Shown: piece after piece, positions 1 to 64,000 of the stretch | Layout: every line of letters begins with the position of its first letter | Numbering within the stretch: the first letter of the stretch is position 1 | From: Acidobacteriota bacterium | Lineage (GTDB): Bacteria; Acidobacteriota; Vicinamibacteria; Vicinamibacterales; SCN-69-37 | Reading direction: 5' to 3' | DNA length: 64,000 nucleotides | Assembly (NCBI GenBank): GCA_020853395.1 | Contig: JADYYY010000002.1 | Location: 270,609 to 334,608, forward strand | Program-made: the position numbers and the translations under genes | Notes under the pieces: generated by a model | Seen by the model: the letters and a program-made list of their open reading frames with translations, nothing else | The model's database searches: none | Told to the model about the DNA's origin: nothing

Positions 1-1
1 G

Positions 2-970
2 CAGGTGGACTTCGACCAGCAGATCTACGGCGGCCTGCAGACGACGAACGCCGCGCTCATCGCGCTGCAGCGCTCGGTGCTGGCGCCGCAGACGTATGCC
101 GCCAACGTGGCCAAGAACGACGTGTCGGGCCAGTTCACCGTGGCGTACAAGGCGAGCGAGCGCGCGCACGCTTTCGCCACCTACGCGAAGAGCTTCAAGT
201 CGGTGGGCCTGAACCTCAACGGCGTTCCGACCGACGCCAACAACGACCCGGTCCTGTCGGCCGCGACGGTGAAGCCCGAGAACGTGCACCATCTCGAGGC
301 GGGTGTGAAGACCGAGCCGCTGCCAGGCGTGACGTTCAACGTCACAGCGTTCGACACGACGATCCGCGACTTCCAGGCACAGGTCGTCAACGCGAACGTC
401 GGCGTGCTGCGAGGTTATCTCGCCAACGCCGAGAAGGTCCGGGTGCGCGGCGTCGAATTCGACGGCAACGCGCAGATTGGCCGCCACGTCTCCCTCTATG
501 GCGCCGGCGCCTACACGGACGGCAAGTACGTGTCGTTCACCGACGCCCCGCCCCCGCTCGAGGACACCGGCGGCCCGCAGGTCAAGGACATCTCCGGATC
601 GCTCCTCCCCGGAATCTCGAAGTGGGCGCTCTCGCTCGGCGGCGAAGTGTCGGCTCCCGGCACGTTTTTCGGCAGCACGGGCGTGTTCTTCGCAGCCGCC
701 GACGCCAGCTATCGATCCTCCTTCTCGTCGAGCCCGAGCGCGTCGAAGTACCTCGTGATCGACGGTTACTCGCTGCTCAACACGCGGGTCGGCTTCCGCT
801 GGTCGGATGGATGGCAGATCTTCGTGTGGGCGCGCAACGTGCTCGACAAGGACTACTTCGAGCTGCTGACGGCGGCACCGGGCAACTCCGGTCTCTTCGT
901 CGGTCAGCCGGGGGATCCACGCACCGCAGGGATCGCGCTGCGCGTGACGATCGGCACGGCGAGGAACTAG
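2..970 (+). CDS. TonB-dependent receptor, C-terminal part (5' truncated by window edge)
   Basis: About 322 residues of the C-terminal beta-barrel of a TonB-dependent outer-membrane receptor. The reading frame is open to the window edge, so the N-terminal plug lies outside. Visible family features are alternating amphipathic strands, 'YAKSFKSVGLN', 'LEAGVKTEPLPGVTFNVTAF' and the closing 'WQIFVWARNVLDKDYFELL', typical of the last barrel strands of siderophore or cobalamin-type receptors. The extreme C-terminus ends in RN rather than the usual aromatic residue. The substrate cannot be told from this fragment. A strong hairpin follows the stop codon. Confidence 0.85.
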   Translation, partial: QVDFDQQIYGGLQTTNAALIALQRSVLAPQTYAANVAKNDVSGQFTVAYKASERAHAFATYAKSFKSVGLNLNGVPTDANNDPVLSAATVKPENVHHLEAGVKTEPLPGVTFNVTAFDTTIRDFQAQVVNANVGVLRGYLANAEKVRVRGVEFDGNAQIGRHVSLYGAGAYTDGKYVSFTDAPPPLEDTGGPQVKDISGSLLPGISKWALSLGGEVSAPGTFFGSTGVFFAAADASYRSSFSSSPSASKYLVIDGYSLLNTRVGFRWSDGWQIFVWARNVLDKDYFELLTAAPGNSGLFVGQPGDPRTAGIALRVTIGTARN

Positions 971-984
971 ACGCGACAGACAGA

Positions 985-1015
985 GCCGGTCCGGGCGTTC
1001 GGCGCCCGGACCGGC
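985..1015 (+). terminator. Strong hairpin after the TonB receptor gene
   Basis: A perfect 13-bp inverted repeat (985-997 with 1003-1015) closed by a 5-nt TTCGG loop lies 15 nt after the receptor stop codon. It has no T-tract, so it is either a weak or factor-assisted terminator or an mRNA-stabilising 3' hairpin. The GC-rich stem and position just after a stop codon support a 3'-end role. Confidence 0.5.
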
Positions 1016-1047
1016 ACGATTGCACGGCGCTCGCGGTACGATACGAC

Positions 1048-1824
1048 GTGCGACCGGTCACGGCATTCGACATCGTCGGCGACGTTCACGGCTGCGCCGA
1101 CGAACTGCACACCCTCTTGCTGCAACTCGGCTACGCCAAGAGCGATGACGACGGCACGTGGCAGGCGCCGTCGAGCCGGCAGCTCGTCTTCATCGGCGAT
1201 CTCGCCGATCGCGGTCCCAAGAACGTCCTCGCGCTCACGATCGCGATGGACATGGTGGAGGACGGCGCCGCGCTCTGGGTACCGGGTAATCACGATGTCC
1301 AGCTCCAACGTTGGCTCGAAGGCGCCGACGTGCCGCTGCTGTACGGCCTGGACGTGACGGTTCAGGAGCTCGCCCGTGTCACCGAGGGTTTCCGCGACCG
1401 CGTCCGCGGCACGCTTCAGGCGCTGCCCAGCCACTACGTGCTCGACAACGGCCGGCTGGTCGTCGCGCACACGGGCCTGCCGGAGGCGCTGCACGGTGTG
1501 GAATCGGCGGAGGTCCGCTACCTCGCTGCCTACGGCTTTCTGCCTGGGGCCGCCGATCCGCCGTCGGACTGGACGGCTCGCCACGCGTGGGTCGCGAGCT
1601 ATGCCGGAGAAGCGGCCGTCGTGTACGGCCACACGCCGCAGCCGCGAGCCGCCTGGGTTCGGAACACGATCGACATCGACACCGGCTGCGTGTACGGCGG
1701 CCGGCTCACCGCGCTGCGATGGCCGGAGCGGGAGATCGTGGAGGTGCCGGCGCAGCGCGCGTACGCGGGGCCGGCAGTCAAGAAACGACCGCCAGCCGCG
1801 TCAACCGGTGACGACCCGACCTGA
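1048..1824 (+). CDS. PPP-family metallophosphoesterase (ApaH / Ser-Thr phosphatase-like)
   Basis: 258-aa calcineurin-type metallophosphatase. All metal-ligand motifs are present: GDVHG at residues 11-15, GDLADRG at 50-56, GNHD at 80-83, then 'AHTGLPE' and the C-terminal 'YGHTP'. These bind a dinuclear metal centre that hydrolyses phosphate esters. The family includes PrpA/PrpE protein phosphatases, ApaH diadenosine tetraphosphatase and the phosphatase domain of Pnkp; the sequence does not settle the substrate. The GTG start at 1048 is chosen because it places the first motif ten residues in, as in the family; longer in-frame starts would read back into the receptor gene. No operon partner is obvious. 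Confidence 0.85.
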   Translation: MRPVTAFDIVGDVHGCADELHTLLLQLGYAKSDDDGTWQAPSSRQLVFIGDLADRGPKNVLALTIAMDMVEDGAALWVPGNHDVQLQRWLEGADVPLLYGLDVTVQELARVTEGFRDRVRGTLQALPSHYVLDNGRLVVAHTGLPEALHGVESAEVRYLAAYGFLPGAADPPSDWTARHAWVASYAGEAAVVYGHTPQPRAAWVRNTIDIDTGCVYGGRLTALRWPEREIVEVPAQRAYAGPAVKKRPPAASTGDDPT

Positions 1825-1857
1825 TGTATCGCGCGCGAGCCGCCTCGCGACGCCCCG

Positions 1858-2578
<721 letters not shown>

Positions 2579-2592
<14 letters not shown>

Positions 2593-3355
2593 GGTACGCC
2601 TCGATGACGTCGGGATTCCGCTGGATCTCCTCGGGTGTGCCGATCGCGATCGCCTCGCCGTGGTCGATCACCTGAACGGTCTCGCAGATTCCCATGACGA
2701 CCTTCATGTTGTGCTCGACGAGCACGATCGTGAGCTGCCACCGATCGCGCAGCCACCGGATGAGATCCATGAGCTCGCGAGCTTCCTGCGGGTTCATTCC
2801 CGCGGCCGGCTCGTCGAGCAGCAGCACGCGCGGCTCGGTCGCGAGCGCCCGGGCGATCTCGAGCCGGCGCTGGCTGCCGTACGGCAGGCTCGTCGCCACC
2901 TCGTCGGCGACGCCGTCGAGGTGGAAGATCTCCAGCAGCTCCAGGGCCTTGGCCCGCGCGTCCATTTCCTCCGCGTGATGCCGTCGCGTGCCCAGGACGG
3001 CGTCGAGCATTGTCTGGCGGCCGCGCAGGTGGCGCGCGGCCATGACGTTCTCGATGACGCTCATGTCGGGGAACAGGCGGATGTTCTGAAACGTCCGCGC
3101 CATGCCGAGCCGTGCGATCTCGTACGGTTTGCGTCCTGCCACCCGGCGTCCATCGAGGAGAATCTCGCCGTCGGTCGGCACGTACACGCCGGTCAGCAGG
3201 TTGAACACCGTCGTCTTGCCGGCGCCGTTGGGACCGATCAAGCCGTACAACGCGCCCGGCGGGACCGCCATCGACAGGTCCTTGACGGCGGTCAGGCCGC
3301 CGAACCGCTTCGTCACGCGGTCCATCGTGAGCACGGGGGCGTCGACGCGGCTCAT
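2579..3355 (-). CDS. livG: Branched-chain amino acid ABC transporter ATP-binding protein LivG
   Basis: 258-aa ATPase partner of LivF. It has Walker A 'GPNGAGKTTVFNLLTG', the family-specific 'GMARTFQNIRLF', a degenerate signature 'LPYGSQRRLEIARAL', Walker B 'LLLDEPAAGMNPQE' and the switch histidine 'LVEHNMKVV'. The ATG at 3355 is chosen because it overlaps the livM stop in an ATGA junction and places the Walker region at the usual distance; the frame continues 43 codons upstream, but only within livM. It energises uptake through LivHM together with LivF. Confidence 0.93.
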
Positions 3356-4461
3356 TGGTTGTCGGACTCCCCGAGCGTCGAGCGTCGATCGACAGGCCGG
3401 TTGCCGGTGTGGCTGCGGTGATCGCTGACGTCCGACAGCACCGTCGGGATCCGCGTGCGCGTGGGCCGCTGAATCCAGCTCCAACCGAACTCGCGGCGGC
3501 CCATGATCCCCTGTGGCCGGAAGATCATGAGAAGGATCAACAGCAGCGCGTAGACGACCATGCGCAATCCAGGAAACTGCTGGTCGACGCCGCGCAGCGC
3601 CTCGGGCAGGATCGTGAGCAGCGTTGCGCCCAGGACGGCGCCCGAGGTCGAGCCGACGCCGCCGAGCACGATCATCACGACGATCTCGATCGAGCGGACG
3701 AAGTTCAGGTTCTGCGGGTTCAGCGGATTCGCGAACAACTGGCCCGACAGCCCGCCGGCCACGCCGGCCAGCGCCGCGCTGATCGCGAAGGCGAGCACCT
3801 TGTACCTCGTCGTGCTGATGCCCATCGCTTCTGCGGCGATCTCGTCCCCGCGAATCGTCGACAACGCCCGCCCGAAGCTCGATCCCGCGATGTTGACTAC
3901 GATGACGACGGTCAGAACGGCCACGCCGAAGATCCAGAAGAAGTTCGTGATGGGAATCGCGTCCGTGAAGCCGGTCGCGCCGCCGACGGCCGGCACGTTG
4001 AGGATGATCACGCGGATGATCTCGCCGAACCCCAGCGTGACGATGGCGAGGTAGTCGCCCTTGAGCCGCAGGGACGGAATCCCCACGCCGAAGCCGGCCA
4101 AGGCCGCCGCGATCGCTCCCACCGACAAGCTGATCAACATCACGACCGAGCCGCCGATCGGGTCCACGACCCTGCTGCCGAGCAGGCCGGCGATCGGTGC
4201 GCCGTGGTAGACGGTCACGTACGTCGCGGTGTAGCCGCCGACCGCCATGAACCCGGCGTGCCCGATCGAGAACTGTCCGGCCAGGCCGTTGATCAGGTTG
4301 AGGCTGACGGCGAGCGTGATGTTGATCCCGATCAGGCTCAGAATCCTGGCGTAGTACGGGTTGATGCGGAAGTCGCCGGCGCCGTGCTCGAAGAGCTGGT
4401 TGAGAGCGATCAGCGCCGCGATCGTCACGGCGCCTAGCGTGAGCTTCCGCAGCAGGCTCAT
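3352..4461 (-). CDS. livM: Branched-chain amino acid ABC transporter permease LivM
   Basis: 369-aa inner-membrane permease with about eight to ten hydrophobic segments. It carries the LivM hallmarks 'GLAGQFSIGHAGFMAVGGYTA' near residues 60-80 and the EAA-loop region 'FGRALSTIRGDEIAAEAMGI', which contacts the ATPases. A hydrophilic C-terminal tail of about 35 residues follows the last membrane segment. It begins 7 nt after the livH stop and its own stop overlaps the livG start by 4 nt. It forms the heteromeric channel with LivH. Confidence 0.93.
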   Translation of the reverse strand: MSLLRKLTLGAVTIAALIALNQLFEHGAGDFRINPYYARILSLIGINITLAVSLNLINGLAGQFSIGHAGFMAVGGYTATYVTVYHGAPIAGLLGSRVVDPIGGSVVMLISLSVGAIAAALAGFGVGIPSLRLKGDYLAIVTLGFGEIIRVIILNVPAVGGATGFTDAIPITNFFWIFGVAVLTVVIVVNIAGSSFGRALSTIRGDEIAAEAMGISTTRYKVLAFAISAALAGVAGGLSGQLFANPLNPQNLNFVRSIEIVVMIVLGGVGSTSGAVLGATLLTILPEALRGVDQQFPGLRMVVYALLLILLMIFRPQGIMGRREFGWSWIQRPTRTRIPTVLSDVSDHRSHTGNRPVDRRSTLGESDNQ

Positions 4462-4468
4462 GCCGCGA

Positions 4469-5368
4469 TCAGACTTTCTCGGTCACGGGCGTGCCGAGGA
4501 TGCCCGACGGCCGGACCAGCAGAATCACGATCAGGACCGCGAACGCGACCGCATCGCGATAGGTGGAGTACGCCGTGGCGCTGATGCCGGTCTCCATCAG
4601 GCCGATCAGCATCCCGCCGATCATCGCGCCCGGGATGTTGCCGATGCCGCCGAGGACCGCCGCGACGAACGCCTTGAGGCCGGTCATCAGCCCCATCAGC
4701 GGATCGATCCGGGGAATCGCCAGCGCCACCATCACGCCCCCCACGGCCGCGAGCGCCGATCCGAGCGCGAAAGTGAACGCGATCACGCGATCGGTGTTGA
4801 TGCCCATGAGCTTGGCGACGTTCAGGTTGTAGGACGTCGCCCGCATGGCCTTGCCGATTCGGGTGCGGTGCACCACGAACTCCAGGCCGAACATCACGAC
4901 GACCGCCACTGCGATCACGAGCAGGCTCTGGTTCGTCACCTGCGCGCCGGCGATCGTGTAGGTCTCGGACCGGATCATCTGCGGGAAGAAGCGCGGCGAC
5001 GCGCCGAACACCACCTGCCCGCCGTACTCCAGCAGCAGCGAGACGCCGATGGCGGTGATGAGCGACGCGAGCCGCGAGTGATGACGGACCGGCCTGTAGG
5101 CGAACCGCTCGATCACGATGCCCACCCCGGCGCAGACCGCCATGGCACCCATCGTGACGACGATGGTGCCGAGCACGGAGGGATGGCGGTCGAGATCGAG
5201 CGCGGTGGCGAGGAAGTACCCGGCGAACGCGCCGAGCATGTAGACGTCGCCGTGGGCGAAGTTGATCAGCCGCAGGACGCCGTACACCATCGTGTAGCCC
5301 AGGGCGATCAGCGCGTAGATCGCCCCGAGCGAGAGGCCGTTGATGACCTGCTGAAGGACCGTGTCCAT
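4469..5368 (-). CDS. livH: Branched-chain amino acid ABC transporter permease LivH
   Basis: 299-aa inner-membrane permease. The start 'MDTVLQQVINGLSLGAIYAL' and the following 'GYTMVYGVLRLINFAHGDV' are diagnostic for LivH, as are the EAA-type loop 'RTRIGKAMRATSYN' and the glycine-rich 'AVLGGIGNIPGAMIGG'. The length matches the family (about 290-310 aa). It lies 9 nt downstream of the binding-protein gene and 7 nt upstream of livM, in the canonical liv order. Confidence 0.94.
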   Translation of the reverse strand: MDTVLQQVINGLSLGAIYALIALGYTMVYGVLRLINFAHGDVYMLGAFAGYFLATALDLDRHPSVLGTIVVTMGAMAVCAGVGIVIERFAYRPVRHHSRLASLITAIGVSLLLEYGGQVVFGASPRFFPQMIRSETYTIAGAQVTNQSLLVIAVAVVVMFGLEFVVHRTRIGKAMRATSYNLNVAKLMGINTDRVIAFTFALGSALAAVGGVMVALAIPRIDPLMGLMTGLKAFVAAVLGGIGNIPGAMIGGMLIGLMETGISATAYSTYRDAVAFAVLIVILLVRPSGILGTPVTEKV

Positions 5369-5377
5369 CCGGCGGCG

Positions 5378-6550
5378 TCAGCTCGGACTGATGGTCGTCT
5401 TGTACACGAACTTGACGTCGCCGTTCACGTAGGTGACTTCCTGGATGACGGCCGGTTTGTCGACGTCGCGCCGGGCGTTCATCTTCAAGTGCCCGGTGAC
5501 GCCGGCGACGTCGGTCGCGGCGAGCGCGTCCCGCAGCGCCTTGCCGTCGGTCGTCTTGGCGCGCCCAATCGCGTCGGCGAGCACCTTGACGGCATCGTAC
5601 GCGAGCGCGGCGATCGAGTCCGGCTCGCGGCCGAACTTCTCCCGGTAGGCTTTCACGAAGTTCTGGACGATCGGGTCGGGATTGTCGCCGGAGTAGTGGT
5701 TGGAGATGTAGGTGTTCTTCAGCGCCTCCCGTCCGTTCTTCAAGGGATCGCCCACCCACCCGTCTCCGCCGAGAATCGGCATCGTCATGCCCAGCTCTCG
5801 CGCCTGCCGGACGATGATCGCGGCCTCGGAGTAGTAGCCGGTCGCGAAGACCGCGTCCGGACGCTCCGCCCGGATCTTCGTCAATACGGCGCGAAAATCG
5901 GCGTCGCCCGAGCTGTAGCTCACCGGCTCGGTGACCGTGCCGCCGAGCGCGGTGAACTGCTTGACGATCGAGTCGGCGAGCCCGACCGAGTAGTCCTGCT
6001 GGATGTCCTTGAGGACCGCGACCTTCCGCGCCTTGAGATCGTTGAACGCGAACTTCGCGAGAACCTCGCCCTGGAACGGGTCGATGAAGCACACGCGGAA
6101 GATGTAGTCGCCAACGGCAGTGACGCGTTCGTTGGTCGAGGCGGGCGTGATGAGCGGCACCTGGTAGCGCTGCGCCACCGGCGCGGCGGCCAGCGTGCGC
6201 CGGCTCGCGACCTCGCCGATGATCGCGGCGGCCAGGTCCTGCGTGACGAGCTTCGTCACCGCGCTCGACGCTTCCTCGGGTTTGCTCTGATCGTCCTCGA
6301 CGAGCAGCGTGATACGGCGGCCGCCGAGCAGCCCACCGGCCGCGTTGATCTCTGCGGCTGCCAGCTCCGCGCCCTCGCGCGACGACTGGCCGAACGAGGC
6401 GCCGTCGCCGGTGAGCGACGCATACAACCCGACGACGATGTCGCCGGTCGAGCGGCCGCCGCCATCGGACTTGCGTTCACAGGCGGCGATGGCGACGAAG
6501 AGAGCCATCGCGAGCAACCCCGCGCGACCGCGGGCGGCGTTCTTCAACAT
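5378..6550 (-). CDS. Branched-chain amino acid-type ABC transporter substrate-binding lipoprotein
   Basis: 390-aa type-I periplasmic binding protein (LivJ/LivK family). The N-terminus has a lipoprotein signal with lipobox 'IAAC' (Cys about residue 24), so it is probably membrane-anchored. The family opening 'DIVVGLYASLTGDGASFGQ' and 'EGAELAAAEINAAGGLLGG' are clear, followed by the two-lobed fold through 'YDAVKVLADAIGRAKTTDG'. A Shine-Dalgarno-like AGGA lies about 6 nt before the ATG at 6550. It is the first gene of the liv operon. The ligand is not predictable here; relatives bind Leu/Ile/Val, other amino acids or short amides. Confidence 0.9.
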   Translation of the reverse strand: MLKNAARGRAGLLAMALFVAIAACERKSDGGGRSTGDIVVGLYASLTGDGASFGQSSREGAELAAAEINAAGGLLGGRRITLLVEDDQSKPEEASSAVTKLVTQDLAAAIIGEVASRRTLAAAPVAQRYQVPLITPASTNERVTAVGDYIFRVCFIDPFQGEVLAKFAFNDLKARKVAVLKDIQQDYSVGLADSIVKQFTALGGTVTEPVSYSSGDADFRAVLTKIRAERPDAVFATGYYSEAAIIVRQARELGMTMPILGGDGWVGDPLKNGREALKNTYISNHYSGDNPDPIVQNFVKAYREKFGREPDSIAALAYDAVKVLADAIGRAKTTDGKALRDALAATDVAGVTGHLKMNARRDVDKPAVIQEVTYVNGDVKFVYKTTISPS

Positions 6551-6571
6551 GACGTGTCCTTTGTTCGTCGC

Positions 6572-6593
6572 CGCCGGGCTCCGGCCCGGCGGG
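6572..6593 (-). terminator. GC hairpin between the transketolase-like gene and the liv operon
   Basis: A 9-bp perfect stem (6572-6580 with 6585-6593) and TCCG loop sits 40 nt after the stop codon of the transketolase-like gene and about 20 nt before the start of the binding-protein gene. It lacks a T-tract. It may separate the two transcription units or attenuate read-through into liv. Confidence 0.35.
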
Positions 6594-6632
6594 GTGTTTC
6601 AGGGCCGGCGGCACGCGCCGGACTCGCGCCGA

Positions 6633-9149
6633 TCACTCCAGCCGATCGAGCAAGCCACGCTGGCGCGACAGCCGCCGCGGCCGATCGCCGGCGAACCGCT
6701 CCACCGCCGCGAACATCGACGCCTGATCCAGGTGCGCCTCCGCGATCACGTCCGCCTCGGTCCCGCCGGTCAGCCACTCGTCGCGCTGATCCGAAGTCAG
6801 CGAGTACTCGGCGGTGAGCGGGCCCATGTTGCGCAGGGGCCACATCCGGCTCGTCCCCGTGGTCACGAACATCAGATCGTCGGCCGCCTCCGGAGGCAGC
6901 ACGGCCTGCCGATACGCCTCGGGCTGCCGGTCGAACAGGTCTTCGCTGATGGCCGCGACCACCTTCACGTTGATGCCGGCCTGCTCCAGCTTCGGCAGCA
7001 CGCTCACGAGATTGAACGTGGAGCTCGACCCCTGCGCCACCACGTAACCGTGCCGCGGACGACCCGGCGCGAAGTCGCGAATCACGTACAGCCCGCGGGA
7101 CGCCGCCTTCGGATCCGAATCCGAGAACGCGCTCCGATCGGCCACCGGAAAGTCCGGCCGCGCGACCTCGATGACGATGATGCCGACGCGCTTCTCGCGG
7201 GCGGCGATCTCCGCCGCCGCGAAGTACCCGGGCGCAACGTCGTTGTAGTCCCAGAAGCTCAGGTTGATGATCTGGCCGCGCGGGAACAGCTTCCAGACCT
7301 GCGGCGAGAAGATGCCGAAGTGCGTGCGCGCGTCGGCGGCCGTCTCGGGGCCGGAGTGGCCGGCGAGGATGTGCAGCACGCCGGTGCGGAACCGGCTGTC
7401 CTGATTCTGCTGGCTCCAGACGCGCGCCGGCAGGTACATCAGCGGCGTGAACGCTCCGTAGGTACCGCTGAACGCCCAGAGGCCGGCGAAGCGATCCGGA
7501 TCGAGCGACGCGTTCTGGCTGACCAGACCGATCGCGGTCGACGCGTTGCCGGCTTCCTGGATCGCCGCCTTGAGCCGCGTGCCGAGCGGGTTCTTCTCTG
7601 GGTCGTAGTGCCCCCACACGTTTCCGTGCTCGAGGTTGACCGACTCCGACAGATCGGCCGCGATCGTCACGACACGGTTGTTCGTGACGACGTTCAGCCA
7701 CTTGACGATCTCGGAGATGGCGCGGCGCGCCCCCGCGACCTCGCCGGCCTTGCGGAAGAGCGCGACCTTGACGGTCTTCTCGGCGCCCGAGACGCTGTTG
7801 CTCACCGGGACCGTCTGCGGCTCGAGCGGCAGGTTCGCGACCTTCAGCCGCTCGTCGAGGAACGGATCGTGCGAGACGTCGATGCGCAAGGGGAAATCGT
7901 CGCTGACCGAGCCGGCGATCTCGACCAGCCGATCGGCCAGCCAGTCGCCAAGCCCGTGCTGGTCGAGCACGGACATCACGACGTCGACGTTCGTCTTGAA
8001 CTGGATGAGCCGCTCGCGGGTGTCCGTGACGGCGCCGTCGCGGATCCCCTGGAATCTGACACCGTAGCGCGCCTCGAACGTGCTGGCCAGCGCGACGAAG
8101 TAGTCCGAGTTCATCTTCAGGCCGTACGGATGGCTCGGATAGCTGACGAGCTGATCGACGCCGTTCGGCAGCTTGCCGCCGACGGCGCCCGGCCAGTAGC
8201 CCTTCGTCGTCTTCGCGATCACGATCATCGGACGGCGATCCGAGGCGTCCCAGTGCTCCATCGCCGACAGCGTGCGTACGAGGTCGCCGTACGCATGGCC
8301 GTCGTCGAGCGGGAAGACGTTCCAGCCGTACGAGGTCCACTGATCGACCAGGCGGTAGGCCTCGAACTTGCGGTCGATGACGCCGCCGATGAGCGCGTCG
8401 TCGATGCCGGCGTTGTTGTTCGAGAAGAGGATGCGGAGGCGTTTGCCGACCTTGAGCGCGAGCGCTTGGGTCTTGAGCTCCTGGGCGTGGCCCGCGCACA
8501 TCGCGAACTCGCCTTCGAACGCGATGACCTTCGGCGCGTCCACCGGGGCGCCGACGATGTCCCAGAACGCCGCTTTGCCGGCGGCGGCGGCGATGCCGAC
8601 GCCCGACGGTCCGCCGTTGACGTCGTTGGTCTGGTCGGTCGACTCGATGTGCCCCGAGAGGGCGCGGATGCCCCGGCCCTTGGCCTGCGCGAAGAGCGGA
8701 TGGTCGGCGAGGCCGACGTCGGCGAGCAGCGTCTCGAGCGCGCCGGCGCCGCGGCGGAAGCCAACGGAGTCGACGGGCAGCATCGCCACGTCCGGCGCGA
8801 CGTAGTAGCGTGCGTGGCCCGTCTGCTCGTACCTGCGGGCCATCGCCTGGCCCATGATCATCCAGAGCGCGTAGCAGGTCGGCGCGCAGTGGCCGGCGGC
8901 GAGCATGAACTTGTCCGCGAACGGGTGCTTGGGCCGGCGGTAGTCGAACCGCAGACCGCCGAGATCCGGGCCGGCCAGGTGGGTCGCGACGTTGAACGGC
9001 GTGTAAGCCAGCGGACCGCCGAGGTGCCCCGTCTGCGCGTAGTTGCCGAGCAACACGAGCTGCATGCAGGTCAGATAGCCGACGTCTTCCAGTCGCCGTC
9101 GATCGGCCGGACTCAACGTGCTTGCTGCGGCCGATGCCTCGACACTCAT
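6633..9149 (-). CDS. Transketolase-like thiamine diphosphate enzyme, long divergent form
   Basis: 838-aa protein with transketolase architecture: an N-terminal ThDP domain with 'GHLGGPLAYTPFN' (41-53), 'AAGHCAPTCYALWMIMG' (84-100) and 'SGHIESTDQTNDVNGGPSG' (165-183), then a pyrimidine-binding and a C-terminal domain. The cofactor motif is altered: where transketolases have GDG-(about 30)-N, this has FEGE (211-214) and SNNN (243-246), so Glu replaces the Mg-binding Asp. It is some 170 residues longer than ordinary transketolases (about 660-690 aa). The ATG at 9149 is preferred over an upstream in-frame codon because AGGTGG precedes it. It is divergent from the lactate permease. Function beyond a two-carbon-transfer ThDP enzyme is uncertain. 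Confidence 0.75.
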   Translation of the reverse strand: MSVEASAAASTLSPADRRRLEDVGYLTCMQLVLLGNYAQTGHLGGPLAYTPFNVATHLAGPDLGGLRFDYRRPKHPFADKFMLAAGHCAPTCYALWMIMGQAMARRYEQTGHARYYVAPDVAMLPVDSVGFRRGAGALETLLADVGLADHPLFAQAKGRGIRALSGHIESTDQTNDVNGGPSGVGIAAAAGKAAFWDIVGAPVDAPKVIAFEGEFAMCAGHAQELKTQALALKVGKRLRILFSNNNAGIDDALIGGVIDRKFEAYRLVDQWTSYGWNVFPLDDGHAYGDLVRTLSAMEHWDASDRRPMIVIAKTTKGYWPGAVGGKLPNGVDQLVSYPSHPYGLKMNSDYFVALASTFEARYGVRFQGIRDGAVTDTRERLIQFKTNVDVVMSVLDQHGLGDWLADRLVEIAGSVSDDFPLRIDVSHDPFLDERLKVANLPLEPQTVPVSNSVSGAEKTVKVALFRKAGEVAGARRAISEIVKWLNVVTNNRVVTIAADLSESVNLEHGNVWGHYDPEKNPLGTRLKAAIQEAGNASTAIGLVSQNASLDPDRFAGLWAFSGTYGAFTPLMYLPARVWSQQNQDSRFRTGVLHILAGHSGPETAADARTHFGIFSPQVWKLFPRGQIINLSFWDYNDVAPGYFAAAEIAAREKRVGIIVIEVARPDFPVADRSAFSDSDPKAASRGLYVIRDFAPGRPRHGYVVAQGSSSTFNLVSVLPKLEQAGINVKVVAAISEDLFDRQPEAYRQAVLPPEAADDLMFVTTGTSRMWPLRNMGPLTAEYSLTSDQRDEWLTGGTEADVIAEAHLDQASMFAAVERFAGDRPRRLSRQRGLLDRLE

Positions 9150-9254
9150 CCGAGCTCCACCTTTCTCCACGCGCCGGGCGCGATCCGGCTCGTTATTCTA
9201 GTCAGGGTTCCCGTCGTTTCGCCACCGGCCGCGGGCGCGCCGCGCCGATTTCCC

Positions 9255-9260
9255 TATAAT
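9255..9260 (+). promoter_or_regulatory. Candidate -10 box upstream of the lactate permease
   Basis: A consensus TATAAT lies 59 nt before the permease ATG in the 170-bp divergent region. No good -35 hexamer is visible at 16-18 nt upstream, so an activator-dependent or weak promoter is possible. On the opposite strand TAGAAT (9200-9195) is a comparable -10 candidate for the transketolase-like gene. Confidence 0.4.
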
Positions 9261-9319
9261 GCTCGCGCGCCGCGACACGTCCATCTCGGGCGTCGTGCGC
9301 TCGGGAGTCGATCGACACC

Positions 9320-11014
9320 ATGTGGCAGCACAACTACGCACCGATGGCCGGCAGCATCGCGGTGTCCGCGCTGTTCGCCTCGATTCCCGTCCTCGTCCTC
9401 TTCTACATGCTGGGCGTACGGCGCAAACCGGCGTGGATGGCGGCGCTCACGGCGCTGGGGTCGGCGTTGGTCGTCGCGCTGTTCGTCTACGGCATGCCGG
9501 TGCCGCTGGCCCTGCTGTCCACGGTGTACGGCGCGGCATTCGGCCTCTTCCCGATCGCCTGGATCGTCTTCAGCTCGATCATGCTCTATCGGCTGGCGGT
9601 GGACACAGGGAAGTTCTCGATCATCAAGGACTCGGTCGGCGGCCTCACGACCGACCGGCGGCTGCAGGCGATGTTCATCGCCTTCTCGTTCGGCGCGTTC
9701 ATCGAAGGCGCCGCCGGCTTCGGCGCGCCGGTGGCCGTGTCGGGCGCGATGCTGGCCGGCCTCGGCTTCTCGCCGTTCTACGCCGCCGGCATCTGCCTGC
9801 TGGCCAACACCGCACCGGTGGCGTTCGGCTCGATCGGCATTCCGGTGACGACCCTGGCGAACGTGACCGGCATGGACGTGCTGCCGTTGAGCGCGATGGT
9901 CGGCCGGCTGTGCGCCATGATCTCGGTGCTCATCCCCGGCTATCTAATCGTCGTGATGGCAGGTCCGAGGAAAGCGCTCGAGGTCCTGCCGGCGATCGTC
10001 GCGTGCGGCGTGTCGTTCGCCGGCGTGCAGTTCTACGTGTCGAACTACATGGGCCCGGAGCTCACCGACATCATGAGCTCGCTCACGTGCATCGCCGTGA
10101 TGGTGCTGGTGCTCAAGATCTGGAAGCCGAAGAACATCCTGCGCCTGGACGGAGACACGCCGGCGAGCGCGGTCGCGCACACCCACACGGGCCGTGAGGT
10201 CTTCATGGCCTGGGTGCCGTACATGATGCTCGTGGCGTTCGTGCTCGCCTGGGGCGAGCCGTCGATCAAGCCGAGCATCAACCGGCTGGCCGATCGGCTC
10301 GTGCCCGACAGCCTGCCGATCGTCGCCGGCACCGGCACGCTCGGCGACCGGCTCATGGTGCCCGGCCTGCACAACATGGTGACGCGCGTCCCGCCGGTGG
10401 TGCCGAAGCCGGCACCATACGCCGCTCTGTACGAGCTGAACTGGCTCAGCGCGTCGGGCACGGCGTGCTTCCTGGCCGCGATCGCCGCCGCGGTCGTGCT
10501 GCGCGTGAGACCGCGCCAGGTCGTCAACGCCTACAAGGCCACGTTCTCCCAACTGAAGATGTCGATGGTGACGATCGCCAGCATGCTGGGGCTCGCCTAC
10601 CTCATGAACTACTCGGGCATGACCTCGACGCTCGGGCTCGCGCTCGCCGAGTCCGGCGTGGCGTTTCCCTTCTTCAGCGCCGTGCTCGGATGGCTTGGCG
10701 TCTTCCTCACCGGCAGCGACACGTCCGCCAACGCCCTGTTCGGCAATCTTCAGGTCGTGACCGCCAACGCGTTGCACTTGAATCCGGTGCTGACGGCGTC
10801 CGTCAACTCGGCGGCGGGCGTCATGGGCAAGATGATCTCGCTGCAGAGCATCGCCGTCGCCGTCGCCGCGACCGGCATGACTGCCGCGGACGAGAGCCGC
10901 CTCTTCCGATTCACCATCAAGCACAGCGTCCTCTTGATGGCGATCATGGGGATCATCTCGACGCTCTTCGCCTACGTGTTTCCGGGATACGTTCCGACTC
11001 TCACCCCAAAGTAG
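9320..11014 (+). CDS. lctP: L-lactate permease (LctP family)
   Basis: 564-aa polytopic inner-membrane transporter with at least twelve hydrophobic segments. It opens 'MWQHNYAPMAGSI', close to the typical LctP start, and has the family motifs 'GAFIEGAAGFGAPVAVSGAML', 'GFSPFYAAGICLLANTAPVAF' and, near the C-terminus, 'FLTGSDTSANALFGNLQ'. LctP proteins take up L- and D-lactate or glycolate with protons. Length matches the family (about 550 aa). It is transcribed away from the transketolase-like gene. No lactate dehydrogenase gene lies nearby. Confidence 0.92.
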   Translation: MWQHNYAPMAGSIAVSALFASIPVLVLFYMLGVRRKPAWMAALTALGSALVVALFVYGMPVPLALLSTVYGAAFGLFPIAWIVFSSIMLYRLAVDTGKFSIIKDSVGGLTTDRRLQAMFIAFSFGAFIEGAAGFGAPVAVSGAMLAGLGFSPFYAAGICLLANTAPVAFGSIGIPVTTLANVTGMDVLPLSAMVGRLCAMISVLIPGYLIVVMAGPRKALEVLPAIVACGVSFAGVQFYVSNYMGPELTDIMSSLTCIAVMVLVLKIWKPKNILRLDGDTPASAVAHTHTGREVFMAWVPYMMLVAFVLAWGEPSIKPSINRLADRLVPDSLPIVAGTGTLGDRLMVPGLHNMVTRVPPVVPKPAPYAALYELNWLSASGTACFLAAIAAAVVLRVRPRQVVNAYKATFSQLKMSMVTIASMLGLAYLMNYSGMTSTLGLALAESGVAFPFFSAVLGWLGVFLTGSDTSANALFGNLQVVTANALHLNPVLTASVNSAAGVMGKMISLQSIAVAVAATGMTAADESRLFRFTIKHSVLLMAIMGIISTLFAYVFPGYVPTLTPK

Positions 11015-11054
11015 CAAGGAGGTCGCAATAGCGAGGCGCGTCGGCTCGAGGCGA

Positions 11055-12704
11055 GTGATCGCGATCGGCCTGGCCGTGGGCTGCGTGGCGTGCGGGAGCG
11101 GCACGCCGCCGCAGGCGGCTCCTCCAGGAGCGGCCGGTACCTCGTCAGCTACGGCGTCGCCGCCCGGCTTCGGCAATCACCACCATCCGATCCGGACGTC
11201 GATGCCGGCAGCGCAGGAGGCATTCGACCGGGGATTCGCGCTGGCGTTTGGGTTCAACCACGAAGAAGCCATCCGATCGTTCCAGCGCGCCGCCGAGCTC
11301 GACGCCGCCGCGCCAATGCCGCACTGGGGCATCGCCTGGGCGCTCGGCCCGAACTACAACCTCGACATCGACGATCCCCGATCGAAACAGGCGTTCGACG
11401 AGATTCAGCGGGCCCGATCGCTCGCCGCCCGCGGGTCGGAGGACGAACGCGCGTACGTCGAGGCGCTCGCGGTCCGCTACTCGGCCGATCCGAAGACGGA
11501 TCGCGCCGCGCTGGCCCGGAAATACAGCGCGGCGATGCGTGCGCTGTCCGAGCGCTACCCGGACGATCTCGACGCGGCGACGTTGTACGCCGAGAGCCTC
11601 ATGAACCTGCGTCCCTGGAAGCTCTGGACGCTCGACGGCCAACCCGCTCCCGACACGCCGGAGATCACGCGAGTCCTCGAGTCGGTGCTCGCCAGAAACC
11701 CCACGCATCTCGGCGCGAACCACTACTACATCCATGCGACCGAGGCGTCGCGTTCTGCCGGCGTCGCGCTGGCGAGCGCGATGCGTCTCGAAACGCTCGC
11801 GCCGGCCTCGGGCCACCTCGTGCACATGCCGGCGCACGTGTACGCGCGTATCGGCGACCACAACGCGGCGGCCCGCGCAAACCTCGCGGGTGCCAACGCC
11901 GATCGCGAGTACGTCAAGACCGCCGCGGCCGACAGCTTCTACGCGATGGTGTACTACTCGCACAACCTGCACTTTCTGACCGACTCGCACATGATGCAGG
12001 GTCGTCTGGCCGACGCGCGCCTGAGCGCCGGCGAGCTGGCGGATCGCCTGATGCCGCACGCGGGAATGATGCCGATGATCGAGTCGATGGCGGTGGCGCC
12101 CATCTCTGTGCTGCTGCGCTTCGCGCTCGACGATGAGGTGCTCGCGGTGGCGGAGGCACCGGCGGATCGGCCAGTCATGCGTGCCTGGCGGCACTACGCC
12201 CGAGGTGTCGCGTTCGCGCGCAAGCGACAGCTCGCCGAGGCGGACGCCGAGCGGCAAGCGCTCACGAGAGCCATCGCCGCGGTGCCAGAGTCGGCGCTCT
12301 TCGGCGGGACCGGGCTCGAGAGCGCGCGATCGATCCTGCAACTGGCCGGCACCGTGCTCGATGCGAGAATCGCGGTGGCCCACGGCGACCACGAGCGGGC
12401 GATCGCGCTCTGGCGCATCGCCGTGGCCGGCGCCGATCGCGTGGCGTACGACGAGCCGCCGATCTGGTACTACCCGATGCGTGAGTCGCTCGGCGCCGCG
12501 CTTCTCGTCGCCGGCAAACCGTCCGAGGCCGAACGGGTGTTCCGCGACGACCTCGAGCGCCACCCGCGCAACCCTCGATCGCTCTTCGGGCTGCATCGCG
12601 CGCTCGTCGCCAGTCAGAAGCTTGCCGACGCCGCGTGGGTGCAGCGCGCGTTCGACGACGCGTGGAAGGACGCCGACACGACGCTATCGATGGACAAGTA
12701 CTGA
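11055..12704 (+). CDS. Tetratricopeptide-repeat lipoprotein
   Basis: 549 aa from the first standard start codon (GTG 11055). The N-terminus holds a hydrophobic stretch ending 'GCVACGSG', a lipobox-like cleavage site. TPR helices follow ('FGFNHEEAIRSFQRAAELD', 'MPHWGIAWALGPNYN'), and a C-terminal block with 'RVFRDDLERHPRNPRSLFGL'. The HYYIHATEAS and 'LVHMPAHVYARIGDH' segments occur in a family of exported TPR proteins of unknown role. A near-perfect ribosome site AAGGAGG (11016-11022) lies 5 nt before an in-frame ATA at 11028; starting there adds an Arg-rich n-region and makes a better lipoprotein signal. It lies 40 bp after lctP and may be co-transcribed. Confidence 0.8.
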   Translation: MIAIGLAVGCVACGSGTPPQAAPPGAAGTSSATASPPGFGNHHHPIRTSMPAAQEAFDRGFALAFGFNHEEAIRSFQRAAELDAAAPMPHWGIAWALGPNYNLDIDDPRSKQAFDEIQRARSLAARGSEDERAYVEALAVRYSADPKTDRAALARKYSAAMRALSERYPDDLDAATLYAESLMNLRPWKLWTLDGQPAPDTPEITRVLESVLARNPTHLGANHYYIHATEASRSAGVALASAMRLETLAPASGHLVHMPAHVYARIGDHNAAARANLAGANADREYVKTAAADSFYAMVYYSHNLHFLTDSHMMQGRLADARLSAGELADRLMPHAGMMPMIESMAVAPISVLLRFALDDEVLAVAEAPADRPVMRAWRHYARGVAFARKRQLAEADAERQALTRAIAAVPESALFGGTGLESARSILQLAGTVLDARIAVAHGDHERAIALWRIAVAGADRVAYDEPPIWYYPMRESLGAALLVAGKPSEAERVFRDDLERHPRNPRSLFGLHRALVASQKLADAAWVQRAFDDAWKDADTTLSMDKY

Positions 12705-12915
12705 GCGCGTTTCAACTCCTGGGGGGGGCGCCGGACGGCCACCTCACCTGGCGCGCAGGCGACGCCCGTGATCACGCGCTTCGGGCCGAGCATCACGTGG
12801 GGCTGTCCGGCGACAGAGCCCGCTCGCCGAGTCCGAGACGCACTCCAGGAGTGGCGCTCACTGCCCTGCTACCACCGGGCACTCCGCGATGTGCTACTTG
12901 TGGAGGGAGAGCATC

Positions 12916-13854
12916 ATGACGCGACTCCTCCTAGCTTCCTCGCTCACCGTGGCGGGACTGGCCATGACAGCGGCACAGGCGCAGGCGCCGCTGTTCCGCG
13001 CCACCAGCGAGATGGTGCCGGTCTTCGTCACCGTCACGGATCGGGACAACCGGCTCGTCACGACGCTGACTCGTGAGCAGTTCACCGTCCTCGACAACGG
13101 CAGAGCCCAGCCGTTGACGATGTTCGACAACTCGCCGCAGCCGGTCCGGCTGATCCTGATGCTCGACATGAGCGGCAGCATGACGGGTAACCTGCCGATC
13201 CTTCGCGAGGCGAGCGCACAGTTGTTCTCCCGGCTCCGGCCGGACGACGACGTGCGCCTGGGCACGTTCGGGAATCGCATCGAGATTACCGACGTGTTCA
13301 CGAACGACCGTGCGGCCCTGCTGGCCGCGCTGCCGCGGGAGGTGGAACCGAACGCCCCGACGCCGCTCTGGCGAGCGGTGGACCAAGCGATCGGCACCTT
13401 TGGCAACGAATCCGGCCGGCGCGTGGTGCTCGTGCTGAGCGACGGCAAGGATGCGCCGATCATGCGTTGGGGCCAGAAGTTCATCGGCCAGCTCGACGTC
13501 GTCGATCGCGCGCAGCGCGAAGACGTGATGATCTACAGCGTCGGGTTGCGCAGCCGTTCGGGGCGGCCGGCCTTTGCGCCGCCGGGTGGCGATTTGCGCC
13601 AGATGATGATCGACGATCTACCGGATCCAGGGCTGGGAACGGCAGCCGAAGCGACCGGCGGCGGATACTTCGAGATCGGTCCGCGCGACAACCTCGCCGC
13701 GGCCTTCGCCCGCGTCGCCGACGAGCTTCACAGCCAGTACCTGATGGGGTTCGCGCCGGTGCAACGTGACGGCAAGCTGCACAAGCTCGAGGTCAAGGTC
13801 GCGGCGAAGGATCTCGAGCCGCGCACCCGGAAGAACTACCGCGCACCAAAGTAA
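12916..13854 (+). CDS. Secreted VWFA-domain protein (acidobacterial VWFA-related type)
   Basis: 312-aa exported protein. A signal peptide (MTRLLLASSLTVAGLAM...AQA) precedes 'VPVFVTVTDRDNRLVTTLT' and 'FTVLDNGRAQPLTMF', the conserved lead-in of the VWFA-related acidobacterial family. A von Willebrand A fold with a complete MIDAS DxSxS (D84, S86, S88) and 'VLVLSDGKD' follows. The start is taken at 12916, where GGAGG is 9 nt upstream. Such proteins bind metal ions and mediate protein contacts; the partner is unknown. Many copies usually occur per genome in Acidobacteriota, which helps assign the window. It stands alone, 211 bp after the TPR gene. Confidence 0.87.
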   Translation: MTRLLLASSLTVAGLAMTAAQAQAPLFRATSEMVPVFVTVTDRDNRLVTTLTREQFTVLDNGRAQPLTMFDNSPQPVRLILMLDMSGSMTGNLPILREASAQLFSRLRPDDDVRLGTFGNRIEITDVFTNDRAALLAALPREVEPNAPTPLWRAVDQAIGTFGNESGRRVVLVLSDGKDAPIMRWGQKFIGQLDVVDRAQREDVMIYSVGLRSRSGRPAFAPPGGDLRQMMIDDLPDPGLGTAAEATGGGYFEIGPRDNLAAAFARVADELHSQYLMGFAPVQRDGKLHKLEVKVAAKDLEPRTRKNYRAPK

Positions 13855-13929
13855 GGTGACCGCGGCCGGCGCGCCGATCCCGGACGATATCCGGGACCGG
13901 TCGATCCGGCACGGCCACTGATGGTCGCG

Positions 13930-13954
13930 AGCGGCCGCGACGGTCGCGGCCGCT
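13930..13954 (-). terminator. Hairpin downstream of the lmo0937-type small gene
   Basis: A perfect 11-bp inverted repeat with a 3-nt loop (13930-13954) lies 14 nt after the stop of the 49-aa gene on the minus strand and 75 nt after the VWFA gene on the plus strand. A second smaller stem (13878-13896) lies nearer the VWFA gene. Both lack T-tracts; together they probably separate two convergent genes. Confidence 0.4.
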
Positions 13955-13968
13955 GCGGCGCGATGGCG

Positions 13969-14118
13969 TCAGAGTGTCCGTCGCCCGCTCACGAGGCCCA
14001 CGAGAGCCAGCACCACCGCGACGACGAGGAGCACGTAGATGAAGTTGCCGAGCGTGTAGCCGCTCACCAGACCGAGCGCCCACAGCACCAGCAGGACGAC
14101 CGCAAGCGTATAGAGCAC
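13969..14118 (-). CDS. Small two-helix membrane protein, lmo0937 family
   Basis: 49-aa protein starting at GTG 14118, preceded at 7 nt by a perfect AGGAGG. It consists of two hydrophobic helices, 'LYTLAVVLLVLWALGLV' and 'FIYVLLVVAVVLALVGLV', separated by 'SGYTLGNF' and ending in 'SGRRTL'. The spacing and the G-(F/Y)-(I/T)-hinge match the widespread lmo0937 family of small inner-membrane proteins, often found near stress or envelope genes; molecular function is unknown. Too short for many gene callers. Lies between the VWFA gene and the M23 peptidase. Confidence 0.85.
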   Translation of the reverse strand: MLYTLAVVLLVLWALGLVSGYTLGNFIYVLLVVAVVLALVGLVSGRRTL

Positions 14119-14251
14119 AACCGCACCTCCTGCGCCTGGAACTGAGCAGGAAATGTGCCATCTCGAGCATCGGATTGAGACGCTCGTACGCCGCAGGCGA
14201 GCGGCAACGTTGGAACGACAAAGGGCACGCCGGGAAAGCGTGTGCGCGATG

Positions 14252-15616
14252 CTACTTGGCCATTCGCAGCTTGCGCAACACGCGATCCTCGATCCAGTGC
14301 GGATCCCACCACTCGATCGGATTCACCATCTCGCCATTCACGAGCATCGTGAAGTGCAAGTGGTCGCCGCCGGCCAGTCCCGTCATGCCGCTGCGGCCGA
14401 GGCGTTGCTCCTTCTCGACCATCACGCCCGGCTGAACCTCGACGGCCGAGAGGTGCGCGTAGAGCGACTGCACCCCCATGCCGTGATCGAGGACGACGCA
14501 GTTGCCGTAGATGCCGAGGTCGCCGGCAAACAGCACCTGACCGCGGTTGGCGGCCACGATCGGCGTTCCCGCGTACGACGCGAGGTCGAAGCCGAGGTGC
14601 ACCTGGCGATCCACCTCCCGGCCCTGGTAGAGGTACGTGCGCTGGTCCGCGAAGGCGGATTCGACGGCCGAATTGGTGAACGGATGGAAGACGACGCCGC
14701 GCCACAGCATTTCAGGCGACGTCTTGGAGGCGAACGATCGAATCTTCTCCGCATTGGCTCGGCGCAACTCACCGTTGACGGCGAGGAACTGCTCCAGCAG
14801 CGGTCCGGCCGGCTTCATCTCACTGGCGCCCGAGAGGATGGCCGGCACGACGCGCTCGAGAAAACGATCATCGAGCACGATCCGGCTCGCCTTGAACGGC
14901 TTCGGAAAGGCGCGGGTGTCGAACGCGGCCTCCGCGGCGTTGCCGGCCTCGTCGCGAGCGAACACGCGAATCGGCGCATCGATCGGCTGGTTCCAGAGCA
15001 GCGCGAAGAACGCGATACGGACCGCAGGGTCGGCGATCGACACGCCATCGACCGTCGCGCCCGAGGCGGGGAATCCTGGGTACTCCCGCTCGCCCACGCG
15101 AACGCCAGACGAAACGTCAGCCGGCTCGGCGCGGTACACGACCATCTCGGCGCCGCCGAGATTCACGTAGTGATGGGTCGAGAGCACGCCAATTCTCGGA
15201 CGCTCGAGGCGCACCTGCACGTCCTTCGCGACCGAGGCGCGCACGCGGCGCAGCCCGAACAGCACGGGCCTCGACGCCGTGACGAGGAGGCGGGCGGGAC
15301 CGGACTGCAGGCTACTCACTTTGCCTCGGCCGATCTCCGTCTTGACGATGACGCGATCGGCCGCAGCCGTCACGGCCGACGCATCCGCCAGCGACACAAT
15401 CGGCGTCGTCGCGCCACCCTGTTCGAATGTCACCTCGAGTGACGACAGCACGCCGCCGGGAGTCCCGATCTCGACGTCGACCGGCGTCGCGGCGCCGACG
15501 AAACGCTCCGGGCGCGAAATGACGATCGAGGGGCCGTCGACGAAGCCCGCCGCGGCGTAGGCACCACCGACGAGGACGATCGACACGATCAGTAGTGCGA
15601 CCAGCTTGCGCATCAT
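14252..15616 (-). CDS. M23 family metallopeptidase (LytM-type), membrane-anchored
   Basis: 454-aa protein with an N-terminal signal or anchor (MMRKLVALLIVSIVLVGG), a long middle region of beta-rich Ig-like character and a C-terminal LytM domain. Zinc ligands are complete: H340 and D344 in 'HLGFD', H388 in 'YAHLS', and the HxH pair H419/H421 in 'GGDHLHF'. M23 enzymes cleave peptide cross-links of peptidoglycan; an intact site argues for an active enzyme rather than an EnvC/NlpD-like activator. A start at 15616 or the adjacent ATG 15613 is likely; the upstream extension reads through non-conserved sequence. It probably acts in the periplasm. Confidence 0.9.
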   Translation of the reverse strand: MMRKLVALLIVSIVLVGGAYAAAGFVDGPSIVISRPERFVGAATPVDVEIGTPGGVLSSLEVTFEQGGATTPIVSLADASAVTAAADRVIVKTEIGRGKVSSLQSGPARLLVTASRPVLFGLRRVRASVAKDVQVRLERPRIGVLSTHHYVNLGGAEMVVYRAEPADVSSGVRVGEREYPGFPASGATVDGVSIADPAVRIAFFALLWNQPIDAPIRVFARDEAGNAAEAAFDTRAFPKPFKASRIVLDDRFLERVVPAILSGASEMKPAGPLLEQFLAVNGELRRANAEKIRSFASKTSPEMLWRGVVFHPFTNSAVESAFADQRTYLYQGREVDRQVHLGFDLASYAGTPIVAANRGQVLFAGDLGIYGNCVVLDHGMGVQSLYAHLSAVEVQPGVMVEKEQRLGRSGMTGLAGGDHLHFTMLVNGEMVNPIEWWDPHWIEDRVLRKLRMAK

Positions 15617-15691
15617 CCCGTAGATGATAGCTGGCCACGCGCGACGAACGTTCACGCAAGAGCGCCGAGCCGCGTTCGTGCGCCGAGCTCG

Positions 15692-16348
15692 CTAGAAACG
15701 CAACGCGACGACGACGCCGGTGCGGAAGATGTACTTGGGACCGGCGTTCCCCGTCATGACGAAGCGGAACGCTCCAAACGGCTGCAGCGTCCAGCCGTCG
15801 GATACGTGAAGGCTGACGCCGCCACCGCCTTCGAACGCCGATGCCAACGACGAGCGGCCTTCGGTCGTTGCGAGATCACCAGGCTGGAGGCTGTATCCGG
15901 CAGGGACGTTCGGCAATGCGATCGGTCCACGCGTCGTACCGCCGTGCCGCATCAGCCCCAGCGAACCCCACACGAGCGGCCGGGCGGTCCTGTCCGCGAC
16001 GCCGAACGAACGCGACAGCCGCGTCATGACGAACGTCGCCGTGCCTTTCCACCGCACGGTGTAAGGCAGCGGAACGAGACGTCCCGCCGGATCGACGGCG
16101 ACGGCCGCGGCGTCGAGGTCGCGAACATGACGAACGCCTTCGACGATGACGCCGAGGGCCAACGACGCGGTCGCGTGGTACTCGATCCCGATCGCGCCAC
16201 CAGGGCCCGCGCCGAGAAACCCCTCATCTTCCGTGATGTGCGCCCATTGCAGCTCGCCCGCCAACGCCAGCTTCCCGTCGCGGGACTGCGCCGTCGCAAG
16301 CGTCGGCAGCAGCACCGCACAGAAGACAGCGCCGATTCGCAAACGCAT
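15692..16348 (-). CDS. Hypothetical outer-membrane beta-barrel protein
   Basis: 218 aa with a clear Sec signal peptide (MRLRIGAVFCAVLLPTLATAQ). The mature part is made of alternating amphipathic strands rich in Gly and aromatic residues, including 'GAIGIEYHATASLALGVIVEG' and 'GWTLQPFGAFRFVMTG', and ends '...VVVALRF', with the terminal Phe typical of BAM-assembled barrels. About eight strands would fit an OmpA/OmpW-size barrel. No specific family is recognised. It stands alone upstream of the M23 gene, same strand, 75 bp away. Confidence 0.7.
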   Translation of the reverse strand: MRLRIGAVFCAVLLPTLATAQSRDGKLALAGELQWAHITEDEGFLGAGPGGAIGIEYHATASLALGVIVEGVRHVRDLDAAAVAVDPAGRLVPLPYTVRWKGTATFVMTRLSRSFGVADRTARPLVWGSLGLMRHGGTTRGPIALPNVPAGYSLQPGDLATTEGRSSLASAFEGGGGVSLHVSDGWTLQPFGAFRFVMTGNAGPKYIFRTGVVVALRF

Positions 16349-16567
16349 GGCGGAGTCTACATCGAGCGATGGGCAACGAGGCGGCGTTCGCGGTGCGGCG
16401 CGCTACTCACTATGAGCACGTCACTGCCCTTGGACCTCCTGAGAGGGCCTTCCTCGCAAATCGATATCTTGGTACGCATGGCACCGTGCTTGCTCTACAG
16501 GAACGCGAGTGCCCTGTGGGCACGGCGATTAACGTCGTGTTCGTGCTGGGGAGCCAGGACATTCATC
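16349..16567 (+). other. Intergenic stretch ending in an orphan terminator; possible small RNA
   Basis: No convincing coding frame is seen between the barrel gene (which reads leftward from 16348) and the terminator at 16568. The plus strand here is rich in short inverted repeats, such as GTGCCC/GGGCAC around 16510-16522. A plus-strand transcript ending at 16600 would therefore carry no protein. No match to a known RNA family is claimed. Confidence 0.35.
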
Positions 16568-16600
16568 AGGCCCGTCGAAAGACGGGCCTTTTTCTTTTTC
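16568..16600 (+). terminator. Rho-independent terminator, orphan
   Basis: Textbook intrinsic terminator on the plus strand: an 8-bp stem (16569-16576 with 16581-16588), extended by an A-T pair, a GAAA tetraloop and a T-rich run TTTTTCTTTTTC. It is directional, since the opposite strand has no T-run. The nearest plus-strand protein gene upstream ends at 13854, so the RNA it ends is unidentified. Confidence 0.85.
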
Positions 16601-16817
16601 CGCCGACGTCCGCGCACGATGGGCTGCGGCGACGACGGCGCGCAACAGGGATCGTCGCCTCGATCGCGCACACACGTCAGCCAACATCCCTCGCGCTCTA
16701 TGTGAGGCGGCAGCGCACGAACGCAGGGTCGCGCTTCGCGCGCGACCCGGGCATCTGGCGCAATCGTCGCGGTTTGCTCGAACGCGTGGCATAATCCGCC
16801 CACGCCGGAGGGCCATC

Positions 16818-17792
16818 ATGCATCGTCGAACGTTCTTGTTCGGAGCAGCCGCGGGTGTGGGCGCGGCATCTACACTCGGCCGCGTCGTGCTGGCGGGTCA
16901 GGCGCCGGCCCAGGGCCGGGCAGGCGGCCCTGGGCGCATCGGCGGTCCCGCCCAGGTCTCGGCCGACAAGCTCGCGCGGGTCTCGTTGATGACCTTGTGT
17001 TTCGACGACACGCTGCGGACGCCGTGGACGGCCAACCCGACGCCGGAACAGACGATGACGATCTTCGATCTCCCGAAGATGTACGTCGACACCTACGGCG
17101 TTCGGAGCATCGAGTATCAGCACCGGCACCTCGCCGCGCCAGATCCCGCCACGGGTCCGATCGACGGCGATCCCGCGATCTTCCGCGAGTTGAAGGCGCG
17201 CCTCGACGAGCAGAAGGTCCAGATGAGCCAGATCAATCTGGAGTTCGCAGACCAGAACATCTCGACATCCGATGCCGCGAAGCGCCAGCAGGCGATCGAC
17301 CGCACGAAGAAGTGGATCGACAACGCCGTGCTGCTTGGATGCCCGCGGGTGATGGTCAACCAGCAGCAGGCAGAGCTGAATCCGTCGACGCGCGCCCACG
17401 CCGTGGCGGCCTGGAAGCAGATGGTGGACTATGGCAGGACGAAGAACGTGAAGGTCTCGGCGGAGACTCGCGGCACCGTCGGCGCCAGCCGCGAGCAGCT
17501 CGGCATGCTGCCGTGGGAATTCCTCGCCGGGGTCATCAAGGATGCCGGCGCGTACTCGAACGTCGACATCGGGAACGTCGCGGCGCCCAACCAGGAAGAG
17601 CTCAACCGGGCCATCAAGGGACTGTTTCCGAGGTCGTCGGGCAACATGCACGTCAAGTCCAGCCCGAACTGGGACATCGGCGCGACCGTGCGATTCACGG
17701 AGAGCCTCGGCTACAGAGGGCTCTATTCGGTGGAAGTCCGCACGCATCCAGCCGTGCGGATCGTCTACAACGCGATTCTCGCCAACCTGTAG
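16818..17792 (+). CDS. Xylose isomerase-like TIM-barrel protein with Tat-like signal
   Basis: 324 aa. The N-terminus 'MHRRTFLFGAAAGVGAASTL' has the RRTF pattern of a Tat signal, though a full twin-arginine consensus is not certain. The rest resembles the AP-endonuclease-2/sugar phosphate isomerase-epimerase superfamily: 'MVNQQQAELNPSTRAHAVAAW', 'VKVSAETRG', 'DAGAYSNVDIGN' and 'SLGYRGLYSVEVRTH', with metal-binding-type Glu, Asp and His positions. Exported members of this family are common in Acidobacteriota and Planctomycetota; substrates are generally unknown. It is monocistronic, with the start fixed by the Tat-like signal. Confidence 0.75.
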   Translation: MHRRTFLFGAAAGVGAASTLGRVVLAGQAPAQGRAGGPGRIGGPAQVSADKLARVSLMTLCFDDTLRTPWTANPTPEQTMTIFDLPKMYVDTYGVRSIEYQHRHLAAPDPATGPIDGDPAIFRELKARLDEQKVQMSQINLEFADQNISTSDAAKRQQAIDRTKKWIDNAVLLGCPRVMVNQQQAELNPSTRAHAVAAWKQMVDYGRTKNVKVSAETRGTVGASREQLGMLPWEFLAGVIKDAGAYSNVDIGNVAAPNQEELNRAIKGLFPRSSGNMHVKSSPNWDIGATVRFTESLGYRGLYSVEVRTHPAVRIVYNAILANL

Positions 17793-17838
17793 ATCGATCC
17801 ACGCCGGGCGGCTGCGCGGTCGCGGCCGTCCGGTGTCT

Positions 17839-17997
17839 TCACCGCCCGAACAAGCGGCTCAGAAACGACGACCGCCGCTTGCGCTCGCACTGACAGCGCT
17901 GCTCCATCGGCACGCCGCGCAACGCCTCCTCGATGTGCTGTCCGCACCCCGCCCACGTCGGCTTACCGCATTTCGGACACTGCACTCGCTGACACAT
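17839..17997 (-). CDS. Small zinc-ribbon protein, 52 aa
   Basis: 52-aa cytoplasmic protein starting at ATG 17997, with GGAGG about 6 nt upstream. It contains 'CPKCGKPTWAGCGQHIEEAL' at residues 7-26 followed by 'RCQC' (34-37), giving Cys pairs suitable for one zinc site, and a basic C-terminal tail (ERKRRSSFLSRLFGR). Short proteins with 'CGK-TWAGCG-H' are widespread but of unknown function. Too short for many gene callers. Convergent with the xylose isomerase-like gene. Confidence 0.8.
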   Translation of the reverse strand: MCQRVQCPKCGKPTWAGCGQHIEEALRGVPMEQRCQCERKRRSSFLSRLFGR

Positions 17998-18148
17998 CGC
18001 GTTCCTCCGCGCCCCCACGGTCGAGTGTACGGGAACCGCACGAGATCTTCGTCGCGCCCGCGTGTTCGTCGTGTGAGGTTCGGGCGACGCAAGATGACGT
18101 TCCGACCCGCGCGCGATTCCGCGCGCGGGTCCGGCACGATGCGGCGCG

Positions 18149-18547
18149 CTACGGTAGACGCAGCACCTGCCCAGGCTTGATCTTGTTCGGATCCGACAGT
18201 TGATCCTTGTTGAGCTCGAAGATCTGCATGTAGGCGTTCGCGCTGCCGAGGTGCGCCTTGGCGATGGCGCTGAGCGTATCGCCCGGTTTGACCGTGTAGG
18301 TCTTCTGCGCGGGCGCCGCCGCTGGAGCTGGCGCCGCGGCCGCGGGCCCGCCGGTCACCTGGATGTCGGCAACGATATCCCTCTGCCAGGTCGGAATGGT
18401 CTTGATGGCATTCCAGATCTCGTTCTTCTCGGCTTCGGTGGCGACCGTGCCCTTCCAGTGGAGCTTGCCGTCGCGTTCCTCTGCGTTTCCGTGGAACTTC
18501 CCCTTGGCGGTTTGAATGGCGTAGCTGTACATGTCTCGCAGGCTCAT
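18149..18547 (-). CDS. LysM-domain protein with N-terminal BON-like region
   Basis: 132 aa. Residues 1-60 ('[20 protein letters not shown]', '[21 protein letters not shown]') look like a BON-type domain; an Ala/Pro-rich linker follows; the C-terminus is a LysM domain ('[18 protein letters not shown]', '[12 protein letters not shown]'). The arrangement matches the YgaU/Kbp-like family of small LysM proteins. No signal peptide is visible, as in Kbp, a cytoplasmic potassium-binding protein. The ATG at 18547 is chosen because AGGAGG lies 6 nt upstream. Downstream of the DUF937 gene on the same strand. Confidence 0.85.
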
Positions 18548-18609
18548 GGAGACCTCCTGTCTTGCGCCCATGTGATCGAGTAGCAGTGCGGAGCCATCCG
18601 CACCCATCC

Positions 18610-19158
18610 TCACGACTTCATGAAGCGTCCGATCATCGACGTCACGTCGTCCACGATCGAACCGTCGCGGTTTCTGTCGAGCAACGGCGTCAGCATCGCC
18701 GCAATGCCAGCGCTGCCGGCGCCAGCCGGCAGCCCATGACTGCGGCCAGCCTGCTTGGAGAACGCGCCCATCATCAGCGCGGCTGCGAGCGGCAACATGC
18801 GCTTCAGCACGTCGGTGCCGACACCGGTTTCGGCGGCAGCGCGGCTCGCGACCTCGCGGCTCACCTCCTTGCTGCCCAGGATGTGGCCGAGGATGCCGTT
18901 CCCCTCGCTGACAGCCGCCTGCTGACCCAGGATGGCAGGATTGTCGAGGAAGCGCGCGTGATTGCCGGACGCGAGCGCGGCCGCCAGGCTGCTGAGTCCG
19001 TCAGTCTGGCCGAGATTGCGCTGGACGCCGGCGGCGAGCGCGGGAAGCAGCGCCGACAGCGCGTTCGTCGTCTGCTCACGCCCGAGACCCAGTTGCGCGC
19101 CGAGCTGCTGAACGGCGGCGCCGCTCTGCGCGTTGACGATGGCGTCGAGGATATCCAT
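18610..19158 (-). CDS. DUF937 (YidB-like) family protein
   Basis: 182-aa, Ala/Gly/Leu-rich helical protein. It opens '[20 protein letters not shown]' and shows the DUF937 features '[20 protein letters not shown]' and '[19 protein letters not shown]', followed by '[13 protein letters not shown]' and a C-terminal '[17 protein letters not shown]'. AAGGAGG precedes the ATG at 19158. Function of the family is unknown. It lies 63 bp upstream of the LysM gene; the two may be co-transcribed, an arrangement that suggests a shared envelope or osmotic role. Confidence 0.85.
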
Positions 19159-19664
19159 GCGACCTCCTTGCAGCGCGAGCGCTGGGGGATCATCACTCTA
19201 CGCTCGTTCGCCGAGCATGTCGACCTCTCCATTGGCGCGCGTGGCCGAAAGCCCGCCTCCACACATCGCTCAACGCTACGAGGCGCGCAAGGCCGGTGTC
19301 GTGGGCTCCGGGCAAACGTCTGCTCGCATTTGATTCGCGGCCTCATCCGACGGAAGGCTCTCGGTAGTCGTCGCCGCGCCCGAGGCCGACGTGCGCACTC
19401 GATTGCTACTCCTCGGTGTGAGCGTCATCCCGTTGAAGTGGAGGGGACGCGTCAGGTTCCCCTGCTGCCGGCACCCCCGCTCCACCGCATGGCGGTATCG
19501 CCACGCGTCAGCGCGATGCGTCTTTCGCCGCGCCGCCCGGTTCAGCCATTCGGCAAGCTGGTCCGCCACCATCTCGGCCGGGTCATGTTCGCCAGCGCGG
19601 CCTGGAGCTTCTTCTTCTCGCCGGTGACCACATCGCCTGCTTCTTGACGATGCGCTCTGGTCGC
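19159..19664. other. Non-coding stretch, probable mobile-element debris
   Basis: About 500 bp without an intact gene. On the minus strand, short open segments in different frames (for example 'EKKKLQAALAN' then 'DPAEMVADQLAEWLNRAA' near 19530-19630) read like coding sequence joined by a frameshift, but no family is recognised. Together with the adjacent broken higBA this looks like a decayed insertion. Confidence 0.35.
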
Positions 19665-19942
19665 TCATGCGCTCGGCGTCATCGCCCGCTGCGCATGCCA
19701 CAGGTCCGAGGCGTTCTGGAGGTTCAACCACGACAGCGCATCGGTCCCGAGCAGTCTCGCGAGCCGCAGCGCCGTGTCGGCGGTGATGCCGCGCTTGCCA
19801 CGGTCGATCTCGTTCAGCCGGTTCAGCGGAATCCCACGCGCGCCGCGGCCTCGGTTGGCGAGAGCGCCCGGGGCTTCAGGAACTCTTCGAGGAGCATCTC
19901 GCCGGGATGCGTTGGCGGTCGGTTCGTTGGCAGCAGCATCAT
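19665..19942 (-). pseudogene. higA: HigA-type antitoxin, frameshifted
   Basis: From ATG 19942 the frame reads 'LPTNRPPTHPGEMLLEEFL', the hallmark start of HigA helix-turn-helix antitoxins, through 'SPTEAAARVG' and then hits a stop. One nucleotide is missing near 19830: in the next frame the protein continues 'IPLNRLNEIDRGKRGITAD', 'TALRLARLLGTDALSWLNLQ' and 'DLWHAQRAM' to a stop at 19665, matching the HigA C-terminus. HigA would bind HigB and repress the operon; this copy cannot make a full protein unless the frameshift is a sequence error. It sits 13 nt after the higB remnant in the usual toxin-first order. Confidence 0.8.
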
Positions 19943-19955
19943 CCCCGTCCTCTCG

Positions 19956-20190
19956 TCAGTGATCGTCCTCAACGCGCACCTCGTAGGCGTCCCCCTCCTC
20001 GAAGCGGAACGTCACGTGATACTGGTCGTTGATCCGAATGCTGTGGCGCCCTTCTGGTCGCCATCGAGCGCGTCTTGCCGGTTCGCCGGCGGGTCCACGA
20101 GGAACGACGGGACGGCGGCGTTCACGCGTTCCAGCTTCCGCTGAATCACCCGCCAGAGCGATGCGGGCAGCCGAGCGATAGGCCACCGAG
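19956..20190 (-). pseudogene. higB: HigB/RelE-type toxin, truncated and frameshifted
   Basis: The minus strand encodes 'RLPASLWRVIQRKLERVNAA' and 'DPPANRQDALDGDQKG' in one frame and, after a single missing nucleotide near 20050, 'RHSIRINDQYHVTFRFEEGD' and 'AYEVRVEDDH' in another. The second part is the conserved C-terminal core of HigB mRNA interferases, ending in the usual acidic/His tail. The normal N-terminus ('...F..KGLE.F' region) cannot be found; upstream sequence overlaps the recombinase remnant on the other strand. The gene is therefore dead or chimeric. Confidence 0.78.
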
Positions 20191-20339
20191 GCGCTCCGAG
20201 GCATCATCGACGCCATCGTCATGACGCCGACGGCGATGGGCTCAGCATCGAGCTGAAGGGCAATCTGGCGGCCACGCTGTTGGCCGCCATAAATGCGAAG
20301 AGGTCGCCAGGAACTGGCGACCTCTTCGCTGCAAGTTGA
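20188..20339 (+). pseudogene. C-terminal remnant of a large serine recombinase, frameshifted
   Basis: The plus strand reads 'EALRGIIDAIVMTP' from 20188, then, after one missing base near 20229, 'DGDGLSIELKGNLAATLLAA' and 'INAKRSPGTGDLFAAS' to a stop at 20339. The pattern (RxxIDxIVxTP, DGxxIELxGxLAA-LxxA) is the C-terminal end of large serine recombinases of the resolvase/recombinase family. Only about 50 residues remain; catalytic and recombinase domains are absent. It stops 3 bp before the 3' end of tRNA-fMet, as expected for an integrase whose element used that tRNA region. Confidence 0.6.
20295..20329 (-). terminator. Perfect 15-bp inverted repeat next to tRNA-fMet
   Basis: Arms 20295-20309 and 20315-20329 pair perfectly around a GGAAC loop. 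It lies 12 nt beyond the CCA end of the minus-strand tRNA-fMet and, on the plus strand, within the recombinase remnant. On the minus strand it is followed by ATTTAT, a weak U-tract, so it could terminate the tRNA transcript. It could also be part of an attachment or end structure of the lost element. Confidence 0.5.
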
Positions 20340-20341
20340 AT

Positions 20342-20418
<77 letters not shown>

Positions 20419-20759
20419 TCGAGATTCCTATCGTAGTGCACACACCGTCGCGGGTCAATGGCATGGCGAGCGTCTCTCCCTTCGACGCTCGAATGCGATC
20501 CAAGCAGGTCACGAGCAGTCAGGCCGTCGCCTTGCCGTCAGAATTCAGCTCGACTCCCGCGTGCAGGTCGGCACTGACTGAGCTCGCAATCGCCGAGAAT
20601 GCGTGAACCTGGCGCAAACTCGGCGCGGTGAGCCTGCGATCGTCGCGTTCGTGATGGACAGCATCGGGTTCAGCAATCATCACGTGCGCCATACGGGCCG
20701 ACCCACCCCCGCCACGAGCCCTCGGCAGACTTCGTGTGCCTGCTATCGCGCCCTCCGGA
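20419..20759. other. Intergenic stretch, nothing recognised
   Basis: About 340 bp upstream of tRNA-fMet. Short open frames exist on both strands, but none has a ribosome site, family pattern or convincing codon use. No repeat or RNA structure stands out. Confidence 0.4.
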
Positions 20760-20880
20760 TCACTCGACTCGCAACGCGACCGCAGGATTGATCCGAATCG
20801 CACGCCACGCTCGACCGGCAGTTGCCGCCACGACGGTGCCCCACGTTCCGGACGCGCTCGGTGTGCCGAACGACAACCAG
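20760..20880 (-). pseudogene. C-terminal remnant of a MacB/ADOP-type ABC permease
   Basis: Minus-strand sequence reads 'SFGTPSASGTWGTVVAAT' and 'WRAIRINPAVALRVE' to a stop at 20760. The phrase 'AxRI(N/D)PxxALRxE' is the characteristic C-terminus of FtsX/MacB-like permeases, including the acidobacterial duplicated orphan permeases. The preceding membrane segments are missing or scrambled: upstream pieces up to about 21120 are open but unmatched. Only about 36 residues are recognisable, so the call rests mainly on the C-terminal signature. Confidence 0.4.
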
Positions 20881-21217
20881 CCGTTCGCGTCGGCGCGGCC
20901 GCGCCGACTTCGGCAAACGCTTCGAGACCCGCAACGCGCGACGTCGGTCGAGGTCGCGATGAGCGAGAAGAAGCGCCGCGAGACGTGGCCAAGCATGGGC
21001 TACGAGCAGGCTCGTCGGGATCAGGTCGCCCCACGTGCCCGTGAGCTCTGATCGGACGATGCGAAAAGCCGTGCAGACAAAAGGCTGACCACCGAAGACC
21101 TTCCAGGCGGGCTGGCGATCAAAATCACACGGCTGAGCGGCAGAGATCTCAAAATCGTGCATGGCATGCGAATCGCTATCATGCTGCCGGACTCCCCAGG
21201 GGTTCGACGGAGGATAC

Positions 21218-22108
21218 ATGCGCCGGTTCTTGTCGATTGGTCTCGCCGCCGCGGCGGTTTTCGTGGCCGGAGCTCGTCCAGCGCGCGCGCTGCCGGTTGG
21301 ATTGGAGCTGGCCCTCGTCATCGATGCGTCGACGAGTATCAGCTCGACTGATTTCGCGCTACAGAAACAAGCCTACGTCGATGCCTTCAGCCCGGGTGGC
21401 GTCGTGTACAACTTCGTCAACAGCGGCCTCGGCACGCTCGCGGCGTCGGCGTTCATTTTCGGCGGCAACACGGGAGGCGGGCTGGCGCTCGCGACGCAGG
21501 TCGCGAGCTGGACGGGCATCAGCAACGGGGCAGAATCGGCGGCCTTCGCCGCCGCGCTCAGCAGTGGCCTGACCCAGCCGGGCTCGGTGGCGTTCGGCAA
21601 CACGAACATCGGCGCGGCGGTGAACCTCGCGACCGGTAGCTTCGCCACGAACGGTTTCGAAGGTCTCCGGCTGACGATCGACATCTCGAGCGACGGCCTG
21701 CAGAACCTGCCACTCGATGGAACCGGCCCCGGCGGGGCCTGCCCATCCCCGGGTGGGCCCTCCGGCGATTCCCCGGCTTCGGATCCCGATTGTGTCGCGA
21801 TCGTTCAGAACGCTCGCAACGCCGCGGCCGCCGCCGGCATCACCATCAACGCGCTGGCCATCCCCGACGTCGGAGCCGGATCGGACAACCTGACGGGCGC
21901 GTTCCTGTCGTCGTACTACACCGCGAACCTGATTACACCTGGTGGATTCGTGGTCATCGCCGAAACCCCGGAGCAGTTCGCGACGACGCTGAACTCGAAG
22001 CTGCAGGCGGAGCTGAGTGCCGTTCCCGAGCCCGGCACGCTGCTGCTGTTCGGCTCCGGAGCCGCGATGATGTTCCGCCGGCTCCGCAACCGCCGTCGCG
22101 ACAGCTAG
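21218..22108 (+). CDS. Secreted VWA-type (DUF1194-like) protein with PEP-CTERM anchor
   Basis: 296 aa. A signal peptide (MRRFLSIGLAAAAVFVAGARPARA) is followed by 'LELALVIDASTSISSTDFAL', a VWA fold whose MIDAS is DASTS, and 'LTIDISSDGLQN' in place of the usual DG motif, as in DUF1194 proteins. The C-terminus is a full PEP-CTERM sorting signal: 'VPEPGTLLLFGSGAAMMF' followed by a basic tail RRLRNRRRDS. Such signals direct processing by exosortase (EpsH/XrtA), whose gene is not in the window. The start at 21218 has CGGAGG 6 nt upstream. It is monocistronic and followed by a strong terminator. Confidence 0.87.
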   Translation: MRRFLSIGLAAAAVFVAGARPARALPVGLELALVIDASTSISSTDFALQKQAYVDAFSPGGVVYNFVNSGLGTLAASAFIFGGNTGGGLALATQVASWTGISNGAESAAFAAALSSGLTQPGSVAFGNTNIGAAVNLATGSFATNGFEGLRLTIDISSDGLQNLPLDGTGPGGACPSPGGPSGDSPASDPDCVAIVQNARNAAAAAGITINALAIPDVGAGSDNLTGAFLSSYYTANLITPGGFVVIAETPEQFATTLNSKLQAELSAVPEPGTLLLFGSGAAMMFRRLRNRRRDS

Positions 22109-22127
22109 CCGAATCGAGCACGTTCTG

Positions 22128-22163
22128 AGGGCGGCGTCACACGACGCCGCCCTTTTCTTTTTC
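22128..22163 (+). terminator. Rho-independent terminator of the PEP-CTERM gene
   Basis: A 10-bp perfect GC stem (22129-22138 with 22143-22152), loop ACAC and a T-rich tail TTTTCTTTTTC lie 20 nt after the PEP-CTERM stop. It is strongly directional for the plus strand. Confidence 0.9.
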
Positions 22164-22201
22164 GCCTCCGCATCCAACCGAAACCCGGCGCAGCGCGTAG
22201 G

Positions 22202-23815
22202 ATGGTCTCTTCGTCAAGCATCCACATGCCTGCTCGGCGCGTCATCGTCGCGTTCGCGCTCCTCCTCGTCACCGCCGGCGCCGCCCTGGCGTGCGCCGCG
22301 GCCGTGGCTTCGCTCTACTGGCGCGCCGAGCACGACGCGCCCATCATGATGTACGCCGCCCGGCTCGTCGCCCACGGCGCGGTGCCCTACCGAGACTTCT
22401 TCGACATGAACGTGCCCGGCACCTACTTCCTGCTCGCCGGCGCCGCCAGCGTGTTCGGGTGGGAGGATCGGGGCTTCCGCCTGTTCGACCTGCTCTGCCT
22501 GTGCACGCTCGCCCTCTCGACCGTCGTCTGGATGCGCCGGGTCGGACGCCTGCCTGCCGCGGCCGCGGCCGTGGGATTCGCGCTGTGGTACCTCAACGCC
22601 GGCCCCAGGCTCAGCCTCCAGCGCGAGTATCTCGGGCTCGTGCCCGTCACGCTGACCTACGCGCTGGCGGCGATGCGGTCGAGCCGATACCTCGCGGCAC
22701 GCGTTGGCGGTGTCGGACTGCTCGCCGGCACGGCGATGCTGATCAAACCGCAGTTCGTGCTGCTGGCCCTTCCCGCGCTCGGCCTTCTCACGGACGGCCC
22801 TCCGCTCGTGCGGCGCCTGCTCCTGTTCGGTGCCGGCGCTCTGCTCCCGATCACGGCGGCAGCCGCCTACCTATTCGCAACCGGGGCATTGAGCCCGTTC
22901 CTCGACATCGCGTCGAACTACTGGCCGCTCTACACCCACATGACCGGCGATTTCGAGCCGATTGCCGGCCTGGGCCGATGGCTCTACATCGTCAAATCGA
23001 CGGTAGACGGCCTGAGCGTCTTCATGACGCCCCTCGCCGTCGTCGGCGTGGCCGCAGCCGCCGAGCGAGGCACCGAGCGGCCGGCGCTTCGGGCGATGGT
23101 CGGGCTGCTCGCCGCGGCGGCGGTCTACCCGGCGATCGCTGGCCAGTTCTGGACCTACCACTGGATCCCATTCCAGTACGCCGCGATCTGCGCGGCTTCT
23201 TTGGCGCTCGAGCCCGCCCGCGCGGTCACACCGGGATGGCGCGCCGCGGTTCCGGCGATCCTCGTCCTGTTCATGCTGACGGGCCAAGCGATCACCGCGG
23301 CAGATCAAGTGCGAGGTGCCTGGCTCAGCGGCGGCAGGAGGCCGCCTCCCAAGGGTGGGCTGCCCGACGAGATCGCCACGTTCCTCGGCGAGCGGCTGCG
23401 ACCGGGCGACACGGTCCAACCGCTCGACTGGACCGCTGGCGCGGTCCACGGCATGCTCCTCGCGCGTGCCCCGCTGGCCACACGGTTCCTCTACGATTTC
23501 CACTTCTACCATCACGTGAGCACGGACTACATACAGCGCCTCCGCCGCGAGTTCCTGCTCGAGCTCGCCCAGAGGCCGCCGCGGTTCGTCGTCGAGATCA
23601 CGACCGAAGACAAACCGTGGCCGCGCGGCCGCGACACGACGCGCGAGTTCCCCGAATTGTGGGCGCGGCTCGCGGGCGCCTACGCGGTGGTGCTCGAGCG
23701 GCCAGCGTTTCGAATCTACGAGCGCGTTGAACGAACGCCCGACTCGGCCGGTGGGCCCGGCGTGGGCATCAGTCTTGCTGAGACGAAGAGGCCGTTTCGC
23801 TTGGCGACACGCTGA
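22202..23815 (+). CDS. GT-C type membrane glycosyltransferase (ArnT/PMT-like)
   Basis: 537-aa polytopic inner-membrane protein with roughly ten to eleven hydrophobic segments and a C-terminal soluble part. The N-terminal first loop reads 'WRAEHDAPIMMYAARLVAHG' and 'AVPYRDFFDMNVPGTYFL', the acidic-pair loop region of dolichyl-phosphate-mannose-type (GT39/GT83-like) transferases. These use polyprenyl-phosphate sugars to glycosylate proteins or lipids on the periplasmic side. The ATG at 22202 or an in-frame ATG at 22226 may be used; neither has a strong ribosome site. It sits between two secreted-protein genes that could be substrates, which is only a guess. Confidence 0.75.
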   Translation: MVSSSSIHMPARRVIVAFALLLVTAGAALACAAAVASLYWRAEHDAPIMMYAARLVAHGAVPYRDFFDMNVPGTYFLLAGAASVFGWEDRGFRLFDLLCLCTLALSTVVWMRRVGRLPAAAAAVGFALWYLNAGPRLSLQREYLGLVPVTLTYALAAMRSSRYLAARVGGVGLLAGTAMLIKPQFVLLALPALGLLTDGPPLVRRLLLFGAGALLPITAAAAYLFATGALSPFLDIASNYWPLYTHMTGDFEPIAGLGRWLYIVKSTVDGLSVFMTPLAVVGVAAAAERGTERPALRAMVGLLAAAAVYPAIAGQFWTYHWIPFQYAAICAASLALEPARAVTPGWRAAVPAILVLFMLTGQAITAADQVRGAWLSGGRRPPPKGGLPDEIATFLGERLRPGDTVQPLDWTAGAVHGMLLARAPLATRFLYDFHFYHHVSTDYIQRLRREFLLELAQRPPRFVVEITTEDKPWPRGRDTTREFPELWARLAGAYAVVLERPAFRIYERVERTPDSAGGPGVGISLAETKRPFRLATR

Positions 23816-23901
23816 CGCGGCCGGCCATCGAAAACATCGGCCTTCCGCTCGTTGAGGCTCGGACTGGGCGTCGTGAGCGGCGCCAATTGTCGCCCGTACG
23901 C

Positions 23902-26900
23902 ATGACTTCGAACGCATTCCCGATCCGTCTTCATCATCTGCCGACGTCGCGTCGGCCGCGCTCGCGCGCCACTCGGCTCGCCCGAATCGCTCTCGCCGCT
24001 CTCGGCATGCTGGCCGCGGCGCGGCCCGCGCTCGCGCAGGTCGAGGTCTGGACGCAGCACAACGACAACGGCCGCACCGGCGCGAACCTCCAGGAGACCC
24101 AGCTCACCGTTTCGACGGTCAACACCGGCCAGTTCGGCCGGCTGTTCAGCTACTCGGTCGACGCCGACATCTACACGCAGCCGCTCGTCCTGCGCAACGT
24201 CACGATTCCCGGCAGGGGCACGCACAGCGTCGTGTTCGTGGCGACGACCAACAACTCGGTGTACGCGTTCGACGCCGACGACAACCTGGGCCCGAACTCG
24301 CAGCCGCTCTGGCACGTGAACTTCAACAACCCGGCCGCCGGCGTCGTGCCCGTGCCCGCCGCCGACGCCCAGCCGCGGCCCAACATCCGCAGCCCCGGCC
24401 CCATCGGCATCATGGGCACGCCCGTGATCGATCGCGCGACCGGGACCCTGTACGTGGTCGCCCGAACGAAGGAAACCACCGGAGGCTCGACGGCGTATCG
24501 CCAACGCCTCCACGCGCTCGACGTCTCGACAGGCGCCGAGAAGTTCGGCGGTCCGACGCTGATCCAGGCGACCGTGTCGGGCAGCGGCTACGACCAGACG
24601 AACGGCACGATCACGTTCAATCCGCTGCGGCAGAACCAGCGCATGGCCCTCGCGCTCGGCAACGGCCTCGTGTACATCGGCTGGGCGTCGCACGGCGACG
24701 CCGACCCGTATCACGGCTGGCTCATGGCGTACGACGCGGCGACGCTGCAGCAGGTCGCGGCCTTCTGCGTCACGCCGAACGGCTCACAGGGCGGGATCTG
24801 GCAGTCGGGCCAGGCGCCGGCCATCAGCGATGCCGGCGAGGTGTACGTCACGACGGGCAACGGCACGGTGGCGGTCACCGGTGCAGGGCGCGACTACAGC
24901 GAGGCGGTGCTCAAGCTGAGCCCGGCCCTGCAGGTGCTCGACTACTTCATCCCGGCGAACTACGCGGCGCTCAACGCCGACGATCTCGACTTCGGATCCA
25001 CCGGTCCCCTTCTGATCCCCAACACGAGCTACGTTCTGGGCGCGGGCAAGGCCGGGCAGTTCTTTCTGCTCAACACGGGCGCGCTCGGCCGGTTGACCAG
25101 CAACGACGCAGGCGCCGTCCAGCGATTCCAGGTGACGGGCCCCGGTCATCACGGAGGCTCCGGACACATCCACGGTAGCCCGGTGCATTGGCAGGACGCC
25201 ACCGGCGGCAATCTCTACGTGTGGGGCGAAGACGACCGCCTCAAGGCCTACCGGCTGAATGGCTCGACACTGACGACCACGCCGACGAGCCAGAGCCTCG
25301 TTCAGGCGCCGCCGGGCATGCCGGGAGGGTTCCTCAGCTTGTCGGCGAGCGGCTCGGCAGCCGGCTCGGGCATCGTCTGGGCGTCGTTGCCCCTTGCCGC
25401 CGACGCCGAGCTCGCCGTCGTGTCGGGCGTACTTCGCGCGTTCGACGCGAGCGACCTCACGCGGGAAATCTGGAACAGCGAACAGAACGCGGCGCGCGAT
25501 CGCCTGGGTAACTTCGCCAAGACCGTGCCGCCGACGGTGGCGAACGGGCGCGTGTACATGGCGTCGTTCTCCAATCGCCTGCACGTGTTCGGTCTGCTCG
25601 ACTCCTACACCCCGCCGACCGGCGGCGAAATCCTCGGCCAGGGCGAGCCGTCCGCCGCGCCCGCAGATCTCACCCAGGCCGGAGCCTGGGATTGGGTGCA
25701 GTGGCCGGAAGGCAATCGCAAGGCCACCGGCGGCGCACAGATCAGCCCGTTCACGCCCGTCGGCGGCGGCACCGTCCAGTCGTACATCAACGATCCTCGT
25801 ACCGTCTCGTGGTCGGACGGGGCACCCGCGCAGGTCGGCAGCAACACGAGCGGCGTGTTCATCTCGTCGGTGGGCAATGGCTTCATGGTGACGGCACCGG
25901 CCGATGCCGTCGAGCGCACGCTGAAGCTCTACGTCGGTGGCTGGCGATCGCGAGGCCAGCTCACGGCCGAGCTCGCCGACAACTCGGGCGCGCCCTACAC
26001 CGATGCGAGCTTCTCGTCGGACACCGGGCCCTACGATGCCGTGTACACGCTCAGGTACAAGGCGGGCACGGCCAGTCAGATCGTGGTGAGCTGGACGCAG
26101 CAGTCGGGCTCGGGCAACGTGACGCTCCAGGCGGTCGCGCTGGCCGGCCCGCTGCCCGCAGTGCCGGGCACGCCGGGCGGCGTCACGGCAACCGACGGCA
26201 CGTCCGGCGCGGCCGTGGACGTCACGTGGAACCCGGTCGCCGCCGCATCGAGCTACACGGTCTATCGCTCGCCGACGGCGGGCGTCCAGGGCACAGCGCT
26301 CGGCACGGTGTCGGCGACCTCGTTCTCCGACACGACGGCGGCGCCGAGCACGACCTACTACTACAGCGTCACGGCCACGAACGTCGCGGGCACCAGCCAG
26401 CCGTCCACCCAGGACGCCGGCTATCGAGCGACGGGGCCCGCCGCGAGCGCGCAGCTCACCGGAAGCGTGCTCGCCGTGACGTCGCCCGTCGATCTCGCGG
26501 CCGTCGGCACCAGGGATTGGGCACGTTGGCCGGGGTCGGACCGCAAGGCAGGCGGGACGGGCGAGATCGGCACGTTCGCGATCCTGGGTGCAGGCGGCGT
26601 CTCGAACTACGCGAACGATCCTCGCACCATCCAATGGTCGGGCGGCACACCCACGGCCGCGGGCTCGAGTCAGGCCGGCGTGTTCAAGACGGGCGCGGGC
26701 ACCGGCTTCAGGCTCTCGGTCCCGGCTGACGAGGTCGTGCGGACGATGTACGTCTATGTCGGCGGATGGCGATCGACGGGCCAGCTCACGGCACGGCTGA
26801 GCGACGGATCGGCGCCCGACTTCGTGAGCGCCCCGGTTGGGAACGTGAGCGGCCAGTACGATGCCGCATATGCCCTGACCTATAGCGCCGCGCCGGGCCA

Positions 26901-28407
26901 GCAGATCGTCATCTCGTGGCTCCAAGCGTCCGGGCCAGGAAACGTCACGCTCCAAGCGGCCGCGGTCGCCGGCGCCGACGCTCCGAATCCCCCACAGAGT
27001 CCATCGGGCGTGAGCGCCAGCGACGGGACGGCCACGACGGTGGCCATCACCTGGGCAGCCGTGAGTGGCGCGGCAAGCTACACGGTGTACCGGTCGGCAG
27101 TGGCCGGCGTGCAAGGTGACGCCATCGGCACGTCCACGGCCACCGCGCTCGTCGACACGTCCGCCGTGGCTGGCACGACCTATTTCTACGGCGTCACCGC
27201 GTCTGGTCCGGGAGGCACGAGCGCGCTGTCGGGGCAGGATGCCGGGTCCGCGGCCGCACCACCGCCTCCCCCGCCGCCACCTCCACCTCCACCTCCGCCT
27301 CCGCCACCTCCGCCGCCGCCAGGCACTGGCTCGCTCACGGGCGCGCTGCTGTCGTCCGGCACGCTGGTGAACCTGACGAGCGTGGGCACGAGCGATTGGG
27401 CCCGCTGGCCAGGCTTCGACCACAAGAACACGGGCCAGAACCAGATCAGCAACTACACGGTCGTCGGTTCGGGGGCCGTGAACACGTACACGAACGACCC
27501 GCGGACGATCAGTTGGAGTGATGGCGCGACACCGGCCGGAACGAGTCGAAGCGGCCTGTACAAGTCGGGCGCAGGCACGGGGTTCCGCATCACCGCCCCC
27601 GCCCGCAGCACCACGCGCACGCTCATCGTCTACGTCGGCGGCTGGAACTCGACGGGGCAGCTCCAGGCGCACCTGAGCGACGGCTCGGCGGCCGACTACA
27701 CGAGCGGCCCGGTCGGTACGTCCAGCGGGCAGTACAACGCAACTTTCTCCCTCACCTACTCCGCAGCGGAGGGTCAGGTGCTGGAAGTGTCGTGGGTGCA
27801 GGCGTCGGGCGGTGGGAACGTGACGCTGCAGGCCGCGTCGTTGGCCGACAGCCAGCCAGCGGGCGTCACGGGCGAGCTGTCCGTCAGCGCCATCCCCGTG
27901 AGCCTCACGATCGACCTGTCGGGCACCGGCACGATCGACTGGGCTCGCTGGCCGGGCTATGACCACAAAGCCGACGGCGGCGGCTCGATCTCCACGTTCC
28001 AGGTCGTCGGCAGCGGGCCGGTGACCGCCTACACGAACGACGCGCGGACCCTGACATGGTCGGGCGGCACGCCGACGACCGCCGGCTCCAACCGGAGCGG
28101 CGTCTACAAGACGGGCGCGGGCACGGGATTCCGGATCACGGCGCCGGCCGACGAAACGAGCCGGACGCTGACGCTCTACGTGGGCGGATGGAACTCCACC
28201 GGCCAGCTCAGCGTGCAGCTCTCGGACAACTCCGCGCCGATCTACACGAGCCCGGCTGTCGGCGGTGCCGGCCAGTACGACGCTGCCTATGTCGTGACGT
28301 ACCGGTCTGGACCAGGCCAGCAGTTGGTCCTCACGTGGACCCAGGTGTCCGGAGGCGGCAACGTGACCCTCCAAGGCGCCGCGCTGGCCACCGCCACGGC
28401 ACCCTGA
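23902..28407 (+). CDS. Giant secreted protein: beta-propeller, four 'DWxxWPG' modules, two FnIII domains
   Basis: 1501 aa. The ATG at 23902 gives an Arg-rich n-region, a hydrophobic core and 'ARPALAQVEVW', a Sec signal; a TTG five codons upstream is less likely. Residues about 50-570 form a PQQ/quinoprotein-like beta-propeller ('YSVDADIYTQPLVLRNV', 'VVFVATTNNSVYAFDADD', 'GTLYVVARTKETTGG'). Then follow four modules of about 165 residues (25641-26154, 26452-26970, 27331-27846, 27871-28398), each with 'DWxxWPGxxxK', 'NDPRTxxWSxG', 'LYVGGW-S-GQL' and 'GNVTLQA'. FnIII domains lie between modules 1-2 and after 2, and a polyproline hinge precedes 3. It is probably cell-surface or extracellular; carbohydrate or protein binding is inferred only. 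Codon use matches the neighbours. Confidence 0.82.
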   Translation: MTSNAFPIRLHHLPTSRRPRSRATRLARIALAALGMLAAARPALAQVEVWTQHNDNGRTGANLQETQLTVSTVNTGQFGRLFSYSVDADIYTQPLVLRNVTIPGRGTHSVVFVATTNNSVYAFDADDNLGPNSQPLWHVNFNNPAAGVVPVPAADAQPRPNIRSPGPIGIMGTPVIDRATGTLYVVARTKETTGGSTAYRQRLHALDVSTGAEKFGGPTLIQATVSGSGYDQTNGTITFNPLRQNQRMALALGNGLVYIGWASHGDADPYHGWLMAYDAATLQQVAAFCVTPNGSQGGIWQSGQAPAISDAGEVYVTTGNGTVAVTGAGRDYSEAVLKLSPALQVLDYFIPANYAALNADDLDFGSTGPLLIPNTSYVLGAGKAGQFFLLNTGALGRLTSNDAGAVQRFQVTGPGHHGGSGHIHGSPVHWQDATGGNLYVWGEDDRLKAYRLNGSTLTTTPTSQSLVQAPPGMPGGFLSLSASGSAAGSGIVWASLPLAADAELAVVSGVLRAFDASDLTREIWNSEQNAARDRLGNFAKTVPPTVANGRVYMASFSNRLHVFGLLDSYTPPTGGEILGQGEPSAAPADLTQAGAWDWVQWPEGNRKATGGAQISPFTPVGGGTVQSYINDPRTVSWSDGAPAQVGSNTSGVFISSVGNGFMVTAPADAVERTLKLYVGGWRSRGQLTAELADNSGAPYTDASFSSDTGPYDAVYTLRYKAGTASQIVVSWTQQSGSGNVTLQAVALAGPLPAVPGTPGGVTATDGTSGAAVDVTWNPVAAASSYTVYRSPTAGVQGTALGTVSATSFSDTTAAPSTTYYYSVTATNVAGTSQPSTQDAGYRATGPAASAQLTGSVLAVTSPVDLAAVGTRDWARWPGSDRKAGGTGEIGTFAILGAGGVSNYANDPRTIQWSGGTPTAAGSSQAGVFKTGAGTGFRLSVPADEVVRTMYVYVGGWRSTGQLTARLSDGSAPDFVSAPVGNVSGQYDAAYALTYSAAPGQQIVISWLQASGPGNVTLQAAAVAGADAPNPPQSPSGVSASDGTATTVAITWAAVSGAASYTVYRSAVAGVQGDAIGTSTATALVDTSAVAGTTYFYGVTASGPGGTSALSGQDAGSAAAPPPPPPPPPPPPPPPPPPPPPGTGSLTGALLSSGTLVNLTSVGTSDWARWPGFDHKNTGQNQISNYTVVGSGAVNTYTNDPRTISWSDGATPAGTSRSGLYKSGAGTGFRITAPARSTTRTLIVYVGGWNSTGQLQAHLSDGSAADYTSGPVGTSSGQYNATFSLTYSAAEGQVLEVSWVQASGGGNVTLQAASLADSQPAGVTGELSVSAIPVSLTIDLSGTGTIDWARWPGYDHKADGGGSISTFQVVGSGPVTAYTNDARTLTWSGGTPTTAGSNRSGVYKTGAGTGFRITAPADETSRTLTLYVGGWNSTGQLSVQLSDNSAPIYTSPAVGGAGQYDAAYVVTYRSGPGQQLVLTWTQVSGGGNVTLQGAALATATAP
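25641..28398 (+). repeat. Four diverged copies of a ~165-aa module inside the giant protein
   Basis: The copies at 25641-26154, 26452-26970, 27331-27846 and 27871-28398 share the ordered signatures DW(V/A)xWP, ND(P/A)RT(V/I/L)xW, S-GV/LYK-GxGTGF-(I/L/M), (L/V)YVGGW-S-GQL and GNVTLQA. They are diverged enough that the DNA copies are not identical, so this is an old protein-level duplication rather than an assembly artefact. Confidence 0.85.
27259..27322 (+). repeat. Low-complexity CCN tract encoding a polyproline hinge
   Basis: About 20 consecutive proline codons with varied third bases (CCA, CCG, CCT, CCC) separate FnIII domain 2 from module 3. Mixed codons argue for selection on the protein rather than recent slippage. 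It is a likely rigid spacer. Confidence 0.85.
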
Positions 28408-28509
28408 GGCCTGAGCCGCCGCGATCCCAAGAAAGTCGGGAATTTCGCCGGCGCTCTGTCGGCACCGCCCCGGTCCGGTGTAGACTCCGCGCCCGGAGGG
28501 GGACTCCAC

Positions 28510-29310
28510 ATGAAACACGTCGTGACCGCGTTCGTTCTGCTAGGGGTGTGCACGGTCGCCGCAGAGGCTCAAGACCGTTCGCACTGGGGAGCCGCTGCCG
28601 GCTTCATCCCGAAGTGGGAGACCGGCGGATCGTTGAAGGACTTCGAGAACCTCGTGATCAACGAGGACAGCCTCGGGATCTCCGGCTCCGAGTTCCGCAT
28701 CGGTATCGTCCGCGGGCGGCGTCTGTCGGGCGACTGGGGCGTCTCGTTCGTCCGCCGGGCGTTGGACAAAGGCGACACGGTCACGCAGTCGGACGGCTAC
28801 GGGTGCCAGGGCGGCTCGACGGGTTCGTCCGCGCCCTTCATCCTCGCGTGCACCGGCGACAACTCGGAGGTCACACCGGGCGATCTCCGAATCACGGGTG
28901 TCGAAGTGAACAAGTTCTTCTCGTTCGTGACGATTGCCGAACGCGTGCAGATCGGCATCAACATCGCGGGCGGCATCGGCAAGGGCGACGGCAGCTACAG
29001 CACGCGTTCCTTCCACACGACGTTCACCTGCACCTTCCCCCCGGGAAAGTTCCCGGACTACGGCCCGGACAGCGACCCGTGCACGGGTGGGGTCAAGTCG
29101 AAAGAAGTGACGACGCCGACCGGCACCGGGACCGAGCCCTTCGGGCGCATCCTGAATTACGAAAAGAATTTCATCCCGCTCGGCAAGGTCGAGGTCGGCG
29201 TCTCGGTCATCGTCGTACCCCAGCTCAAGATACGGCTCAGCGGAGGCATGGACTACCCGGGGATGAGCACGGTCGGAATCACGGGCCTGTTCTTCTTCGG
29301 ATCGGAATAG
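28510..29310 (+). CDS. Hypothetical outer-membrane beta-barrel protein
   Basis: 266 aa with a signal peptide (MKHVVTAFVLLGVCTVAAEAQ). The mature protein has alternating strands 'SEFRIGIVRGRRLSGDWGVSF' and 'FFSFVTIAERVQIGINIAGG' and ends 'YPGMSTVGITGLFFFGSE'; four Cys residues (in 'YGCQGG', 'ILACTG', 'FTCTFP' and 'DPCTGG') could form two disulfides. GGAGGGGG precedes the ATG. No family is recognised; the size and strand pattern suggest a small porin-like barrel. It follows the giant protein gene by 102 bp. Confidence 0.65.
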   Translation: MKHVVTAFVLLGVCTVAAEAQDRSHWGAAAGFIPKWETGGSLKDFENLVINEDSLGISGSEFRIGIVRGRRLSGDWGVSFVRRALDKGDTVTQSDGYGCQGGSTGSSAPFILACTGDNSEVTPGDLRITGVEVNKFFSFVTIAERVQIGINIAGGIGKGDGSYSTRSFHTTFTCTFPPGKFPDYGPDSDPCTGGVKSKEVTTPTGTGTEPFGRILNYEKNFIPLGKVEVGVSVIVVPQLKIRLSGGMDYPGMSTVGITGLFFFGSE

Positions 29311-29397
29311 AACGGTGAGGCGTGCGAGGCTCGTGGCGGTTCAGTTCAGACGGCTGCCAGGGGCTTCGCCGCGCAGCCGCAGGCCGGCGTGGCGTTG

Positions 29398-29952
29398 TCA
29401 GATCTTCGGCAGCGTCACGCCGGACTGTTTCAGGTACTTGCCCTTCTTGTCGCCGTACGACCGCTCGCACACCTCGTCGCTCTGCAGGAAGAGCACCTGC
29501 GCGATGCCCTCGTTGGCGTAGATCTTCGCCGGCAGCGGCGTCGTGTTCGAGATCTCGAGCGTGACGAAGCCCTCCCATTCCGGCTCGAAGGGCGTGACGT
29601 TCACGATGATGCCGCACCGCGCGTAGGTCGATTTGCCCAGGCAGATCGTCAGGATGTCGCGCGGGATCCGGAAGTACTCGATCGTCCGGGCCAGCGCGAA
29701 GGAGTTCGGCGGCACGATGCAGACGTCCGACTTGATGTCCACGAACGACCGCGGGTCGAAGCTCTTCGGGTCGATGACGGTGTTGTTGATGTTCGTGAAG
29801 ACCTTGAACTCGTCCGCGACGCGGATGTCGTAGCCGTAGGACGACAGCCCGTAGGAGACCACACCTGCGCGAACCTGGTCGTCGACGAACGGCTCGATCA
29901 TGCCGTGCTCGAGCGCCATCCGGCGAATCCATCTGTCGGCCTTGATCGGCAT
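29398..29952 (-). CDS. dcd: dCTP deaminase
   Basis: 184 aa, the usual size. It converts dCTP to dUTP (or directly to dUMP in bifunctional forms) for thymidylate synthesis. The trimer active-site signature '[20 protein letters not shown]' and '[18 protein letters not shown]' are intact, including the catalytic Glu of 'EGFVTLE'. The opening '[22 protein letters not shown]' fits the family. It is followed on the minus strand by nothing for 87 bp and preceded by the DUF2905 gene, whose stop lies 3 bp upstream. Confidence 0.96.
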
Positions 29953-29955
29953 CGC

Positions 29956-30150
29956 TCACCGCCGCAGCAGCATCCCGATCACCGACAGCACCACGCTGAC
30001 GACGATGCAGGTCATGAGAGGAAAGTAGAACGTCGAATTGCCGCGCTGGATCCGGATGTCGCCCGGCAGCCGGCCGAGCGGCAGGCCCATCTGCACCAGC
30101 AGGCCGGCCACCACCAGGACAACGCCCACGGTTATCAGCGCGCGCCCCAT
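29956..30150 (-). CDS. DUF2905 small membrane protein
   Basis: 64 aa. The sequence 'MGRALITVGVVLVVAGLLVQ' forms the first helix, followed by 'GLPLGRLPGDIRIQRGNSTF' and a second helix 'FPLMTCIVVSVVLSVIGMLL'. The central G-R-L-PGDI-I motif is diagnostic for DUF2905. Function is unknown. The ATG at 30150 fits the family length; longer frames run into ndk. It sits 14 bp after ndk and 3 bp before dcd, so it is part of an ndk-DUF2905-dcd operon. Confidence 0.88.
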   Translation of the reverse strand: MGRALITVGVVLVVAGLLVQMGLPLGRLPGDIRIQRGNSTFYFPLMTCIVVSVVLSVIGMLLRR

Positions 30151-30164
30151 GGCATCGGCCCGCG

Positions 30165-30581
30165 TCAGAGCTCCATGCCGCGGAAGAAGTACCCGAGCTC
30201 GAACGCCGCCGTCTCGGGCGCGTCCGATCCATGCGTCGCGTTGAACTCGATCGACGTGCCGAACTCCTTCCGGAGCGTGCCGGCGTCGGCTTTCGCGGGA
30301 TCCGTCGCGCCCATCAGGGCCCGCCATTTCTGGATCGCGCCCGATGCCTCGAGCACCATCACGATGCACGGCCCGGACGACATGAAATCCGTCAGGCTGC
30401 CGAAGAACGGCCGCGCCTTGTGCACGGCATAGAAGCCCTCGGCGTCCCGCTTGGACAGGTGTGTGAGGCGCAGGCCCCGGACGACGAAGCCGGCCTGCTC
30501 GATGCGCGCGAGGATCTGTCCCGCTTTCTGCGCGCGGACGGCGTCGGGCTTGATGATGGCGAAGGTTCGCTCGGTGTTCAT
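30165..30581 (-). CDS. ndk: Nucleoside diphosphate kinase
   Basis: 138 aa. It transfers the terminal phosphate between NTPs and NDPs through a phosphohistidine. The N-terminal '[20 protein letters not shown]' and the active-site loop '[20 protein letters not shown]' with the catalytic His are intact. Length is typical (about 140 aa). It heads a nucleotide-metabolism trio with the DUF2905 gene and dcd on the minus strand, downstream of korB. Confidence 0.97.
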
Positions 30582-30648
30582 ATCCGGGCGATCTTACATC
30601 GAAGACAGGGCGGTTCCGATCTCCGGCCTGCCGCCAGGACCGCCGCCG

Positions 30649-31689
30649 CTACCGCAACGCGTCCATCAGCTCGTCGAGCGCGGCCTTGGGCGGACGCACG
30701 CGCGATTCCGGCAACGTCGCGAGCGGCTCGTCGACGAGGTTCAGCAGGTCGAGGAAGTCGTCCTTGTCGGGCTCGATGTAGATGACCCCCGTGGCGAACT
30801 CCCCGCGCCGCGCCGTCTCGTGCAGGAGACGCATGGCGCTGAGCTTGTCGGACGGGTTGTAGTCCGGCGCCACCTTGCGGAGATAGAGCTGCGAGCCGTC
30901 GTGCATGCGCACCGCGGTGGTCGAGCCGGGCTCGTACTCGACGGTGATGTCCTGGAAGTACGGCACGAAGCTGATCTCGCCGAGCGGCTCCTCGTGGTCC
31001 TTCACGTACGCGTAGCTCTTCGTCGAGCCGTCGTGATCGTTGAAGGTGACGCACGGCGAGATCACGTCGATCATCGCCGTGCCGCGGTGCGAGATCGCCG
31101 CCTTGAGCACCGACAGCAGTTGCTGCTTGTCCCCTGAGAACGACCGCGCGACGAACGAGGCGCCGAGCTCCATCGCCAGCAGGCACGTGTCGATCGGCGG
31201 CAGGTCGTTGACGACCCCGTTCTTGGCCTTGGAGCCGAGGTCGGCGGTCGGCGAGAACTGCCCCTTGGTGAGCCCGTAGCAGCCGTTGTCCTCGATGATG
31301 TAGATCAGCGGGACGTTGCGACGCATCAGGTGCACGAACTGTCCGATGCCGATGGCGCCCGTGTCGCCGTCGCCGCTCACGCCGATCGCGAGCAGCCCGG
31401 CGTTCGCCAGCATCGCGCCCGTGGCCACCGACGGCATGCGGCCGTGCACCGAGTTGAACCCGTGCGACGGATTGAGGAAGTACGCGGGGCTCTTGCTCGA
31501 GCAGCCGATCCCCGAGAGCTTCACCACGCGCTTCGGATCGACGCCCATCTCGAAGAACGCGTCGATGATGCGCTCCGAGATGGCATTGTGCCCGCAGCCG
31601 GCGCAGAGCGTCGTCTTGCTGCCTCGATAGCTGGAGACGTCCAGGTTGATGCGGTTGGTCTTGCGGGGAGCGACAGGGGTCTCGGCCAT
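30649..31689 (-). CDS. korB: 2-oxoacid:ferredoxin oxidoreductase, beta subunit
   Basis: 346-aa ThDP-binding subunit. It has 'CAGCGHNAISERIIDAFFEMG', 'SGIGCSSKSPAYFLN', the ThDP-Mg motif 'GDGDTGAIGIGQFVHLMRRN' and 'DNGCYGLTKGQFSPT'. With KorA it oxidatively decarboxylates a 2-oxoacid, most likely 2-oxoglutarate, to an acyl-CoA using ferredoxin; the reaction is reversible. The ATG at 31689 is chosen because it starts 2 bp after the korA stop; the frame continues upstream only as a shadow of korA. Adjacency to sucCD favours 2-oxoglutarate over pyruvate. Confidence 0.92.
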   Translation of the reverse strand: MAETPVAPRKTNRINLDVSSYRGSKTTLCAGCGHNAISERIIDAFFEMGVDPKRVVKLSGIGCSSKSPAYFLNPSHGFNSVHGRMPSVATGAMLANAGLLAIGVSGDGDTGAIGIGQFVHLMRRNVPLIYIIEDNGCYGLTKGQFSPTADLGSKAKNGVVNDLPPIDTCLLAMELGASFVARSFSGDKQQLLSVLKAAISHRGTAMIDVISPCVTFNDHDGSTKSYAYVKDHEEPLGEISFVPYFQDITVEYEPGSTTAVRMHDGSQLYLRKVAPDYNPSDKLSAMRLLHETARRGEFATGVIYIEPDKDDFLDLLNLVDEPLATLPESRVRPPKAALDELMDALR

Positions 31690-31691
31690 GG

Positions 31692-33530
31692 CTAGCTGCC
31701 CTTCTCCTGCTCGAGGACGCGGTCGGTGATGCTGCGGGCGTCGATCGGCAGCCCGTTGTAGTGCAGCACGCTCCGCAGGCGGACGGCGTGGGCGGCCTCG
31801 CCGTCCGTGAGCAGCAGGCTGAGCATCTGATGATCCCGGTTCTGCTCGACGACGTACACGCGATCGTGCCGGCGGATGAAGTCGTCGACCGCCGGCGTGA
31901 ACGGGTACGCCCGCAGCCGCAGATACGACGTGTGCAGGCCGGCTTCCTCGCGGAGCTGGTCGCGCGCCTCGTCCACCGCCCAGTGGCTCGATCCGAACGC
32001 GATGATGCCGACGCGCGCCTTCGGATCCAGCTCCACGATCGGCTGCGGCACGAGCGTGCGGGCCGTGTCGAACTTGCGTGCGAGCCGATCCATGTTGCGA
32101 ACGTAGTCGTCCGGCCGTTCGCTGTACGCGGCCATCTCGTTGTGGCCGGACCCGCGCGTGAAGAATGCCGGCCCGCCCATGCCCGCGATCGTCCGCCAAG
32201 GAACGCCGTCGCCGTCGACGTCCTTGTAGCGCCCCCAGGAGGCGCCCAGCTCGCGCAGCTTGGCCTCGTCGAGGACCTTGCCACGGTCGATCGGCTTCTC
32301 CGGGTAGGCGAACGGCTCGGACATCCAGGTGTTCATCCCGAGATCCAGGTCGCTCAGCACGAACACGATCGTCTGGAGACGCTCGGAGAGATCGAACGCG
32401 TCCATCGCCATCTCGTAGCACTCGGCCACCGACGCGGGCAGCAGCAGCACGTGCTTCGTGTCGCCATGCGAGTTGAAGGCGGCGAACAGCAGGTCGCCCT
32501 GCGCCGTGCGGGTCGGCAAGCCGGTCGACGGGCCCACGCGCTGCACGTCGAAGACGACCGCCGGCACCTCGGCGTAGTACGACAGCCCCGCGAACTCCGA
32601 CATCAGGGAGATGCCCGGCCCCGACGTGGAGGTCATCGACCGCGCGCCAGCCCAACTGGCCCCGATCACCATGCCGAGCGACGCGATCTCGTCCTCCGCC
32701 TGCACGATCGCGAACGTCGCCTTGCCGGTCGCCTTGTCCATGCGGTACTTGCGCATGTAGGAGATCAGCGTCTCGGGCAGCGACGAGGACGGCGTGATGG
32801 GATACCACGCGACGACGGTCACGCCGGCGAACAGGCAGCCCATCGCGCACGCGGCGTTGCCTTCGACGAGGATCTGGCCGGCGGTCTTGTTCATCCGCGC
32901 AACGCGATAGGGGTCGCGCTTCGTCAGGTGCTCGGCCGCCCAGGCTTTGCCGGCCTCGAGCGCCGCCTGGTTGAGCGCCATGGCCTTGGGCTTCTTGCCG
33001 AGCTGCCTGGCGAGCGCCTGCTCCATCTCCTTGATGTCGATCGAGAGCAGCTCGGCGAGAATCCCGTCGTAGATCATATTCTTGACGAGACGACGCAGCT
33101 TCGCGTCGGAGCAGACGCTGGCGACGATCTTGTCGAACGGGACGGGGTAGAACGTGAGGTCGTCGCGCAGCGCGTCGAGCTTGAGCGGCTCGTCGTACAC
33201 GACGGCGCGGCCCGCATCGAGCGCGAGGACGTCGTCTTTCGCGGTCTCGGGGTTCATCGCAACGAGGAAATCGATTTCCTTCTTCCGGGCGATGTACCCG
33301 CGATGGTTGGCGCGGATGGTGTACCAGGTCGGCAGGCCCGCGATGTTCGACGGGAACAGGTTCTTGCCGGAGACCGGGATCCCCATCTGAAAGAGGGATC
33401 GCAGCAAGACGAGGTTCGCGGTCTGACTGCCGGACCCGTTGACGGTGGCGACCTGGATGGTGAAGTCGTTGACTACCGAAGCCTCAGACTGCTGGGGTTC
33501 GGTCTGACTGGCCGGGGACGGTACGCTCAT
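31692..33530 (-). CDS. korA: 2-oxoacid:ferredoxin oxidoreductase, fused gamma-alpha subunit
   Basis: 612 aa. The N-terminal ~190 residues are the gamma domain ('ATVNGSGSQTANLVLLRSLF', 'SGKNLFPSNIAGLPTWYTIR'), followed by the alpha/pyrimidine domain from 'GNAACAMGCLFAGVTVVAWYP' with 'AEDEIASLGMVIGASWAGAR' and 'TSTSGPGISLM'. The gamma-alpha fusion is the common KorA form. The ATG at 33530 is preferred to a TTG eight codons upstream. Together with korB, and then sucD and sucC upstream on the same strand, it forms the oxoglutarate-to-succinate step. Confidence 0.92.
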   Translation of the reverse strand: MSVPSPASQTEPQQSEASVVNDFTIQVATVNGSGSQTANLVLLRSLFQMGIPVSGKNLFPSNIAGLPTWYTIRANHRGYIARKKEIDFLVAMNPETAKDDVLALDAGRAVVYDEPLKLDALRDDLTFYPVPFDKIVASVCSDAKLRRLVKNMIYDGILAELLSIDIKEMEQALARQLGKKPKAMALNQAALEAGKAWAAEHLTKRDPYRVARMNKTAGQILVEGNAACAMGCLFAGVTVVAWYPITPSSSLPETLISYMRKYRMDKATGKATFAIVQAEDEIASLGMVIGASWAGARSMTSTSGPGISLMSEFAGLSYYAEVPAVVFDVQRVGPSTGLPTRTAQGDLLFAAFNSHGDTKHVLLLPASVAECYEMAMDAFDLSERLQTIVFVLSDLDLGMNTWMSEPFAYPEKPIDRGKVLDEAKLRELGASWGRYKDVDGDGVPWRTIAGMGGPAFFTRGSGHNEMAAYSERPDDYVRNMDRLARKFDTARTLVPQPIVELDPKARVGIIAFGSSHWAVDEARDQLREEAGLHTSYLRLRAYPFTPAVDDFIRRHDRVYVVEQNRDHQMLSLLLTDGEAAHAVRLRSVLHYNGLPIDARSITDRVLEQEKGS

Positions 33531-33587
33531 GCGGTAGGGCACGCTGGTCGTCAAAAGGGCCAGCGCACGATCCCGTTCAGTATACCG

Positions 33588-34466
33588 CTATCGTCTGGCG
33601 CCCAAGGCCTCCTCGGTCGCTCGCCCGATGTCCGACGGGCTGGCGACGACGCGCACGCCGGCGGCACGCAGAGCCGCCATCTTCTCGGCGGCGGTGCCCT
33701 TTCCTCCCGCGATGATCGCGCCCGCGTGTCCCATGCGCCGCCCTGGCGGCGCCGTCTGTCCCGCGATGAACCCGACCACGGGCTTCGTCACGTGCACTTT
33801 GATGAAGTCGGCGGCGAGCTCCTCAGCGTTGCCGCCAATTTCTCCGATCAGCACGACCGCCTCGGTGTCCGCATCGGCCTCGAAGAGCGTCAGCGCGTCG
33901 ATGAACGACGTGCCGATGAGCGGGTCGCCGCCGATCCCGATGCACGTCGTCTGGCCGAGACCGAGCGTCGTGAGCTGGTGGATGGCCTCGTAGGTGAGCG
34001 TGCCGCTCTTCGACACGATGCCCACGCGGCCTTCGCGGCAGATGTGGCCCGGGATGATGCCAGCCTTCGCGCGGCCGGCCGAGATCAGACCGGGACAGTT
34101 CGGACCGATGAGCCGCATCCGTGAGCGACGGACGAACGGCATCGCCCGCAGCATGTCGAGGACGGGAATGCCCTCCGTGATGCACACGGCGAGGTCGAGG
34201 CCGGCATCGGCCGCCTCCATCACGGCATCGGCGCCGCCGGGAGGCGGCACGAAGATCACCGACGCGTTCGCACCGGTGGCCCGCACGGCGTCCGCCACCG
34301 TGTTGAACACCGGCCAACCTTCGTGCGTCGTGCCTCCCTTGCCGGGCGTGACGCCTCCGACGACGTTGGTCCCGTAGGCTTGCGCCTGCTTCGCGTGAAA
34401 TGTCCCCTCACGGCCCGTCAGCCCTTGGACGATGAGCCGCGTCGATCGATCGATGAGTACTGCCAT
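33588..34466 (-). CDS. sucD: Succinyl-CoA synthetase alpha subunit
   Basis: 292 aa. A CoA-binding Rossmann domain opens '[21 protein letters not shown]', followed by '[20 protein letters not shown]', and the phosphohistidine loop '[20 protein letters not shown]' is intact. It couples succinyl-CoA cleavage to NTP formation with SucC. It lies 85 bp downstream of sucC and 57 bp upstream of korA, all on the minus strand. Confidence 0.96.
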
Positions 34467-34551
34467 TGGTTGTCTGCTTCTTCTCAGCGCGCCGAAGGCC
34501 TCTCTCCAACGCTCACGGCGCCTGCCTTCTCGCGATGCGTGCCCTCGCCCG

Positions 34552-35712
34552 TCAGCCTCCGAGGGCGACGACGCGCTCGGCGGCCTCGGCCATCGTGTCG
34601 GCCGTCGTGAAGTTGAGGCCGCTATTGCGCAGCATCTCCTTGCCCAACTCGACGTTGGTGCCTTCCATGCGGATGACGATCGGCACGCGCACGCCCAGAT
34701 CCTGGACCGCCGCGATCACGCCCTGCGCGAGAACGTCGCACCGCAGGATGCCGCCGAAGATGTTGATCAGCACGGCTTTCACGCTCGAGTCGGACATCAG
34801 GATGCGGAAGGCGTTCTTGATCTGCTCCGCGCTGGCGCCGCCGCCAACGTCGAGGAAGTTCGCCGGTTCGCCCCCCGCGAGCTTGATGATGTCCATCGTC
34901 GCCATGGCGAGGCCCGCGCCGTTGACCATGCAGCCGATCGTGCCGTCGAGCTTGATGTAGTTCAGCGAGTGCTTCGACGCCTCGATCTCCAGCGGATCCT
35001 CCTCGGAGAGATCGCGCAGCTCCTTGATGTCGGCATGACGATAGAGCGCGTTGTCGTCGAAGGTGAGCTTCGCGTCGAGGGCGATGAGATCCCCGCCGGC
35101 CGTGACGATGAGCGGGTTCACCTCGACGAGCGACGCATCGGTGGCGATGAACGCCTGGTAGACGGCCTGCATCAACCGCACGGCCTTGCCGACCTGATCG
35201 CCGGTCAGGCCGAGCGCGAACGCCAGGGCGCGCGCCTGGTAGGCCTGCAGCCCGAGCCCGGGGTCGATCGCGGCCTTGAAGATCCGTTCGGGCGTGTCCT
35301 CGGCGACCTTCTCGATCTCCACGCCGCCATCGGGACTGGCCATCATCACGGCGCGTTCGCTGGCGCGGTCGACGACGAGGCCGAGGTACAGCTCGCGGGC
35401 GATCGCCAGCCCCTCTTCGATCAGCACGCGTCCGACGACACGCCCTTCGGGGCCGGTCTGATGGGTCACGAGGCGCATGCCCAACATGGCCTGCGCGGCC
35501 GCCGCAGCGGCATCGGCGCCCTTCACGACCTTGACACCGCCGCCCTTGCCGCGCCCCCCCGCATGGATCTGCGCCTTCACGACGACCGTACCGCCGCCGA
35601 GCTCCTGGGCCGCGGCGCGCGCCTCCTCGGCTGCGAAAACGACCGTCCCGCGCGGCACCGGCACGCCGAACTTCCGAAGGATGTCCTTTCCCTGATGTTC
35701 GTGAATCTTCAT
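34552..35712 (-). CDS. sucC: Succinyl-CoA synthetase beta subunit (ADP/GDP-forming)
   Basis: 386 aa with an ATP-grasp domain. It starts '[20 protein letters not shown]' as in the family and contains '[20 protein letters not shown]', the Mg/nucleotide region '[20 protein letters not shown]' and the C-terminal '[20 protein letters not shown]'. It is the first gene of sucCD. A 386-bp gap separates it from mdh. Confidence 0.96.
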
Positions 35713-35846
35713 CGGACGCGGAGTCTACCGGGAATGCACGTCAGTGGCAAACTCGCCGCGCAGCCGCGCAGATGTACACAGCACCACACAGTGGCCGACG
35801 ACGGCGGAGAGGAGCGGGAAGGACCGAAAACTCGAGCGGCGATGCG

Positions 35847-35942
35847 TCAGAAGCGCGGGCGATCGCGGTGGAGCGACACCACCGATTGCCACACGCCCAC
35901 GGCGATCAGCACGCACCCGACAATGCTGACGAAAGGCACCAT
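35847..35942 (-). CDS. Possible very small membrane protein, 31 aa
   Basis: In the 386-bp gap between mdh and sucC, the minus strand has an ATG at 35942 followed by 'VPFVSIVGCVLIAVGVWQSV' and 'VSLHRDRPRF', a single transmembrane helix with a basic tail. No strong ribosome site precedes the ATG and no family is recognised, so it may be chance. The frame is open further upstream, but that part crosses the 36007-36046 hairpin and is probably not coding. Confidence 0.25.
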   Translation of the reverse strand: MVPFVSIVGCVLIAVGVWQSVVSLHRDRPRF

Positions 35943-36006
35943 GACCGAAATTCCCGGACGACGATAGTGCAAACTGTGTGCCTCGTCCGGCAAATAGTCA
36001 AGGACG

Positions 36007-36046
36007 AAAACGGGGACAGCGGAGACAGATTTCCGCTGCCCGTTTT
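36007..36046 (-). terminator. Bulged hairpin downstream of mdh; possibly a dispersed palindrome
   Basis: Arms 36007-36023 and 36032-36046 form 15 bp with a 2-nt bulge and an 8-nt loop. Each side ends in AAAA/TTTT, so it can terminate on both strands. It lies 53 nt after the mdh stop and is a plausible end of the icd-mdh transcript. The GGGGACAGCGG...CCGCTG pattern also resembles dispersed palindromic repeats of some Acidobacteriota and Myxococcota; only one copy is seen in this window. Confidence 0.6.
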
Positions 36047-36098
36047 GTTCGTGGGTGTCGATTCCGACAGCTCGGACGCTGCCGGACACAAACCTTGC

Positions 36099-37040
36099 CT
36101 AGACGCCGATCACCGTCGTCAACTCCTTGACGGCAGCAGCCGACTTCATCAGCGCCCGGTGCTCATCCGGCGTGAGCGTAATCTCGACGACTTCTTCGGC
36201 GCCGCCCTTCCCGAGCCGGACCGGCACGCCGAGGAACTGGTCGCGGACGCCGTACTCGCCTTCGAGGAACACCGAGCACGGCAGGACCATCTTGCGATCG
36301 CCGAGGATCGACTCGACCATTTGCGCCGCCGCGGCGCCGGGCGCGAACCACGCGCTCGTGCCGACGAGCTTCGTGATTTCCGCCCCTCCATTGGCCGTGC
36401 GCGTGCAAATCTCGTCGAGCTTCGCCTGGCTCAACCGCCCCATGGTGACCAGCTCCGTGAGCGGAATCCCCGCGACCGTAGAGTAGCGCGGCAGCGGCAC
36501 CATCGTGTCGCCGTGGCCACCCAGCACGAACGCATGGACGTTCTGCACCGAGACGCCGAGCTCCATCGCGATGAACGTGCGCGCCCGCGCCGAGTCGAGC
36601 ACGCCCGCCATGCCAACGACCCGCTGGCGCGGGAAGCCGCTCAGCCGGTACACGGCCTGACACATCGCGTCGAGCGGATTGGCGACCGGCACGATGACGG
36701 CATCCGGCGAGTACTTGACGACCTGTTCGGTCACCGTCTGCATGATCTTGTAGTTGACCTGCAGCAGGTCGTCGCGGCTCATGCCCGGCTTGCGCGGGAC
36801 GCCGGACGTGATCACCACGACGTCCGAGCCCGCGCTCGCCGCGTAGTCGTTCGTGCCGATGACCCGCGTGTCGGACCCGTCGATCGGACACGCCTGGAAG
36901 ATGTCGAGCGCGATGCCGGCGGCCTTCTCCGCCGCGATGTCGACGATGACGACGTCGGCCAGGCTCTTGACGGCGATCGCGCGCGCGACCGTCGCGCCGA
37001 CGTTGCCGGCGCCTCCCACAACAGTGACTCTTCGATTCAT
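36099..37040 (-). CDS. mdh: Malate dehydrogenase
   Basis: 313 aa of the LDH-like MDH type. It has a Rossmann opening '[20 protein letters not shown]', an Asp NAD-selective position in '[13 protein letters not shown]', the substrate-binding loop '[14 protein letters not shown]', and the catalytic His in '[15 protein letters not shown]'. The loop Arg, rather than Gln, indicates malate/oxaloacetate specificity. It lies 34 bp after icd and is probably co-transcribed with it. Confidence 0.96.
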
Positions 37041-37074
37041 CTCGAGCTCTCCAATGGCAAGGGGCGTGCGCCCG

Positions 37075-38292
37075 CTACATGTGGCGGATCATCGCGGTGG
37101 CGAACTCCGACGTCTTCAGCTCGGTCGAGCCGGAGATCAGCCGCGCGAGATCATAGGTGACCTCTTTGGCCGCGATCGTCTTCTCGAGCGACGCGATCAC
37201 GAGATCGGCCGCCTCGGTCCATCCGAGGAAGCGCAGCATCATCTCGCCGGACAGGATCACCGATCCGGGATTGACGCGGTCCTGTCCCGCGTACTTCGGC
37301 GCCGTCCCGTGGGTGGCCTCGAAGATCGCGTGGCCGGTCATGTAGTTGATGTTGGCGCCGGGCGCGATGCCGATACCGCCGACCTGGGCGGCGAGCGCGT
37401 CCGAAATGTAGTCGCCGTTCAGATTGGGCGTCGCGACCACGTCGTACTCCGCGGGCCGCGTCAGAATCTGCTGCAGGAACGCATCCGCGATCACGTCCTT
37501 GACGACGATGCCGCTCGGCAGGGCGCACCAGGGGCCGCCGTCGATCTCGGTCCCGCCGAACTCGCGCTTCGCCAGGGCGTACCCCCAGTCGCGGAAGGCG
37601 CCCTCGGTGAACTTCATGATGTTGCCCTTGTGGACGAGCGTCACGCTCTTCCGCTTGTGCTCGACCGCATACTCGAGCGCCGCGCGGATCAGCCGTTCCG
37701 AGCCTTCCCGGGAAATGGGCTTGATCCCGAGGCCGGTGGTGTCGGGAAACCGGATCTTCTTGTACAGCTTGGGGAATGCGCCGGCGAAGAGCTTCTTGAA
37801 CTCCTCCACTTCCGGCGAGCCCTCCTTGAATTCGATGCCGGCGTAGATGTCTTCCGTGTTCTCGCGGAAGATCACCATGTCGACGAGGTCCGGGCGCTTC
37901 ACGGGCGTCTCCATGCCGCCGAAGTACCTCACGGGGCGCAGGCAGACGTACAGGTCGAGCTCCTGGCGCAGCGCGACGTTGAGCGAGCGGATGCCGCCGC
38001 CAACGGGCGTCGTGAGCGGCCCCTTGATGCCGACCAGGTACCGACGAAACGCGTCGAGTGTCTCCTCGGGCAGCCAGTTGCCGGTCTGGTTGAACGCTTT
38101 CTCGCCGGCGAGCACTTCCAGCCACTCGATGCGGCGTGTGCGGCCGTACGCTTTCTCGACGGCAGCCTCGAACACGCGCACGCTCGCGCGCCAGATGTCC
38201 GGTCCCGTGCCATCGCCTTCGATGAACGGGATGATCGGGTGATCCGGCACGACGAGCCGGTCCTTCTGTCGTTGAATCGCTGTCGCTGACAT
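37075..38292 (-). CDS. icd: Isocitrate dehydrogenase, NADP-type
   Basis: 405 aa. It has '[20 protein letters not shown]', the substrate motif '[20 protein letters not shown]', '[20 protein letters not shown]', '[20 protein letters not shown]' and the C-terminal cofactor loop '[20 protein letters not shown]' of the prokaryotic NADP enzyme. It oxidatively decarboxylates isocitrate to 2-oxoglutarate, the substrate of the nearby KorAB. It is the first gene of the minus-strand icd-mdh unit and is preceded by a 216-bp region with tandem repeats. Confidence 0.96.
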
Positions 38293-38358
38293 CGTCTCTC
38301 CGCTCGAACGCGTTTTAGGTCACGTCCCTGTTCGCCGTTACAGGTTCTTCACAGAAAC

Positions 38359-38381
38359 TGTGGAAAACTTTGTGGAAAACT
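38359..38381. repeat. Tandem 11-bp direct repeat in the icd/kdsB intergenic region
   Basis: TGTGGAAAACT occurs twice, at 38359-38369 and 38371-38381, a 12-bp period. The core resembles a mismatched DnaA box (complement of TTATCCACA with one change). It lies 67 bp upstream of icd and about 130 bp upstream of kdsB, so it could be an operator for either divergent unit. Confidence 0.5.
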
Positions 38382-38508
38382 CTGCGCCCCTGGGGGAATT
38401 GTCGAGAGTTTCCGCTGACGGGAACGGATTGCACCAACCTGGTGCGACCCTCGCGCTGCGACAGCACATTATAGGACGCGCGGCGACGCGGGTCGCAGCG
38501 CGGCGGCC

Positions 38509-39306
38509 ATGCTAAGATTTGCCGTGCCCGTAGTCACGCCGTCTGGACTGGCACCGTCCTTCCGTTCTGCTCGCGTCGTCGCCATCATCCCCGCCCGGTA
38601 TCGTTCGACGCGCCTTCACGCGAAGGCGCTGGCGCTCATCGATGGGCGGCCGATGGTGGAACACGTGTACCGCCGGGCGAGCGAGGCCCGCACGGTCGAC
38701 GCCGTGCTCGTCGCCACCGATGACGAGCGGATCGCGGACGTGGTGGCGTCGTTCGGCGGAACCGCCGTGATGACGCGACCCGATCACGCGAGCGGCACGG
38801 ATCGGCTCGCGGAAGTGGCAGCCGCGCTCGACAGCGATCTCGTCGTCAACGTCCAGGGCGATCTGCCCTTTCTGCCACCCGAACCGATCGATGCGACGGT
38901 CGCGCTCGTACGCGACACGCCGGCGCTCGTCATGGGCACCCTCCGGCGGGAGATCACGGACGTGCGGGAGTTGCTCGCCCCGTCGGTCGTCAAGGTCGTG
39001 GTCGACGAGCACGGCGCCGCGCTCTACTTCAGCCGCGCGCCGATCCCCTTCACGCGAGAGGGCCAGCCGACACCGCGGCGCTGGAAGCACCTGGGGCTGT
39101 ACGTCTACCGCCGGCAATTCCTGCTCCGCTTCGCGGCGCTCCCCTCGACACCGCTCGAGCGCGCCGAGAGCCTCGAGCAGTTGCGCGCGCTCGAGCACGG
39201 CTATCGGATCGGTACCGTCGAAACCACGATCGACACCGTCGAGATCGACACGCCAGACGACCTCGACCGCGCGCGCTCGCTCGCGGCCGCGGGTCAGGCT
39301 CCATGA
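38509..39306 (+). CDS. kdsB: 3-deoxy-manno-octulosonate cytidylyltransferase (CMP-Kdo synthetase)
   Basis: Up to 265 aa. It activates Kdo with CTP for lipid A glycosylation. Core motifs are 'VVAIIPARYRSTRLHAKALA', 'DDERIADVVASFGGTAVMT', 'GTDRLAEVA' and 'VVNVQGDLPFLPPEPIDATV'. The first ATG at 38509 leaves about 22 residues before the conserved start, so a GTG at 38524 or later start is possible. It is the first gene of the plus-strand Kdo operon; its stop lies 4 bp before pyrG. Confidence 0.94.
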   Translation: MLRFAVPVVTPSGLAPSFRSARVVAIIPARYRSTRLHAKALALIDGRPMVEHVYRRASEARTVDAVLVATDDERIADVVASFGGTAVMTRPDHASGTDRLAEVAAALDSDLVVNVQGDLPFLPPEPIDATVALVRDTPALVMGTLRREITDVRELLAPSVVKVVVDEHGAALYFSRAPIPFTREGQPTPRRWKHLGLYVYRRQFLLRFAALPSTPLERAESLEQLRALEHGYRIGTVETTIDTVEIDTPDDLDRARSLAAAGQAP

Positions 39307-39310
39307 CCCC

Positions 39311-40987
39311 ATGACGCACACCGAACGCTCCCGACCGGTCAAGTACATCTTCGTCACTGGCGGCGTCGTCTCCTCGCTCGGCAAGGGGTTGGCCGCCGCG
39401 TCGATCGGGTGTCTGCTGGAGGGCCACGGCTACAAGGTGGCGCTGCAGAAGTTCGATCCCTACATCAACGTCGATCCCGGCACGATGAGCCCCTATCAGC
39501 ACGGGGAGGTGTACGTCACGGACGACGGCGCGGAAGCCGACCTGGACCTCGGGCACTACGAGCGGTTCACCAACATGGTCGCCACGCGGAACCACAGTTG
39601 GACGACCGGCAAGATCTACCTGTCCGTGATCCAGAAGGAGCGCCGCGGCGAGTACCTGGGCCGCACCGTGCAGGTGATCCCGCACATCACCAACGAAATC
39701 AAACAGGCCATCAGGTCCGCGGCGCAGGACGTGGACGTGCTGCTCGTGGAAATCGGGGGCACGGTGGGCGACATCGAGAGCCTCCCGTTCCTCGAAGCCA
39801 TTCGGCAGTTCCGGCAGGACGTCGGCCGGGACAACGCGCTCTTCATCCACCTGACGCTCGTGCCGTACATCGGCTCGGCTGGTGAGCTGAAGACGAAACC
39901 AACGCAGCACAGCGTGCGCGATCTCCGATCGATCGGCATCCAGCCGGACGTGCTCCTCTGCCGGACCGATCGGCCACTCGACCGCGATCTCAAGCGCAAG
40001 ATCGCCCTCTTCTGCGACGTGGACGAAGATGCAGTCATCACGGCGCGCGACGTCGCGAGCATCTACGAGGTGCCGCTCAGCCTGGCGGGCGAGGGCCTCG
40101 ACCGCATCGTCCTGGATCGGCTGCGGCTGCCGCAGACTGAAGCCAGGATGGACGCCTGGAAGGAGCTCGCGGAGCGCATCCGCAACCCGAAGGACGAAAT
40201 CACGCTCCACTTCGTCGGGAAGTACACGGAATACGAGGACTCGTACAAGAGCATCAACGAAGCGCTCGCGCACGGCGGCTTCAAGCACCGGCTGACCGTC
40301 CGGCTCAAGTACGTCGAAGCCGAGGCGCTCGAGGACGCCGACGGCCCCCGCCTCCTCGAGGGCGCGGTCGGCATCCTCGTGGCGCCGGGATTCGGCGATC
40401 GCGGCAGCCGCGGCATGATGATCGCGGCCGAGTATGCTCGGACGCGGAAGATCCCCTACTTCGGGATCTGCTACGGGTTCCAGTGGGCCGTCGTCGAGTA
40501 CGCGCGCCACGTCTGCAGCCTCTGCGACGCGGATTCGACGGAAGTGAACGAGCTGGCCCCCCACAAGATCATCTACAAGCTCCGCGATCTGCTCGGCGTG
40601 GACGACCTCGGGGGGACGATGCGTCTGGGGAGCTACGCCTGCCGTCTGTCGCCGGATTCGCTCGCCTTCAAGCTGTACGGCGAGGAGATCGTCCACGAGC
40701 GGCACCGCCATCGCTACGAGTTCAATCCCGAGTACGAGAAGGTGCTCGTCGAACACGGCCTCCGCATCGTCGGACGTTCGCTGGACGGCAAGTTCGTCGA
40801 AGTCGTGGAGCTGCCGAGCCATCCGTGGTTCGTCGCCGTGCAGTTCCACCCCGAGTTCCACTCCAAGCCGCTGCGGCCGCACCCGCTGTTCGCGGGGTTC
40901 GTCGAGGCGGCGTACCGCCGCAAGATGGCGGCCGAAGGGCTGCCCGCTCCCGTCGCGGCGGTCGGCGAGCGGCGCGCGCGGTCGTGA
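39311..40987 (+). CDS. pyrG: CTP synthase (glutamine-hydrolysing)
   Basis: 558 aa. The synthetase domain opens 'KYIFVTGGVVSSLGKGLAAA' and has 'FDPYINVDPGTMSPYQHGEV'; the glutamine amidotransferase domain has the nucleophile in 'YFGICYGFQWAV' and the His/Glu pair in 'VQFHPEFHSKP'. It makes CTP from UTP. The ATG at 39311 follows kdsB by 4 bp; earlier in-frame codons lie inside kdsB. Its TGA overlaps the kdsA GTG. Placement between kdsB and kdsA suits CTP demand for CMP-Kdo. Confidence 0.97.
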   Translation: MTHTERSRPVKYIFVTGGVVSSLGKGLAAASIGCLLEGHGYKVALQKFDPYINVDPGTMSPYQHGEVYVTDDGAEADLDLGHYERFTNMVATRNHSWTTGKIYLSVIQKERRGEYLGRTVQVIPHITNEIKQAIRSAAQDVDVLLVEIGGTVGDIESLPFLEAIRQFRQDVGRDNALFIHLTLVPYIGSAGELKTKPTQHSVRDLRSIGIQPDVLLCRTDRPLDRDLKRKIALFCDVDEDAVITARDVASIYEVPLSLAGEGLDRIVLDRLRLPQTEARMDAWKELAERIRNPKDEITLHFVGKYTEYEDSYKSINEALAHGGFKHRLTVRLKYVEAEALEDADGPRLLEGAVGILVAPGFGDRGSRGMMIAAEYARTRKIPYFGICYGFQWAVVEYARHVCSLCDADSTEVNELAPHKIIYKLRDLLGVDDLGGTMRLGSYACRLSPDSLAFKLYGEEIVHERHRHRYEFNPEYEKVLVEHGLRIVGRSLDGKFVEVVELPSHPWFVAVQFHPEFHSKPLRPHPLFAGFVEAAYRRKMAAEGLPAPVAAVGERRARS

Positions 40988-41823
40988 TCGCCGTCCCGGT
41001 CACCGAGACGGTCGTCCTTGGACGCGGCGCGCTCGTGCTCATCGCGGGCCCGTGCGTCATCGAGAGCGAAGCCCACGCGCTCGGGCTCGGCCAGCGCATC
41101 GCCGCGACGGCCCGGGCGGCCGGCGTGCCGTACATCTTCAAGGCATCGTTCGACAAGGCGAACCGGACGTCGGCGGCCTCCTTTCGCGGGCCTGGCCTCG
41201 AGGCCGGCCTCGAGATCCTCGGCCGCATCCGCGACGAGCTCGGCGTGCCGGTGCTCACGGACATCCACGAGGCCTGGCAGGCGCCGCGTGCCGCCGCGGT
41301 CGTCGACGTGCTCCAGATTCCGGCGTTCCTGAGCCGGCAGACCGACCTCATCACGGAGGCGGCGAGAACGGGCCGCGTCGTCAACATCAAGAAGGGGCAG
41401 TTCATGGCGCCGCTCGACATGAAACACGCCATCGCGAAGGTCCGAGCCGCGGGCAACGACCGGGTGTTCGTGACCGAGCGCGGCACGTCGTTCGGCTACA
41501 ACAACCTGGTCGTGGACATGCGCGGGTTTCCGATGATGCGCGCGCTCGGCGCACCCGTGGTGTTCGACGTGACGCACAGCCTCCAACTGCCCGGCGCCGG
41601 CGACGGCGTGAGCGCGGGGCTGTCGGAGTACGTCGAGCCGCTCGCCTCTGCAGGGGTCGCCGCAGGCGTGGACGGTGTCTTCCTCGAAGTGCACGAGGCG
41701 CCGGAACGGGCCAAGAGCGACGGCCCGAATGCGCTGCCGCTCGCCCGGCTCGCGCCGCTGCTCGAGCGGCTCGTCGCGCTGCACGCCGTCGTTCAAGGCC
41801 GCACGACTGCCGGCCAACGATGA
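40984..41823 (+). CDS. kdsA: 3-deoxy-8-phosphooctulonate synthase
   Basis: 279 aa. It condenses phosphoenolpyruvate with arabinose 5-phosphate. Motifs are 'LIAGPCVIESEAHALGLGQR', 'FKASFDKANRTSAASFRGPG', 'VNIKKGQFMAPLDM' and 'FVTERGTSFGYNNLVVDMRG'. The Asn in 'DKANRTS' with Cys in 'GPCVIES' bears on the metal/non-metal class, but the sequence alone is not decisive. The GTG at 40984 overlaps the pyrG stop by 4 nt (GTGA), supporting coupling. Confidence 0.96.
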   Translation: MIAVPVTETVVLGRGALVLIAGPCVIESEAHALGLGQRIAATARAAGVPYIFKASFDKANRTSAASFRGPGLEAGLEILGRIRDELGVPVLTDIHEAWQAPRAAAVVDVLQIPAFLSRQTDLITEAARTGRVVNIKKGQFMAPLDMKHAIAKVRAAGNDRVFVTERGTSFGYNNLVVDMRGFPMMRALGAPVVFDVTHSLQLPGAGDGVSAGLSEYVEPLASAGVAAGVDGVFLEVHEAPERAKSDGPNALPLARLAPLLERLVALHAVVQGRTTAGQR

Positions 41824-42797
41824 CGATGCCGGGGGACCGCGACACGGCCGCGTTCGCGCGGAAGGTGCTGGAGACCGAAGCGAAGGCCATCCTCGGCCTC
41901 ATTCCACGGCTCGACGGCCAGTTCGATCGCGCGCTCGATCTGCTCGAGCACTGCACGGGTCGCGTGATCGTGAGCGGCATGGGCAAGTCGGGCATCATCG
42001 CCCGGAAGATCGCCGCCACGCTGTCGAGCACCGGCACCTCCGCCGTCTTCCTTCACGCTGCGGAAGCCGTGCACGGCGACCTGGGGGTCGTGCAGGCGAA
42101 CGACGTCGTGCTCGTGCTCTCCTACAGCGGCGAAACCGAAGAGCTCGTGCGCCTGCTCGAGGCGATTCGACGCATCGGCGCCCGGCTCATCGCCCTCACC
42201 GGTACTCCCGCGTCGACCCTGGGCCATGCCGCCGACGCCACGCTCAGCTCCGAAGTCGCCGAAGAAGCGTGCCCGTGGAACCTTGCCCCCACGGCGAGCA
42301 CGACCGCCGCGCTCGCGATGGGCGACGCCCTGGCGATGGCGCTGGCTCATCGCAAGGGCTTCAACCACGAACAGTTCGCGCACCTGCACCCGGGAGGCCG
42401 CCTCGGCAAACGGCTGATGCGGGTCGGCGCGCTCATGCACGGCGGCGCGGCGCTGCCCGCGGTGGCGCCCGACGCGCTCATGCCGGACGTCATTCACGAG
42501 ATGTCGAGCAAACGCCTGGGCATGACCTGCGTGGTCGACGAGCACGGGCGGCTCGCCGGCATCGTGACGGACGGCGATTTGCGCCGGCACATGACGCCCG
42601 GCTCGAATCTGCTGGAGCGGCAGGCGCGAGAGATCATGACGCGGCTGCCGGTCACGATTCACCGCGACCTCATGGCCGTCGAGGCGCTCCGCGTCATGGA
42701 GGCGCGCAAGATCACGGCGGTCGTCGTCGTCGACGCGTCGAACGTCGTCGAGGGCGTCGTGCACCTTCACGATCTCTGGCGCACGCAGATGTTCTAG
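41820..42797 (+). CDS. kdsD: Arabinose-5-phosphate isomerase (KdsD/KpsF)
   Basis: 325 aa: an N-terminal SIS domain ('VIVSGMGKSGIIARKIAATL', 'FLHAAEAVHGDLGVV', 'LVLSYSGETEELVRLLEAIR') followed by two CBS domains ('GMTCVVDEHGRLAGIVTDGD', 'KITAVVVVDASNVVEGVVHL'). It makes arabinose 5-phosphate from ribulose 5-phosphate for KdsA. The ATG at 41820 overlaps the kdsA stop by 4 nt. Length matches KdsD (about 325 aa). Confidence 0.96.
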   Translation: MTMPGDRDTAAFARKVLETEAKAILGLIPRLDGQFDRALDLLEHCTGRVIVSGMGKSGIIARKIAATLSSTGTSAVFLHAAEAVHGDLGVVQANDVVLVLSYSGETEELVRLLEAIRRIGARLIALTGTPASTLGHAADATLSSEVAEEACPWNLAPTASTTAALAMGDALAMALAHRKGFNHEQFAHLHPGGRLGKRLMRVGALMHGGAALPAVAPDALMPDVIHEMSSKRLGMTCVVDEHGRLAGIVTDGDLRRHMTPGSNLLERQAREIMTRLPVTIHRDLMAVEALRVMEARKITAVVVVDASNVVEGVVHLHDLWRTQMF

Positions 42798-42941
42798 TGC
42801 GTTCGCCGCGGCATCGCGTCGTCGGATTCTGGGGCCGTGAGCTCTGGCGTGAGGCTCCACGGATCGGCCGCCGGCGCTGACGGCTCAGGACTCGACGTGG
42901 CTTCGCCGCAGGCTGCGCACCAACGGATTCCATTGAACGAT

Positions 42942-43490
42942 ATGGCTGGACCGGCTTCCCGCGAAGAACTCGACATCCGTGCGCGCCGCGTGCGCTTGCT
43001 GCTGCTCGACGTGGACGGCGTGCTGACCGACGGCACCGTCCACATCCACGCGGGGCAAGGCGAATCGAAGGGGTTCTTCATCCGCGACGGCGCGGCCATG
43101 GCGTGGGCACGCCGCGACGGTCTCGAGATTGGATTGCTGAGCGGCCGGCCGTCGGATGCCACGGTCCGCCGCGCGAGCGAGCTGGGCCTGACCATCGTGT
43201 GCCAACCTGGCCCCGACAAGCGCCAGGCGTATGCGGATATCCTGACGGGATGCGGCTGCGCGGACGAAGAGACGGCCTACATGGGCGATGATCTGCTCGA
43301 CCTGCCGGTGTTGCAGCGGGTCGGGCTGTCGGCCGCGCCGGCCGATGCGGTCGACGACGTGCGGTCGCGCGTGCACTGGGTGAGCGCGTATCCCGGCGGC
43401 CGCGGCGCCGTGCGCGAGTTGATCGAGCTGATCCTGCGCGCGCAGGGCCGATGGGACGGTCTCGTGTCGCGCTTCCTGGACCGCGGCTGA
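42942..43490 (+). CDS. kdsC: 3-deoxy-manno-octulosonate-8-phosphatase
   Basis: 182 aa, HAD-superfamily type C0. The nucleophile motif is 'LLLLDVDGVLTDGTVHIHAG', with 'FIRDGAAMAWARRDGLEIGL', 'LSGRPSDATVRRA' and 'YMGDDLLDLPVLQRVGLSAA'. It removes phosphate from Kdo8P. The ATG at 42942 is chosen to match family length; a longer frame from 42837 adds a non-conserved 35-residue tail. It follows kdsD after 144 bp and is 4 bp from lapB. Confidence 0.93.
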   Translation: MAGPASREELDIRARRVRLLLLDVDGVLTDGTVHIHAGQGESKGFFIRDGAAMAWARRDGLEIGLLSGRPSDATVRRASELGLTIVCQPGPDKRQAYADILTGCGCADEETAYMGDDLLDLPVLQRVGLSAAPADAVDDVRSRVHWVSAYPGGRGAVRELIELILRAQGRWDGLVSRFLDRG

Positions 43491-43494
43491 TCCG

Positions 43495-44730
43495 ATGCAA
43501 GAGTACGGCGGCGTGCTCGGCGTGCTCGTGGCGTTGCTCGTCGGTCTCGCGGCCGGCAAGGCCTGGGAGCGCTACAAGCTCGTGGAGGGCCGGTGGATCG
43601 ATCGCCGTCGTCTCCGTCAGTCGCCGCATTTCATTCTCGGGCTCAACCACCTGGTGGCCGGGCAGGTCGATCTCGCGATCGAGGAGCTCGAGCGGGCCGC
43701 GGCGCTGGATCCGAGCGCGCTCGAGATCCGGCTGGTGCTCGGCAATCTGTACCGCGAGAAAGGTCAGACCGGCCGGGCGATCCAGGAGCACCAGGCGCTC
43801 GTCCAGCGCCCTCGGCTCAACAAGGTCGAACAGGCCAACGTGCTGCTCTGCCTCGGGCTCGACTACCGACGTGGCGGTTTCGTCGATCGCGCGGTCGCGG
43901 TCTTCACCGACGTGCTGAAGCTCGATCCCGAGAACGAGTCGGCGCTCATCAACCTGGAGAAGCTGCAGGAGGATCAGCACCAGTGGCAGGAGGCGTACGT
44001 CACGCGGCGCCGCCTCGCCCGCATCGCCGGCCCGCCCGATCAGCCGCGCTCGCAGCGCGTGCTGGCCTTCCTCGAGAACGAGCTCGGCCTGCAGGCGCTC
44101 AAGGAAGGGCGGCTCGACGACGCGGTGCGACGGTTCGAAGCGGCGATCGACCTCGACGCCGCGGTCGTGCCGGCGTACCTGCATCTCGGGGACGCGCAGT
44201 CCACGCGTGGTGAGGTCCAGGCCGCCATCGCCACCTGGGAGCGGGCCATCCAGGTGTCGATCGATCGCGCGCACCTGGCGCTCAGCCGTCTCGAACGAGC
44301 GTACGCGGCGCTGGGACAGCCCGAACGCTTTGCCGACCTCTGCCGGCGGCTCATCGCGAGCGCGCCGCGCGAATGGCGCGCGCGCATCGCCCTGGCGCAG
44401 CACCTGTCGAGCCGCGGACGTCCCGCGCAGGCCGTCGAGCTGCTGTTCGAAGCGCTCGAACACAATCCGCACGCGCTGGCGATCCACCAGGCCGTCTGGG
44501 CGACGCTCTCGGCGCTCGACCTCCCGAAACACCTGGTCGTGCGCTACATCGAAGTGACCCGACAGTCGGTCTTCTACCTCGATCCACACGTGTGCCTGAA
44601 GTGCCGGTACCGGAGCACGGAGCTCATCTGGCAGTGCCCCCATTGCCACGAGTGGGACACGTTCGTGGAAGACCGCATCGCCCCGGCCACGGACCTCGAG
44701 TCCGAGATTCCGCCCATCCTGGCGCAGTGA
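43495..44730 (+). CDS. lapB: LapB/YciM-like TPR protein with rubredoxin-type zinc site
   Basis: 411 aa. An N-terminal membrane helix (GGVLGVLVALLVGLAAGKAW), tandem TPRs ('FILGLNHLVAGQVDLAIEEL', 'LRLVLGNLYREKGQTGRAIQ'-type segments, 'GYDEA-like' units) and a C-terminal metal site 'CLKCRYRSTELIWQCPHCHE' reproduce LapB. In enterobacteria LapB couples LPS assembly to LpxC turnover by FtsH. Its location among Kdo genes supports a role in LPS balance here, though the E. coli mechanism is only inferred. The start lies 4 bp after kdsC. Confidence 0.92.
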   Translation: MQEYGGVLGVLVALLVGLAAGKAWERYKLVEGRWIDRRRLRQSPHFILGLNHLVAGQVDLAIEELERAAALDPSALEIRLVLGNLYREKGQTGRAIQEHQALVQRPRLNKVEQANVLLCLGLDYRRGGFVDRAVAVFTDVLKLDPENESALINLEKLQEDQHQWQEAYVTRRRLARIAGPPDQPRSQRVLAFLENELGLQALKEGRLDDAVRRFEAAIDLDAAVVPAYLHLGDAQSTRGEVQAAIATWERAIQVSIDRAHLALSRLERAYAALGQPERFADLCRRLIASAPREWRARIALAQHLSSRGRPAQAVELLFEALEHNPHALAIHQAVWATLSALDLPKHLVVRYIEVTRQSVFYLDPHVCLKCRYRSTELIWQCPHCHEWDTFVEDRIAPATDLESEIPPILAQ

Positions 44731-44731
44731 C

Positions 44732-45370
44732 GTGGCCGGCCGCGTGATTCGCGTCGCGCTGACGGGCGGCATCGGCACGGGCAAGTCCTACTGTCTCGCG
44801 CGCTTCGCGCACCTCGGCGCACCGGTGACGAGCGCGGACGCACTCGCACGCGACGCCGTGGCTCCGGGCTCGCGCGCGCTCGCGGCGATCGTCCAGCGAT
44901 TCGGCGCGGGGATATTGGCGCCTGACGGCACCCTCGACCGTAACGCGCTCGCGCGCATCGTCTTCCACGACGCGCACGCGCGGCGCGATCTCGAGAGCAT
45001 CGTGCATCCGATCGTCTACGCTCGCGTCCGCGACTGGTTCACGACGCTACCGGTTGCCGGCCCGGACGCGGCCGCGCCGGCGGATGTCGGGATCGCCGAC
45101 ATCCCCCTGTTGTACGAAACCGGCCACGAGGTGGACTTCGACCGCGTCGTGGTCGCCGCGTGCGCGCCGGCGACGCAGCTCGCGCGCGTCGCGGCACGCG
45201 GGGGGATCGGCGCCGGGGAGGCGAACGCGCGCATCGCGGCACAGTGGCCAATCGACGCCAAGCGCGCGCGCGCCGACTACGTGATCGACACGGACGGCTC
45301 GTTTGCCGACACCGACCGGCAGGTGGAAGAGGTCTGGAACGCCCTGCGACATGAGCCGCGTCCGGCCTGA
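44732..45370 (+). CDS. coaE: Dephospho-CoA kinase
   Basis: 212 aa. It has the P-loop 'VALTGGIGTGKSYCLARFAH', 'SADALARDAVAPGS', 'HPIVYARVRDWF' and the lid region 'DIPLLYETGHEVDFDRVVVA'. It phosphorylates dephospho-CoA in the last step of CoA synthesis. It begins 1 bp after lapB and is the last gene of the plus-strand operon, convergent with folD 85 bp away. Confidence 0.95.
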   Translation: MAGRVIRVALTGGIGTGKSYCLARFAHLGAPVTSADALARDAVAPGSRALAAIVQRFGAGILAPDGTLDRNALARIVFHDAHARRDLESIVHPIVYARVRDWFTTLPVAGPDAAAPADVGIADIPLLYETGHEVDFDRVVVAACAPATQLARVAARGGIGAGEANARIAAQWPIDAKRARADYVIDTDGSFADTDRQVEEVWNALRHEPRPA

Positions 45371-45455
45371 CGGACGGCCGGCCTCGCACCGGCGCCGGTC
45401 ACGTCGTCCATTCTCCGAGGAGATTCCGAGGAGAGCGGCACGCCGCGTGCACCGC

Positions 45456-46415
45456 TCAGACCTCGACGTCGCCGCGCCGATGGCCGAGGCCGTGGCTCGC
45501 CTCGCGCGCCTGCGCCGCGGCGAGCGTGTTCTTGAGCAGCATCGCGATCGTGAGCGGCCCCACGCCGCCCGGCACCGGCGAGACCGCGCCGGCGACGTCC
45601 GCGACGGAAGGGTGCACGTCGCCGACGACCGTGCTTCCCTTTCGATCGAACGCCGCAACCCGTGAGCTGCCCGCCCCGAACAACGCCACGACCGTCTCGC
45701 GGACGCTCGTCGGCGTGGTGCCGACGTCCACGACGGCCGCACCCCGCCGCACCATCGGCGCGGTGATGAATCCGGGCCGCCCGATGGCGGACACGAGGAT
45801 GTCGCCCTGCCGGGTGATGCTGGCGAGATCCATCGTCTTCGAGTGACAGATCGTGACGGTCGCGTTCCGCTGCAGGAGCAGCAGCGCCATCGGCTTGCCG
45901 ACGATGTCGCTCCGTCCGACGACGACGGCGTGGCGGCCGTCGATGGCGACGCCCTCTCGATCGAGCAGCTCGATGACGCCGGACGGCGTGCAGGGCGCCA
46001 GCGTCGCGCGCCCCTGGACGAGCCGGCCGACGTTCGCGGGGTGGAACCCGTCCACGTCCTTCTCCGGATCGATGGCGTCGAACACGGCCTGGGCCCTGCC
46101 CATGTGCGAGGGCAGCGGCGACTGCACGAGGATGCCGTCGCACGCCGGATCGCGGTTCAGCCGATCAACGACCGCGAGCACCTCGTCGAGGCGCGCCACG
46201 GCGGGCAGCCGATGAACCGAGACGCGCAGGCCGGTCTCGGCGCCCGCCCGTTCTTTGGCGCTGACGTACACGTGCGAGGCGGCATCGTCGCCGGCAAGGA
46301 CGATGCCCAACGACGGAGGCCGCCCGGCGCGACGCGTGAAGTCGGCCACCTGCGGCTGGAGTTCGGCACGGATTGCGGCGGATGCCGCGGTGCCGTCGAG
46401 ACGACGAGCTGCCAT
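45456..46415 (-). CDS. folD: Methylenetetrahydrofolate dehydrogenase / cyclohydrolase
   Basis: 319 aa, slightly longer than the usual 280-300. It has the catalytic 'HVYVSAKERAGAETG' (YxxxK), 'CDGILVQSPLPSHM', 'VVVGRSDIVGKPMALLLLQR', 'ATVTICHSKT' and 'VPGGVGPLTIAMLLKNTLAA'. It interconverts methylene- and formyl-tetrahydrofolate. It is the last gene of the long minus-strand run, 9 bp after thiE. Confidence 0.95.
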   Translation of the reverse strand: MAARRLDGTAASAAIRAELQPQVADFTRRAGRPPSLGIVLAGDDAASHVYVSAKERAGAETGLRVSVHRLPAVARLDEVLAVVDRLNRDPACDGILVQSPLPSHMGRAQAVFDAIDPEKDVDGFHPANVGRLVQGRATLAPCTPSGVIELLDREGVAIDGRHAVVVGRSDIVGKPMALLLLQRNATVTICHSKTMDLASITRQGDILVSAIGRPGFITAPMVRRGAAVVDVGTTPTSVRETVVALFGAGSSRVAAFDRKGSTVVGDVHPSVADVAGAVSPVPGGVGPLTIAMLLKNTLAAAQAREASHGLGHRRGDVEV

Positions 46416-46424
46416 GTGTGTACC

Positions 46425-47066
46425 TCAGCGCGACGCCAGCGCGCGCAGGAACGCGCGCGCCTGTCGCTCGGGATCGGGCCCGATCAAGCCTCCGGCCACC
46501 GCGACGGACGCGGCACCAGCGTCGAGCACGGCCCGCGCACATGCCGCCGTGATTCCGCCAATCGCCACCACGGGAACACCACGCGGCCGCGCGATGCTGG
46601 CCGCGGCGGCGACGCCCTCGAGCCCCACGATCGGATCAGGGCGATCCTTGGTCGTCGTCGCAAACACCGGACCGATCGCGAGATAGTCGATCGGTGTCTC
46701 GAGCGCGGCGGCCGCCTGTGCCGGCGTGTGCGTGGAGACGCCGACGAGGGCCGCGTCGCCGACGACCTGCCGCACGTCCCTCGGGGCGAGATCATCTTGG
46801 CCGACGTGCACGCCCGACGCACGGGCGAGGGCCGCGATGTCTGCCCGGTCGTTGACGATGAGGGTGATGCCGGCCTCACGCGCGCGCGCAGCCATCGCGT
46901 CCGCGAGATCGAGCAGCGCGCCGCTGGCCATGGTCTTCGCGCGGAGCTGCACGAGCTGGATGCCGGCTCGCAGCCAGCCGTCGAAGAGATCGAGCGAGGC
47001 GAGCCCGTACCTGGCTGCCGTATCCGTGTCGAGGATCGCGTACAGGCGTGGAAGCGGCTGGCGCAC
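46425..47066 (-). CDS. thiE: Thiamine phosphate synthase
   Basis: 213-aa TIM barrel. Motifs are 'LYAILDTDTAARYG', 'GIQLVQLRAKTMASGALLDL', 'LIVNDRADIAALARASGVHV' and 'HVGQDDLAPRDVRQVVG', then 'IGPVFATTTK' and 'VVAIGGITAACARAVLDAGA'. It joins HMP-PP with thiazole phosphate. The first basic residue of the LRxK motif is present as R-A-K. It starts 3 bp after accC and lies 9 bp before folD. Confidence 0.93.
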   Translation of the reverse strand: MRQPLPRLYAILDTDTAARYGLASLDLFDGWLRAGIQLVQLRAKTMASGALLDLADAMAARAREAGITLIVNDRADIAALARASGVHVGQDDLAPRDVRQVVGDAALVGVSTHTPAQAAAALETPIDYLAIGPVFATTTKDRPDPIVGLEGVAAAASIARPRGVPVVAIGGITAACARAVLDAGAASVAVAGGLIGPDPERQARAFLRALASR

Positions 47067-47069
47067 CCG

Positions 47070-48449
47070 TCAGGCGCTCTCGGCGAGCGGCGCGGCGCTG
47101 GCGGCCTTCTTCTCCGGCATGAACCGGTCCATGAAGCTGGTGCTGATGCGCGCCGCGACGAAATCCGGGTCCTGCAGGATGCGCAGGTGGAGCGGAATCG
47201 AGGTCTTGATGCCGTCGACGACCGTCATCTCGAGCGTGCGTCGCATCCGCGCGATGGCCTCCTGGCGGTCGCGGCCGTAGGTGATGATCTTGGCGATGAG
47301 CGAATCGTAGTACGGCGAGACGGTGCACTCGGAGTGGGCGTAGGAATCGACCCGCACGCCCGGGCCGCCCGGCACGGAGAACGCGTGGATCACGCCAGGG
47401 CTCGGAACGAACGTCTCGGGATCCTCGGCGTTGACGCGACACTCGAGGGCGTGACCGGTGATCTTGATGTCGCTCTGCTTCACGGAGAGCCGCCGCCCGG
47501 CCGCCACGAGAATCTGCTCCTTGACGATGTCCACGCCGGTCACGAACTCAGTGACGGGATGCTCCACCTGAAGCCGCGTGTTGACCTCGAGGAAGTAGAA
47601 CTGGCCCTGCGGGTCCAGGAGGAACTCGAACGTGCCAGCATTCGTGTACTGCACGGCCCGCGCGGCGTCCACGACCGTCGATCCCAGCTTCCGCCGCTGC
47701 TTGGCGGTCAGCGCGGCCGATGGGGCCTCCTCGATGAGCTTCTGGTGCCGCCGCTGCACGGAGCACTCGCGCTCGCCGAGATGAATCACGTTGCCGTGGT
47801 GGTCCCCCAGCACCTGGATTTCGATGTGACGCGGCGACTCGACGTACTTCTCGAGATAGACGTCGCCGACGCCGAACGCCGACTCGGCCTCGCGCATCGC
47901 CGTGCGAAGCGACTTGGCGAGCTCGTCCTGATCACGCACGACGCGCATGCCGCGCCCGCCGCCGCCCGCGACGGCCTTGATGATCACCGGGTAGCCGAGC
48001 TCCCGGGCCACCTTCAGGGCCTGATCCTCGCCGCTCACCGGCCCGTCGCTGCCCGGCAGCACCGGAACACCGGCCTTCTTCATCGCGCGGCGCGCGCGGG
48101 CCTTGTCGCCCATCAGCCGGATGACGTTCGGGTACGGGCCGATGAACTTGATGTGGCAGGCCTCGCAGACCTCGGCGAGATACGCGCTCTCGGACAGGAA
48201 GCCGTAGCCGGGATGAATGGCATCCGCCCCCGTGATCTCGGCGGCGCTGATGATCGCCGGCACGTTCAAGTAGCTGTCGGCACTCCGAGCCGGGCCGATG
48301 CAGACGTCCTCGTCGGCGAACCGGACGTGCAGCGAGTGCTCGTCGGCCTCGGAATAGACCGCGACGGTCTTGATGCCGAGCTCGCGGCACGCGCAGATGA
48401 TGCGAAGGGCGATTTCCCCGCGGTTCGCGATCAGGATCTTCTTGAACAT
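47070..48449 (-). CDS. accC: Acetyl-CoA carboxylase, biotin carboxylase subunit
   Basis: 459 aa. It opens '[20 protein letters not shown]', with ATP-grasp features '[20 protein letters not shown]', '[16 protein letters not shown]', '[20 protein letters not shown]' and '[19 protein letters not shown]'. It carboxylates biotin on AccB. It follows accB by 3 bp. Length is slightly above the E. coli enzyme (449 aa). Confidence 0.97.
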
Positions 48450-48452
48450 GGG

Positions 48453-48935
48453 TCAGCTGACTTTGATGGCGAACAGCCGGTCGCCGAACTGGACCGCCTT
48501 GCCGTTCTCGACGTAGACCTTGACGATCTCGCCGTCGCAGTCGCTCTCGATCTCGTTCATCAGCTTCATCGCTTCGATGATGCAGAGCACCTGGCCCTTG
48601 GCCACGCGGTCGCCCACCTGAACGAAGGGCGGGGCGCCGGGCTCGGTCGCCGAGTAGAACGTGCCGACGATCGGCGACTTGATCACGCCGAGATCGACTG
48701 CATCGGCCGGCTCCGGCTTCGCCGGTGCGGCGCCCGTCGAGGCGCTGGCCGCGGGGACCGCCACCGGAATCGCAGCCGGCGCCACGGCCTCGTGAGGCGC
48801 CATGATCACGCCGTGCGCGATCTCGCGGCCGGCTTTCCGGACGCGAAGCTTCAGGCCGTCTCGCTCGAGCTCGAACTCCGCCAGGTCGTGCGCCCGGACC
48901 AGCTCCAGGAGCTGCTTGATGTCCTCGAGGTCCAT
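48453..48935 (-). CDS. accB: Acetyl-CoA carboxylase biotin carboxyl carrier protein
   Basis: 160 aa. The N-terminal helix '[20 protein letters not shown]' and '[13 protein letters not shown]' match AccB; an Ala/Pro linker follows; the C-terminal biotinyl domain has '[20 protein letters not shown]' with the biotin-acceptor Lys in EAMKL. It sits between the Xaa-Pro peptidase and accC with 3-bp gaps on both sides. Confidence 0.96.
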
Positions 48936-48938
48936 GCG

Positions 48939-50054
48939 TCAGATCACCAGGACCTGTCGGGGGATGTCCGTGAGGACATCGCATCCATGAGCCGTCACGA
49001 GCACGTCATCCTCCAATCGCACGCCACCCTGGCCTTCGACGTAGGCCCCGGGCTCAATCGTGAACACCATGCCGGCCTGGACGACCTCGTCGGTCTCCGG
49101 ATCCGGTCGGCCGATTCTCGGCGCTTCGTGAATCTCCAGGCCGAGACCGTGTCCGGTCGAATGCGGAAATGCCTGGCCCAGCCCTCGGGATTCGAGGGCG
49201 TCCCGGGCTGCCGCGTCGATCGCTGACGTCAGCACGCCCGGACGGACGCTCGCGAGCGCGGCCGCATGCGCGGCGTCCACGGCAGTGAGGAGCGCGCGCG
49301 CCTCGGGTCGGACCTCGCCAATGGCCGCCATGCGCGTCAAGTCGACGCAGTATCCGTCTAAGACGCCGCCAAAGTCCAGCACGACGAGGTCGCCGCGGGC
49401 GAGTGCCCTATTGCCTGGCCTCGCGTGCGGATGGGCGCTATTCGGTCCGGATGCGACGATCGTCGGAAACGACGGACGCTCGAATCCCGCCGCCAGAATG
49501 GCCGCGTCGATCCCGTCGGCGACTTCCCTCTCGGTCCGACCAGGCCGCAGAATCTCCCTGAGCGCCGCGACCACGGGCCGCAGGGTCTCGCCGCCTTTTC
49601 GGAGCACGGCCGTCTCGGCGGCATCCTTGATCATCCGCTGGCGTTCGACGACCTTCTCAAGCGGAATCCACAGGACTTCCGGCGCGGCTCGCTGCCAGGC
49701 GGCTGCCGTCGAGACCGTGACGTGCGCGCTCTCGAATCCGACGCGGCGAAGGCCGAGCTTCTTGACGATGTCGCCAAGCGTCAGGTCGTACCGGCGCTCG
49801 ACGCGTTCCACCTCGAGCTGCGCCAGCCGGCCGGCGCGAATATCCTCGCGCGTGACGACATCGTAGCGGCCGTCGACGATCAGGATGCGTTGTCGTGGCG
49901 TGATCAAAACCAGGCCGGCCGAGCCAGCGTAGCCGGTCAAGTACACGAGGTTGAGCGGCGTCGAGACGACGAAACCGTCGAGAGTCTCGGCCCCGAGGCC
50001 ACGTTCGAGCGCGTGCAGGCGTCCGGTCCAGGCCGGCTGCGGGCGTTCGTCCAT
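48939..50054 (-). CDS. M24 aminopeptidase P / Xaa-Pro dipeptidase
   Basis: 371 aa. An N-terminal creatinase-like domain ('TLDGFVVSTPLNLVYLTGYA') precedes a pita-bread domain with all five metal ligands: two Asp in 'VVLDFGGVLDGYCVDLTRMA', His in 'STGHGLGLEIHEAPRIG', Glu in 'VFTIEPGAYVEG' and Glu in 'GGVRLEDDVLVTAHG'. It removes N-terminal residues before proline. The usual bacterial order pepP/pepQ-accB-accC is preserved. It starts 8 bp after the TPR gene. Confidence 0.93.
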   Translation of the reverse strand: MDERPQPAWTGRLHALERGLGAETLDGFVVSTPLNLVYLTGYAGSAGLVLITPRQRILIVDGRYDVVTREDIRAGRLAQLEVERVERRYDLTLGDIVKKLGLRRVGFESAHVTVSTAAAWQRAAPEVLWIPLEKVVERQRMIKDAAETAVLRKGGETLRPVVAALREILRPGRTEREVADGIDAAILAAGFERPSFPTIVASGPNSAHPHARPGNRALARGDLVVLDFGGVLDGYCVDLTRMAAIGEVRPEARALLTAVDAAHAAALASVRPGVLTSAIDAAARDALESRGLGQAFPHSTGHGLGLEIHEAPRIGRPDPETDEVVQAGMVFTIEPGAYVEGQGGVRLEDDVLVTAHGCDVLTDIPRQVLVI

Positions 50055-50062
50055 CGAGACGA

Positions 50063-51709
50063 TTACGCCACAGACCTGGCGTCGAGTTCCAGTCGCCGGG
50101 CGTGAGCCTGCCGGGAGAATCGGGTCAGCGCCGCCAATACGGCCTGCGTTTCGCGGTCGCGCGGCCGTCCGATGTCGTTGACGAGCGGGATCGGCATGGC
50201 GACGAAGGCCGGCGCGTCCCCGTGGGCGCCCGATGGCACCAGAGCCGCCGTGGCGCTCGATTCGGGCAGCACGGAACCGACGACGCCGGGCACGAGCTCG
50301 AGCACCGGCAGTGCAGACGTCGCCGGGAGCACGGCTGCTGGCGCTTCGAAGGCTGGCGCGAGCTCGAGGACGTCCATGACCTCGCGCGCCGGCGGCAGAT
50401 CTATAGCAGCCTCCTTCAGCCGTTTCTCGATCTGCTCCTCTTCTGTCTCCACATCCGCGCGCGTGCCGGGCCGAGCGGCCCGGATCTCGAGGTCACTTTC
50501 AACCTGTGCGTGACCGGCGAACGCAATGCCGAGGGGCACGGCCGCGGCAAGGCCGTCTTCGAACGCCACGGGCAGCAGAGCCAGTTCCGAACCGGCCGCA
50601 TTCACCTCCGCGGCGCCGGACGGTTCCTCCTCGAGATGCAGGGGGCGCTCGGCGTCCATGTCAGCCGCCGTGGCCGGCGATGCCGGCGCCGCGGCCTCCA
50701 GAATCGGGACGTCGCCGAACGTGGGCGGCTCGAGCTTCAGATCCGCGAAGCCGGAAGCCTGCAGCTCGGCGATGAGCGTGTCGGGGCCGGCCGTATCGTT
50801 GGTCAGCTCCAAAGCCTGCGGGACGACCGGATCGAAGGGCTCCGCGGAGAATGCATCCGCGAGCACCTCGAGCTCGAGATCGGCGGACGCCGGCAGCGTG
50901 ACGATCGCCTCCTGCTCCACGACCTTGTCGCGCCCATCGTCTGCGGCCGCCTCGACGACGAGCGGGGCTGCGTCGCTGTGCCCGGCAAGGCCGTCCCACT
51001 GGAGCGACGTCGGCTCGACGCCATCGCTAGCCGCGAGCGAGATCCCTTCGAACTCGGGCGCGATGGCCTTCGCGGCCTGTTCGACGTAGGCGGTCTTCTC
51101 GGCGGGCGAGCCGAGACGAAGGTCCTCGCGGGCCGACATCACGGCCGATCCAAGGTCGACCGGCAATCCATCGGCGGCAGACAACGGCCAGTCGGTCGCC
51201 GGACGGGTGGTCGTCTCGAACTCCACGGGCGCGTCGGCGGGTGCCGAGACGTCGAAGTCCGCCAGCCTGATGGGCTCGTCGAGCGATGCAGCGGTCGCGA
51301 AGATCGAACTGATCGGCAGATCCGGATCGGCGGCGGCGATCGCAGGCGGATCGTCTTCGGCGGCGGGCACCTGGTGCCAGCTCGCATCGGCAGCCTGTGC
51401 GATGTGCTCGCTGCGGTCGTGCAGCTCGGCCAGCCCGCGAATCGCAGCGAGGTTGTCCGGCGCGCGCCGCAACACCTGCTCGAGCTCGGCACGCGCCTCG
51501 TCGTAGCACCCTTTGTCGAGCAGGGCCCAGCCGAGCGTGACGCGGGCCGAGAGCAGCGTCGGAAACTTCTTCAAGCCGTCGCGGCACAGCGTGATCGCGC
51601 GATCGAGATCGCCTGCCCGACGGAAGCGTTCGGCGATCCCGGCAAACGCAGCGGTGTCTTCCGCCGGCACCTGCCGAGTCCTGTTGAGCAGCAGCCCTCC
51701 GCCCTTCAT
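50063..51709 (-). CDS. TPR protein with a long acidic Ala-rich tail
   Basis: 548 aa. The N-terminal third carries TPRs ('AFAGIAERFRRAGDLDRAIT', 'LSARVTLGWALLDKGCYDEA', 'LEQVLRRAPDNLAAIRGLAE'). The remaining ~400 residues are acidic, Ala/Glu/Asp/Pro-rich and low complexity, with no signal peptide. The start at ATG 51709 is set by the TPR onset; an AAAGGGA run lies about 11 nt before it. It sits between the pilus genes and pepP-accBC, so a scaffold role in pilus function (FimV-like in layout only) is possible. No family is named with confidence. Confidence 0.7.
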   Translation of the reverse strand: MKGGGLLLNRTRQVPAEDTAAFAGIAERFRRAGDLDRAITLCRDGLKKFPTLLSARVTLGWALLDKGCYDEARAELEQVLRRAPDNLAAIRGLAELHDRSEHIAQAADASWHQVPAAEDDPPAIAAADPDLPISSIFATAASLDEPIRLADFDVSAPADAPVEFETTTRPATDWPLSAADGLPVDLGSAVMSAREDLRLGSPAEKTAYVEQAAKAIAPEFEGISLAASDGVEPTSLQWDGLAGHSDAAPLVVEAAADDGRDKVVEQEAIVTLPASADLELEVLADAFSAEPFDPVVPQALELTNDTAGPDTLIAELQASGFADLKLEPPTFGDVPILEAAAPASPATAADMDAERPLHLEEEPSGAAEVNAAGSELALLPVAFEDGLAAAVPLGIAFAGHAQVESDLEIRAARPGTRADVETEEEQIEKRLKEAAIDLPPAREVMDVLELAPAFEAPAAVLPATSALPVLELVPGVVGSVLPESSATAALVPSGAHGDAPAFVAMPIPLVNDIGRPRDRETQAVLAALTRFSRQAHARRLELDARSVA

Positions 51710-51741
51710 GCCGCGCTGGTCCCTTTCCTGTCGCGCGGCCG

Positions 51742-53043
51742 CTAGGGCGTCACGCTGACGGTCTTCGACGTAATGCCGGTGGCGCCCGCACTGTCGGTGA
51801 CGGTCAAGACCACCGTGAAGGTGCCTGGCGCGGCGTAAGTGTGCGCGGGCGCTGCCGCCGTCGACGTCGTGCCGTCGCCGAAGTCCCACGCATAGCCCGT
51901 GATCGTCCGTCCGGCCGGTGCCGTCGACAGCGATCCGTTGAACGTGACGGCCGTCACGCCCGCGGTGGCGGTCGGCGGCGACACCGAGAAGTCGGCCTTG
52001 GGTTTCGCCGTCTCGATCTTGATCGTCTTCGACACGGCGGTGTCCTGCCCCGAATCGTCGGTCACGTGGAGGACGACGGTGAAGGTACCGGGCAGCCCGA
52101 AGGCGTGCGTCGCCGTGACGCCGGTGCCGTGCGGCGTCCCGTCGCCCCAATCCCAGTCGTAGCCGGAGATGTGGCGTCCGGCGGCCGCCTTCGACATCGT
52201 GGCGTTGAAGTTCACCGCCTGGTCCACGATCGGCTCGGTCGGTGAGAAGGTGAAGTCCACGGTGGGCGCGGTCGCCGTGCCGACCTGCACGTCCTTCGTC
52301 GCGCTCGCGACCCTGCCGGCATCGTCCGTCACGGTGAGGACGACCTTGTAGGTGCCGGGGAAGTCGTACTGGTTCGACACGCGCACGCCGTTCGCGCTGC
52401 CGCCATCGCCGAACGTCCACCTGTAGGAGACGATCTCGCCGTCCGGATCGGTCGAGGCCGACGAGTCGAAGAGCACCTCGTCGTCTTCGCGCGGCGTCGT
52501 CGGCGAGAAGAAGAAGTCGGGTACGGGCGCGCCGGGCGCGGTGGTCGGCGGGAGGATCACGCCGGGCCTGGTGAGCCGGATCGCGACGGTGCGGGCCACA
52601 GCGCTCGCGTAGTCGCCGCCGACGGGGGTGACGGCGACCGTCACGATCGTGTCCTTGGTCACGGTCGCGGGCGGTGCGGGGGGCGCCTGGTAGACGATCG
52701 ACGCGCGGCCGTCCGCTCCGGTCGAGACCGAGCGGTTGGACAGCGTCCCGAAGTCCATGGCGACGCCGTCGACGAGCATCTCGGCGCGCACGGTCGTTCG
52801 GACGGGCTGGCTGTTGCCGTCGCGGGCGACGATCTCGATCGTGGCCTGCGAGCGGCCGTCCTGCGTCACGACGTCCGGTGTCGCCGAGACGGCGAGCGAC
52901 AGGCCGAGTTCCGACGGCCCGCTCAACGCAGGCGGCGCCTGCTTGTCGAGCGCGCACCCGGCCGCGGCGGCCAGCAGTCCCAGCACGATCAATCGTCTTG
53001 TCAGCACGTCAGTACTCCACACGGCGGATCGCCCGCGCATCAC
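51742..53043 (-). CDS. PKD-repeat lipoprotein in the pilus operon
   Basis: 433 aa. The N-terminus 'RLIVLGLLAAAAGCALDKQA' has a lipobox AAGC. A Big/invasin-like Ig domain ('VTQDGRSQATIEIVARDGNS') is followed by three PKD domains, each with 'YxWxFGDG' or 'WDWGDGTP' and 'PGTFTVVLxVTD'. PKD modules mediate extracellular protein or carbohydrate contacts. The start overlaps the previous gene's stop by 4 nt, so it belongs to the pilMNOPQ operon. A minor pilus-associated adhesin or assembly factor is inferred, not shown. Confidence 0.8.
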   Translation of the reverse strand: MMRGRSAVWSTDVLTRRLIVLGLLAAAAGCALDKQAPPALSGPSELGLSLAVSATPDVVTQDGRSQATIEIVARDGNSQPVRTTVRAEMLVDGVAMDFGTLSNRSVSTGADGRASIVYQAPPAPPATVTKDTIVTVAVTPVGGDYASAVARTVAIRLTRPGVILPPTTAPGAPVPDFFFSPTTPREDDEVLFDSSASTDPDGEIVSYRWTFGDGGSANGVRVSNQYDFPGTYKVVLTVTDDAGRVASATKDVQVGTATAPTVDFTFSPTEPIVDQAVNFNATMSKAAAGRHISGYDWDWGDGTPHGTGVTATHAFGLPGTFTVVLHVTDDSGQDTAVSKTIKIETAKPKADFSVSPPTATAGVTAVTFNGSLSTAPAGRTITGYAWDFGDGTTSTAAAPAHTYAAPGTFTVVLTVTDSAGATGITSKTVSVTP

Positions 53044-53699
53044 TCCGGGTCCGCCCAGTCGGCAAAGTTCACGCTGATCTGCCCAACGACGCTGACCTCA
53101 CGCCCGGCCTGGTCCTCGCCGTAGAAGGTGACCTCGGCGATCGTCGAGATCGCGACCGCGCCGCCTTGGTGACGCAGCGCGATGAGCGGGGCTTCGAGCT
53201 TGGCCTGTGCCCGCACCAGCACGAACGTCCCGGCGGCGCCGGTGCCGTCGACGGTGACGGTCATCGCGCCGTCGAACTCGTACGGCACGTGCACGCCTTG
53301 CGTATTGCGATCGCGCTCCGATCGCACGAACCGCACGTGGTAGCGGCGCACGGTGATGAAGTTCGTGGTGGACGGCGTGGTCGGCGAGTCGGTCGCGCCC
53401 GGATCCTTCAGCGCCAGGCGGAACGCCACGCGCCCGACGTCTTCGAACACGCTCCCCTTCGTCTGCACGTCCGAGGTCAGCGATCCCTCGAAATCCTCGC
53501 CCGTCCCGGAAGCGGCTTCGAGCTGGTCGACGATCAGGTACGCAGGCGACTGGCCCGCGAGCTGGCCCGCCGTGCACGCCGGCACGACCATCGCCGTGCC
53601 GAGCATCAGGGCGGCCCAGAGCCGGCGGCCGTGTCGGCGTCCGCGGGCCGCGCCTTCCGGCCGGCCGCCGCGCGGAACTGAATCGAAGTCGGATGGCAT
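53040..53699 (-). CDS. Exported hypothetical protein in the pilus operon
   Basis: 219 aa. A basic N-terminus followed by 'LWAALMLGTAMVVPACTAGQ' looks like a lipoprotein signal with Cys near residue 42 (ATG 53699); a shorter start may be used. The mature part reads 'SPAYLIVDQLEAASG', 'YHVRFVRSERDRNTQGVHVP', 'ALRHQGGAVAISTIAEVTFY' and 'GQISVNFADWADPE', beta-rich without a recognised family. It lies 2 bp after pilQ and overlaps the PKD gene by 4 nt. A similar gene next to PKD or pilus genes is expected in related genomes. Confidence 0.65.
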   Translation of the reverse strand: MPSDFDSVPRGGRPEGAARGRRHGRRLWAALMLGTAMVVPACTAGQLAGQSPAYLIVDQLEAASGTGEDFEGSLTSDVQTKGSVFEDVGRVAFRLALKDPGATDSPTTPSTTNFITVRRYHVRFVRSERDRNTQGVHVPYEFDGAMTVTVDGTGAAGTFVLVRAQAKLEAPLIALRHQGGAVAISTIAEVTFYGEDQAGREVSVVGQISVNFADWADPE

Positions 53700-53701
53700 G
53701 A

Positions 53702-55117
53702 CTACCCTCGGATGATGCGCGGCGTGATGAAGATCAGCAGTTCCTGGCTCTCGCTGCGGTTGTCAGTCCGCTTGAACAGCCAGCCGAGCAGCGGCACGCG
53801 CCCGATGCCCGGCGTCTGATCGATGTTGGACGTCTCGGTCGTCTGCAAGATGCCGCCGATCACGGTCGTCACGCCGTCTCCCACCTGCACCTGCGTTTCG
53901 GCGCGTTGCGTGTTGATCGACGGGTTGCCGTTGACGGCCCGGCTGAAGTCCGGCGTGCCGTTCTCGAGGACGATGCGCAGGATGACGGTGTTGGCCGCGG
54001 TGATCTGCGGCGTCACGTTCAGTTTCAGCGCCGCGTCGCGGTACTGCACCGTCACGGTGTTGTTGGCCACCGTCTGGAACGGCACCTGGAAGCCCTGCGT
54101 GATCTCCGCCTGCTTGTTGTTCTGCGTGGTCACGCGCGGCGTCGACAGCACCTTGGCCTTGCCGTCGTGTTCGAGCGCCGAGAGCGCGACGTCGAGGCTG
54201 AACGCGCCGTTGACCGCGCCGAGCGACAGCCCCAGCGCGCTCGCGGCGCCGGTGACGGGCAGATTGACGGCCGTCGCCGTGCGCTCGAGCGAGGACGCGC
54301 GGGCATCGTTCGGGCCCTGCGACACGTCACCGGACTGCTGCACGCGGCCGCCGACCGTGCCCCGGTTCGGGAACCCGAGCGGCGACGTGTTGCCGAGCTC
54401 GGGCGCCACGCGGCCGTTCGCCCCCCACTGGACGCCGAGCGCCTTCGCGGTATCGCGGTTCGTGCGCAGAATCTTGGCCTCGATCTCGACCTGCGGCTCG
54501 GCACGATCGAGGTCGGCGATGAGCGATTGGATGTCCTGGATGCTCCGCGCCGTGTCCTTGATGATGAGCATGTTCGTGCGGTCTTCGACCTCGACCGATC
54601 CGCGGTCGGACACGAGCCGCGCGGCCTCGAGCAGCGCCTTGATCTTCGCCGCCTCCGCGTAGTTCAACCGCAGCCGCGCCGTCTCCAGATCGGGCACCGC
54701 CTCGCCCGCCCGCTTCTGTTTCGCCTCGTCGTCCAGCTCCCGCGTTCGTGCTTCGCGCGTGAGCACGCGCAGCACGGTCCCGTCGAGCTGGTTCGTCAGG
54801 CCGCTCGACCGCAGCACCACGTCCATGACCTGATCCCACGGCACCTGGGTGAGCTTGAGATCGACCGTGGCGTTCGTCGGCACGCTCGGGTCGATGACCA
54901 GGTTGATGCCGCCGATCTCGGACAACTGCCTCAACACGGCGCGCAGGTTCGCTCCCTGGTAGTCCACGTCGATCGGCGTGCCGCTGAACTGCCGCAGCAC
55001 GTTCGCCTGCGGTGCCTGGGGTGCGGCGAGCACCGTCATCGGGCCGGCGCTCTCGCCCGCCAGCGCCCCGGCCACCGCCAGCGTGACGCCGAATCCCCAG
55101 ATGCGCATGTTCCTCAT
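53702..55117 (-). CDS. pilQ: Type IV pilus secretin PilQ, short form
   Basis: 471 aa. A signal sequence precedes an STN/N0 domain ('IDVDYQGANLRAVLRQLSEI'), a secretin N domain ('NMLIIKDTARSIQDIQSLIA', 'VEIEAKILRTNRDTAKALGV') and the secretin core ending 'VGDGVTTVIGGILQTTETSN', 'VPLLGWLFKRTDNRSESQEL' and 'LIFITPRIIRG'. It forms the outer-membrane pore for the pilus. It is shorter than classical PilQ (over 600 aa) and lacks AMIN domains. Its ATG overlaps the pilP stop by 4 nt. Confidence 0.92.
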   Translation of the reverse strand: MRNMRIWGFGVTLAVAGALAGESAGPMTVLAAPQAPQANVLRQFSGTPIDVDYQGANLRAVLRQLSEIGGINLVIDPSVPTNATVDLKLTQVPWDQVMDVVLRSSGLTNQLDGTVLRVLTREARTRELDDEAKQKRAGEAVPDLETARLRLNYAEAAKIKALLEAARLVSDRGSVEVEDRTNMLIIKDTARSIQDIQSLIADLDRAEPQVEIEAKILRTNRDTAKALGVQWGANGRVAPELGNTSPLGFPNRGTVGGRVQQSGDVSQGPNDARASSLERTATAVNLPVTGAASALGLSLGAVNGAFSLDVALSALEHDGKAKVLSTPRVTTQNNKQAEITQGFQVPFQTVANNTVTVQYRDAALKLNVTPQITAANTVILRIVLENGTPDFSRAVNGNPSINTQRAETQVQVGDGVTTVIGGILQTTETSNIDQTPGIGRVPLLGWLFKRTDNRSESQELLIFITPRIIRG

Positions 55118-55581
55118 CGGACTTCCTCTCCTTGCGGACGCAGCGGCTTGCGCACCTCGGTCGGCGTGCCGCCGGATCGATCGCTGAAGACCACGCCGTC
55201 GCGGTCGATGCTCACGACCGTCGCGTCGATCAGGCGGTCCTTCACCCTGGTCACGAACGACTGCCGGCCCGGCGACTCCAGAATCGCGAGCATCGTGGTG
55301 CCGTTCCGGACGACGCCCTTGACGACGACGTCGGCGAGCGAGAGGCCGGCGAGCCCGGAGCGAGGACGGCCGTCGGCCGGTGTCGCGGCGCGCTTCGACA
55401 GCACGAGGCTCCCGAACGGGTCGCGCCGCCCGCCATCGTCGTATCCCGTGACGACCTCGCCCACGCGGCTGCCGACCGGAATCGACGCGGCCGGCGCGGC
55501 GATCGGCAGCGCCGTCGCGGAGGTTTGCGCGGCGGCGATCGACGGCATGGCCAGCGCGAGCACGAGCACGGCGGTTTTCAT
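55114..55581 (-). CDS. pilP: Type IV pilus assembly protein PilP
   Basis: 155 aa. It opens 'MKTAVLVLALAMPSIAAAQ' (signal; no lipobox Cys seen) and has the PilP core 'YDDGGRRDPFGSLVLSKR', 'GLSLADVVVKGVVRNGTTML' and 'ATVVSIDRDGVVFSDRSGGT'. It bridges PilNO to PilQ in the periplasm. The ATG at 55581 overlaps the pilO stop by 4 nt; longer frames lie within pilO. Confidence 0.85.
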   Translation of the reverse strand: MKTAVLVLALAMPSIAAAQTSATALPIAAPAASIPVGSRVGEVVTGYDDGGRRDPFGSLVLSKRAATPADGRPRSGLAGLSLADVVVKGVVRNGTTMLAILESPGRQSFVTRVKDRLIDATVVSIDRDGVVFSDRSGGTPTEVRKPLRPQGEEVR

Positions 55582-56189
55582 GGACGTTCTCCCGGAAGGT
55601 CGGCGAGGTCCGGCTGGAAGACGAACGTGGTCGCGAGAAACGACGCGCTGATGCTGCCGCGCCCGGCCGACTTGGTCTTCGTCTTCAACTGGAGGTCCGA
55701 CACGGACATCAACCGCGACATCGTCGCCACGCGATCGAAGAAGCGGCCGAGGTCGTGATAGGTGCCCTCGAGGCCGAGCTGAATCGGCCACTCGGTGTAC
55801 TGCGCCTTGGCGACGATCGGCTTCGGCGCGAAGCTCGCGATGTCGAGCTGCGAGTCGCTCGCGAGCTGATGGAGGCTGCGCAGCACGTCCTGCGGGTCCT
55901 TCTCGGCCGGAATCACGGCTTCGGTTTCCTTCAGCGACAGCTCGAGCGCGCGCACTTCCCGCTGCACGGCCGGAAGCCTCATGGCCACGAGCTGCGCCTT
56001 GCGGACTTCGCCTTCCACCGTGCCGAGCCGCGTCCGTGCCGCGGTGATCTCCGCGTCGGCCGGGCCGAGCAGCACCTGCCACGCGGCCCCGACCGCCATC
56101 ACGCAGAGCACGACGAAGACGATGAGCTGCGAGCGGGATGAGAGTTCGTGAAGGCTTTTTGCCACTGGCTCATGCTCCCGGACGGGCAA
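55578..56189 (-). CDS. pilO: Type IV pilus inner-membrane protein PilO
   Basis: 203 aa. A short cytoplasmic start, one membrane helix 'LIVFVVLCVMAVGAAWQVLL', a coiled coil to about residue 90, and a periplasmic ferredoxin-like domain with 'ASFAPKPIVAKAQYTEWPIQ' and 'GTYHDLGRFFDRVATMSRLM'. It dimerises with PilN and recruits PilP. It overlaps pilN by 20 nt. Confidence 0.9.
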   Translation of the reverse strand: MPVREHEPVAKSLHELSSRSQLIVFVVLCVMAVGAAWQVLLGPADAEITAARTRLGTVEGEVRKAQLVAMRLPAVQREVRALELSLKETEAVIPAEKDPQDVLRSLHQLASDSQLDIASFAPKPIVAKAQYTEWPIQLGLEGTYHDLGRFFDRVATMSRLMSVSDLQLKTKTKSAGRGSISASFLATTFVFQPDLADLPGERP

Positions 56190-56805
56190 CGGCGGTGCTC
56201 ACGACGGCGCCTGGCGCGCGGGCGTGTTCCGCGGTGTTGGGCAGTGACGGCGCGGTGAGCTCCCCCTTGACGCTGAACCGCACGACCGTCGTTTCTTCAA
56301 CGGCCTCCGTGCTCGTCGTCAGGATCTCGACGGGACGCTGGAAGACGCCGGAGTTCTGCATGCCCTCGGCGAGGTCGGTGACGGCGGTGAGCGTCAGCGC
56401 CCGGCCCTCCACCTGCACCGTCGTGCCGGCCTGTTTGACCTCGAGCAGCCACAGGCCGTCCGGCAGGGTGAGGCTCAGCGTCTCGAGCAGCGTCACGGGC
56501 GCGCGTTTCGCCGCTTGGAGCCGTGCGATGACCGCAAGACGCTCGGTGAGCTCCGTCTTGCGCGCGGTGACCTTCTCGACGAGCTTGGCGGCGTCCTTGA
56601 GGCGCACGAGCTCGGCGTCCGCGGCATTGATCCGGCGATCGATATCGGCCTTGACGCTGCTGAGGTAGTACCACCAGCCAGCGACGCCGACGGCCGTCAC
56701 GACGAGCATGGCGAGGCCGATCGCCGCCGATCGCTGCTCTGCGGGAATCCAGACGCGCGGCGGCTTGGCACCAGGCGTGGTCGAGAGGAGGTTGACCTTG
56801 ATCAC
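56170..56805 (-). CDS. pilN: Type IV pilus inner-membrane protein PilN
   Basis: 211 aa. It starts 'MIKVNLLSTTPGAKPPRVWI', the conserved PilN 'INLLP'-type motif that binds PilM, followed by the helix 'AIGLAMLVVTAVGVAGWWYY', a coiled coil and a periplasmic domain ('LETLSLTLPDGLWLLEVKQA', 'GTTVQVEGRALTLTAVTDLA'). It overlaps pilM by 4 nt and pilO by 20 nt. Confidence 0.92.
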   Translation of the reverse strand: MIKVNLLSTTPGAKPPRVWIPAEQRSAAIGLAMLVVTAVGVAGWWYYLSSVKADIDRRINAADAELVRLKDAAKLVEKVTARKTELTERLAVIARLQAAKRAPVTLLETLSLTLPDGLWLLEVKQAGTTVQVEGRALTLTAVTDLAEGMQNSGVFQRPVEILTTSTEAVEETTVVRFSVKGELTAPSLPNTAEHARAPGAVVSTAVARPGA

Positions 56806-57866
56806 CGGTCGCCCTCCTGCCGCATCGCCAGGCCGACAGCGACCGCATATGCCGGCCCGCTCGCATCGGCCGCGGCGCCACGGCTCGGCCGCGTCACGCG
56901 GCGGAAGGGATCGAAGACCTCGACCGGCGCGCCGAACTCCGCCCCGAGCAGCTCCGTGAAGCCAACGGCGTCACAGGCGCCGCCCGAGACGACCACGCGC
57001 GAGATCTTCTCGATGGGCGCGGTCGCTCGATAGAAGTCGATCGTGCTGCGGACCTCCGCGACGAGCCGCTGGCTGGCCTGCCGCAGCACCGCCGACACCT
57101 GCTCGGGCGGCAGGTGCGCGGGCATCTGGCCGTGGAGCATGCGCTTGGCGGCGAGGTCGTCCGTGCCGACGGCGGCGAACTCGCGCTTCAGCGCCTCGAG
57201 GTGCAGCCCACCGCCCACCGCGATGTCGCGGGTGAACACGGGCTGGCCGTGCTCGAGCAGGCAGACGAGCGTGAGCGCCCGTCCGACGTGCAACAGCACG
57301 GCGAGCTGGTCGTCGCGCTCGGGGTAGTTCATCCGGTACGCGTTGGCCAGCGCGAACGCCTCGATGTCGAGCACCACCGGCCGTCGTCCGCTCTGGACGA
57401 CGATGCCGGTGCGGTCGTCGATGCGATCGCGCTTGGCGGCGACGAGCAGCACGTCGAGCGCGTTGCGGCCCGCATCGGTGCCGATCTTGACGACCTGGTA
57501 GTCGAGCTGCACCTCGCTCAGATCGAAGGGGATGTACTGTTCGGCTTCCCAAGGGATGGCCTCGGCGAGCTCGGCGTCCGTCATGCTGGGCAGCGACAGC
57601 CGTTTGACGATCACCGAGTGACCGGCGAGCGCGGCCGCGACGCGCGCTCGTCGCAGGCGCAGCGAGTCGAGCAGGCTGCTGACGACCTCGCTCACGACGG
57701 TGGGATCAGAGGCGCCCTCGCGCGCGGCGTCGTCGGGCACCGGCGCCTCGCCGGCCGAGACGAGCGACCAACCGGCACGGCTGCGCCGCAGCACAACGGC
57801 CTTGACCGCGCTTGAACCGATGTCGAGCCCGACGATGGGCGAACGGAAGGCAGAGCCGAGTTGCAT
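56802..57866 (-). CDS. pilM: Type IV pilus assembly ATPase-like protein PilM
   Basis: 354 aa, actin/FtsA-like cytoplasmic protein. It has 'IVGLDIGSSAVKAVVLRRSR', 'AIPWEAEQYIPFDLSEVQLD', 'DQLAVLLHVGRALTLVCLLE' and 'ISRVVVSGGACDAVGFTELL'. It recruits PilN and the pilus motor. It is the first gene of the minus-strand pilMNOPQ run and its start faces the rplM promoter across 265 bp. Confidence 0.94.
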   Translation of the reverse strand: MQLGSAFRSPIVGLDIGSSAVKAVVLRRSRAGWSLVSAGEAPVPDDAAREGASDPTVVSEVVSSLLDSLRLRRARVAAALAGHSVIVKRLSLPSMTDAELAEAIPWEAEQYIPFDLSEVQLDYQVVKIGTDAGRNALDVLLVAAKRDRIDDRTGIVVQSGRRPVVLDIEAFALANAYRMNYPERDDQLAVLLHVGRALTLVCLLEHGQPVFTRDIAVGGGLHLEALKREFAAVGTDDLAAKRMLHGQMPAHLPPEQVSAVLRQASQRLVAEVRSTIDFYRATAPIEKISRVVVSGGACDAVGFTELLGAEFGAPVEVFDPFRRVTRPSRGAAADASGPAYAVAVGLAMRQEGDR

Positions 57867-58062
57867 GCCGGCTGGTCACAAGGCAAGGCAGGTGCCAAGA
57901 CACCGCGAAGCCGGCTCTCGCGAGCGTCAGCCAGGGGCTGGCGGGCTTGCGTGGCGCGACAACGCTCGATCGGATCGACACTTGTCGACTGCCGCACAGT
58001 TCTGTAAGGCTGTGGATCGCGCGGCCGTCGTCGAGCGCGACCGCGTTCGACCGGCCTGAAGA

Positions 58063-58091
58063 TTGACTTTTTCGCGATCCCCTCGTATCAT
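58063..58091 (+). promoter_or_regulatory. Sigma-70-type promoter for rplM-rpsI-rpsB-tsf
   Basis: TTGACT (58063-58068) and TATCAT (58086-58091) are separated by exactly 17 nt. Transcription would start near 58098, giving a leader of about 34 nt before the rplM ATG. This is one of the clearest promoters in the window and faces a highly expressed ribosomal operon. Confidence 0.8.
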
Positions 58092-58131
58092 CTGGGTTTG
58101 CCGTTCTTTGAATTCGGCTGAAAGGGTACGA

Positions 58132-58566
58132 ATGGTCACGGGCAAGACCACTGCCGCTCGGACGGACACGCGACAGTGGCACCTCATCGATGCGGACGGC
58201 CGCGTGCTGGGACGAGTCGCCAGCCAGGCCGCGCGCCTGCTGCAAGGCAAGCACAAACCGACCTGGAGCTCGTTCCTCGATCAGGGTGATTTCGTGGTGA
58301 TCGTGAACGCCGGCCGCGTGCGGCTCACCGGCCGCAAGGAAGATCAGAAGCTCTACCGCTACCACAGCGGCTACGAAGGCGGCCTCCGGGAAGAGCGCGC
58401 GAAGATCGTGCGCAAGAAGAACCCCGCCCGCATCGTCGAGGAAGCCGTGCGCGGCATGCTGCCGAAGAACAAGCTGGGGGAAGCGATGTATCGCAAGCTC
58501 AAGGTGTACATCGCGGGCGATCACCCTCACGCGGCGCAGAAACCCCAACAGTTCGAGGTCGTGTAA
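58132..58566 (+). CDS. rplM: 50S ribosomal protein L13
   Basis: 144 aa, the family size. It has '[20 protein letters not shown]', '[20 protein letters not shown]', '[14 protein letters not shown]' and '[20 protein letters not shown]'. The ATG at 58132 follows AAAGGG at about 5 nt; the frame is open further upstream only into the promoter. It is followed by rpsI after 1 bp. Confidence 0.97.
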
Positions 58567-58567
58567 C

Positions 58568-58960
58568 TTGGCTACGACGCAGTACTACGGCACCGGCCGG
58601 CGCAAGACGTCCACCGCCCGCGTGTTCCTTCGGCCCGGCTCGGGCCAGATTACGGTCAACCACCAGCCCATCGAGACGAGCTTCCCCACCGAGACGCACC
58701 GGCTGAACATCCGGCTGCCGCTCGTGGTGACGGAGACCGCCGAACGCTTCGACGTCGTGGCGACGACGATGGGCGGCGGCGTGTCGGGCCAGGCCGGCGC
58801 GCTACGGCTCGGCATCGCGCGGGCGTTGCTCGGCTACAACGACGAGCTGCGCGCGGCGCTGCGCAAGGCAGGGCTGCTCACGCGCGATCCGCGCGCCAAG
58901 GAACGCAAGAAGTACGGGATGGCGGGCGCCCGCAAGCGCTTCCAGTTCAGCAAACGGTAA
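58568..58960 (+). CDS. rpsI: 30S ribosomal protein S9
   Basis: 130 aa. It opens '[20 protein letters not shown]' from a TTG codon and ends '[20 protein letters not shown]', the conserved C-terminal tail that reaches the P-site tRNA. It directly follows rplM, the usual pairing. The TTG start is supported by the conserved first residues; no ATG is available in frame. Confidence 0.97.
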
Positions 58961-59031
58961 CGGCAGCGGCGCCGTCCTCCTGGGAGGGCGCAGGGCCTCG
59001 ACGAGGCTCATTGAGAAGGAGACGACCCAGC

Positions 59032-59805
59032 TTGAGTGCGATCGCGTTGAAGGACTTGTTGGAGGCCGGCGTGCACTTCGGCCACCAGACGAAGCGATGG
59101 AACCCGAAGATGAAGCCATACATCTTCGGCGAGCGCAACGGGATCTACATTCTCGACCTGGGCCGCACGGCCAAGCTCCTCCGCGAGGCCATCGAGTTCG
59201 CCACCACCGTCGCCGGTCAGGGCGGCACGATGCTGTTCGTCGGCACCAAACGCCAGGCCCAGGACGCGATTTTCGAAGAAGCCCAGCGCTGCCAGATGTT
59301 CTACGTGAACCAGCGCTGGCTCGGCGGCCTGCTCACCAACTTCTCGACGATTCAGCGCAGCCTGGCGCGGCTGCGCGAGCTCGAGGCGATGACCACCGAC
59401 GGCCGGTACGAGACGCTGTCGAAGAAGGAGATCGCGCGGTACGACAAGGAACGGCGCAAGCTGGCCAAGAACCTGGACGGCATCCGCGGCATGTCGCGGC
59501 TGCCCGACGCCATCTTCATCGTCGACACGAAGCACGAGCAGATCGCCGTCGACGAAGCGCGCAAGCTGAAGATCCCGGTGATCGGCGTCGTGGACACGAA
59601 CTGCGATCCGGACCAGGTCGAATACGTGATCCCGGGCAACGACGATGCGCTGCGGTCGATCCGGCTGTTCGCGGCCGCGATCGCCGACGCCGTGCTCGCC
59701 GGCCGCGGCCTGGCCGAATCGGCCGGCGCCGCCGAGACGAAAGTCGCGCCCGTGCCGCAGCCGCCGGTATCGCAGCCCGCGCCGCAGGCCGCCACTCCGG
59801 CGTAG
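59032..59805 (+). CDS. rpsB: 30S ribosomal protein S2
   Basis: 257 aa. It has '[20 protein letters not shown]', '[17 protein letters not shown]', 'FVNQRWLGG-like [14 protein letters not shown]' and '[20 protein letters not shown]'. The TTG at 59032 is chosen because AGAAGGAG lies about 11 nt upstream; an earlier TTG at 59011 overlaps that ribosome site. The C-terminal 25 residues are a Pro/Ala-rich extension. tsf follows after 165 bp. Confidence 0.96.
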
Positions 59806-59970
59806 CCGCTCGATCCGTCCTCCACGTCACGTATCAACCCAGGCGCCGGCGGCGTCCGTGCTGCCGGCCGCCGACAGAAGAGTCCGAGCACCGGGCATCG
59901 CCCGGCGATCGTTCAGCAGAACGCGGGCTGCGCCCGAGGCGCCACGCCCGCTTCCCCATCGAGAGGGACT

Positions 59971-60573
59971 ATGGCCGCAGAGATTACCGCCGCACTCGTG
60001 AAGCAGCTTCGCGATCTGACCGGCGCGGGCATGATGGAATGCAAGGCCGCGCTGCAGGAGTCGGGAGGCGACATCGAGGAGGCCCGCACGATTCTCCGGA
60101 AGCGCGGGCTCGCCCAGGCCGCCAAGAAGACGGGACGGTCGACGACCGAAGGCCAGATCTACGCGTACATCCATGCCGGCGGCAAGGTCGGCGTGCTCCT
60201 GGAACTGAACTGCGAGTCCGACTTCGTGGCGCGCACCGACGACTTCCAGACGCTGATGAAGGAGATCGCGCTGCAGATCGCGGCCGCCAGCCCCCAGTAC
60301 GTGCGGCGCGAGGACGTGCCGGCCGAGGTGCTCGAGCGTGAGCGCGCGATTTACCGCGCGCAACTGCAGGACGCCGGCAAGCCGGCGCAGGTGATCGACA
60401 AGATCATCGACGGCAAGCTCGGCAGCTTCTTCGAGCAGGTCGTGCTCGTCGATCAGCCGTCGATCCGCGATCCGAAGACGACCGTCGGCCAGATGCTCCA
60501 GGCTGCCATCGCCAAGCTCGGCGAGAACCTCAACGTCGCCCGCTTCGTCCGGTTCAAGGTCGGAGAACAGTAG
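59971..60573 (+). CDS. tsf: Elongation factor Ts, short form
   Basis: 200 aa. It has 'ITAALVKQLRDLTGAGMMEC', 'KAALQESGGDIEEARTILRK', the core 'LLELNCESDFVARTDDFQ' with the conserved nucleotide-exchange Asp-Phe, and 'LVDQPSIRDPKTTVGQML'. It releases GDP from EF-Tu. It is shorter than E. coli EF-Ts (283 aa), lacking one core subdomain, as in Thermus-type factors. It follows rpsB in the standard order. Confidence 0.95.
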   Translation: MAAEITAALVKQLRDLTGAGMMECKAALQESGGDIEEARTILRKRGLAQAAKKTGRSTTEGQIYAYIHAGGKVGVLLELNCESDFVARTDDFQTLMKEIALQIAAASPQYVRREDVPAEVLERERAIYRAQLQDAGKPAQVIDKIIDGKLGSFFEQVVLVDQPSIRDPKTTVGQMLQAAIAKLGENLNVARFVRFKVGEQ

Positions 60574-60687
60574 AGAACGCTCGTCGTCCTGAGCGGCGGC
60601 GGCGAGTTCCGATTTGAGCCCTGGGTGCTGAGTCGCGCGTGGACTCAGAAGTCAGGACGCCCAACTCGGAACTCGACCCTTCCCTAC

Positions 60688-60693
60688 TATAAT
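60688..60693 (+). promoter_or_regulatory. Candidate -10 box for a leaderless pyrH transcript
   Basis: A consensus TATAAT ends 8 nt before the GTG that best fits the pyrH start (60702). A start point 7-9 nt after the box would coincide with the GTG, so the mRNA could be leaderless. No Shine-Dalgarno is visible before 60702 and no clear -35 lies at 16-18 nt. Confidence 0.45.
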
Positions 60694-60701
60694 TGCCGTT
60701 C

Positions 60702-61421
60702 GTGCCGAGTCCCGCCTTCTCTCGCGTCCTGCTGAAGCTCTCCGGCGAAGCGCTCATGGGCGATCAGGCGTTCGGCATCCACCCGCCGACGGCCACGCAG
60801 ATCGCCCGGGAGATCGGCGACGTTCAGCAGCTCGGCGTCCAGATCGGCATCGTCATCGGCGGCGGCAACCTGTTTCGAGGGCTGGCGGCGAGCGCCCGCG
60901 GCGGGATGGACCGGACGACCGCCGACTACATGGGCATGCTGGCCACGGTCATCAATGCCCTGGCGCTGCAGGACGCGCTCGAGCAGGTTGGCGTCACGAC
61001 GCGCGTCGTGACCGCCATTGAAATGCGGGCGGTGGCCGAGCCGTTCATCCGCCGCCGCGTCCTGCGCCACCTCGAAAAAGGGCGTGTGGTCGTGTTCGCG
61101 GCCGGCACCGGCAATCCCTACTTCACCACGGACACCGCGGCAGCCCTGCGCGCCATGGAGATGCGGGCTGAAGTGATCCTGAAAGGGACCAAGGTGGACG
61201 GCATCTACACGGCCGATCCCATGGTGGACAAGAGCGCCAAGCGCTACGAGACCATTCCCTACCTGGAGGTCATCGACCGGCAGCTCAAGGTAATGGACTC
61301 GACGGCGATCACGTTGTGCATGGACAACAAGCTGCCGATCATCGTGTTCAACCTGAGAGAGCCCGGGAACCTCCGGCGGGTGATTCTCGGCGATCCGGTC
61401 GGGACGACCGTCACGGCCTGA
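60702..61421 (+). CDS. pyrH: UMP kinase
   Basis: 239 aa. It has '[20 protein letters not shown]', '[12 protein letters not shown]', '[20 protein letters not shown]', '[20 protein letters not shown]' and '[18 protein letters not shown]', the bacterial hexameric UMP kinase. It phosphorylates UMP to UDP. The GTG at 60702 is preferred to a TTG at 60693 because the latter overlaps the TATAAT box. It lies 128 bp after tsf and 39 bp before frr. Confidence 0.96.
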
Positions 61422-61460
61422 CGAACGATGCGGCAGCCGGTAAAGGCAAGGGTGTAGGTG

Positions 61461-62030
61461 ATGGACGTCAACGACATCAAGAGCCTGGGCGTCGAAGTGA
61501 AGAAGCGCATGGACACCGCGATCGAGCACGTCCGGCGCGAGATGGCGGGCCTGCGCAGCGGCCGCGCGTCGGTCAACCTGCTGGATCCCGTGCAGGTCGA
61601 GGCGTACGGAACGACGATGCCCCTGAATCAAGTTGCGTCGCTGTCGATTCCCGAGCCGACGGTGATCGCAGTGCAGCCGTTCGACGGATCGCTGCTCCAC
61701 CCGATCGAGAAGGCGATCCAGAAGAGCAATCTCGGGCTGAACCCCACGACCGACGGCAAGGTCATCCGCGTGCCGGTGCCCGCGCTGACCGAGGAGCGGC
61801 GCAAGGAGCTGTCCCGGCTCGCGCACAAGTACGCCGAGGACGGCCGCAACGCCGTGCGTCAGGTCCGGCGCGACGCGAACGATCGGCTGAAGAAGCTCCT
61901 CAAGGAGCACAAGATCTCGGAAGACGATGAGCGGCGGGCGCTCGACGACGTGCAGAAGATCACCGATCAGCACGTGGCGCTCATCGACGACGTCCAGAAG
62001 AAGAAGGACGCAGAGCTGCTCGGCCGGTAG
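61461..62030 (+). CDS. frr: Ribosome recycling factor
   Basis: 189 aa. It has 'HVRREMAGLRSGRASVNLLD', 'VEAYGTTMPLNQVASLSIPE', 'GLNPTTDGKVIRVPVPALTE' and 'ERRKELSRLAHKYAEDGRNA', the two-domain RRF. With EF-G it splits post-termination ribosomes. The ATG at 61461 follows an AGG/GGTG-rich leader; a GTG directly before it is also in frame. The stop lies 1 bp before the downstream PLP-fold gene. Confidence 0.97.
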   Translation: MDVNDIKSLGVEVKKRMDTAIEHVRREMAGLRSGRASVNLLDPVQVEAYGTTMPLNQVASLSIPEPTVIAVQPFDGSLLHPIEKAIQKSNLGLNPTTDGKVIRVPVPALTEERRKELSRLAHKYAEDGRNAVRQVRRDANDRLKKLLKEHKISEDDERRALDDVQKITDQHVALIDDVQKKKDAELLGR

Positions 62031-62031
62031 C

Positions 62032-63222
62032 GTGCCTACGTTCTTCTCCCACCTGGAGTGCTCGGTACCGTGCGGTGCCGGCCCCTTCGATCCGCGGCAG
62101 CGCCACCAGACGTGCACGTGCGGCGCGCCGCTGCTCGCGCGCTACGACCTGACGGCCGCGCGGCGATGGCCGAAGTCGTCGCTCGCCGGCCGCGATACCT
62201 CGCTCTGGCGCTACCAGGAGATCCTGCCGCTCTTCGAGAGCGACAACGGCGTCGATCCGCCGGTGTCGCTCGGCGAGGGGTGGACGCCCCTCCTGCGCAC
62301 ACGGCGGCTCGGCAAGGCGCTCGGGCTCGACCGGCTGTACGTGAAGGACGAATCCGCGAATCCCACCGGCACCGTCCGCGCGCGCGGCATGGCGACCGCC
62401 GCGACGCGCGCGCTGCACCTCGGCGCCCGCGTGCTCACGATGGCGACGGCCGGCAGCGGCGCGCCGGCCATGGCCGCGTACGCCTCGCGAGGCGGCCTCG
62501 ATGCCCGCGTCTTCATGCCGCGTGATGCGCGCCGGCCGTTCGTCAAGGAGTGCGAGCTGGCGGGCGCGGTCGTGACGCTCGTGGACGGCCCAGCGACGAG
62601 CGCCGTGGCGCATGCATCCGATCGCGTGGCGACGTCGGGCTGGTATCACGTGACCGCGTTTCACGAGCCGTATCGGCTCGAAGGCGAGAAGACCCTTGGT
62701 TACGAGCTGGCCGAGCAGTGCGGCTGGCAACTCCCCGACTGGATCGGCTGCCCGGTCGGAGAAGGCACGGCCGTCGTGGGCCTCTGGAAGGCGTTTGCCG
62801 AGATGGCGGCGCTCGGCTGGATCGATCCGGTCCGCCGGCCGCGCCTCGTCTGCGTGCAGGCGGCTGGCTGCGCGCCGCTCGTCCGCGCCTTCGGCGCCGG
62901 CGCCGAGAAAGCGGTGGCGTGGGACCGGCCGCAGACGATCGCGGACGATCTGCGGATTCCCGACACGTCGGGAGACGCGCTGGCGCTCCGCGCAATCCGC
63001 GAGAGCGGCGGCGTCGCCACGGCGGTCGGCGACGCCGAGATGATCGCCGGCGTGAAAGAGTGCGGTCAGACGGAAGGGCTGAGCGCGTCGCCCGGCACGG
63101 GCGCCGTCGTGCACGCCCTGCGCGTGCTGGCCAGCGAAGGCCAGATCAAACCGCAGGAAATCGTCGTCGTCCTCAACACCGGCAGCGCCACGCGGTACTT
63201 GGATGTGCTCGCGGGCAGTTGA
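62032..63222 (+). CDS. Threonine synthase-like protein lacking the PLP lysine
   Basis: 396 aa. An N-terminal Cys cluster (C10, C14, C28, C30) resembles the zinc-ribbon of class-II threonine synthases, followed by the fold-type II PLP fold: 'VSLGEGWTPLLRTRRLGKAL', 'YVKDESANPTGTVRARGMAT', 'FMPRDARRPFVKECELAG' and 'WIDPVRRPRLVCVQAAGCAP'. Family members have NPTGSFKARG with the Schiff-base Lys; here R116 replaces it. The phosphate loop GGGTG is GEGTA (243-247) and SAGN is TAGS (139-142). This is a probable pseudoenzyme. The GTG at 62032, 1 bp after frr, is used. It is the last gene of the rplM-frr run. Confidence 0.85.
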   Translation: MPTFFSHLECSVPCGAGPFDPRQRHQTCTCGAPLLARYDLTAARRWPKSSLAGRDTSLWRYQEILPLFESDNGVDPPVSLGEGWTPLLRTRRLGKALGLDRLYVKDESANPTGTVRARGMATAATRALHLGARVLTMATAGSGAPAMAAYASRGGLDARVFMPRDARRPFVKECELAGAVVTLVDGPATSAVAHASDRVATSGWYHVTAFHEPYRLEGEKTLGYELAEQCGWQLPDWIGCPVGEGTAVVGLWKAFAEMAALGWIDPVRRPRLVCVQAAGCAPLVRAFGAGAEKAVAWDRPQTIADDLRIPDTSGDALALRAIRESGGVATAVGDAEMIAGVKECGQTEGLSASPGTGAVVHALRVLASEGQIKPQEIVVVLNTGSATRYLDVLAGS

Positions 63223-63251
63223 CGACCTCACGTGTTAGACTGTGAGGTCGT
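63222..63251 (+). terminator. Hairpin after the threonine synthase-like gene
   Basis: A perfect 10-bp inverted repeat (63222-63231 with 63242-63251) around a 10-nt loop starts at the last base of the stop codon and ends 48 nt before tRNA-Ala. It lacks a T-tract. It may be the 3' end of the ribosomal/pyrH-frr transcription unit. Confidence 0.4.
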
Positions 63252-63299
63252 TGCCTGCCGTGCGGACGCCATCGTACGCACGGCGGACACGCCACGAGT

Positions 63300-63375
<76 letters not shown>

Positions 63376-63416
63376 AATAGACTTTCACAGAATCAGCGTG
63401 TTCGAGGGTATAGCCG

Positions 63417-63442
63417 AGAAGCTGGTCGAGGTACCAGCTTCT
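63417..63442 (+). terminator. Hairpin downstream of tRNA-Ala
   Basis: A perfect 10-bp inverted repeat (63417-63426 with 63433-63442) and a 6-nt loop lie 41 nt after the tRNA 3' end. No strong T-tract follows, so the role is uncertain; it could terminate the tRNA transcript before the mntA gene. Confidence 0.4.
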
Positions 63443-63517
63443 GTCGGGGGCGCCTTGGGGTGCGGGTGCCGAGGTCAGCGGGCGTCGCTTCACGCTCGGG
63501 TCGGTCGAGGGCGTATC

Positions 63518-63829
63518 ATGGCCATCGTGAGCCCTCATCTGGTCATCGACCGCGGCGCGGTGACGGCGTTCTGCCAGCGGCACCGTATCGCGCGACTGGC
63601 GCTCTTCGGCTCGGCACTCCGCGACGACTTCGGCCTACATAGCGACGTCGATGTGCTGGTGGAGTTCCAGCCAGGTCATGTTCCTGGACTCAACTTCGTC
63701 AGTATGGAGCGCGAGCTGTCTGCGTTGTTCCAGGGGCGCCGGGTGGACCTCGTCACGCCAAAGTTTCTGAACCAGCGGATCAGAGAACAAGTGCTGCGGG
63801 AGGCCGAAACGCTGTATGTCGCCGCGTGA
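63518..63829 (+). CDS. mntA: MntA-type minimal nucleotidyltransferase (antitoxin)
   Basis: 103 aa. It has the nucleotidyltransferase motif GSx10DxD: 'LFGSALRDDFGLHSDVDVLV' with a further 'VDLVTPKFLNQRIREQVL'. In MntA-HepT systems this enzyme adds AMP groups to a Tyr of the HepT toxin and neutralises it. The ATG at 63518 lies at the correct distance before the motif; no strong ribosome site is seen. The gene overlaps the next ATG by 14 nt. Confidence 0.9.
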   Translation: MAIVSPHLVIDRGAVTAFCQRHRIARLALFGSALRDDFGLHSDVDVLVEFQPGHVPGLNFVSMERELSALFQGRRVDLVTPKFLNQRIREQVLREAETLYVAA

Positions 63830-64000
63830 TCTCGTCTACGTCGGGCACATGCTCGACATGGCGAGGAAGGCGGTGGCCAAGGTCAAGAATCTTCCCCGCG
63901 AGACCTACGACACCGATGAGAACCTGCGCCTCGCCCTCATTCATCTCGTTCAGGTGATCGGCGAAGCGGCCCGCCAAGTGTCACGCGAGTTCGCAGCGGC
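63816..64000 (+). CDS. hepT: HepT-like HEPN-domain toxin (DUF86), 3' truncated by window edge
   Basis: The first 61 codons from ATG 63816 read 'MSPRDLVYVGHMLDMARKAV', 'AKVKNLPRETYDTDENLRLA' and 'LIHLVQVIGEAARQVSREFA', the N-terminal helices of DUF86 HEPN ribonucleases. The catalytic Rx4-6H motif would lie beyond the window. The overlap with mntA is the standard arrangement of the pair. Confidence 0.85.
   Translation, partial: MSPRDLVYVGHMLDMARKAVAKVKNLPRETYDTDENLRLALIHLVQVIGEAARQVSREFAA

Follow-up and report, generated by a model that had tools for sequence, protein, structure and literature searches.

A four-copy, uncatalogued module of predicted beta-sandwich fold behind the beta-propeller of an Acidobacteriota protein, with relatives in other bacteria and on viral contigs

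The propeller gene and its four modules

The window examined here, which is the whole stretch of DNA that was analysed, comprises 64,000 nucleotides from an Acidobacteriota bacterium (contig JADYYY010000002.1, positions 270,609 to 334,608) and contains a gene for a large protein that is predicted to be exported (Table 1). Its parts follow one another in the order signal peptide, propeller, module M1, FnIII domain, M2, FnIII domain, polyproline spacer, M3 and M4. The reading frame is backed by full-length homologues elsewhere, one in Terriglobia (L005) and one in Burkholderiales (L130). A sequence-only reading of the same DNA had placed a four-copy module of unrecognised family in this frame, and the frame is real; the coordinates given there, 23902-28407, are those of the whole open reading frame, and modules are found only from 25639 on. 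The export signal, recognised by inspection, consists of a basic region, a hydrophobic core (LARIALAALGMLAAA) and an ALA-Q cleavage site (...RPALA-Q). When the whole protein was compared with Pfam, fn3 was the sole match above the cut-off, and no recognised carbohydrate-active enzyme domain was found.

Table 1. Parts of the propeller gene, in window coordinates
Feature	Residues	Position	Strand	Basis or remark
Open reading frame	1-1501	23902-28407	+	1501 aa, ATG at 23902; large protein, predicted to be exported
N-terminal export signal (putative)	1-45	23902-24036	+	inspection of sequence
Beta-propeller	46-572	24037-25617	+	about 60% identity to L005 propeller, 40% to L130 propeller
Module M1	580-750	25639-26151	+	repeat comparison; 54% identity to L005 module
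FnIII domain 1	753-842	26158-26427	+	Pfam PF00041, E 2.3e-9; PDB 3mpc, E 1.2e-6
Module M2	852-1022	26455-26967	+	repeat comparison
FnIII domain 2	1028-1112	26983-27237	+	second fn3 stretch; 54% identical to FnIII domain 1
Polyproline spacer	1120-1140	27259-27321	+	sequence; about 21 residues
Module M3	1150-1318	27349-27855	+	repeat comparison
Module M4	1328-1496	27883-28389	+	repeat comparison; first row of modelled alignment

The four copies and their order are established by sequence comparison. The modules, each of about 170 aa, share 49-60% pairwise identity and about 56 invariant columns, with alignment scores of 414-552 against 80 or less in 200 shuffles each (Z 45-64), and a genome-wide search with a profile built from them recovers all four at E-values of 1e-86 or lower and nothing else. 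The family signature comprises LxxxGxxDWxxW, WxDGTPT, PADTTxRTLxxYVG, LSDGSAP, GQxLxVxW and GNVTLQA, and six positions (L12, D19, W20, I36, W59 and G62 in M4 numbering) are invariant over 36 copies, those occupied by D, W and G being held unchanged across phyla and phages. The commonest form of the first motif in other organisms is DWAHWG...SF(N/D)HK, and the DWARWPG form of the window modules is common to L005 and, less closely, L006. The shared motifs listed in the earlier reading hold as a consensus but not as strict patterns, since M1 has DWVQWPEGNRK and VGNGF, M4 has NDART and GNVTLQG, and M2 and M3 have VYVGGW. In the same way, the alternation of modules with FnIII domains that it described applies from M1 through the polyproline spacer, but M3 and M4 stand next to each other. 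The FnIII domains, too, are duplicates (Z 22), so growth by units of one module plus one FnIII domain is probable for part of the array.

An antisense open frame of 1244 aa (window 24784-28518, minus strand) spans the whole module region and was not treated as a gene, because such a frame is expected in coding DNA of about 70% GC. Close upstream of the propeller gene lies that of a DUF1194 protein with a PEP-CTERM sorting signal (window 21161-22108, plus strand). No functional link to the propeller gene was found for this or the other chromosomal neighbours, a membrane protein and a small exported protein, and sigma-70 promoter and terminator patterns around the gene did not exceed chance.

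Library searches and predicted fold

The modules form a real, uncatalogued domain family of the familiar CBM-like beta-sandwich kind, the fold being a prediction. Neither the modules alone nor a spread of their relatives matched Pfam (2025 models), NCBIfam (June 2026) or PHROGs above the cut-off, and PDB sequences gave no significant match to single sequences or to profiles of four or twelve modules. The family was thus correctly called unrecognised, and the four-copy profile search against protein databases, which had been proposed as a check, produced no confident match to any described family. Single modules and profiles likewise fell outside the existing CBM families represented in Pfam and the PDB sequences; the modules match neither the BACON profile (PF13004) nor PF00041, the fn3 stretches falling only between them, and literature searches returned no description of the module. 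Matches of modules to GH85_C, IcmF_C, TSP_Ig-like, strep_pil_rpt and Myco_19_kDa stayed below the cut-off and differed between copies, and were set aside. Matches of the whole protein to the 'major tail protein' families PHROG 4971 and 7440 were rejected as a sign of phage origin; their best stretch (aa 1012-1109) lies in the region of the second FnIII domain, off the modules.

An AF2 model of M4, built from eight copies (window, L005, L006 and viral), is all-beta, with a mean pLDDT of 72 and a pTM of 0.73; the last 100 residues (71-168) mostly reach pLDDT 79-90, and residues 1-70 are largely poor. Its best structural match is the C-terminal region of the phage structural protein CBA120 TSP4 (5w6h; Foldseek E 2.5e-5; VIA Z 10.2 over 140 of 168 residues, 3.0 A, 9% identity), whose CBM-like domain has been proposed to bind cell-surface saccharides (PMC13082707). 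A porphyran CBM (8xmz, Z 9.4), CBM61 (8.9), CBM22 (8.6) and CBM16 (8.6) follow within a group of CBM matches at Z 8-9.4, with unrelated sandwiches (MAM, Fbs1, Cry and Ib toxin domains) close behind. Values of Z 8-10 are only slightly over 7-8, the typical range of the tool for unclear models, so a common beta-sandwich could score alike, and because unrelated sandwiches rank so near, the model supports the fold class and not membership in a particular superfamily. The beta-sandwich proposed from the sequence thus agrees with the model, which is all-beta and best matches CBM-like or galactose-binding-like domains, but it does so at moderate confidence and with residues 1-70 poorly modelled. The conserved Trp and Tyr residues may lie in the core and not at the surface.

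The galactose-binding-like CBMs (CBM16, CBM22, CBM61, CBM36, CBM6/35 and the porphyran CBM) resemble the module in predicted fold, size and repetition, and their fusion to glycosidases is also found among its relatives. The module differs from them in having no detectable sequence match, a greater length (about 170 aa) and its own DW..W / W.DGTPT / Y.G / N.TLQ signature; moreover, the window protein is without a CAZyme domain, and a ligand of the module is putative. That the repeat is instead a divergent member of a named family, such as a CAZy CBM or a CDD domain, and appears unnamed only in the libraries searched, is unlikely: the spread of fold matches over many CBM families would suit such a reading, as would the fact that 'unnamed' here refers to Pfam, NCBIfam, PHROGs and PDB sequences, with CAZy/dbCAN, CDD and AlphaFold DB outside the comparison, while single sequences and profiles alike lack an above-cut-off match in all four libraries.

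Distribution, multiplication and partners of the module

Relatives of the module are widely but sparsely spread. They were found in 6 of the 396 sampled genomes of the window's phylum (its own genome counted, and one of them marginal, at E 5.7e-4), in 12 of 119 genomes of one family within that phylum, in 4/349 genomes of the class of the Terriglobia genome (one marginal), in 2/300 genomes of the order of the Burkholderiales genome and in at least six IMG/VR viral contigs. A contig scan with strict four-copy patterns returned two loci only, and the canonical single sequence, used as a query, found no viral relatives. Searches by tblastn with the canonical copy and M2 against PLSDB plasmids, and with the module of the viral protein L028 against INPHARED phages, gave no match. 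The other 59 nearest relatives of the window genome were without the module, save for one marginal partial match, and since these close relatives do not have the protein, its lateral acquisition or repeated loss is likely. Module pairs that are identical or nearly so within one genome (L102 in G851 and L106 in G866) suggest that the module was recently duplicated or underwent gene conversion.

The propeller belongs to an unnamed family of about 525 aa with very variable C-terminal tails (in Terriglobia, for example, L133-L162), and the propeller of the window has no match, PQQ-repeat families included, in Pfam or NCBIfam at E<1. Propeller relatives occur in 84 of 151 sampled Terriglobia-class genomes, with up to nine among the matches listed per genome. 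Among the 30 best propeller loci whose flanks were read, only the L005 locus runs on into the module; the others have either no tail or, as judged by eye, FnIII-, Ig-, LamG-like or ricin-type lectin tails, the ricin-type lectin of L137 being confirmed against the PDB (E 3e-23). The module therefore takes a position that is also taken by known sugar-binding domains. A propeller model built from 2 sequences is poor (pLDDT 48) and matches quinoprotein ADH first, and also the propellers of BamB and tetrathionate hydrolase; these matches are indicative of fold only, and the propeller may be a ligand-binding scaffold or an enzyme.

Behind their propellers, the two homologous proteins differ in the number of modules: L005 carries one, and L130 carries four, with Ig-like, Big_1-like spacers that score 33.2 bits against Big_1, under the cut-off of 34.9. 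In a tree of 38 modules, M2, M3 and M4 of the window form one clade (support 98/94), and the four L130 modules form their own (100/98). M1 does not join the clade of M2-M4; among modules of other organisms it has its highest identity with the single one of L005. The separate clades mean that the array multiplied at least twice. In the simplest history, a propeller with one module would have come first, and at least two lineages would then have multiplied the module separately, using different spacers.

Elsewhere, the module has a range of domain partners. Four proteins from a single family within the window's phylum (L093, L096, L097 and L098) have it fused to a GH-like domain, the GH30 assignment of which rests on a single C-terminal domain match above the cut-off (Glyco_hydro_30C, in L098 only). 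The catalytic GH-like part gave no significant match in a PDB profile search, for which reason these secreted GH30-like putative glycosidases may represent an uncharacterised glycosidase branch; the GH-like part of L045, searched alone, gave no match either. Arrays of M23 peptidase, BACON-like and PKD domains carry one to four modules, the BACON matches of L095 and L105 lying outside the modules and just below the Pfam cut-off; L006 joins the module to PKD, FnIII and DUF4082 domains, and other relatives have it beside Big_7 domains. In the IMG/VR collection, reading frames of G916 pair modules with a phosphoesterase, a GH5 cellulase domain and a marginal chondroitinase B match, and G917 carries the module alongside two F5/8C discoidin domains. 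The G916 record, of 109 kb, includes a stretch (C1:38000-52000, L116) in which adjacent long frames mix phosphoesterase, GH5, chondroitinase-B-like beta-helix and modules. It may be bacterial DNA in a viral collection or a virus with polysaccharide-degrading genes; the stretches examined in G916 and G917 resemble secreted proteins of bacteria and may be DNA of the host.

The phage neighbours are unambiguous at three other viral loci, where the module is the N-terminal part of a protein whose gene lies amid head, portal and tail-sheath genes. The gene of L027 (4980-8090) lies between those of the major head protein and a tail completion/Neck1 protein, that of L028 (4959-6758) between those of the head-tail adaptor and the major head protein, and that of L055 (1190-2740) upstream of those of the major head protein and tail sheath protein. 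Short low-complexity repeats (ITEGSDTVAGVG..., GSGISVTIGAG...) take up hundreds of residues behind the module in L027 and L028, and in L055 the tail is a different one. The three are possibly head-fibre or decoration proteins. CBA120 TSP4 is likewise a phage structural protein, a tailspike with its CBM-like domain at the C-terminus; here the module stands at the N-terminus. In that place it could serve to dock the protein onto the virion and not to bind the host, and bacterial arrays could polymerise, as would be expected if the modules were protein-protein or self-assembly domains of surface layers and virions and not sugar binders. We regard this as quite improbable; the closest fold matches are sugar-binding modules and the enzyme partners are glycosidases, both of which speak mildly against it, and an unsystematic look at the neighbourhoods of the bacterial loci showed no gene for a common protein partner.

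Possible roles

The repeat is probably an uncatalogued, non-catalytic, galactose-binding-like or CBM-like sandwich, and the protein that carries it a secreted multivalent lectin or adhesin. Four modules hang, by way of FnIII and polyproline spacers, from a beta-propeller that is predicted to be exported, and each would weakly grip a polysaccharide or another repetitive ligand of the cell surface or matrix; four copies on extended spacers would then give avid, long-reach attachment and hold the propeller at the surface. The carbohydrate- or surface-binding idea put forward from the sequence fits the partners of the relatives (glycosidases, discoidin and phage virion genes), and proteins with the same propeller and a ricin-type lectin in the module's place fit it by analogy.

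A different division of labour, in which the modules serve mainly as structural spacers or a stalk, like tandem Ig-like sandwiches that extend or rigidify a protein, and the real function resides in the propeller, would account for their repetition among FnIII domains and polyproline, for their company of PKD, Big_7 and BACON in relatives and for the single copy behind the L005 propeller. It also has a parallel in BapP, a secreted biofilm adhesin of Pseudoalteromonas tunicata in which an N-terminal beta-propeller precedes tandem beta-sandwich repeats that have been likened to RTX adhesin extender regions (PMC12153261). The likeness drawn here is one of architecture, and BapP differs in having a five-bladed propeller of 226 aa and Ig-like, Ca2+-dependent repeats (PMC12153261). 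A spacer role is less natural, however, for single copies that adjoin GH-like domains or stand at the N-terminus of phage structural-cassette proteins, and the invariant D, W and G across phyla and phages represent more constraint than is usual for spacers, so we consider it improbable as the main function. FnIII itself supplies beta-sandwich repeats in the window protein, as separate units between the modules.

Beyond the favoured reading of a multivalent lectin or adhesin, a bolder and doubtful proposal is that the module is an exchangeable surface-recognition cassette of soil bacteria and phage virions, which bacteria would join to matrix-degrading enzymes and propeller adhesins and phages would show near their head genes, both recognising the same common environmental polysaccharide, with propeller adhesins of different phyla having independently reached four copies for avidity. 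A precedent for such a discovery is BACON, a carbohydrate-binding domain mined from metagenomes and later met in phages (PMC9853417), which shares the proteins L095 and L105 with the module and is a separate sequence family.

The domain family, which is absent from Pfam 2025 and NCBIfam 2026 and has a clear signature, is new, and it connects glycosidases and phage virion-cassette proteins with giant, uncharacterised proteins that soil bacteria secrete. The sharing of the module between phages and bacteria and its convergent multiplication are the notable parts. Two separate four-fold expansions behind homologous propellers offer a testable case of selection on avidity. If the module binds a defined glycan, it would provide a handle on the attachment to, or digestion of, polymers by poorly cultured soil bacteria, and likewise on the adhesion of environmental phages to surfaces.
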